From a virus, in the IMG/VR virus record IMGVR_UViG_3300025120_000384, positions 1 through 28,618 of that record: 28,618 nucleotides of DNA, one strand, 5' to 3'. The notes under the pieces are model-generated. The model saw nothing but the letters and a program-made list of their open reading frames with translations, was not told the origin of the DNA and did no database searches. Below, one piece after another: positions 1 to 28,618 of this stretch. The position numbers were made by a program, and so were the translations under genes. How positions within the stretch are numbered: the first letter of the stretch is position 1; every line of letters begins with the position of its first letter.

Positions 1-99
1 TCTGGTAGGTTTACCCACGAATCGCCAGAATCCGATACCTACCCCGCCCCCATGACCCGCGCTGTCAGGACGGAGTCCCGCCGCTCTATATATTACTAA
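1..99 (+). CDS. C-terminal end of an upstream gene (partial)
   Basis: Frame 1 is open from the window edge to a TAA at 97-99, giving 32 codons. The peptide is polar, rich in Arg, Ser and Pro, and ends RRSIYY. The start lies outside the window and I recognise no family. The open stretch is short enough to be chance, but its G+C-rich codons differ from the A/T-rich gap that follows. This fits a real gene ending here and a regulatory gap before the packaging genes. The product is unknown. Confidence 0.35.
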   Translation, partial: SGRFTHESPESDTYPAPMTRAVRTESRRSIYY

Positions 100-184
100 T
101 TTCCACAAATAAATCGTTATTTTTTGAGTTCGGTACCCCTACCCCCTCTATATAGGAACACCCCCCACCTCTTTTTCCGTCCCC
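42..184. repeat. Cluster of C-runs (G-runs on the - strand)
   Basis: Repeated runs of C lie on the + strand: 42-45, 47-51, 136-139, 142-146, 161-166 and 181-184. The complement carries four G-runs of four or more between 136 and 184, with loops of about 14, 14 and 2 bases. The rest of the window has nothing as concentrated. The loops are longer than a classical G-quadruplex prefers, so a folded structure is only possible. The position just before the packaging genes also allows a packaging or replication-related signal. Confidence 0.4.
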
Positions 185-188
185 TTGT

Positions 189-205
189 AAAAAATTTTTT
201 ATACT
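189..205 (+). promoter_or_regulatory. A6T6 tract and TATACT -10-like box
   Basis: A perfect AAAAAATTTTTT tract (189-200) runs directly into TATACT (200-205), one mismatch from a bacterial sigma-70 -10 box and 24 bases before the ATG at 229. I cannot find a good -35 hexamer at 16-18 bp. If this is a promoter, it relies on the bent A/T tract or an activator. A GTAC-GGT-GTAC inverted repeat follows at about 206-216. This is a weak call. Confidence 0.3.
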
Positions 206-228
206 GTACGGTGTACGTTCGCTAGGTA

Positions 229-675
229 ATGTATAGGCAAGGCGTGAGTAATATAAAGGATAGGATAGATAACACGGGGCATACAGGGAGGATAGGCGAG
301 TTTTTCGCCATGTATGCATTAGAGAAGTATGGCATAGAGTGCCACCACGTAGACCGTTCCGGCGTAGACCTATGGTGTCAGTCGTATAATGAGGACATGT
401 TTACCCTACAAATAAAAGCCGCTAACACAACCTTAATAAGAAGAGGTAAACGTACTTACCCTAGATACTCTTACAACTTACGTACGACAAAGATAGCGGA
501 CTTCTATATGTTCATTGCTTTAGACATTCAGAAGGTATTGGTTATGCCTACTAGGAAATTGGGGCGCAAGGAAGGTTTACAGATACACCCCAACAAGTTC
601 ACAGAAGAGACAGAGAAAGAGGGACTAGACCTCCTCCGTAATTTTAGAAGGGAAGACCATCCTCTAGGGCAATAA
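229..675 (+). CDS. PD-(D/E)XK-like nuclease, small
   Basis: The 148-aa product has the layout of small PD-(D/E)XK nucleases of the homing-endonuclease or resolvase-like type. A Gly-rich start of helix with a Glu (GRIGEFF, E24) is followed by the SGVDLW motif (D47) and by LQIKAA (Q61, K63). The usual (D/E)xK is here QxK, a substitution known in some members of the superfamily, so activity is likely but not certain. The C-terminal half is basic and could bind DNA. The gene stands alone, 240 bp upstream of the terminase small subunit, and could act in recombination, in trimming packaging ends, or as a free-standing endonuclease. The start is uncertain: the AGG at 224-226 is too close to the ATG, and a GTG lies in frame at 244. 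Confidence 0.6.
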   Translation: MYRQGVSNIKDRIDNTGHTGRIGEFFAMYALEKYGIECHHVDRSGVDLWCQSYNEDMFTLQIKAANTTLIRRGKRTYPRYSYNLRTTKIADFYMFIALDIQKVLVMPTRKLGRKEGLQIHPNKFTEETEKEGLDLLRNFRREDHPLGQ

Positions 676-914
676 CACCAAGCCCTACAACAACGACAAA
701 ACACGCCGAAACAATAAATACAGTAAAACCAAGCACAAAGTAACCTCAGATAAGCAGGGGGTTGAAAGAGGCGCTATTGTATGCAGATATCGGTATGTTG
801 AGAAATGTATAGTAGTCATGTACGGCATACCACATATGGTATGTAACTGTTTCTTGTCTTGTGTAAACAAGTATGGTACAAAGACACTCCGGTTTAACAA
901 CCTGCGACTACAAT
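676..914. promoter_or_regulatory. Leader before the packaging genes, with hairpins
   Basis: This is a 239-bp gap. The first 75 bases are C/A-rich with few T. Two compact inverted repeats follow: CATACCA-CATA-TGGTATG at 826-843 (7-bp arms, 4-base loop) and CTTGT-GTAA-ACAAG at 858-871. A third copy of GGTATG lies at 792-797. They could be operators or transcript hairpins. TATAGT at 808-813 resembles a -10 box but has no good -35. Frame 2 stays open from 668 to 922 but has no ATG until 818 and no ribosome site, so I do not call a gene. A packaging site (pac/cos) near terS is plausible but cannot be seen. Confidence 0.45.
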
Positions 915-1499
915 ATGACGATTAAACTCGAACCCGAGACAGGGGTTCCGCTATTTGATGACGATCCTGCGGTGGACTTGAACGTTCGCACGCAAGCAGC
1001 GAAGACGACGGCCTTAGAGCTAGCAGAACACGGGTTAGAACTTAGACCCAGCAAAGAAGATGAAGACGTGGCGGCTAAACTTGCCATAGCGTATGCAGAC
1101 GACCCTGAAAAAACGTCTAAGAAAGCAACAAACAAACGTATGGCTAACCTGACCCCAGCCTCACTGGTGCTTACAGGCAACATACTCACGGAATTTGGTG
1201 CCTCTGTAGTGGAGTCAGCCGTTTCTGTGCGTCACTTAGTAACGAACAAGCTAATATTAGAGACAGAGAACCCCGACCCACGCGTCCGTATCCGAGCGTT
1301 GGAGTTACTGGGTAAGATTTCGGACGTAGGACTGTTCGCAGAGAAGTCAGAAGTTACCGTTACACACCAGTCAACAGATGATTTGAAGGCAAAACTGCGT
1401 AAGAAGCTAGAAAAACTGGTAAATCCACCTGAAGAAGTTGTTTTAGATGGAGTAATTGTGGATGTAGACACAGAATTGGGGTTAGAAGGGAGTGAATAG
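915..1499 (+). CDS. Terminase small subunit (probable)
   Basis: The 194-aa protein lies directly upstream of the large terminase, overlapping it by 8 bases, which is the standard place for the DNA-recognition subunit of the packaging motor. The N-terminal 60 residues are acidic. The middle has long helices (about residues 80-145), and the C-terminus holds a Lys-rich helix followed by an acidic tail. These features are typical of terminase small subunits, which form ring oligomers and contact the large subunit through the C-terminus. I chose the ATG at 915. An in-frame ATG at 873 would add 14 residues, and neither start has a clear Shine-Dalgarno sequence. The call rests mainly on position and size. 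Confidence 0.65.
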   Translation: MTIKLEPETGVPLFDDDPAVDLNVRTQAAKTTALELAEHGLELRPSKEDEDVAAKLAIAYADDPEKTSKKATNKRMANLTPASLVLTGNILTEFGASVVESAVSVRHLVTNKLILETENPDPRVRIRALELLGKISDVGLFAEKSEVTVTHQSTDDLKAKLRKKLEKLVNPPEEVVLDGVIVDVDTELGLEGSE

Positions 1500-3045
1500 C
1501 ACCTCCGAAGCGTTTACCCAAGAAGAAATCCAGCATATGTTGGATAACATAGACGAGTTCAGCACTGACGAGGTGGTGGAGATAGAGAGACTTGTCGATG
1601 AGTTAGACAAACGGCGTACAGTAAAGGCCGCACACGACGACTTAATAGAATTTTGTAAACTTATGCAGCCTGACTACCTAGTTGGGAAGCATCACCGCAT
1701 GTTGGCCGACCTTCTAATGGCCATCGAGCGAGGAGATAAAGACAGGGCGTGTGTAAACATACCGCCTCGTCATGGTAAGTCCCAGCTTGTATCCATATTC
1801 TACCCTGCGTGGTATCTAGGGCGTAATCCTAACAAGAAGGTGATGATGGTGTCTCACACCACTGACTTAGCGGTAGACTTCGGACGTAAAGTACGAAACA
1901 TAATTGCTAGTGACGCCTACGCAGACATCTTCCCAACAGTAAAGCTCGCCAGTGACTCTAAATCAGCCGGACGCTGGAGTACGAGCATGGGTGGGGAGTA
2001 TTACGCGTGTGGTGTTGGTTCGGCTCTAGCGGGCCGTGGTGCGCATTTACTACTTGTAGATGACCCTCACTCTGAGCAAGACGTGATTAACGGTAACTTT
2101 ATTGTCTTTGAGAAGGCATACGAGTGGTTCACGTTCGGCGCCCGTACGCGCCTAATGCCGGGGGGTAGTGTGGCTATTATCCAGACACGGTGGCATATGG
2201 ACGACCTGACAGGGCGTGTTGTAAAGGATATGGCCCAGAACGAGCGAGCTGACCAGTATGAGGTCATAGAGTTCCCCGCTATATTAGATGTGGACGACAA
2301 AGACACAGGTAAACCCATACAGAAACCGCTGTGGCCAGAGTTCTTTGACCTTGAGGCGTTACTACGTACCAAGGCGTCAATGCCTACGTTCCAGTGGAAC
2401 GCCCAGTATCAGCAACAACCCACTGCTGAAGAGGCCGCACTGGTCAAACGGGAGTGGTGGAACGAGTGGGATCAAGAACGACCCCCCGCCTGCGAATATA
2501 TAATCATGTCCTTGGACTCCGCAGCAGAAAAACACAACCGTGCTGACTATACTGCACTTACTACGTGGGGAGTGTTCCTTAATGAGGAGACTTCAGCGTA
2601 TAATATAATCTTGCTTAATAGCATAAAAGAGCGTATGGAGTTCCATGAGCTGAAAGAATTAGCTATGGATCAATACACGGAGTGGGAACCGGACGCTTTT
2701 ATAGTAGAGAAGAAGAGTTCTGGTGTGGCGTTGTATCAAGAAATGCGACGTATGGGATTGCTCGTGCAAGAGTACACACCTCATAGAGGCTCTGGTGACA
2801 AGTTAGCACGCTTAAACTCTGTGTCAGACATCGTGCAGTCTGGACTAGTGTGGGTTCCACAGACTAGGTGGGCAGAGGAAGTAGTAGAAGAGATCGCTGG
2901 GTTTCCCTTTATGAGCCATGACGATCTAGTGGATTCCACAGTTATGGCACTTATGCGGTTCAGACAAGGCGGATTTATACGACTACCAACTGATGAGCCA
3001 GAAGAAATTAAATACTTTAAACATCGCGGTAGCGGGTTCTATTGA
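1492..3045 (+). CDS. terL: Terminase large subunit
   Basis: This 517-aa protein is the ATP-driven DNA packaging motor with a headful or cos-cutting nuclease. The Walker A-type motif is PPRHGKS (residues 91-97) and the Walker B-type motif is LLLVDDP (186-192). The QTRW coupling motif is at 231-234. The RNase H-like nuclease domain has the expected acidic residues: SLDSA (D342), VEKK (E406) and SHDDLVD (D477/D478/D481). The length is normal for the family. The start is GTG at 1492, preceded by GAAGGGA with almost no spacing and inside the end of terS, so translation is probably coupled. An ATG at 1537 is an alternative that would lose 15 residues without touching any motif. Confidence 0.95.
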   Translation: MNSTSEAFTQEEIQHMLDNIDEFSTDEVVEIERLVDELDKRRTVKAAHDDLIEFCKLMQPDYLVGKHHRMLADLLMAIERGDKDRACVNIPPRHGKSQLVSIFYPAWYLGRNPNKKVMMVSHTTDLAVDFGRKVRNIIASDAYADIFPTVKLASDSKSAGRWSTSMGGEYYACGVGSALAGRGAHLLLVDDPHSEQDVINGNFIVFEKAYEWFTFGARTRLMPGGSVAIIQTRWHMDDLTGRVVKDMAQNERADQYEVIEFPAILDVDDKDTGKPIQKPLWPEFFDLEALLRTKASMPTFQWNAQYQQQPTAEEAALVKREWWNEWDQERPPACEYIIMSLDSAAEKHNRADYTALTTWGVFLNEETSAYNIILLNSIKERMEFHELKELAMDQYTEWEPDAFIVEKKSSGVALYQEMRRMGLLVQEYTPHRGSGDKLARLNSVSDIVQSGLVWVPQTRWAEEVVEEIAGFPFMSHDDLVDSTVMALMRFRQGGFIRLPTDEPEEIKYFKHRGSGFY

Positions 3046-3215
3046 TGAAAAATTACTATGGTAAGAAAGGCCCAAAAGGTAAAAGAATAGTAGGTAAAAC
3101 TGCTAACGGTAAATACCACCTAACAAACTATGGTTCTGGAAGTATTCCTACAGACCCCAAAGAAGCTAAAAAACTTGGTAAGGCTTACGATTATAAGTCT
3201 GATAAGAAAAAATAA
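3045..3215 (+). CDS. Small Lys/Gly-rich basic protein
   Basis: This 56-aa ORF starts in a TGATG overlap with the terL stop and ends 11 bases before the portal start, filling the gap exactly. It begins MKNYYGKKGPKGK and is strongly basic, ending in KSDKKK. The Tyr-Tyr-Lys-type opening resembles those of the small basic proteins at 9947, 10534 and 10713. I recognise no catalytic motif. The coupled start, the tight fit and the matching composition support a real gene. Its function is unknown; binding to packaged DNA or to the portal region would fit the charge and place. Confidence 0.65.
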   Translation: MKNYYGKKGPKGKRIVGKTANGKYHLTNYGSGSIPTDPKEAKKLGKAYDYKSDKKK

Positions 3216-3226
3216 GAGGTTACAAA

Positions 3227-5686
3227 ATGGCAATTGAGAAAGGTATCTACGCGGCACCAGAAAGCATAGAAGACGTAGAAGTAGAAGAAGCGGACATGGA
3301 AGCGGACTTGTCTATTGAGATAGTCGATCCTGAGATGGTAACTCTATCCGACGGTAGTATGGAGATTACACTAATCCCCGATGCCAACGAGACCGATCTA
3401 ATGGCGTTTGATGCCAACCTAGTGGACGCACTTGACGAAGGACTCCTAAACGAGTTATCAGGTGAGTTAATAGGTATGGTAGACGCGGACGTTGACAGCC
3501 GTAAAGACTGGGCAGATACCTACGTCAAAGGACTAGACATCCTAGGATTTAAGTACGAAGAGCGTACTACTCCTTGGCAGGGCGCATGTGGCGTGAACTC
3601 TACCGTCCTAGCCGAAGCAGCTATACGGTTCCAAGCAGAGACCATGAGTGAGACTTTTCCTGCTCAAGGGCCGGTAAAGGTAAAGGTTCTAGGTAAAGAG
3701 ACTAAAGAGAAGTTAGAAGCAGCAGAACGTGTAAAAGCGGACATGAACTATGAGCTTACAGAGAACATGGTGGAGTATCGTCCAGAGCACGAAAGAATGC
3801 TGTATAGCCTAGGACTTGCAGGATCGGCCTTTAAGAAGGTTTACTTTGACCCCAATATGGGTAGACAGGCTGCTATCTATATTCCGGCAGAAGACGTTAT
3901 CGTGCCTTATGGAGCATCTAACATAGAATCTGCCGAGCGTGTTACCCATGTAATGCGTAAGACTAAAAACGAAGTAATGAAGTTACAGGTTAGCGGTTTC
4001 TACGCAGGAGTAGAACTAGGAGAGCCTCGTCCCTTCCACACCGACATCGAAGAGAAGAAGGCGGAAGAAGGTGGATACGACATCACTGATGATGATCGCT
4101 ACACTATATACGAGATTCATGCAGACCTTATCATTGAGGGAGTGGATGATGAAGACGGTATTGCAAAACCCTACATCGTTACTATAGAGCGTGGTACTGA
4201 AGAGATACTGGCTATCCGTCGTAACTGGAACGAAGATGACATGCTCACTCTAAAGCGTCAGCATTTCGTACATTACGTATATGTGCCCGGATTTGGCTTC
4301 TACGGCCTCGGACTCATACATATAGTAGGAGGGTACGCTAAAGCAGGAACATCTATAATACGTCAATTGGTAGACGCTGGTACGCTGTCTAATCTTCCGG
4401 GGGGTCTGAAGTCTCGTGGTCTACGGATTAAGGGTGACGATACCCCCATAGAACCGGGCGAGTTTAAGGATGTAGACGTGCCATCAGGTAGCATAAGAGA
4501 AAACATTATGCCTTTGCCTTATAAAGAGCCTAGCCAAACTTTGCTAGCCCTGCTTAACCAAATTACTACTGAAGGCCGTAGGCTAGGCGCTATTAGTGAC
4601 ATGAATATATCTGACATGTCGGCTAACGCCCCAGTAGGTACTACCCTAGCACTGCTAGAGCGGACGCTAAAACCAATGGCCGCAGTACAGGCACGCGTTC
4701 ATTACGCTATGAAGCTAGAGTTTAAGATGCTCAAAGCTATAATGGCCGAAGAAGCGTCAGTAGAATACGATTACCAGCCTAATAGAGGCGAAGTAGCTGC
4801 ACGTCAAGCGGACTACGCTATGGTAGACGTTATCCCTGTTAGTGACCCTAACAGCTCTACAATGGCTCAACGAGTCGTGCAGTATCAAGCCGTGTTGCAG
4901 ATGTCGCAACAGGCACCTCAGATATACAACCTACCTCAATTACATCGTCAGATGATTGAAGTGCTCGGCGTAAAGAACGCCGACAAGTTAGTACCTACGG
5001 AAGATGACGTGAGACCTACTGATCCCGTAAGCGAAAACATGAACGCGCTAACAGGTACCCCCATAAAAGCGTTCCTAACTCAAGACCACGAAGCTCACAT
5101 AGCGGCGCACCAGTCGTTTATGCAAGACCCAATGATCGCTCAAACCATTGGTCAGAACCCTCAAGCACAACAAATCATGGCGTCGCTACAAGCGCACATA
5201 GCAGAGCACCTAGGGTTCAGATACCGCAAACAGATGGAAGAGAAGCTCGGTGTGGCACTACCCCCACCAAACGAAGAGCTGCCTGAAGAGATCGAAGTTC
5301 AGTTGTCGCGCCTCATATCTGAGGGTGGTAAGCAGCTTACGCAACAGCATCAGCAACAAGCAGCGCAGAAAGCGGCACAGCAGCAGCAGCAAGACCCCAT
5401 AATACAGTTACAGCAAGCGGAGCTACAGGTTAAACAGCAAGAAGTGCAGCGTAAGGCTCAGAAAGACCAAGCCGATGCGCAGCTCAAGCAGGCTGAATTG
5501 CAGCGTAAAGTGCAGAAAGATCAAGCTGATGTAGCAGTAGACCAACAACAACTCGAAATCGAAAGGCAAGAGTTACAGATAGATGCCCAGAAAGCGGGCG
5601 CTAAACTAGCTGCCGACAGAAGGACAGCTAATACCAAACTTGACCTCGACTTACTAAGAGAGGCCAAAAACAAACCGAAGGAATAA
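3227..5686 (+). CDS. Portal protein
   Basis: The 819-aa product of the gene after terminase would form the dodecameric ring at one capsid vertex through which DNA enters and leaves. The core (about residues 70-560) has the alpha/beta composition of podovirus portals, including a region rich in Trp, Gly and Tyr (FVHYVYVPGFGFYGLGLIH, near 350-365) followed by a helix-rich stem region. The acidic first 60 residues and the last 120 are extensions. The C-terminus is a long Gln/Lys/Ala coiled coil with an 18-residue repeat. P22 portals carry a long helical C-terminal barrel inside the head, and this tail may be the equivalent (inference). The ribosome site AAGAGGT precedes the ATG. The length exceeds the P22 portal (725 aa). 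Confidence 0.88.
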   Translation: MAIEKGIYAAPESIEDVEVEEADMEADLSIEIVDPEMVTLSDGSMEITLIPDANETDLMAFDANLVDALDEGLLNELSGELIGMVDADVDSRKDWADTYVKGLDILGFKYEERTTPWQGACGVNSTVLAEAAIRFQAETMSETFPAQGPVKVKVLGKETKEKLEAAERVKADMNYELTENMVEYRPEHERMLYSLGLAGSAFKKVYFDPNMGRQAAIYIPAEDVIVPYGASNIESAERVTHVMRKTKNEVMKLQVSGFYAGVELGEPRPFHTDIEEKKAEEGGYDITDDDRYTIYEIHADLIIEGVDDEDGIAKPYIVTIERGTEEILAIRRNWNEDDMLTLKRQHFVHYVYVPGFGFYGLGLIHIVGGYAKAGTSIIRQLVDAGTLSNLPGGLKSRGLRIKGDDTPIEPGEFKDVDVPSGSIRENIMPLPYKEPSQTLLALLNQITTEGRRLGAISDMNISDMSANAPVGTTLALLERTLKPMAAVQARVHYAMKLEFKMLKAIMAEEASVEYDYQPNRGEVAARQADYAMVDVIPVSDPNSSTMAQRVVQYQAVLQMSQQAPQIYNLPQLHRQMIEVLGVKNADKLVPTEDDVRPTDPVSENMNALTGTPIKAFLTQDHEAHIAAHQSFMQDPMIAQTIGQNPQAQQIMASLQAHIAEHLGFRYRKQMEEKLGVALPPPNEELPEEIEVQLSRLISEGGKQLTQQHQQQAAQKAAQQQQQDPIIQLQQAELQVKQQEVQRKAQKDQADAQLKQAELQRKVQKDQADVAVDQQQLEIERQELQIDAQKAGAKLAADRRTANTKLDLDLLREAKNKPKE
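5447..5554 (+). repeat. 54-bp coding repeat in the portal C-terminus
   Basis: The stretch starting CAGCGTAAGGCTCAGAAAGA at 5447 recurs 54 bases later at 5501 as CAGCGTAAAGTGCAGAAAGA. It encodes two copies of an 18-residue coiled-coil unit (QRKxQKDQADxxxxxxxL). The number of units could change by slippage or recombination, which would alter the length of the helical barrel. Confidence 0.75.
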
Positions 5687-5689
5687 ATC

Positions 5690-5887
5690 ATGGCTAAAAC
5701 CGTCTTTGACGTGCTACGAAACAAAATCGAAGAGGACATCTCTTCTGCACAAGAATTTCTAGGTAATGGAGGAGCTAAAGACTTCGCCCAATACAAAGAA
5801 ATAACAGGAATGCTACGAGGTCTCACTTCCTGTCTTAATCATACAAATGACCTCTCGCGTAATTATTTGGAAGACGACAATGACTGA
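5690..5887 (+). CDS. Small acidic helical protein next to the portal
   Basis: This 65-aa protein lies between the portal and GroES genes. The start is well supported: GAAGGA lies upstream and the gap to the portal stop is three bases. It looks helical and acidic (FDVLRNKIEEDISSAQEFL), with a central DFAQYKEITGMLRGL helix, and ends EDDND. The gene end overlaps the GroES start by 8 bases. I recognise no enzyme family. Small proteins of this type after the portal are common in marine podovirus-like phages, and the function is unknown. A minor head or portal-assembly role is only a guess from position. Confidence 0.7.
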   Translation: MAKTVFDVLRNKIEEDISSAQEFLGNGGAKDFAQYKEITGMLRGLTSCLNHTNDLSRNYLEDDND

Positions 5888-6266
5888 TCTAACAATAGTA
5901 CCAAAAGAAGCAGAGAACGAAGAAGAACTAGAGCACCAAATCCCCACTCCTGTAGGGTATCGTGTCCTAGTAGCCATGCCGGAAGTAGAAGATACGTATG
6001 GTGAAAGTGGCATAATCAAGTCTAGTAAGGAAATTCACAACGAATACATCATGTCTACCATAGGGCTTGTGCTCGACATGGGAGATCAAGCGTATTCTGA
6101 CAACACTCGTTTTCCTACCGGAGCTTGGTGTAAGTCTGGGGACTACGTAATGTTCCGTGCCAATACTGGCACGCGTTTTAAAGTAGGTGGTGTTGAGTAT
6201 CGTTTAATGAATGATGACTCAATTGAAGCAGTAGTAAGCGATCCTCGTGGCGTTACACGAGTGTGA
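5880..6266 (+). CDS. GroES-like co-chaperonin
   Basis: This 128-aa protein matches the Cpn10/GroES fold pattern. After an acidic 20-residue lead come TPVGYRVLVAMPEVED (the GroES 'plhDRVlV' strand), ESGII (the GroES mobile loop, residues 42-46, keeping the hydrophobic tip that docks on GroEL), IGLVLDMG (the 'G.VlavG' strand), KSGDYVMFRANTGTRF (the 'vGD.V.F....g' strand) and SIEAVV at the end. GroES caps the host GroEL ring. T4 gp31 and RB49 CocO are established phage versions needed to fold the capsid protein. The place in the head module, just before the scaffold, suggests the same client here (inference). I take the ATG at 5880 because the family similarity starts after it and it lies in the coupled overlap AATGACTGA. 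Confidence 0.85.
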   Translation: MTDLTIVPKEAENEEELEHQIPTPVGYRVLVAMPEVEDTYGESGIIKSSKEIHNEYIMSTIGLVLDMGDQAYSDNTRFPTGAWCKSGDYVMFRANTGTRFKVGGVEYRLMNDDSIEAVVSDPRGVTRV

Positions 6267-6276
6267 GGAGTAAATA

Positions 6277-7275
6277 ATGGGATTTCAAAAAGTTGAGTAT
6301 ACCTTCCCTGACGATCAAGAGGACAAAGGTATCGAAATAGAAGACTCTAGTGCTATAGAGATTGATATATCTGGCAAGTCAACCCCTGAGTCAGAGCCAG
6401 AGCCTGTCAAGCAGGAAAAAGAAGTTGAAGTCGAAGTTGTAGACGACACGCCTAAAGCAGACAGAGGCCGCAAAGCATCTAAGCCTCCTGAAGACCTTAC
6501 TGATGAAGAGTTAGAAGACTACTCGGATAAGGTGCGTAAAAGAATCCAGCACTTTAGTAAAGGGTATCACGATGAAAGACGCGCTAAAGAAGCAGCGCAC
6601 CGTGAGCGAGTGGAGTTTGAAAACTACGCTAAATCTCTTGTAGAAGAAAATAGCAAGTTAAAAAATAGCGTAGAGAAGAACCAAGCAGCTTTACTAGAGC
6701 AAGCTAAGAAAAACTCAGCAATTGAAATGCTTTCCGCTAAACGCGCATACAAGATGGCGTATGAGGCTGGAGACGCAGATAAATTGGTCGAGGCGCAAGA
6801 AAAGATAACCAATGCCAAGATAAAGGCCGATAAGTTAGGTGATTTTAGCCCCGAACCTTTACAAGAAGCTGAAGTTCCTGTACAAATACCTCAAGAAGCT
6901 CCGATTCAACCAGATACCAAAGCGTCCGAATGGGCAAATGAAAATTCTTGGTTTGGTTCAGATGACGAGATGACAGCTTATGCTATGGGTGTACACAGTA
7001 AGCTGGTTAAGCAAGGTGTGGACACCACTAGTGATGAATACTACGAGACTATTAATGCTCGTATGCGAAATACCTTCCCTGAAGAATTTGGGGAAATTGA
7101 AGAATTAGAGGAGAAACCAAGCAAAAAGCAGTCTAATGTGGTTGCACCCGCTACGCGGAGCACAGCACCTAAGAAAATTAGGTTAACGCAAACACAGGTG
7201 GCTATCGCTAAGAAACTTGGAGTACCCCTTGATTTATACGCCAAAAAGGTTGCAGAAGAGATGAGGAAAGTATGA
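6277..7275 (+). CDS. Scaffolding-like protein
   Basis: The 332-aa, very hydrophilic protein sits two genes upstream of the capsid gene, after GroES. Its N-terminal 80 residues are acidic and Pro/Glu-rich. Residues 85-190 form a long charged helix with coiled-coil character (HRERVEFENYAKSLVEENS and onward), then a Pro/Gln linker, and the C-terminus is basic with a helical KKLGVPLDLYAKKV segment. This composition and position are what internal scaffold proteins show: a coiled-coil body and a basic C-terminal helix that binds the capsid protein. No protease domain is visible. A strong GAGGAG ribosome site precedes the ATG. The family assignment rests on architecture, not on a signature motif. 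Confidence 0.72.
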   Translation: MGFQKVEYTFPDDQEDKGIEIEDSSAIEIDISGKSTPESEPEPVKQEKEVEVEVVDDTPKADRGRKASKPPEDLTDEELEDYSDKVRKRIQHFSKGYHDERRAKEAAHRERVEFENYAKSLVEENSKLKNSVEKNQAALLEQAKKNSAIEMLSAKRAYKMAYEAGDADKLVEAQEKITNAKIKADKLGDFSPEPLQEAEVPVQIPQEAPIQPDTKASEWANENSWFGSDDEMTAYAMGVHSKLVKQGVDTTSDEYYETINARMRNTFPEEFGEIEELEEKPSKKQSNVVAPATRSTAPKKIRLTQTQVAIAKKLGVPLDLYAKKVAEEMRKV

Positions 7276-7724
7276 TGGCTGAGAACAGAATTAAACGTGA
7301 AGAAGTAACCCGTGAAAAAACGGCCCGCAAAGCAGCTTGGACTAGGCCAGAAGTATTACCTTCTCCTACACCCGAGCCGGGCTATGCATTTCGCTGGATT
7401 CGTGTAAGCACGCAAGGCACTGTTGATGCCACTAACGTATCCTCCAAATTACGCGAAGGTTGGGAGCCAGTAAAAGCATCGGATCACCCAGAGATTACTC
7501 TTGTGTCTATTGAGAACGAAAAGTTCAAAGACAACTTGATAATCGGCGGTCTAATGCTATGTAAAGCTCCTGTCGAAATGGTTGACGAGCGCAATACGTA
7601 CTACAGAGATCAGAGTAAGGCGCAAATGCAATCTGTAGACAACAGCCTAATGCGAGAGAACGACCCACGGATGCCGTTATTTAACGACCGTAGGTCAAAA
7701 GTTACCTTTGGTAACGGAACTTAA
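7272..7724 (+). CDS. Conserved pre-capsid protein of unknown function
   Basis: This 150-aa protein is translationally coupled to the scaffold gene (ATGATG over the stop), so it starts at 7272 or 7275. The first 30 residues are basic and polar. A compact middle segment (FRWIRVSTQGTVDATNVSSK, then LREGWEPV and MLCKAPVEMV) looks like a small folded domain. The C-terminal third is charged (YRDQSKAQMQSVDNSLMREN), followed by a short basic tail. I recognise the general type as a hypothetical protein encoded just before the capsid genes in marine phages, and I know of no proven function. A head-assembly or virion role is inferred from the neighbours only. Confidence 0.7.
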   Translation: MMAENRIKREEVTREKTARKAAWTRPEVLPSPTPEPGYAFRWIRVSTQGTVDATNVSSKLREGWEPVKASDHPEITLVSIENEKFKDNLIIGGLMLCKAPVEMVDERNTYYRDQSKAQMQSVDNSLMRENDPRMPLFNDRRSKVTFGNGT

Positions 7725-7746
7725 ACTAATTTAATAGGTGAAATAA

Positions 7747-8361
7747 ATGGCAACTACAGCCTCTCCATACGGGTTTGTTCCCGTACGTAAAGCTGACGGT
7801 ACACCTTATGCTGGTGCCCGTGACGCTTTTCTTATTACTCCTGCTGGCGTAGCTCAAAACATCGGCTATGGTTCTATTGTTGAACTAAACGCAGGATACG
7901 TACAACTAGCTTCTGGCACTGGCGCAGACGCAACTACTAACAATCTTGGCGGCAACGGTATCGGTGCTCTAGGTGTGTTTGTTGGTTGTGAATACATCAA
8001 TGCTGAAGGTCAGTTGATCTTTGCTCAGTACTACCCTTCAGGCACTGCTAACGCTACTGCTTATGTAGTAACTGATCCGAGTGTAACTTTCCAAGTACAA
8101 GCTGACGGCGCTATTGCTCAGACTGCTCTTGGCCACAATGCTCCTCTAACTGGCGCACAGAACGCTACAACTTCTGTAAACACTGCCACTGGCAAGTCTA
8201 ACATTGCAATCGACGCTACTACTGCGACTGCAACTAAGGCGTTCAAAGTAATTGGTTTTGTAACTAAAACTGGTTCTGCTATTGGCGACGCTAAGACTGA
8301 TGTCTTGGTTAAATTTAACCTACCGTACCATCAAATGGGTACCGGCATCGTAGGAGAATAA
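7747..8361 (+). CDS. Probable capsid decoration / minor head protein
   Basis: The 204-aa protein is rich in Ala, Thr, Gly and Asn and almost without Lys clusters, and looks all-beta. It begins MATTASPYGFVPVRKADGTP and has a central LGVFVGCEYINAEGQLIFAQ segment, followed by Thr/Ala-rich strands. This pattern is common in marine phages for a virion protein encoded immediately before the major capsid protein, as here (4 bases apart). Decoration proteins of this place and size sit on the outer shell, but the assignment is by pattern and position. The AGGTG ribosome site lies 8 bases before the ATG. Confidence 0.65.
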   Translation: MATTASPYGFVPVRKADGTPYAGARDAFLITPAGVAQNIGYGSIVELNAGYVQLASGTGADATTNNLGGNGIGALGVFVGCEYINAEGQLIFAQYYPSGTANATAYVVTDPSVTFQVQADGAIAQTALGHNAPLTGAQNATTSVNTATGKSNIAIDATTATATKAFKVIGFVTKTGSAIGDAKTDVLVKFNLPYHQMGTGIVGE

Positions 8362-8365
8362 CTAG

Positions 8366-9274
8366 ATGGCTATTTCAAGAAGTCAATTACTCAAAGAGCT
8401 ACTCCCCGGACTAAACGCATTATTCGGTCTGGAGTACGCGAAATACGGCGAAGAGCATAAAGAGATTTTCGAGACTGAAACCTCTGATCGTTCCTTCGAG
8501 GAAGAAACTAAACTGTCTGGTTTTGGCTCTGCCCCAACTAAGGCGGAAGGTTCTGCAATTGAGTATGACAATGCTCAAGAAGCATGGACTGCACGTTACA
8601 CGCACGAAACCGTTGCAATGGGTTTCTCAATCACTGAAGAAGCGATTGAAGATAACTTGTATGACTCTCTGTCATCTCGTTATACCAAAGCATTGGCTCG
8701 CGCTATGGCGTACACTAAGCAGGTTAAAGCAGCGGACATCCTGAACAATGCTTTTGCTGCTGGCAGCACTTACGGTGATGGACAGACTCTATGTTCTACT
8801 ACTCACCCGTTGGTTAGCGGTGGTAACAACTCCAACCGCCCTGCTGTTGCGGCTGACCTTAACGAAACTTCTTTGGAAGCGTCTATCATTCAGGTAGCAG
8901 GCTACACTGATGAGCGTGGTCTTCTGATCGCGGCCAAGCCTAAGAAGCTAGTTATCCCACCTTCCTTACAGTTTGTTGCAACTCGTTTGCTTGAGACTGA
9001 AGGTCGTGTAGGAACTGCTGACAACGACATCAACGCCATTATGAGCAACGGCGCTGTACCCGGCGGGTATGCAGTCAATCACTACCTGACTGACACTGAC
9101 GCTTGGTTTATGATGACTGATGTACCAAATGGTTTGAAGCACTTCGTACGTAGCCCAATGGCTACCTCTATGGATGCTGATTTCGATACTGGTAACAGCC
9201 GCTACAAGGCTCGTGAACGCTACTCGTTTGGCGTATCTGATCCTCTGGGCATCTTCGGATCGCCCGGCGCTTAA
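8366..9274 (+). CDS. Major capsid protein
   Basis: This 302-aa product is the probable HK97-fold shell protein of the Mu gpT-like type. The N-terminus is helical (SQLLKELLPGLNALFGLEY), then ETETSDRSFEEETKLSGFG, the strand-helix TARYTHETVAMGFSITEEAI, a long helix (SSRYTKALARAMAYTKQVKA) and the CSTTHPLV turn. The C-terminal part, with RSPMATSMDADFDTGNSRYKARER and FGVSDP, has the look of a P-domain. The position after scaffold and decoration genes, the size, and the strong terminator directly downstream all support it. There is no obvious N-terminal delta domain, consistent with a separate scaffold. It is the most likely folding client of the phage GroES. Confidence 0.88.
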   Translation: MAISRSQLLKELLPGLNALFGLEYAKYGEEHKEIFETETSDRSFEEETKLSGFGSAPTKAEGSAIEYDNAQEAWTARYTHETVAMGFSITEEAIEDNLYDSLSSRYTKALARAMAYTKQVKAADILNNAFAAGSTYGDGQTLCSTTHPLVSGGNNSNRPAVAADLNETSLEASIIQVAGYTDERGLLIAAKPKKLVIPPSLQFVATRLLETEGRVGTADNDINAIMSNGAVPGGYAVNHYLTDTDAWFMMTDVPNGLKHFVRSPMATSMDADFDTGNSRYKARERYSFGVSDPLGIFGSPGA

Positions 9275-9296
9275 CAGCGTAGTAACATGCTGTACT

Positions 9297-9320
9297 AAGG
9301 GGGCTTCGGCCCCCTTTTTT
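9297..9320 (+). terminator. Rho-independent terminator after the capsid gene
   Basis: GGGGGC at 9299-9304, a TTCG loop and GCCCCC at 9309-9314 form a very stable six-pair stem with a tetraloop. Two A-T pairs extend it, and six T follow (9315-9320). It lies 22 bases after the capsid stop and should end or strongly reduce transcription from the head genes. Confidence 0.93.
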
Positions 9321-9324
9321 ATTG

Positions 9325-9354
9325 TTGACTTAAATACACACACTGTGATATGTT
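9325..9354 (+). promoter_or_regulatory. Sigma-70-like promoter for the tail genes
   Basis: TTGACT (9325-9330) and TATGTT (9349-9354) are separated by 18 bp. They match a bacterial -35 and -10 with one and two mismatches, and come immediately after the terminator. This would restart transcription with host RNA polymerase for the genes from 9447 on. Activity is inferred from sequence only. Confidence 0.5.
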
Positions 9355-9379
9355 CTGCTATATCGGGAAACAATCCGGT

Positions 9380-9437
9380 GAATCTGACAGACCCGACTGA
9401 CGACATGTAGACAGATTCTCCTTAACTCACATGTGAG
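9380..9437. promoter_or_regulatory. Inverted repeats in the leader of the next gene
   Basis: GAATCTG at 9380-9386 pairs with CAGATTC at 9412-9418 across a 25-base loop. A perfect 12-bp palindrome, CTCACATGTGAG, lies at 9426-9437 and contains the GAG that is the best ribosome site for the ATG at 9447. In the transcript it could only form a tight or intermolecular hairpin. As DNA it looks like an operator half-site pair. Either could limit expression of the small virion gene downstream. Confidence 0.45.
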
Positions 9438-9446
9438 AACTTTATA

Positions 9447-9656
9447 ATGGCTAAAACCACTTTTTCAGGCCCAGTCCGTTCGGATAATGGCTTTCAAATC
9501 CCTGTAGTAACTACCGCTAATCTGCCAGCTTTTGCTGACGTTGCTGTAGGCACTGCATACATGGTCAGCGATAACGGTGGCGGTAACAACGAATACTGCA
9601 TCGTGATTAATACTGGCGCTGCTTGGGTAACCGCTGTAGGCGCGGCTCTTTCTTAA
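9447..9656 (+). CDS. Small virion protein, fibre-like
   Basis: The 69-aa protein begins MAKTTFSGPVRSDNGFQIP. That opening (FSGPVxSxNGF) is found at the start of small head-fibre or tail-fibre domains in phages. The rest is beta-prone and rich in Gly, Ala, Asn and Val, with no charge clusters. It is the first gene after the terminator and promoter. A virion surface role is likely from composition and neighbours, but no defined family is assigned. Confidence 0.6.
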   Translation: MAKTTFSGPVRSDNGFQIPVVTTANLPAFADVAVGTAYMVSDNGGGNNEYCIVINTGAAWVTAVGAALS

Positions 9657-9668
9657 TAGGAGGCATCT

Positions 9669-9947
9669 ATGTCTAGTTCTGATGTTTCCGCAAAGCGGAT
9701 TACTGGCGCAGGCTCGGTAGGTGTAGGGCCAGCGCGAGTAAGACAAGTACAAGTGCTGACTAACAACTCTGGTGCGGGGCGACTTACTATTACCAACGGT
9801 AACGGCGGAGCCACTCTATTAGATATTGACTTTGAGGCAAATGACTCTCATTCCGTTAACATACCCGACTATGGGGTGCGCTTTCAGGATGATGTTTATA
9901 TTACTGCTTTTACCAATATCACCGCTATTACAGTGTTCTATAGTTAA
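9669..9947 (+). CDS. Small beta-rich virion protein
   Basis: The 92-aa product has a strong AGGAGG ribosome site six bases before the ATG. The sequence alternates polar and hydrophobic residues (RVRQVQVLTNNSGAGRLTI) and ends in VYITAFTNITAITVFYS, as expected for a small beta-sandwich. The protein at 24204 is similar in style, with a central strand pair flanked by Thr/Asn-rich loops. A head-fibre or decoration role is plausible. The stop shares a base with the next ATG (TAATG), so the two are coupled. No named family is recognised with confidence. Confidence 0.62.
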   Translation: MSSSDVSAKRITGAGSVGVGPARVRQVQVLTNNSGAGRLTITNGNGGATLLDIDFEANDSHSVNIPDYGVRFQDDVYITAFTNITAITVFYS

Positions 9948-10249
9948 TGCGTAGGTACTACAAGAAAGGCGGCGGAGTGGGCATGAAAGGTATGTCCATC
10001 AGTAGTGGCGATAAACGCTCTACTAAATCCGGCGCGGGTATGACCGCTAAAGGTGTAGCTAAGTACAGGAAGAATAATCCCGGCTCTAAGTTAAAGACTG
10101 CGGTTACCGAGGATAAACCAACTGGCAAGCGGGCAAGTAGGCGTAAGTCTTACTGCGCTCGTTCCGCTGGACAAATGAAAAAGTTTCCTAAAGCGGCTAA
10201 AGACCCTAATTCAAGGTTACGGCAAGCTAGGAAACGATGGAAATGTTAG
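9947..10249 (+). CDS. Small highly basic protein (MRRYYK type)
   Basis: This 100-aa protein is dominated by Lys, Arg, Gly and Ser. It opens MRRYYKKGGGVG. The middle holds KYRKNNPGSKLKTAVTED and the end RRKSYCARSAGQMKKF and SRLRQARKRWKC. The NPGSKLKTAV and KRASRRKSYCAR motifs are characteristic of a small conserved protein I know from marine phages, without a proven function. Its net positive charge suggests contact with packaged DNA. It is coupled to the preceding gene and shares its N-terminal peptide with genes at 10534 and 10713. Confidence 0.7.
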   Translation: MRRYYKKGGGVGMKGMSISSGDKRSTKSGAGMTAKGVAKYRKNNPGSKLKTAVTEDKPTGKRASRRKSYCARSAGQMKKFPKAAKDPNSRLRQARKRWKC

Positions 10250-10261
10250 GAGAATAGCACG

Positions 10262-10534
10262 ATGGATGATATGAAGACCCCAAAAGTACCTTCTAAAGAA
10301 GAGTTTGATAAGATGACTCCCGAGCAAAAAGCCGCCCGTAAGAAAGAAGCTATGATGCAGAACCTGAATATGACTCCCCAAGAGAAAAAAGCTAGGGAAG
10401 TTATGAAGAAACCCGATAAGAAAATGATGGCTGGTGGTATGGCTAAGAAGTATAAAGCTGGCGGTAAGGTTCGTGGCTGCGGTATGGCTCGTGGCGGTAG
10501 AGTTTGTAAGATGGTCAAAATGAAAGGTGCGTAA
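10262..10534 (+). CDS. Small basic Met/Lys/Gly-rich protein
   Basis: The 90-aa protein has a charged helical N-terminal half (EEFDKMTPEQKAARKKEAMM) and a Gly-rich basic C-terminal half (MMAGGMAKKYKAGGKVRGCG, then ARGGR). The AGGKVRG segment recurs in similar form in the protein at 12268 (EGGKVKVRGTG). A GGAGA ribosome site lies upstream. The stop shares a base with the ATG at 10534. No family is assigned. DNA binding or membrane interaction could both fit this composition. Similar Gly-Lys tails are common in small marine phage proteins. Confidence 0.65.
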   Translation: MDDMKTPKVPSKEEFDKMTPEQKAARKKEAMMQNLNMTPQEKKAREVMKKPDKKMMAGGMAKKYKAGGKVRGCGMARGGRVCKMVKMKGA

Positions 10535-10713
10535 TGCGACGCTACTACAAGAAGAGCGATTGCGGTTGTGGCAGTAAACCCCGAAAGATGAAAGAAGGGG
10601 GCACTGTAAAAGACGCGTGCTATAAGAAGGTCAAGAAGCAATATAAGGTGTTCCCGTCAGCATATGCGTCGGGAGCTATTGCTAAGTGCCGGAAGAAAAA
10701 GGCTGGTAAGTAA
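10534..10713 (+). CDS. Small basic Cys-containing protein (MRRYYK type)
   Basis: This 59-aa ORF is too short for most gene callers, but it is coupled at both ends (TAATG at 10532-10536 and again at 10711-10715). It opens MRRYYKKSDCGCG, then has CYKKVKKQYKVFPSAYASGA followed by IAKCRKKKAGK. The YKVFPSAYASGAxxKCRK core is a widespread motif in marine phages and some large DNA viruses. Four Cys (positions 10, 12, 29 and 52) could bind a metal or form disulfides. The function of the family is unknown to me. The reading is very secure because of the core motif. Confidence 0.82.
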   Translation: MRRYYKKSDCGCGSKPRKMKEGGTVKDACYKKVKKQYKVFPSAYASGAIAKCRKKKAGK

Positions 10714-11015
10714 TGCGTGCGTACTACAAGTCTGGCGGTAAGATACGTAAGACAGCCAAAGGAGCCTCGTTAAAGCGTTGGTTTCAAGAGGACTGGAAAG
10801 ACGTGCGTACTGGTAAGGCTTGTGGCAGAAAGAAAGGAGATGGCCGTGGTACTCCCTATTGCCGTCCTTCTAAGAGAGTATCTGAAAAGACTCCTAAGAC
10901 TTCTGGCGAGATGTCTAGCGCCGAGAAAGCAAAAAAAGTAGCAGAGAAGAAAAGACTAGGACAGCCAGCAGGTAAGCCTAGGCGAGTATCAGCTACTAAG
11001 CGGAGAAAGAAATAA
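10713..11015 (+). CDS. Small basic protein with RWFxEDW motif (MRAYYK type)
   Basis: This 100-aa protein opens MRAYYKSGGKIRK, then carries SLKRWFQEDWKDVRTGKACG, RGTPYCRPSKRVSEKTPKT and a Lys/Arg tail. The RWFxEDWKDVRTGKxCGR plus YCRPSKRV motif marks a small domain found in marine phages and large DNA viruses. No activity is established to my knowledge. Two Cys flank the conserved core. It is coupled to the genes on both sides (TAATG). The net charge is strongly positive, which suits a nucleic-acid partner inside the virion. Confidence 0.78.
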   Translation: MRAYYKSGGKIRKTAKGASLKRWFQEDWKDVRTGKACGRKKGDGRGTPYCRPSKRVSEKTPKTSGEMSSAEKAKKVAEKKRLGQPAGKPRRVSATKRRKK

Positions 11016-11197
11016 TGGGTATGGGCGTTAAGCACTACAAAAAAGACGGAAAAGAGCATAAGGGCGGTCTACATAAGATGGCTGATGGTAGTCTTCACAC
11101 AGGCAAAACCCATAGCAAGACTAGCGTAAAGTTGTTCCACTATGGAGATTTGTCCAAGAAAGCTAAGGTCAAAGCTAAATCGGGGTGGGGTAAATAA
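11015..11197 (+). CDS. Small basic His/Lys-rich protein
   Basis: The 60-aa product reads GVKHYKKDGKEHKGGLHKMA followed by DGSLHTGKTHSKTSVKLFHY. It is rich in His (seven) and Lys. I associate it with a conserved small protein in marine phages, function unknown. The His-rich stretch could bind metal. It is coupled on both sides (TAATG). An alternative start at 11021 (MGV) would lose two residues. Like its neighbours, it probably belongs to the set of DNA- or virion-associated microproteins. Confidence 0.72.
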   Translation: MGMGVKHYKKDGKEHKGGLHKMADGSLHTGKTHSKTSVKLFHYGDLSKKAKVKAKSGWGK

Positions 11198-11886
11198 TGG
11201 CTACATCAGGCACTACAGCATTTGACATGGATTTCACGGAGATCGCAGAAGAAGCGTTTGAACGTGCAGGTCGTGAGATGCGTTCTGGGTACGATCTTCG
11301 CACTGCGAGACGATCCATGAACCTGCTAACTATTGAGTGGCAGAACCGTGGTATTAACATGTGGACTATCGACGACGGCACTATTAACTTAGTGAAGGGT
11401 CAGACTACTCCTTATGATTTACCCGCAGATACTATTGATTTATTAGAGCATCAGATACGTACGGGTAACGGTAACGCGGCTACTCAAACTGACCTTACTC
11501 TAAGCCGTATTAGTGTGAGTACTTACGCGTCTATACCTAACAAGTTAACACAAGGTAGGCCGATACAGCTATACATAGAGCGTCTTCGTGATGCTCCTAA
11601 AGTTAACGTATGGCCTATCCCTGATAATAATGGTTACGTGCTGTATTACTGGCGTATGCGTCGTATACAAGACGCTGGTAGCGGAGCAGAAACAGCGGAT
11701 ATGAACTTTAGGTTCTTCCCGTGTTTAGTAGCAGGTCTAGCGTATTACATAGCTATGAAGTTACCCGAAATGGTTGACAGAGTACCAATGCTAAAAGCCG
11801 TATACGATGAACAGTTCCAGATGGCCGCAGGAGAAGATAGAGAAAAGACTTCGGCTAGATTTGTCCCGCGTATAGGGTACGTATAA
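11197..11886 (+). CDS. Head-tail connector / adaptor protein
   Basis: The 229-aa product is a probable adaptor that binds beneath the portal (P22 gp4 / T7 gp11-like role). The N-terminus is mostly helical: MDFTEIAEEAFERAGREMRS, then SGYDLRTARRSMNLLTIEWQ, RGINMWTIDDG. The middle is a small beta domain (YDLPADTIDLLEHQIRTGNG onwards; QGRPIQLYIERLRDAPKVNV), and the end is helical (FRFFPCLVAGLAYYIAMKLP). This order (helix, RxxLN.L..EW, Trp, short strands) is typical of connector adaptors in marine podophages. The AGGTAGG-like context and TAATG link it to the previous gene. The family name is by pattern. Confidence 0.72.
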   Translation: MATSGTTAFDMDFTEIAEEAFERAGREMRSGYDLRTARRSMNLLTIEWQNRGINMWTIDDGTINLVKGQTTPYDLPADTIDLLEHQIRTGNGNAATQTDLTLSRISVSTYASIPNKLTQGRPIQLYIERLRDAPKVNVWPIPDNNGYVLYYWRMRRIQDAGSGAETADMNFRFFPCLVAGLAYYIAMKLPEMVDRVPMLKAVYDEQFQMAAGEDREKTSARFVPRIGYV

Positions 11887-11888
11887 AC

Positions 11889-12251
11889 ATGGGTGCGCAG
11901 TTTGCCTCTAGTAAGAAGGCCATTGCTTTATGCGATGTGTGTGGGTTTCAGTACAAACTAAAAGACCTAAAAAGTCTGGTTGTAAAGAACATAGACACTA
12001 ACATAAAAGCATGTCCTGAGTGTTGGAACGAAGATCAGCCTCAAAACATGTTAGGCGAGTTTCCAGTACACGATCCGCAAGCATTGCGTAATCCTCGCCC
12101 AGATCAAAGCCTAGGAGAGGCGGGAGTCACTAGTAGTAGGGACATACAATGGGGATGGAGTCCTGTAGGTAGAGGAGTAGACCCTTACGGTTTAACTCCT
12201 AACGCGCTACTAATTAATGGTAGTATAGGACAAGTTACAGTAACAACTTAA
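11889..12251 (+). CDS. Zinc-ribbon virion-region protein
   Basis: This 120-aa protein has a clear four-Cys zinc ribbon: CDVC (C15, C18) and CPEC (C42, C45), 23 residues apart. It is followed by WNEDQPQNMLGEFPVHDPQA and LRNPRPD. The C-terminal third is Gly/Ser/Asn-rich (IQWGWSPVGRGVDPYG) and beta-prone. The pairing of a ribbon with DPQALRNPRPD is conserved in marine phages near connector genes, and the role is unknown. A structural or portal-proximal function is inferred from its place between two adaptor-like genes. Confidence 0.75.
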   Translation: MGAQFASSKKAIALCDVCGFQYKLKDLKSLVVKNIDTNIKACPECWNEDQPQNMLGEFPVHDPQALRNPRPDQSLGEAGVTSSRDIQWGWSPVGRGVDPYGLTPNALLINGSIGQVTVTT

Positions 12252-12267
12252 TGGGAGTAATACCATA

Positions 12268-12450
12268 ATGCTTAAAGGCAAACAGTCTAAAATGGACAAA
12301 AACAAAGACGGCAAGATTTCTGGCGCTGACTTTAAGATGATGAAGAGTGGTGGTAAGGTAAAAGACGGCTATGCAGAAGGTGGAAAAGTTAAGGTTCGTG
12401 GTACTGGAGCTGCGACTAAAGGCTTGTACGCACGCGGGCCGATGGCATAA
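12268..12450 (+). CDS. Small basic protein with an EF-hand-type loop
   Basis: The 60-aa protein has residues 10-21 as DKNKDGKISGAD, which fits the calcium loop DxNxDGxIxxxD: ligands at positions 1, 3, 5, 7, 9 and 12 (Asp instead of the usual Glu at 12), with Gly at 6 and Ile at 8. A Lys/Gly-rich tail follows (KVKVRGTGAATKGLYARGPM). The VRGTGAATKG end is common among small marine phage proteins. A single loop with so little flanking helix is not a complete EF-hand pair, so calcium binding is a prediction. It is followed closely by the next connector-like gene. The gene lies between the zinc-ribbon and connector genes. Confidence 0.68.
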   Translation: MLKGKQSKMDKNKDGKISGADFKMMKSGGKVKDGYAEGGKVKVRGTGAATKGLYARGPMA

Positions 12451-12453
12451 TTT

Positions 12454-13083
12454 ATGAATTACACTGAACTGAAAGCTAATATCCAAGACATCTGCGAAAC
12501 TACGTTTACGGCGGATCAACTTGCTATGTTCACGCAGCAGGCAGAGCAAAAGATATATAACTCAGTTCAGATACCTGCCCTGCGGAAAAACGTTACTGGA
12601 GTACTAACCAACGGTAATAAGTACCTAAGTACGCCATCTGATTTCTTGTGGACTTACTCTCTAGCAGTTATAGACGCTAATGGGGTCTACACTTTCTTGC
12701 TTAACAAAGACGTTAATTTTATGCGAGAAGCGTACCCAAACCCTGCAAGTACAGGAGCGCCCAAGCATTACGCGTATTTTGATGACAACTCTTTTATTTT
12801 AGGGCCAACCCCAAATGCCGCATACAGTATGGAGTTACACTACGGGTACTACCCGCAGTCTATAGTTACGGCAAGTACTACGTGGTTAGGTGAAGAGTTT
12901 GACTCCGCGCTATTAAACGGCGCGTTAGTAGAAGCAATACGCTTTATGAAGGGCGAGCAAGACCTAGTGGCTAACTATACTAATATGTATTTGTTAGCTA
13001 TGAAACAGTTAGAAAATCTTGGCGATGGTAAATTACGTGAAGATGCATATCGTTCTGGGCAATTCAGAACTTCAGTTACTTGA
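12454..13083 (+). CDS. Second head-tail connector / adaptor protein
   Basis: The 209-aa product has the helical N-terminus of T7 gp11-like adaptors (YTELKANIQDICETTFTADQ; LAMFTQQAEQKIYNSVQIPA) followed by a beta domain with LRKNVTGVLTNGNKYLSTPS, DFLWTYSLAV and SMELHYGYYP. It ends in helices with EEFDSALLNGALVEAIRFMK. This resembles tail-tube-adaptor folds of podoviruses ('TtpA'-like), where such proteins form a dodecamer under the portal. It pairs with the gene at 11197 and precedes the fibre region. Only three bases separate it from the previous stop. Confidence 0.72.
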   Translation: MNYTELKANIQDICETTFTADQLAMFTQQAEQKIYNSVQIPALRKNVTGVLTNGNKYLSTPSDFLWTYSLAVIDANGVYTFLLNKDVNFMREAYPNPASTGAPKHYAYFDDNSFILGPTPNAAYSMELHYGYYPQSIVTASTTWLGEEFDSALLNGALVEAIRFMKGEQDLVANYTNMYLLAMKQLENLGDGKLREDAYRSGQFRTSVT

Positions 13084-13094
13084 GGAATTAAAAA

Positions 13095-13535
13095 ATGGCT
13101 ATATCGCAGGCAATGTGTACTTCTTTTAAAATCGCTCTGTTAGACGGAGAGATGGACTTTAGTAGTAACACAGGACAAACTTTTAAGATAGCACTATATA
13201 CGAGCAGTGCTACACTAGGCGCAAGCACTACCGCTTACGCTACAACTAACGAGATAGCTAACGGTAATGGGTACACTACTGGCGGCTACTCCTTGACCAT
13301 AAGCACGAATCCTACAAATGGAGGCAGTGGTACTACAGCTTTCCTAGATTTTGGTGACGCTGTATGGCCTAACGCTACTATTACTGCTCGTGGCGCACTT
13401 ATCTACAAATCAGGCGGTGGTAATCCCTCTGTCGCGGTACTAGATTTTGGAGCAGACAAAACGTCTACTTCGGGTGACTTTACAGTGCAGTTCCCTGCTG
13501 GCGACGCTACCAACGCTATTGTACGCATAGCATAA
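13095..13535 (+). CDS. Beta-rich virion protein
   Basis: The 146-aa protein begins MAISQAMCTSFKIALLDGEM. Long Ser/Thr/Gly-rich strands follow: TFKIALYTSSATLGASTTAY, GGYSLTISTN, ARGALIYKSG and VAVLDFGADKTSTSGDFTVQ. The final strand reads NAIVRIA. This is a pattern common in marine phages, where it is annotated as a virion structural protein, with no enzyme motif. Position between adaptor and fibre genes suggests a tail or collar component. A GAGGAA ribosome site lies just before the ATG. Confidence 0.65.
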   Translation: MAISQAMCTSFKIALLDGEMDFSSNTGQTFKIALYTSSATLGASTTAYATTNEIANGNGYTTGGYSLTISTNPTNGGSGTTAFLDFGDAVWPNATITARGALIYKSGGGNPSVAVLDFGADKTSTSGDFTVQFPAGDATNAIVRIA

Positions 13536-13546
13536 GGCGTTAAAGA

Positions 13547-14326
13547 ATGCCGTCTTCTGTTACATACTCTGGATGGGGTAACGGTGCGTGGGGACAAACC
13601 TCTTGGGGTACTGACTTAACAGCAGTAATACCTGATGGAGTAGTAGGAACCATAGCGGTAGGCTCAGTAACTATACTAGCGGGTATTACGGTATCCGTTA
13701 CTGGAGTAGTAGGCACAGCTACTCTGGGCACTGTTACAACCGATGCTGACTCTGTTGTCATCGAAACAGGACTTACAGGCACTACTGCCGTAGGAAGTGT
13801 AGCAGTAGTAGGTAAGGCAGCATTTGCGGTTACTGGAGTATCGGGAACGGCCTCACTAGGCACAGTAATAGTAAGAATACCTAAAGTAGTGCCTGTTACG
13901 GGGTTAGCGGGAACAGCCTCAACTGGTACAGCAACGGTACAAGCTAAAGCAGTAACGGAAGCTACAGGGGTAGTGGGAACGGTCTTATTAGGTACGGCGA
14001 TAGCCAGACTACCTAAAGTAGTACCTGTTACAGGGCTGGCGGGAACGGCCTCATTAGGAACTGTGTTTGTAGCCTTCGGGCAGACAGTATCGGTGACAGG
14101 AGTTGAGGGCACTGTAGCCCTAGGCACTGTAGATGTTAGAATACCTAAGACAGTATCAGTAACAGGTGTTTCTGCTGTAGGATATACAAGTACTATAAAT
14201 ATGTGGGGGCTAGTTAATACCACACAGAACCCAAGCTGGGGAAATGTAAATGACGCACAGAACCCAAGCTGGGGAAATGTAAATGACGCACAGAACCCTA
14301 ACTGGACAAACGTAATAGCCGCATGA
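13547..14326 (+). CDS. Beta-repeat virion protein with WG-rich ends
   Basis: The 259-aa product starts with a Trp/Gly-rich segment (SGWGNGAWGQTSWGTD). The middle (residues about 30-220) is built from about eight imperfect repeats of roughly 24 residues with a VTGVxGTASLGTVxV core, expected to form stacked beta strands. The end carries three near-identical 11-residue units (NPSWGNVNDAQ type). This is an unusual composition: little charge, mostly Val, Thr, Gly and Ala. It probably is a fibre, spike or decoration component. It lies directly before the fibre cassettes and ends 10 bases before the next ATG. No exact family is recognised. Confidence 0.65.
   Translation: MPSSVTYSGWGNGAWGQTSWGTDLTAVIPDGVVGTIAVGSVTILAGITVSVTGVVGTATLGTVTTDADSVVIETGLTGTTAVGSVAVVGKAAFAVTGVSGTASLGTVIVRIPKVVPVTGLAGTASTGTATVQAKAVTEATGVVGTVLLGTAIARLPKVVPVTGLAGTASLGTVFVAFGQTVSVTGVEGTVALGTVDVRIPKTVSVTGVSAVGYTSTINMWGLVNTTQNPSWGNVNDAQNPSWGNVNDAQNPNWTNVIAA
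14223..14321 (+). repeat. Three 33-bp tandem repeats
   Basis: The unit starting CACAGAACCC repeats at 14223, 14256 and 14289. The first two units are nearly identical and the third is diverged (AACCCTAACTGGAC). It encodes 11-residue Trp-containing units at the end of the beta-repeat protein. A 33-bp period keeps frame, so gain or loss of units would change the protein length only. Confidence 0.85.
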
Positions 14327-14336
14327 GGCCAATTAA

Positions 14337-16175
14337 ATGACAACGCAATATACTTCAATACTTAAACTTGCATTACCAGTTCAAGGCGAGCTTAGTGGTT
14401 CTTGGGGTGATGTAGTAAATAACAATATCACCTCTATGGTGGAGCAAGCTGTCGCAGGCCGTGCGGTAATTAATACGTGGTCTGGGAACTCACATACGCT
14501 AACCAGCGCAAACGGGACTACTTCCGAATCAAGATGTGCGATGCTAGAGTTTACCGACACAGGTACTCAGCTAACTGGCGCAGGAACTGTAGTATGCCCC
14601 ACAGCTACTAAAATATACATCGTAAAGAATGCCACTGGGCAGAGCGTAACGCTTAAAACATCCGGTGGTTCGGGGATTCTTGTCCCTAACGGACGCACTA
14701 TGTTCTTGTTCTGCGATGGAACTAACGTAGTCGAAGCACTAACTAGCACAACATCCTTACAGTTAGGTACTAGCACTGTAGTAACGGCGGTACTAGACGA
14801 AGACAATCTAGGGTCAAACAGCGCCACATCTCTCGCCACTCAACAGTCTATTAAAGCATATGTAGACTCTCAAGTAGGTGCCGCAGATACATTAGCAGAA
14901 GTCCTTGCCCTTGGTAACACTACGGGGGGTACGAACATTGTAGTATCTACTAACGATGAGCTTGTGCTACCTGACGGTGCAGAGGGCGCACCCTCTCTCA
15001 CAAACACTGGCGACACTAACACAGGTATTTACTTTGGCGCTGCTGATACGGTAAGTGTTACTACTGGCGGTACTAAACGACTGGATGTAAACAGCGCAGG
15101 TATTTCTGTAGTAGGTACAGCTTCCGGTACTGCCCTAGCCGCTACAGGTACTTCCGCAGTCCAAGTGTCGGTGGGTACTACAGCTCAACGACCAGCAAAC
15201 GGCGCAGGTCAGTTTCGATACAACTCTACGCTAGGTAAGTTTGAGGGTTACACGACAGAATGGGGCGAAATCGGCGGCGGTGCTGCTGAGTTACTCCTTA
15301 ATCAGTTTACAGGTAATGGCTCTACAACTGCCTTTACTATGTCTTCTTCACCAGTAGAAGCTAACACGCTTGTATATATTGACGGTGTTTACCAGAACAA
15401 AACGGCATACTCCGTTGCTAACGACGTTATAACGTTCTCAGCCGCTCCAGCAAACAATGCGGCTATCGAAGTTACAGCGGCTACAGTAGCCCCCGCAGAG
15501 GCTCCAACTACGTTCTCCCTTAGTCAGTTTACAGGTAATGGCTCTACAACAGCGTTTACTCTGTCATCTCAATCAGTAGAGAACAACACTGACGCTTACT
15601 TTGACGGTGTGTATCAGTCTAAAAGCAACTACACAGTATCTGGAACTACTATTACTTTTAGTACGGCTCCCGCAAACGGTGTAGCTGTCGAGGTAATGGC
15701 TTCTCAGGGCGTTAGCGTAAGTATAGGTACCCCTGATAACAATACCGTCACAACGGCTAAGATAGTAAATAGCGCGGTTACAACGGCTAAGATAGCAGAT
15801 GATGCAGTTACTGCCGCCAAGATCGCTGACGACGCAGTAGTTGCAGCCGCTATCGCAGATGATGCCGTAGGAGCAGCCGCAATAGCTTCTGACCCTATAG
15901 CTGTAGGAATAACCACAACAGTTACAAGTAGTAACATAACTGCTACAGTAAACACACATGTATACGTAGATACGGCTAGTCGAACTATTACTTTACCTGC
16001 TTCTCCTTCTATAGGGCAACGGGTGTTAATAACTGTAGGTAACTTCACAGACACAGTAGTAGGGCGAAACGGATCAAACATTATGAGTAGCGCATCTAAC
16101 ATGACATTAGATTCTGCGTACCTCTCAATTCAATTTATGTATACAAACTCTACAGTAGGATGGGCAATGACATGA
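14337..16175 (+). CDS. Tail fibre protein, cassette A
   Basis: The 612-aa fibre protein has a probable virion-binding N-terminus (TQYTSILKLALPVQGELSGS) and a beta region to about 150. A short coiled coil follows (SLATQQSIKAYVDSQVGAAD, 165-184), then a region with peptidase-free 'SLTNTGDTNTGIYFG' strands. Two 74-residue repeats (QFTGNGSTTAFT at 323 and 397) share the DGVYQxKxxY and TITFSxAPAN features of phage fibre domains. Five ten-residue repeats of the AKIADDAVT type fill 473-517, and the tip domain (about 545-612) has VVGRNGSNI. It should trimerise and carry the receptor-binding tip with the glycine-rich partner. The end overlaps the next ATG by four bases. Confidence 0.85.
   Translation: MTTQYTSILKLALPVQGELSGSWGDVVNNNITSMVEQAVAGRAVINTWSGNSHTLTSANGTTSESRCAMLEFTDTGTQLTGAGTVVCPTATKIYIVKNATGQSVTLKTSGGSGILVPNGRTMFLFCDGTNVVEALTSTTSLQLGTSTVVTAVLDEDNLGSNSATSLATQQSIKAYVDSQVGAADTLAEVLALGNTTGGTNIVVSTNDELVLPDGAEGAPSLTNTGDTNTGIYFGAADTVSVTTGGTKRLDVNSAGISVVGTASGTALAATGTSAVQVSVGTTAQRPANGAGQFRYNSTLGKFEGYTTEWGEIGGGAAELLLNQFTGNGSTTAFTMSSSPVEANTLVYIDGVYQNKTAYSVANDVITFSAAPANNAAIEVTAATVAPAEAPTTFSLSQFTGNGSTTAFTLSSQSVENNTDAYFDGVYQSKSNYTVSGTTITFSTAPANGVAVEVMASQGVSVSIGTPDNNTVTTAKIVNSAVTTAKIADDAVTAAKIADDAVVAAAIADDAVGAAAIASDPIAVGITTTVTSSNITATVNTHVYVDTASRTITLPASPSIGQRVLITVGNFTDTVVGRNGSNIMSSASNMTLDSAYLSIQFMYTNSTVGWAMT
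15302..15550 (+). repeat. Duplicated fibre domain (222-bp spacing)
   Basis: The 27 bases at 15302-15328 (TCAGTTTACAGGTAATGGCT onward) are identical to 15524-15550. The offset of 222 bp equals the 74-residue protein repeat. The flanks are diverged, so the duplication is old or its ends are homogenised by recombination. Confidence 0.85.
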
Positions 16176-16960
16176 GTAATTTTACAGACTTTATAGGTGG
16201 CGGCGGTGGTTCTCTACCAGTAAACATAGCATTAACTGAATCACAAACATGGGTTCCACCCGTTGATGGAAACATTTGTATTCATGTTATTGGCGCTGGT
16301 GGCGGCGGTGTCGGCTCTAGTGGCGGTGGCGGTGGTGGTGCTGGTGGGTATTGCAAAAAGAACTCTTTGGCTGTCACTACCTCTGGCTCTTTTACAGTTG
16401 TTATAGGTTCAGGAGGATTAGGCTCTACGAATAACGCGACTGCAAGCAACGGAGGCAACTCAACAGTTGCTGGTACAGGGCTGTCAGCCACGCTAACCGC
16501 TAACGGCGGTACTGGCCCTGCAACGAATGCTAACGGGCAGGGAGGGACAGCATCTAATGGCGATGTAAATAATACTGGTGGTCAAGGCGGCTGGTATGGC
16601 GGCGGGGCAGTAGGCGTGTATAGGTCTAATAGTTCTAACTCTCAAACCGGACAACGTGGAGCTGGTGAAAGTTCTGATGCGCTGGGTGACCCCGCCCTGA
16701 TGGGTTATGGTTATATAGTCGGAGGCCAAGGCGGTAAGACTTTTAACGGCGAAAGTGACTACTCAACAGTTGGAATGCACGGAGGGTTTTTAGCTGGCGG
16801 TGGCTCATCTTGGGGAGGAGGCGCTGCGTACCAAAGTTGGGGCGGTGACGGTGGCGTAGGAGGTGGCGGGGGAATGGGCTACAAAACTAGCAACACTAAT
16901 TCTGCTTTTGGCGGTACTGGTGGTGACGGCATCGTAATTATCCAATACCTACCAGCATAA
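16172..16960 (+). CDS. Glycine-rich adhesin-like protein, cassette A
   Basis: The 262-aa protein starts at the ATG at 16172 (ATGA overlap with the fibre stop). It opens MSNFTDFIGGGGGS, then SQTWVPPVDGNICIHVIGAG with GGGGVGSSGGGGG, the GGYCKKNSLAVTTSGSFTVV strand, and ends IVIIQYLPA. Gly makes up roughly a third of the chain. This is the pattern of the glycine-rich phage tail domain. In T-even-like phage S16 the Gp38 adhesin with polyglycine helices sits at the fibre tip and binds the host. The family resemblance is by pattern. The same framework recurs in cassettes B and C with different central loops, which probably contact the receptor (inference). Confidence 0.78.
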   Translation: MSNFTDFIGGGGGSLPVNIALTESQTWVPPVDGNICIHVIGAGGGGVGSSGGGGGGAGGYCKKNSLAVTTSGSFTVVIGSGGLGSTNNATASNGGNSTVAGTGLSATLTANGGTGPATNANGQGGTASNGDVNNTGGQGGWYGGGAVGVYRSNSSNSQTGQRGAGESSDALGDPALMGYGYIVGGQGGKTFNGESDYSTVGMHGGFLAGGGSSWGGGAAYQSWGGDGGVGGGGGMGYKTSNTNSAFGGTGGDGIVIIQYLPA

Positions 16961-16970
16961 GGAGAGAAAA

Positions 16971-17267
16971 ATGAAATACAAAATTAAAGATGCTGACGGA
17001 AACGTCACAAACACTATAAAAGCTAGTGCTGAGTTTGTTGAAGCTAACTTTGAACACTATGAACTGTATGTTGAGCCTACATCAGCAGAGCCTACAGTAG
17101 CAGAAGCTGGCCGCATGTGGCGTGATATGGAACTATCCTCTTCAGACTACATAGTCCCTCTGTCAGACCATCCACAACGTGCAGCTTACATGACCTACCG
17201 TACAGCTTTGCGGGATTGGCCCTCTACAGATGCATTCCCTGCAACTAAGCCGGAGTTAGGAGAATAA
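16971..17267 (+). CDS. Tail-fibre-assembly-like protein, cassette A
   Basis: The 98-aa protein begins MKYKIKDADGNVTNTIKASA and ends with WRDMELSSSDYI and YRTALRDWPSTDAFPATKPE. The C-terminal part (RxxxLxxxD, then YRxxLRDxP) is the mark of tail-fibre-assembly and XkdW-like proteins, which act as chaperones or bind the fibre tip. It is nearly the same size and sequence as the product at 18495 and similar to that at 20052. A GGAGAG ribosome site precedes the ATG. Whether it remains in the virion cannot be seen. Confidence 0.75.
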   Translation: MKYKIKDADGNVTNTIKASAEFVEANFEHYELYVEPTSAEPTVAEAGRMWRDMELSSSDYIVPLSDHPQRAAYMTYRTALRDWPSTDAFPATKPELGE

Positions 17268-17268
17268 T

Positions 17269-17652
17269 ATGTCAGTAACTAAAGTAAGTAGTACGCTGCT
17301 TGCAGATAACTCTGTTACAGCCGTAGCTATTCTTGATGGTACTATTACCTCTGCCAAGTTAGGCGCAGGCGTAGGCGGAGCATTCAACAACTTTTTAATA
17401 AAGACAGCAGACTACACCGCAGTTACACGCGATCAGATAATCGTAAACAGCGCAAGTGCTAGAACGATTACACTGCCCGCAAGTCCCGCAGCAGGGAACG
17501 TAGTATTTATAAAAAACGCTGGTGCAGGTGTTGTAACCGTGGGGCGTAATGGCTCAAACATTAATTCAACGGCAGATAACGGCTCACTGGCGACAGACGC
17601 TGGTGCAACTCTTGTGTACGTTGATTCAACAATCGGATGGAAGGAGCTTTAA
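17269..17652 (+). CDS. Short fibre tip protein, cassette B
   Basis: This 127-aa protein starts MSVTKVSSTLLADNSVTAVA and has one or two of the ten-residue repeats seen in the cassette A fibre. The C-terminal domain (about 57-127) reads SARTITLPASPAAGNVVFIK, then VVTVGRNGSNI and TIGWKEL, clearly the same domain as the cassette A fibre end (TASRTITLPASPSIG...VGRNGSNI). So it is a minimal fibre, lacking the N-terminal virion-binding and 74-residue repeat regions. It would have to assemble onto another fibre or dock directly. Stop and next ATG are adjacent (TAAATG). Confidence 0.75.
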   Translation: MSVTKVSSTLLADNSVTAVAILDGTITSAKLGAGVGGAFNNFLIKTADYTAVTRDQIIVNSASARTITLPASPAAGNVVFIKNAGAGVVTVGRNGSNINSTADNGSLATDAGATLVYVDSTIGWKEL

Positions 17653-18483
17653 ATGGCTATTAAATTAGGCGGGGGTGGCTCTGCGTCATTCCCTACAATA
17701 TTTTTAAGCAAATCCCAGACATGGGTTCCACCACAGGACGGCAACATAATGATTCATGTCATTGGCGCTGGTGGTGGTGGCCGTGGTTGGGATTCTTATA
17801 CGACTAGTGGTGCTGCTGGTGGCTATTGCAGAAAAAACTCTTTAGCTGTAACTACCTCTGGCTCTTTTACAGTTGTCGTTGGAGCAAGTGGCGCTGGCGG
17901 TGCAAACGGCAGAGGTAATAGTGGTCAAGGAGGCACTGGAGGAAACTCAACTGTAGCAGGCACTGGGTTGTCGGCTACTCTAACGGCTAACGGGGGTGCA
18001 GGGGCGGCAGGTTCTAATGGCGCATCGGCCGCATCAGGAGGCACAGCCTCAAATGGGGATGTAAATAACACAGGTGGTGCAGGGGGGGTTGCTTGGGGCG
18101 TATACGGTGGTGCTGGCGGTGGCGCAGTGGGGCTTACAGGGACAGGGCAAGCAGGTACTGTTGGTAATTCAGACATTCCCACAGCGGGAGAATGTGACAT
18201 TATTGGAGACTTGTGGTCATCTACAATAGGTCAAATAGCTGGCGGCATAGCTGGGCGCTGTATTAGAAAGACTAGTGGCACAGTACCTTATGACGCTGTC
18301 AATGGCGGCCCACTATCAGGCGGAGGCGGTGTTTTATTTAATACAGGCAGTGAGATGCTGGTGCAAGGCGGTGCTGGAGGCATTGGTGGCGGTGGGGGTG
18401 CAGGCGAAAACAGGGGCCACATCTCATCATCTTTAGGTGGTGAAGGCGGTGAAGGTCTTGTTGTTATCCAGTACATCCCATAA
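17653..18483 (+). CDS. Glycine-rich adhesin-like protein, cassette B
   Basis: The 276-aa product opens MAIKLGGGGSASFP. It shares SQTWVPPQDGNIMIHVIGAG, GGYCRKNSLAVTTSGSFTVV, GNSTVAGTGLSATLTANGG and GTASNGDVNNTGG with the cassette A partner, and ends LVVIQYIP. The region between roughly 130 and 240 differs strongly (GECDIIGDLWSSTIGQIAGG). This is what an adhesin with a constant frame and a variable receptor-contacting part would look like. It starts directly after the tip-protein gene. A role at the fibre end is inferred. Confidence 0.76.
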   Translation: MAIKLGGGGSASFPTIFLSKSQTWVPPQDGNIMIHVIGAGGGGRGWDSYTTSGAAGGYCRKNSLAVTTSGSFTVVVGASGAGGANGRGNSGQGGTGGNSTVAGTGLSATLTANGGAGAAGSNGASAASGGTASNGDVNNTGGAGGVAWGVYGGAGGGAVGLTGTGQAGTVGNSDIPTAGECDIIGDLWSSTIGQIAGGIAGRCIRKTSGTVPYDAVNGGPLSGGGGVLFNTGSEMLVQGGAGGIGGGGGAGENRGHISSSLGGEGGEGLVVIQYIP

Positions 18484-18494
18484 GGAGATATGAA

Positions 18495-18791
18495 ATGAAA
18501 TACAATATTAAAGATGCTGATGGAAACATAACAAACACCATCACTGCTGACGCTGAGTTTGTTGAAGCCAATTTTGAACACTATTCGCTTTGGGTAGCAC
18601 CTACACCTGTAGAACCTACAGCAGAAGAAGCTGGGCGTACATGGCGCAATGGTGAGTTAGATGCTACAGATAGAGCAGCAGAGATATCTGACTGGCCGAA
18701 CCGTGACAACATCCTGACCTACAGGACTGCATTGCGTGACTGGCCTGCTACTGACGACTTCCCAGATACGCGACCGACTTTAGGAGAATAA
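18495..18791 (+). CDS. Tail-fibre-assembly-like protein, cassette B
   Basis: The 98-aa product is a close paralogue of the cassette A protein: MKYNIKDADGNITNTITADA and EFVEANFEHY are nearly identical, and the end has WRNGELDATD and NRDNILTYRTALRDWPATDD. The 56-base segment 18690-18745 is 51/56 identical to 20253-20308 in cassette C, so the C-terminal half is closer to C while the N-terminal half is closer to A. This mosaic pattern suggests recombination. A GGAGAT ribosome site precedes the ATG. It is coupled to the next gene by one base. Confidence 0.75.
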   Translation: MKYNIKDADGNITNTITADAEFVEANFEHYSLWVAPTPVEPTAEEAGRTWRNGELDATDRAAEISDWPNRDNILTYRTALRDWPATDDFPDTRPTLGE

Positions 18792-18792
18792 G

Positions 18793-19197
18793 ATGCCTCT
18801 AACTACGATAAAGACAACGGGGGTTACAGACGACGCTGTCACGGCTGCGTTGATAGCTGATGATGCTGTTGGTTCTGCCGCGATTGCAGATGGTGCTGTA
18901 GGTACGGCTGCTTTAGCATCTACTATAGCCGCTGGTATTCCTACGGCAACGGTAAGCAGCAACGGCAATGCAACAGCTAACACGCATCATTACGTTGGCA
19001 CTGCTGGCGTAACGCTAACGCTTCCAACGCCCACTGTAGGCATGAAGGTGTACGTCACTGTAGGTAACTTTGTAAACACCGTGGTTGGTCGCAACAGTAG
19101 CACCATTGTAGGACAATCTTCAGACTTAACAATTGATGTGGCTAACATGAGCATTGGTCTTATTGGCATATCAACTTCAGCATGGGTATTTATCTAA
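18793..19197 (+). CDS. Short fibre tip protein, cassette C
   Basis: The 134-aa product has three or four ten-residue repeats (AVTAALIADDAVGSAAIADG) at residues 15-45. A tip domain follows with VTLTLPTPTVGMKVYVTVGN and NTVVGRNSSTI, homologous to the other two fibre ends. As in cassette B, the N-terminal fibre parts are missing. The stop overlaps the next ATG (TAATG). A partner of the cassette C glycine-rich protein is likely. Confidence 0.75.
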   Translation: MPLTTIKTTGVTDDAVTAALIADDAVGSAAIADGAVGTAALASTIAAGIPTATVSSNGNATANTHHYVGTAGVTLTLPTPTVGMKVYVTVGNFVNTVVGRNSSTIVGQSSDLTIDVANMSIGLIGISTSAWVFI

Positions 19198-20039
19198 TGA
19201 GTAATTTAACAGACTTAATTTCAGCAGGTGGTGGCGGTGGGGCTACAGTAGCTTTTAATGTCCACATTACTACGTCTCAAACATGGACTCCCCCTTATAA
19301 CGGTGTAGGTACAATTCACTTGATTGGTGCTGGCGGTGGTGGCGGTTCAGACAAAGCTGGCAACAGGCGTAGTGGAGGCGCAGCGGGTGGTTATTGTAAA
19401 AAAGAAGTTACGTTTTCTACAAGCACTAACTGGACAATGGTTGTAGGAGCCAAAGGTAACGGAACTAGCGATCAAAGTGGAAGCGGAGCCAACGGGTCGG
19501 CTGGCGGCAACACGACAGCTACTGACGGAACTATCTCTCTCGCGGCTAATGGAGGCGGTGGAGGTATAAACGGAGCCCCTGCGGTTGGTACTGCTTCTGG
19601 AGGTGACGTTAATTTTAGCGGAGGTTCTTCTAATCTTGGCCAGTCTGGTGGGGCTGTAGGAACAACAGCTAACGGACAAAATGGTGTAGGCGGGTTTAAT
19701 GCTAATTATGGTGTATATACCGCAGATTCAGATTTTATAAGCCCTTATGACCCTTTAGCCTATGGTTACTTAACTGGCGGTGACAAAGGTGGCCGAAACG
19801 CTTGGACATATGGTGGTGCAGGCAATTATAAAGATGGAGAAAACGGTGGTTTTGGCGGTGGGGGTGGACACGGAAATTTAGGCACTAACTACGTGCTTCC
19901 AAGTGCAGGCCACGGTGGAATAGGCGGTGGCGGTGGGGCTTCTGTAAATGTACAGGGTCTTTCCGCAGATTTCTATAAATTCCAATCTGGTACTGGCGGT
20001 GTAGGGCTTATCCTTATCCAATACAAAACAATTACTTAA
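19197..20039 (+). CDS. Glycine-rich adhesin-like protein, cassette C
   Basis: The 280-aa protein starts at the ATG at 19197 (MSNLTDLISAGGGGGAT, like cassette A). It keeps TSQTWTPPYNGVGTIHLIGA, GGYCKKEVTFSTSTNWTMVV and the GLILIQYKTIT end, but is the most diverged of the three. The centre is Gly/Asn/Tyr-rich (NYGVYTADSDFISPYDPLAY). The framework is that of the glycine-rich tail domain. The distinct central loops would give it a third specificity (inference). The stop is 12 bases before the next ATG. Confidence 0.76.
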   Translation: MSNLTDLISAGGGGGATVAFNVHITTSQTWTPPYNGVGTIHLIGAGGGGGSDKAGNRRSGGAAGGYCKKEVTFSTSTNWTMVVGAKGNGTSDQSGSGANGSAGGNTTATDGTISLAANGGGGGINGAPAVGTASGGDVNFSGGSSNLGQSGGAVGTTANGQNGVGGFNANYGVYTADSDFISPYDPLAYGYLTGGDKGGRNAWTYGGAGNYKDGENGGFGGGGGHGNLGTNYVLPSAGHGGIGGGGGASVNVQGLSADFYKFQSGTGGVGLILIQYKTIT

Positions 20040-20051
20040 AGGTAAAATAAA

Positions 20052-20354
20052 ATGCCTAATTACAATATTTTAGATGCCGAAGATGGCGACATAATAAATA
20101 CGATAATAGCCAGTGAGGATTTTGTCTCAGCTAATTATAATTTTTATCAAGAAGTCACAACGTCTGGGGATATTAATCTTACAGCAGAAGAGACTGCACG
20201 ACAGTGGCGTGACATGGAACTGACATCTACAGACACGGCAGCCCAAACTCCAGACTGGCCTAATCGTGACAACATCCTAACCTACAGAACTGAATTGCGT
20301 GACTGGCCGTCAACTTCTGATTTCCCAGCTACTAAGCCTACTTTAGGCAGCTAA
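20052..20354 (+). CDS. Tail-fibre-assembly-like protein, cassette C
   Basis: The 100-aa protein is the third paralogue. The first half is diverged (MPNYNILDAEDGDIINTIIA), while the second is almost that of cassette B (WRDMELTSTD, then NRDNILTYRTELRDWPSTSD). Conserved Trp, Arg and Asp residues are kept. A variable N-terminus with a constant C-terminus would suit a chaperone that recognises its own cassette's fibre partner, though this is inference. It is separated by one base from the next gene. Confidence 0.74.
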   Translation: MPNYNILDAEDGDIINTIIASEDFVSANYNFYQEVTTSGDINLTAEETARQWRDMELTSTDTAAQTPDWPNRDNILTYRTELRDWPSTSDFPATKPTLGS

Positions 20355-20355
20355 T

Positions 20356-20805
20356 ATGATTGCAGAAATCTCAGCAGTAGTGGGTGTACTCAAGACTCTT
20401 AACGCAGGTATAAAGACTGTGAAGGAGTCTGGGTCACACCTGTCAGATTTAGCTGGGATTTTTACAAGTATCACCGAAACTAAAGTTGCTGTAGACAACA
20501 TTGAAGAAGCCCAAAAGCAAGGCGACACTGTTCTGACGCAAGAGCAAGCACTAGAACTTGCATGGGCAAAAAATGAAATACGCGAACGTGAAAAAGAGCT
20601 AAAGAAAATCACCCCGCGACAAGTCTGGCGAGATATGCTTTCTATCCAGCACAAATCGGTAATGCAAAATAAACAGCGGCTGGAAAAAGAAAGATTAGAC
20701 AAGTTGCGTAAGATTTCTAAAAACGACGACATGATTAAAAACATTGCTGGCGGTGTGGCTCTAGTTGCCGCTCTATACGCCGCCTACTATTTCTACGGAA
20801 TGTAA
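20356..20805 (+). CDS. C-terminally anchored coiled-coil membrane protein
   Basis: The 149-aa protein has a short amphipathic N-terminus (MIAEISAVVGVLKTLNAGIK), a long charged helical body (about 35-125, with EIREREKELKKITPRQVWRD) and a single C-terminal hydrophobic segment (IAGGVALVAALYAAYYFYGM). It thus looks tail-anchored in the inner membrane with the body in the cytoplasm. The N-terminus resembles the product at 21372, so the two are probably paralogues. Its position just before holin-like genes suggests a lysis-related or membrane role. I recognise no named family. Confidence 0.62.
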   Translation: MIAEISAVVGVLKTLNAGIKTVKESGSHLSDLAGIFTSITETKVAVDNIEEAQKQGDTVLTQEQALELAWAKNEIREREKELKKITPRQVWRDMLSIQHKSVMQNKQRLEKERLDKLRKISKNDDMIKNIAGGVALVAALYAAYYFYGM

Positions 20806-20807
20806 GA

Positions 20808-20993
20808 ATGCCCACGATGAAAGAACTTAGCGCAAAACAAGTTGCTCACGAAAAAGAATGTTTAGCGCGTTATGAAAATATAGAGCGTAGGCTTACTGAT
20901 GGTAGCAAAAGATTTGACCGACTAGAAAACATGTTGTGGGGAATGTACCCCATGATTATAGGTTTGTTTGCTTTAACAAAATGGATACAGTGA
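20808..20993 (+). CDS. XhlA-like holin-associated protein
   Basis: The 61-aa protein has a charged coiled-coil N-terminal half (HEKECLARYENIERRLTDGS, KRFDRLENM) and a C-terminal transmembrane helix (MYPMIIGLFALTKWIQ). This is the architecture of XhlA-type hemolysin/holin-associated proteins, which work with a holin. The ATG at 20808 is not backed by a good ribosome site, and an ATG at 20817 is an alternative. The next gene starts two bases after the stop. It is a likely part of the membrane-permeabilising module. The family call is by pattern. Confidence 0.65.
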   Translation: MPTMKELSAKQVAHEKECLARYENIERRLTDGSKRFDRLENMLWGMYPMIIGLFALTKWIQ

Positions 20994-20994
20994 T

Positions 20995-21372
20995 ATGTTA
21001 CAAGCACTTATTGCCCCAGTTACAGGGCTACTAGACAAGTTTATAGAAGACAAAGATGCTAAGAACGCATTGGCTCACGAAATAAGCACAATGGCAGAGC
21101 GTCATGCCTTAGAGTTGGCGAAGGGTCAGCTTGAAGTTAACAAGGTAGAAGCTGCACACAAGAATCTCTTTGTTGCTGGCTGGAGACCCGCTGTGGGATG
21201 GTCATGCTGTTTCGCCTTAGTCTATTCTACTATCCTATCCCCTATCTTGAGTATATGGTTTACTGTGCCTCCTGTAGACAGCTCCCTGCTTACTACTGTA
21301 TTGATGGGTATGCTAGGTCTTGGTGCTATGAGAACTGTTGAGAAGACCAAGAAAGTTCAGAGAGACAGGTAG
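20995..21372 (+). CDS. Holin-like protein (3-TM type)
   Basis: The 125-aa product has an N-terminal helical stretch, then KNLFVAGWRPAVGWSCCFAL with hydrophobic segments (about 58-85) and LLTTVLMGMLGLGAM near 100, and a basic tail (EKTKKVQRDR). The AGWRPxxGW motif followed by membrane helices is characteristic of the 3-TM holin-like family best known from gene transfer agents and related phages. Such proteins would make the inner membrane permeable and let the endolysin out. It lies in the lysis region, three genes before... the endolysin at 21803 with one gene between. Confidence 0.8.
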   Translation: MLQALIAPVTGLLDKFIEDKDAKNALAHEISTMAERHALELAKGQLEVNKVEAAHKNLFVAGWRPAVGWSCCFALVYSTILSPILSIWFTVPPVDSSLLTTVLMGMLGLGAMRTVEKTKKVQRDR

Positions 21373-21806
21373 TGCTTGCGGAGATTGCAGCGGCTAATGC
21401 TGCCTTCACGGTTATTAAGAAAGCTCTGGAGAATGGTAAAGAGCTATATGATGTGGCTGGTTCTGCTACACAATATTTTGACAACAAGTCAGCGATAGCT
21501 AAAAAAGCAAACAAAGCAGGCGGCAAGTCAGAACTTGAATGTTTTATGCAGCTAGAAAAGTTAAGAGAACAGGAAGAATGGCTACGCGAGTACATGATCT
21601 ATGCTGGACGCGCTGACATGTATTCAGACTGGTTACAGTATCAGTCAGACTGCAAGCGTAATAGAGAAAACGCAGAGAGAATAAGAAAAAGAAAGAAAGC
21701 AGAGATGTGGGCATTGTTAATTTCTGCGTTACTGTGGGGTACAGGCATATTAGTTATTCTGCCTCTGGCTCTTTACATAGGCTTTAAGATTTTTGGTGTA
21801 CTATGA
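21372..21806 (+). CDS. Second C-terminally anchored membrane protein
   Basis: The 144-aa protein uses a GTG start at 21372, one base overlapping the holin-like gene stop. The N-terminus (MLAEIAAANAAFTVIKKALE) matches the pattern of the protein at 20356, and the charged middle has QEEWLREYMIYAGRADMYSD and basic RIRKRKKAEMW. Then come hydrophobic segments to the end (ALLISALLWGTGILVILPLA, LYIGFKIFGVL), one or two helices. It probably sits in the inner membrane with the helical part in the cytoplasm. The duplicated type around the holin suggests an accessory lysis or membrane role. The family is not identified. Confidence 0.62.
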   Translation: MLAEIAAANAAFTVIKKALENGKELYDVAGSATQYFDNKSAIAKKANKAGGKSELECFMQLEKLREQEEWLREYMIYAGRADMYSDWLQYQSDCKRNRENAERIRKRKKAEMWALLISALLWGTGILVILPLALYIGFKIFGVL

Positions 21807-22147
21807 GATACTTCGATAGAAAAGATTTCGACTGCCAAGAGACAGGCAACAACGAAATGTGCGATGAGTTTCTTGAAAAGCTAGATGAATTGCGGCATGT
21901 CTGCGATTTCCCTTTTATCATCACCAGCGGGTACCGAGACCCAGAGGGGCATAGCATAGAGGCAGCCAAAAAAAATCCGGGCACCCATTCACGCGGGATT
22001 GCCTGCGACATCAAAATATCCAACGGGAACCAAGCATATGCTATCATTAAGTACGCTCAATCAATGGGCTTTAATGGTATAGGCGTAGCTAAAACCTTTA
22101 TCCATGTAGACACTAGAGAGACTACTCCAGTGGTATGGTGCTACTAA
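21803..22147 (+). CDS. Endolysin, M15-type peptidase
   Basis: The 114-aa protein is a peptidoglycan peptidase of the M15 / D-Ala-D-Ala carboxypeptidase-like type. The zinc ligands are seen as HSRGIACD (H62 and D69) and FIHVDTR (H101). The ITSGYRD motif and the GFNGIGV strand are also in place. No signal peptide is present, so it needs a holin to cross the membrane, and holin-like genes lie directly upstream. It is of normal length for a single-domain enzyme and has no separate wall-binding domain, as usual for phages of Gram-negative hosts. The start overlaps the previous stop (ATGA). Confidence 0.9.
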   Translation: MRYFDRKDFDCQETGNNEMCDEFLEKLDELRHVCDFPFIITSGYRDPEGHSIEAAKKNPGTHSRGIACDIKISNGNQAYAIIKYAQSMGFNGIGVAKTFIHVDTRETTPVVWCY

Positions 22148-22165
22148 AACACGTACAGGTGTGAT

Positions 22166-24010
22166 ATGCCACTCAAAAAACTACAGTTAAAAGCAGGCGT
22201 TAACCGCGAAAACACCAGATATGCTAGTGAAGGTGGGTGGTACGAGTGTGACAAAATTAGGTTCCGCCAAGGTACGCCGGAAAAGATTGGTGGGTGGCAG
22301 CGTATCTCTGCGTCTACGTTCCAAGGCGTATGCCGTTCACTATGGAATTGGTTTACTCTAGGGAGTCAGAACCTAGTTGGCGTAGGTACTAACCTCAAGT
22401 TCTATATTGAGAATGGCGGTAACTACTACGACATAACACCTATTAGGGCTACGCTAACTCTTACTAACCCCTTTACTACTGCATCAGGCTCTACTACGGT
22501 GGTTGTCGCAGACGTTGCTGGAGGGTATGCAGTAGGAGACTTTGTTATTTATAGCAACGCTACTGCCGTAGGCGGGTTGACACTAAACGGTGAGTTTCAG
22601 ATAACAGGTATTGACGTAAACTCATACACCATAACAGCTCCTAGCGCGGCATCTAGTACTGCTACGGGAGGCGGCAGTGTAACTGCTGAATATCAGATAA
22701 ATGTTGGCCCTGCGTACGCAGTACCCCTAGAAGGCTGGGGTGCTAGTAGTTGGGGCTTCGGTGCTTGGGGTGTGGGTCAGTCATCTAACGAGTCTATACG
22801 TTTGTGGAGCCAAGCTAATTTTGGTGAAGACTTGATATTCGGGCACAACGAAAGCCCTTTATTTATATGGAAAGCTAGCGATGGGGTAGGTACACGCGCT
22901 ACTAGACTAGATCAAGAGGTAGGAGCTACAGGAGTTCCAGTAGTACAAGACGAAGTAATAATCTCAGACCTCAACCGCTTTGTATTTTGTTTTGGCGCAA
23001 ACGACTTGGGTACTACTTCTTCTAACCCTATGACTGTGCGGTGGTCAGATCAAGAGAACGCCTTAGATTGGACGCCTAGTGCTACCAACCAAGCAGGTGA
23101 CTTGATACTGTCTAACGGGTCTAAGATCATTGCAGCTAAACAATCTCGCCAAGAGATACTAGTATGGACGGACTCGGCGTTGTATGCACTACAGTATGTA
23201 GGCGCACCAGTGGTTTGGACTGCACAGTTGGTCGGAGAAAACACATCTATCGCCTCTCAGAATGCTGTAGCTTACTCTAACGGCGTAGCTTACTGGATGG
23301 GTAGAGATAAGTTCTATATGTATGATGGACGCACAAAACCCCTCAAGTGCGACCTACGCAAGTTTGTGTTTGACGACTTTAACCAAGAGCAGTTTGATGG
23401 AGTGTTTGCAGGAACTAACGAGTCTTACCACGAGATATGGTGGTTCTACTGTTCAAAGGATTCTACTACTAGTGATCGGTATGTGGTGTACAACTATTTA
23501 GAGGGAGTGTGGTACTACGGCACTATGGCTCGTTCAGCATGGTTAGACTCAGGGCTTAGGAATAATCCTTTAGCAGCCACCTACAACTACAATCTAGTTA
23601 ACCATGAAGAGGGTGTAGACGATAACGAGACAGCTAACACCGCAGCCATACCTGCATACGTAACGTCCGCTCAGTTTGACTTAGACGATGGACATCAGTT
23701 CATGTACATAAACAAAATATTACCTGACATGCGGTTTGATGACTCTGTATCTGGCGCTCCTAGTGCTACAATAACGTTGCTCCCTTTGGCAAACTCAGGG
23801 TCTGGGTATACAACACCTGCTTCTGTGGGGGGCAATGCTTCCGCTAGTGTCGTTAGAAGTGCTATATTACCCGTAGAAGTGTATACAGATCAGATACATA
23901 CCAGAGTACGGGGACGCCAAATGTCCTTGAAAGTAGAATCCACAGCCGTAGGCGTTACTTGGCAGATGGGTACTCCACGAGTTGATATGCGCCCTGACGG
24001 TAGACGATAA
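22166..24010 (+). CDS. P22 gp10-like tail nozzle / DNA stabilisation protein
   Basis: The 614-aa product is the probable nozzle or packaged-DNA stabilisation protein (P22 gp10, T7 gp12-like). The N-terminus KAGVNRENTRYASEGGWYEC with DKIRFRQGTPEKIGGWQRIS is the hallmark of the family. The middle shows propeller-type beta segments (FGHNESPLFIWKASDG, VRWSDQENALDWTPSAT, QEILVWTDSALYALQYVGAP), and the C-terminus RGRQMSLKVES. An insert at about 95-180 (TTASGSTTVVVADVAGG) and a WG-rich stretch at about 190-205 (GWGASSWGFGAWG) are additions. The length exceeds P22 gp10 (472 aa). The AGGTG ribosome site is upstream. The protein would seal the head and carry the fibres. Confidence 0.85.
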   Translation: MPLKKLQLKAGVNRENTRYASEGGWYECDKIRFRQGTPEKIGGWQRISASTFQGVCRSLWNWFTLGSQNLVGVGTNLKFYIENGGNYYDITPIRATLTLTNPFTTASGSTTVVVADVAGGYAVGDFVIYSNATAVGGLTLNGEFQITGIDVNSYTITAPSAASSTATGGGSVTAEYQINVGPAYAVPLEGWGASSWGFGAWGVGQSSNESIRLWSQANFGEDLIFGHNESPLFIWKASDGVGTRATRLDQEVGATGVPVVQDEVIISDLNRFVFCFGANDLGTTSSNPMTVRWSDQENALDWTPSATNQAGDLILSNGSKIIAAKQSRQEILVWTDSALYALQYVGAPVVWTAQLVGENTSIASQNAVAYSNGVAYWMGRDKFYMYDGRTKPLKCDLRKFVFDDFNQEQFDGVFAGTNESYHEIWWFYCSKDSTTSDRYVVYNYLEGVWYYGTMARSAWLDSGLRNNPLAATYNYNLVNHEEGVDDNETANTAAIPAYVTSAQFDLDDGHQFMYINKILPDMRFDDSVSGAPSATITLLPLANSGSGYTTPASVGGNASASVVRSAILPVEVYTDQIHTRVRGRQMSLKVESTAVGVTWQMGTPRVDMRPDGRR

Positions 24011-24204
24011 TGGCTATAGATATTACAAACTACAACGTACCCTTTAGGGCGCCTGCACTGCCGTACCCGCCACAAGTGTACGACCAAACGTCATTTGAAG
24101 AGTTTAATAAAGTACTGCGTATATATTTTAACCAGCTAGACAACGCCTTGCGTAACGATACAAATGCGCTTCGCGCTGAAGCTACTACTTGGTTTATGAG
24201 CTAA
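24010..24204 (+). CDS. Small conserved virion-region protein
   Basis: The 64-aa protein contains ALPYPPQVYDQTSFEEFNKV followed by LRIYFNQLDNALRN, a segment common among small marine phage proteins encoded next to the nozzle gene. The end is helical and acidic. It is coupled on both sides, sharing a base with each neighbour (TAATG). It has no membrane segment or enzyme motif. A structural role near the tail is likely, but not proven. Confidence 0.7.
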   Translation: MAIDITNYNVPFRAPALPYPPQVYDQTSFEEFNKVLRIYFNQLDNALRNDTNALRAEATTWFMS

Positions 24205-24524
24205 TGGCTAATACTTATAAGAACGCAAAAGTAGACCTATCTACAACCGCTGCTACTACACTATACACTTGTGCATCGACTGTCACGGCTATAGTCAAGT
24301 CTATAATAGTATCTGAAGACTCTGGTAATGCAGACACTATAACGGTAACCATAACTAATGGCTCTTCTGTATACAGCCTATTTAAAGTTAAAGCCGTTGG
24401 CGCTAATGCTACAGTAGAGTTATTAACAGCGCCTCTTGTCGTACAGCCTACAGAAGTATTAAAAGTAACCGCAGCTACTGCAAATAGATTACATGTGGTA
24501 GCAAGCATACTAGAGATTACATAA
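24204..24524 (+). CDS. Small beta-rich virion protein
   Basis: The 106-aa product starts at the ATG at 24204 (MANTYKNAKVDLSTTAATTL), coupled to the previous stop. It is rich in Thr, Val, Ala and Ser in alternating strands (STVTAIVKSIIVSED; DTITVTITNGSSVYSLFKVK), like a beta-sandwich fibre or decoration domain. The style resembles the protein at 9669. The family is common in marine phages, without an established function. The stop shares a base with the giant ORF start. Confidence 0.66.
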   Translation: MANTYKNAKVDLSTTAATTLYTCASTVTAIVKSIIVSEDSGNADTITVTITNGSSVYSLFKVKAVGANATVELLTAPLVVQPTEVLKVTAATANRLHVVASILEIT

Positions 24525-27500
24525 TGACTGTTAAGAATCCTCCTACTGATAAAGGTGCGGACAACTACTTTGACTTCCTTGGTGACGAATACACAGGGTT
24601 TGACTACGTAGCGCCGCCCCTATCTCAGACTGATGCGTTCTTAGCATGGAAAGACACTGTAAATACAGACCGTGGGTCAGACGAGTACAGCCTACAACGT
24701 TATCCTGACCAGAATCAATTTTTCTTGAATGAGATGGCTATACCCTCGTGGTATCCTGAGTCTTATAGAGCGTACAGGAAAGCTGGGGGCTTGAGCGGGG
24801 GGCTTGCTTACAACAATCCTAACCCTGAATTTGGCGCTCCTCGGTTAACAGAAGAATCACGAAACAGCGCGGAAGAAAACCTAGCTAACTTTACTCAAAC
24901 CCTTCTTGAAAATGGAGGTGTAGGCAATTTAGAAAGCATAGATTTTGACAACCTAGATAGCATGTTGGCCGCGCTACAAGACACGCCCTTTGATTTAGAT
25001 GCATTACTTGCCGACACTAAAAGTTTTGGTGGGCAGACTATATCTGAACAAGAGTGGTTTAGCCCCGAAAGAGAAGAGATAGTACGTAAGTTTTTTGAAG
25101 GGCAGTCTAATGACCCCCTTGATCGTGGTTCCTTAATAAAAGGACAGACTTGGGAAGAAGCTAAGACCGCCTTGGCTAGAGGCGTAGACCCAGATAACGT
25201 GTTTGCAAAATTAAATACCCTGTCAAGTAAGTCTCACGACGACTTCGCAGCGATGGATTACGAAATAGGTTACGACACCGTATCAGGAGTAGGGCCGCAT
25301 ACAGCGTTTAGAGACCTTTCTGATGCTCATTTTATTGAGACTTACAACGAGTTTAATACTGATTTAAACACCCTACGAAACGAAGACCCCGAAGCGTTTC
25401 AAGCAGCTTACGATTTTCTACCTGTATCAGGCAGGCAAGGTTACCTTTACGGGCTACATAAATCAGGCGTTATAGATGCTGAGCAGTACGAAAGCATGTA
25501 CATGTCAGAAGTTAATTCGTACGCTGACGACATACAAGACCCTTTCGCCCCTAGGTACGTTACGGTAGAAGGTAATACATACTTATACAAGCCTTCTGGT
25601 GACCCCAACAGTGGAGAAGACCCCGCACCTATAGATGTCCGGCGTGATTTGTATAATGTAAACTTTTACCCTGACGAAGGTAGCATTACTCCTCGTCGCA
25701 GCTTACGCACTAGAGATTTTGACCCTAGTAGTTATGACTTCTTTGATCCTATAATGAACGTTGTTGCGATGACCCCTTTAGCTCCTTTGGCTGCGGTATA
25801 TACAGCCGTAAAAGGTCTTTCAGGTGAAACACTCCACGCTTCAGACTACCTACGTGCAATTCCCGGCACTGTACAAGGTATAGATTACGCTGCTAAACAA
25901 GCGGGTTCAACTTTTAGAGTCCCTAAAACTTTAGGGGAGTGGCTAGAAGCGGCGAATGTTGAGGGCGTTGGCACGTTACCACAAGCTGTGCAAGACATTA
26001 ACATAACTGTTGCTGCGGGCAAAGCCGCCGCTGCCGGAGCTATACTTTTCGACGATAGTACCCCCCTAGGAGATATTATAAAGATTGGTGGCGCTATATA
26101 TGAAGGCGTAACTACCGAAAGTTCAGGGAGAAGCCAAGAATATAACCCTATAACTCAGGGGGTAATAAATAACTTTGTACAGCAAATGGACGCTAACGGT
26201 GTACCTATCCCCGAAGGAGCTTACCAAGTAGACCCTAACACGGGTATGTTCGTCAGTGCTAACGGTGATTTAGTTACATACTTAGACGCCTTTAGCGAGT
26301 TACTAGACTCATATAGAAAAGAAAAGCCTCAAGAGTTTGCAGAAGCCATTGCAGGGGAAGACGCTGACCCTTCTCTTAAACAGATAGTGGGCGCTGCTAC
26401 CTATAACGTCGCTAAACAACTGGTGGACTACATAGGTACTGATGAAGATTCTGCAAGGCAGCAGGTATTAGCAACAATATTGTCTGGTACTTCTCAGATG
26501 ATTAACAACGCCAACGGCGCTATACAATTTGGAGAGACTCATCCCGACAATACTGAGTTGGCAAAACTATCTCGCAACCTATCTAACTTATCCGATGCGT
26601 CTAACACTACTGCCGTAAAAGAGGGTATGGAAGCGTTAAGAGAGTACAACGACGCCTTCCAAGCTAAAGAATATTTCGAGCCTACTACCGCAGAAGAATA
26701 CAGGGCGTCCGCACTATATAAAGCGCAGGTAATGAAATATGGAGAAGCAGCGGCAGAAGAGTGGTTGAAAGACGAAATTGAAGGCGCTAACTTCTTAAAC
26801 AGTGCTATAAACGGCACGGTAAAGTTTTTTGGCGGCCTTAAAGCATCTCCCGCATCATTTTTAGCGGAGTTAGGTAGCGAGGTAGTAGAAGAAGTACCAA
26901 ACTTAGCAGCCTCGGTTGTAACAAAAAGTGGTCTCGGCGCCTTCTTAAAAAGCGCCACTGCTGTAGCTAAAAAGGTAGACGTTAAAGACCTTACAGATGA
27001 TGTCTTAGGGGCTATAAATAAAGCCGAAAACTTTGCGGGGCTAGCCACATCCACAGTATTAGACCTTGCCGAAGCTATAGGTGGCTCTGCTTCTGAAGGA
27101 TTTAACTCCACGCTAGACCTGCTTAGAAAAACACAAGCCGAAGCAATAGTAGCGTCCGCTGAGTTTAAAACGTATGTAAAGACGTTAGGTTCGCAAGTAC
27201 AAGCGGGTACGCTTACAGAAGAGCAATACCGCGCCGAAGCAGAAAAGTATGTGCAAGATAAAGTCATGGCTAATGACGAGGCCAATAGGGAGATAGCAGT
27301 AGGAGTTAGCACTGATGCCGGAGTCGCTGGTGGGTTAGCTATGATTGCTTCTCAATTAGTATTTGGCGATGCCGTAGACCAGAAGATACTTACTAAAGCG
27401 TTCGGCAAGAAAGCAGACCTAGTTAAAGAAATTGGTGAAGGGTTTGTAGAGCGAGCTAAAGAGTGGGCTAAAAAGACTGGAAGAAGTATAACCGGAGGGG

Positions 27501-28618
27501 CGTCTGCGGTAGTTAAAGAGTTTTTTGGAGAAACTACAGAAGGAGGTGTTGTATCCGGAGTTATAAACACTAGGTTAGTCGCTATAGACCCCACTATAGA
27601 TGTAGCGCAAGAAGTTACAGGCGATGCATGGTACGAGGGGGTTTTAGGTTTAGGCACTTCTACTGCGTTACTAACTGGTAACTACTTTGCAGACATACTG
27701 AAAGACGCTGGACTTGAGGATAGCTTGTCTGTCGATAACGGCAACCAATGGCTAGTTGACGCCTCTGACTCTACGTATGTTGATATAGAAGGGGACTTAG
27801 CCTCTAGGATGTTGGCTAACTATAACGAAGACATTAACACCGTCATGCAAACTAATGACAGTGGCGCTCCTTTACTTTCTGAAGATAGTATCAAGGACAC
27901 GTTTGCTGCCGCAGGAATAGACCCAGAAGAGTTCCCCCGTTCCTACGCTACGTTGATGAACCATGTGTATGACGAGAACTATACGAGTCCATCTGAAGCC
28001 GCCTTTGCATTTGACGAGGCAGGGTACACCCCCACGCAAGAAGAAATAAATGCATATATTGGCGAGACTTACGGTAATGATGCCATAGATCAAGCGATAG
28101 ATGACTATGTAGACCCCCGCCAGACAACGCTTTCTGAAGTAGAAGAGTACGCTAGAGCGGCGGGCGTATCTCTATCTGAAGAACAGATACAGCAGCTTGT
28201 AGGGCAGTATGACAACTCTATAAGTGATGATGAGCGATTTACACAACTAATAGCAGGCGATCCCGACTTAGCTGTTCTCTTTGGTTCCGATTCTATTACT
28301 AGTGGCACACAAACCCTAGACACTGATGGGGATGGCGTTCTTGACTCAGAAGATAATGACGATGACGGCGATGGCATACTTGACACAGATGACCAATTCC
28401 CATTACTGAGTAGTTATGTAGACGAAGATGGTTCTATTGTTGTTACAGAGGTAGACGGCTCTACAACTATATATGACTTAGACGAGAACGGTGACCCTGT
28501 AGTTAGACCTCCTATTGGTAATACTGACACTACCTATACTGCTGGTACCTACGTTGATCCTGATGGAGATGGTGTATACCAACTAGTTGGTGACGACGGT
28601 AAAACCTTAACAGGTGAG
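24524..28618 (+). CDS. Giant virion/ejection-type protein (partial, 3' end outside)
   Basis: The frame is open for 1365 codons from the coupled ATG at 24524 to the window edge. The first 400 residues are acidic and helical. Hydrophobic or Gly/Ala-rich stretches occur near 411-435 (MNVVAMTPLAPLAAVYTAVK), 490-510 (VAAGKAAAAGAILF), 930-950 (AGVAGGLAMIASQLVFG) and 1040 (YEGVLGLGTSTALL). Such a giant protein after the nozzle gene is typical of internal virion/ejection proteins that cross the host envelope with the DNA (T7 gp15/gp16 role, by analogy). No lysozyme or protease motif is seen. Near the cut, residues 1266-1293 hold Asp-rich calcium-binding-type repeats. The rest lies beyond the window. 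Confidence 0.82.
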   Translation, partial: MTVKNPPTDKGADNYFDFLGDEYTGFDYVAPPLSQTDAFLAWKDTVNTDRGSDEYSLQRYPDQNQFFLNEMAIPSWYPESYRAYRKAGGLSGGLAYNNPNPEFGAPRLTEESRNSAEENLANFTQTLLENGGVGNLESIDFDNLDSMLAALQDTPFDLDALLADTKSFGGQTISEQEWFSPEREEIVRKFFEGQSNDPLDRGSLIKGQTWEEAKTALARGVDPDNVFAKLNTLSSKSHDDFAAMDYEIGYDTVSGVGPHTAFRDLSDAHFIETYNEFNTDLNTLRNEDPEAFQAAYDFLPVSGRQGYLYGLHKSGVIDAEQYESMYMSEVNSYADDIQDPFAPRYVTVEGNTYLYKPSGDPNSGEDPAPIDVRRDLYNVNFYPDEGSITPRRSLRTRDFDPSSYDFFDPIMNVVAMTPLAPLAAVYTAVKGLSGETLHASDYLRAIPGTVQGIDYAAKQAGSTFRVPKTLGEWLEAANVEGVGTLPQAVQDINITVAAGKAAAAGAILFDDSTPLGDIIKIGGAIYEGVTTESSGRSQEYNPITQGVINNFVQQMDANGVPIPEGAYQVDPNTGMFVSANGDLVTYLDAFSELLDSYRKEKPQEFAEAIAGEDADPSLKQIVGAATYNVAKQLVDYIGTDEDSARQQVLATILSGTSQMINNANGAIQFGETHPDNTELAKLSRNLSNLSDASNTTAVKEGMEALREYNDAFQAKEYFEPTTAEEYRASALYKAQVMKYGEAAAEEWLKDEIEGANFLNSAINGTVKFFGGLKASPASFLAELGSEVVEEVPNLAASVVTKSGLGAFLKSATAVAKKVDVKDLTDDVLGAINKAENFAGLATSTVLDLAEAIGGSASEGFNSTLDLLRKTQAEAIVASAEFKTYVKTLGSQVQAGTLTEEQYRAEAEKYVQDKVMANDEANREIAVGVSTDAGVAGGLAMIASQLVFGDAVDQKILTKAFGKKADLVKEIGEGFVERAKEWAKKTGRSITGGASAVVKEFFGETTEGGVVSGVINTRLVAIDPTIDVAQEVTGDAWYEGVLGLGTSTALLTGNYFADILKDAGLEDSLSVDNGNQWLVDASDSTYVDIEGDLASRMLANYNEDINTVMQTNDSGAPLLSEDSIKDTFAAAGIDPEEFPRSYATLMNHVYDENYTSPSEAAFAFDEAGYTPTQEEINAYIGETYGNDAIDQAIDDYVDPRQTTLSEVEEYARAAGVSLSEEQIQQLVGQYDNSISDDERFTQLIAGDPDLAVLFGSDSITSGTQTLDTDGDGVLDSEDNDDDGDGILDTDDQFPLLSSYVDEDGSIVVTEVDGSTTIYDLDENGDPVVRPPIGNTDTTYTAGTYVDPDGDGVYQLVGDDGKTLTGE
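28319..28402 (+). other. Asp-rich calcium-binding (TSP3-type) repeat
   Basis: Within the giant ORF, DTDGDGVLDSEDNDDDGDGI and then LDTDDQFP follow the DxDGDGxxDxxD spacing of thrombospondin type 3 repeats, which bind calcium in many bacterial surface proteins. A further DPDGDGVYQ occurs at about residue 1346. The match is by spacing of Asp and Gly. Confidence 0.8.

Follow-up and report, generated by a model that had tools for sequence, protein, structure and literature searches.

A thrombospondin type 3 double loop in the hypervariable linker of a giant phage late protein

The window, that is, the whole 28,618-nucleotide stretch of viral DNA analysed here, encodes two back-to-back thrombospondin type 3 (TSP3) loops near the end of a giant late protein. 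The loops occupy a hypervariable, mostly acidic linker between a conserved N-terminal region and a conserved C-terminal domain. We give an even chance to the reading that this genuine TSP3 double loop is an optional part of an exchangeable spacer joining the two conserved domains. This adds a giant protein, encoded by relatives of abundant marine podoviruses, to the carriers of TSP3 repeats, which more widely include about a hundred viral contigs.

The TSP3 double loop

The virus record comprises 28,618 bases and ends inside the carrier open reading frame (ORF), with the C-terminal third of the protein missing. Complete homologues measure 1804–2042 aa in close relatives and reach about 2,500 aa in more distant members. 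The features of the ORF and of its two upstream neighbours are as follows.

22166–24010, + strand: upstream neighbour, nozzle or 'stabilization protein' family (phrog_3287)
24189–24524, + strand: 111-aa protein directly upstream (phrog_1276), with relatives in phages 023Pt_psg01 and DSL-LC04
24524–28618, + strand: giant late protein, 1365 aa, 3'-open, the record ending within the ORF
24524–28216, + strand: conserved N-terminal region, approximately 1,230 aa, 39–77% identity in relatives
27797–28216, + strand: most conserved block, directly before the linker, 140 aa (alignment A2)
27833–28618, + strand: putative recombinant gene end, from the switch in nucleotide identity (L003 versus L005)
28319–28402, + strand: DTDGDGVLDSEDNDDDGDGILDTDDQFP, two back-to-back TSP3 loops, residues 1266–1293 of the ORF
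28319–28354, + strand: first TSP3 loop, DTDGDGVLDSED, by pattern match
28358–28393, + strand: second TSP3 loop, DDDGDGILDTDD, followed by QFP, by pattern match
28418–28498, + strand: further Asp-rich linker sequence, VDEDGSIVVTEVDGSTTIYDLDENGDP, common to L002–L004
28532–28618, + strand: TYTAGTYVDPDGDGVYQLVGDDGKTLTGE module, cut by the record end, of varying copy number among relatives

The double loop lies far above chance expectation. Both DTDGDGVLDSED and DDDGDGILDTDD fit the pattern D-x-[DN]-x-DG-x-x-[DN]-x-x-[DN], and the TSP3 spacing recognized in the first-pass annotation is borne out, being encoded exactly at 28319–28402; the further DPDGDG reported nearby is also present, as VDPDGDG at 28553–28573 of the same ORF. 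Two or more pattern loops occurred in none of 20,000 shuffles of the 120-residue Asp-rich tail (mean of 0.0075 loops), and shuffling of the whole protein (n = 3,000) gave a mean of 0.002 loops and never two. A double-loop HMM, built from 53 TSP3 double loops of other viral proteins, scored 31.9 bits with the full protein and 36.7 bits with only the tail; no score above 14.7 bits arose in 2,000 shuffles of the tail. The 53 units were picked by pattern, which makes the model somewhat circular, though their source proteins are unrelated.

The TSP3/dockerin profile search that had been suggested as a check gave a divided answer for TSP3. The Pfam TSP_3 model has no match to the window segment at E ≤ 1, whereas the homologous linkers of L060 (47.1 bits) and L052 (29.0 bits) pass its cut-off of 25 bits. 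The TSP3 array of another homologue, L021, matches the OmpA-family TSP3 structure 5wtl (E of 7.5e-5, and of 1e-6 with a profile). Structure prediction was poor for the window segment (mean pLDDT of 43.5) and too weak for the L021 array with its C-terminal domain (mean pLDDT of 61.4), and a fold search with the predicted models gave nothing usable.

Lineage and genomic context

The core genes indicate that the source is an uncultured marine podovirus related to HTVC023P: the terminase is 44–46%, the portal 38–39% and the capsid protein 65–66% identical to those of the cultured pelagiphages HTVC023P and HTVC027P. The phage origin assumed at the outset is supported. The HTVC023P type is described as widespread and as having two cultured members (PMC9599517).

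The genes are ordered as terminase, portal, GroES-like protein, capsid, fibre genes, nozzle-family gene, 111-aa gene and then the giant ORF. The gene for the GroES-like co-chaperonin (5847–6266) separates the portal and capsid genes, an arrangement shared with HTVC023P and HTVC027P. Within the fibre region, three glycine-rich paralogues (16160–16960, 17653–18483 and 19182–20039; Gly_rich_2 / phrog_2295 / phrog_863) alternate with short genes over 16160–20039, an arrangement that suggests local duplication. The phrog_3287 family is annotated as a stabilization protein in DSL-LC04; we read it here as the nozzle. In a 58-kb relative, G001, genes of 566, 642 and 2054 aa come after the homologue, making four large late genes downstream of the nozzle gene, and the coding strand switches afterwards. 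The 2054-aa protein at the end of this late block (G001 16565–22729; L030 16565–20000 into L031) contains an LPD39 (large polyvalent protein) domain.

The giant ORF thus has the position by which podovirus ejection proteins are recognized, that of a large late gene after the tail nozzle gene, and this would be the place of internal or ejection proteins or of tape-measure-like proteins. Because no PHROG or Pfam profile family matches the N-terminal region, the functional assignment rests on gene order, from which our best guess is an internal (ejected) or tail-associated virion protein. The earlier designation as a virion protein therefore stands as far as gene position goes, with gene order as its basis.

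A tail-associated location would also suit a different explanation, in which the linker is an exposed, diversifying region of the particle surface that contacts receptors or host envelope structures or evades host factors, with TSP3 as an adhesive module like those of bacterial surface proteins. The strain-level variation, the recombination at the linker and the repeated gain or loss of TSP3 described below resemble the behaviour of diversifying surface regions, and TSP3 also occurs in another family of viral virion structural proteins (L077, phrog_14478). However, the linker variants are of low complexity, mostly without recognizable folded binding domains, and the gene is at the ejection-protein position, apart from the fibre genes at 14337–20039. 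We regard this explanation as unlikely.

Homologue family and linker types

Twelve homologous loci were found by a first scan and more by profile scans. They share a three-part architecture: approximately 1,230 conserved aa at the N-terminus, then the linker, then a C-terminal domain of approximately 300–450 aa that is likewise conserved. The C-terminal domain is predicted, with moderate confidence, to be mostly helical, and a conserved tail, GG-x-[IV]...LL[RK][IL][IL]G, marks its end. At L007 (3438–7704) the homologue is split into two frames of 735 and 722 aa, reflecting either an assembly frameshift or a broken gene.

No homologue of the giant protein, of its C-terminal domain or of the distant members L104 and L023 was detected among cultured and GenBank phages, nor was any found in prokaryote genomes by a C-terminal-domain profile search. 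Within the limited set of literature searched, the hypervariable two-domain family appears undescribed, and no report placed thrombospondin type 3 repeats in phage virions. Two literature matches were discarded: a 'TSP3' that denotes tailspike protein 3 rather than the repeat, and a 'dockerin' in an E. coli phage paper that is a carbohydrate-binding module.

The linkers differ widely in sequence. L002–L004 carry the same TSP3 pair as the window; the ligand Asp positions are unchanged, and the loops differ only by conservative substitutions (V/I, L/I, G/N and N/D). TSP3 is absent from the closest relatives, L005 and L006 (77% and 68% identity), which have (DT)n. Arrays of 5–10 TSP3 loops are present in L008, L009, L012 and L021, and L019 combines PITGDPD repeats with three TSP3 loops. 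L029 and L037 contain about 65 VDP units, L023 has TPDP repeats, and wider members add EP, TP, DDDPV, ETPVDE, GTDAGVD, STTT and alanine/glutamate-rich (AEADRLAAEA) repeats. Most linkers have very few Lys or Arg and many Asp or Glu residues; the STTT-rich linkers of L144 and L152 and the TP-rich linker of L129 are poorer in acidity. At least two TSP3 loops were found in 13 of the 55 distinct full-length homologues. On a tree of the C-terminal domain, the presence of two or more TSP3 loops requires seven changes of state, and at least five of these changes are forced by well-supported branches.

This distribution bears on the calcium switch proposed in the first-pass annotation, taken here as a conserved one in which TSP3 would be folded in the calcium of seawater and would unfold in the low-calcium cytoplasm, driving the stability or refolding of the ejected protein. 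True TSP3 loops whose ligand positions are maintained between the window and L002–L004, together with the marine origin of the cultured members of the lineage, are consistent with such a switch. The proposal had predicted conserved Asp positions across relatives and had named their loss in close relatives as evidence against it. The prediction held in the more distant clade L002–L004 but failed in L005 and L006, where (DT)n stands in place of TSP3, and this is the loss in close relatives that had been named. The small share of homologues with two or more loops and the forced changes on the tree also speak against a conserved calcium-dependent function of the segment, and we consider the switch improbable.

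Recombination and repeat-length change

In parts of the stretch encoding the N-terminal region, the window DNA is approximately 95% identical to L005 and only 44–54% identical to L003. From about 27833 onward, identity is 83–92% to L003, and 77–80% and then 48% to L005. Over 27833–28527 the window and L003 are 87.5% identical, with TSP3 kept, whereas L003 is a relative of 50% identity. On the simplest reading of this switch, the gene end arrived by recombination inside the conserved block that precedes the linker and brought the TSP3 linker with it. Such recombination would also be the reason that the Asp pattern fails in the nearest relatives and holds in a more distant clade.

Linker length varies as well, with the reservation that repeat lengths were taken from metagenomic assemblies, which can themselves distort them. 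Near-perfect tandem DNA repeats were found in L009 (129 bp × 3.2, 100%), L029 (9 bp × 65.6) and L005 (6 bp × 18.2 and 135 bp × 2.1). The C-terminal domains of L131, L132 and L133 are identical over the last 250 aa, yet indels as long as 76 aa separate their linkers. Between L127 and L130 the difference amounts to a 10-aa VDP-type unit (DPVVDPDVDP) and another of 69 aa. L010 and L003 have identical C-terminal domains, with the TYTAGTYVDPDGDG module present twice in L010 and once in L003.

The TYTAGTYVDPDGDGVYQLVGDDGKTLTGE module is present in two copies in L005 and in L010, and L008 and L009 have a variant of it close to the N-terminal end of the protein. Variants of the form TYxAGTYVDPDGDG near the ORF N-terminus were located in L008 (2894), L009 (2414) and L012 (990); their presence there implies that the module moves within the gene. 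The module is where the window record stops, and the ends of L006 and L007 fall within it or directly behind it. Among contigs that start inside the ORF, 19 of 21 start within the last 871 aa (C-terminal-domain scan; P = 4e-5 if uniform). Metagenomic assemblies of HTVC023P-related phages accordingly tend to break at the giant gene.

Neutral drift could in principle produce much of this variation: an almost unconstrained linker would expand in the manner of micro- and minisatellites, and TSP3 would have no function here. Near-perfect repeats of short period, the wide range of unrelated repeat types, and 36 non-synonymous versus 25 synonymous codon changes in the recombinant stretch are in keeping with this idea. 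The spacing of the TSP3 ligands is nevertheless kept in several lineages, and an Asp/Glu-rich, Lys/Arg-poor composition in most linkers is unexpected from random drift, which leaves drift a doubtful explanation.

Dockerin-like loop of the C-terminal domain

Of 69 distinct C-termini, 65 contain a loop of the form YD-V-[TN]-x-D-G-[VI]-[IV]-D-x-x-D; the four exceptions are the most distant members. The loop lies 146–301 residues from the C-terminus, and falls outside the window only because the record is truncated. The Dockerin_1 profile matched below threshold in all six C-terminal domains tested (best score of 21.5 bits against a cut-off of 22.9 bits), and the loop aligns to dockerin chains in the Protein Data Bank (PDB) with a best E of 0.013. 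If calcium matters for this family, its conserved candidate site would be this downstream loop rather than TSP3.

Proposed role of the linker

Under the preferred reading, an exchangeable linker with TSP3 as an optional part, the linker would serve as a spacer, with its length and net negative charge counting for more than its exact sequence. The linkers of low acidity in L144, L152 and L129 weaken the acidic part of this idea. TSP3 would be one of several interchangeable linkers, stiffening with the calcium of seawater and softening at low calcium. Tandem duplication may create new linkers, and recombination within the adjoining conserved block may exchange them between lineages.

A more specific version, which we put forward as speculative and probably incorrect in its full form, combines the dockerin-like calcium loop with the exchangeable linker, TSP3 in some lineages, into a modular spacer of adjustable length that would set the reach or stiffness of the protein in seawater and let it soften on cell entry. 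Were it true, linker type and copy number would be tuned rapidly to the host envelope by duplication and recombination. The linker constitutes a natural experiment, in which the same two domains are joined by a dozen unrelated repeats. Since linkers are exchanged by recombination and differ in length between near-identical strains, both the spacer role and the relevance of calcium are directly testable.

Comparison with known systems

Known carriers of TSP3 repeats include matrix proteins of animals and surface proteins of bacteria, and calcium binding by these repeats is established. The window segment resembles the bacterial TSP3 repeats of PDB entry 5wtl and of Pfam families PF02412 and PF18884 in its DxDxDGxxDxxD loops and bacterial DxFP-type spacing, but it has two loops only and scores below the Pfam cut-off. 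The carrier also differs from the OmpA-family protein of 5wtl, being a phage late protein rather than an outer-membrane protein, and the repeats are optional within its family.

TSP3 in a phage protein is not novel by itself, since viral contigs commonly contain TSP3 arrays, 98 stretches of which were confirmed in one scan. Many unrelated proteins of viral contigs (L041–L117) have such arrays, from 2 to 52 loops long, and one viral contig, IMGVR_UViG_3300028131_000823 (204,977 bases), encodes two different TSP3 proteins (L051 and L073). Among GenBank phages no TSP3 arrays were found beyond one chance match, a search in which the BLAST low-complexity filter may hide them. The phrog_14478 virion structural protein (L077 and relatives) has long TSP3 arrays with a double-loop unit closely like that of the window, although the two carriers are unrelated.

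The C-terminal YDVNxDGxIDxxDxxxL loop corresponds to one half of a type I dockerin (PF00404; PDB entries 2y3n, 2ccl and 1ohz). Type I dockerins are defined by two duplicated EF-hand-like segments, whereas this family has a single conserved loop that stays below the Pfam cut-off, and no cohesin partner of the domain is known.

Among the related phages HTVC023P, HTVC027P and DSL-LC04, none encodes a recognizable homologue of the giant late protein. What DSL-LC04 shares with the window is the terminase (47%), the nozzle (36%) and, behind the nozzle, a small related protein. The syntenic place in DSL-LC04 holds a 759-aa protein annotated as tape measure, which was rejected as a homologue for want of detectable similarity. 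In that block, the final large gene is annotated as a DNA transfer protein. The syntenic protein (L121 31141–33516, − strand) has a tandem repeat of its own, GMDLSSAQGTLGGPSYA. Because this unrelated protein also bears a repeat, repeat-bearing linkers at the giant-gene position may be more general than one protein family.
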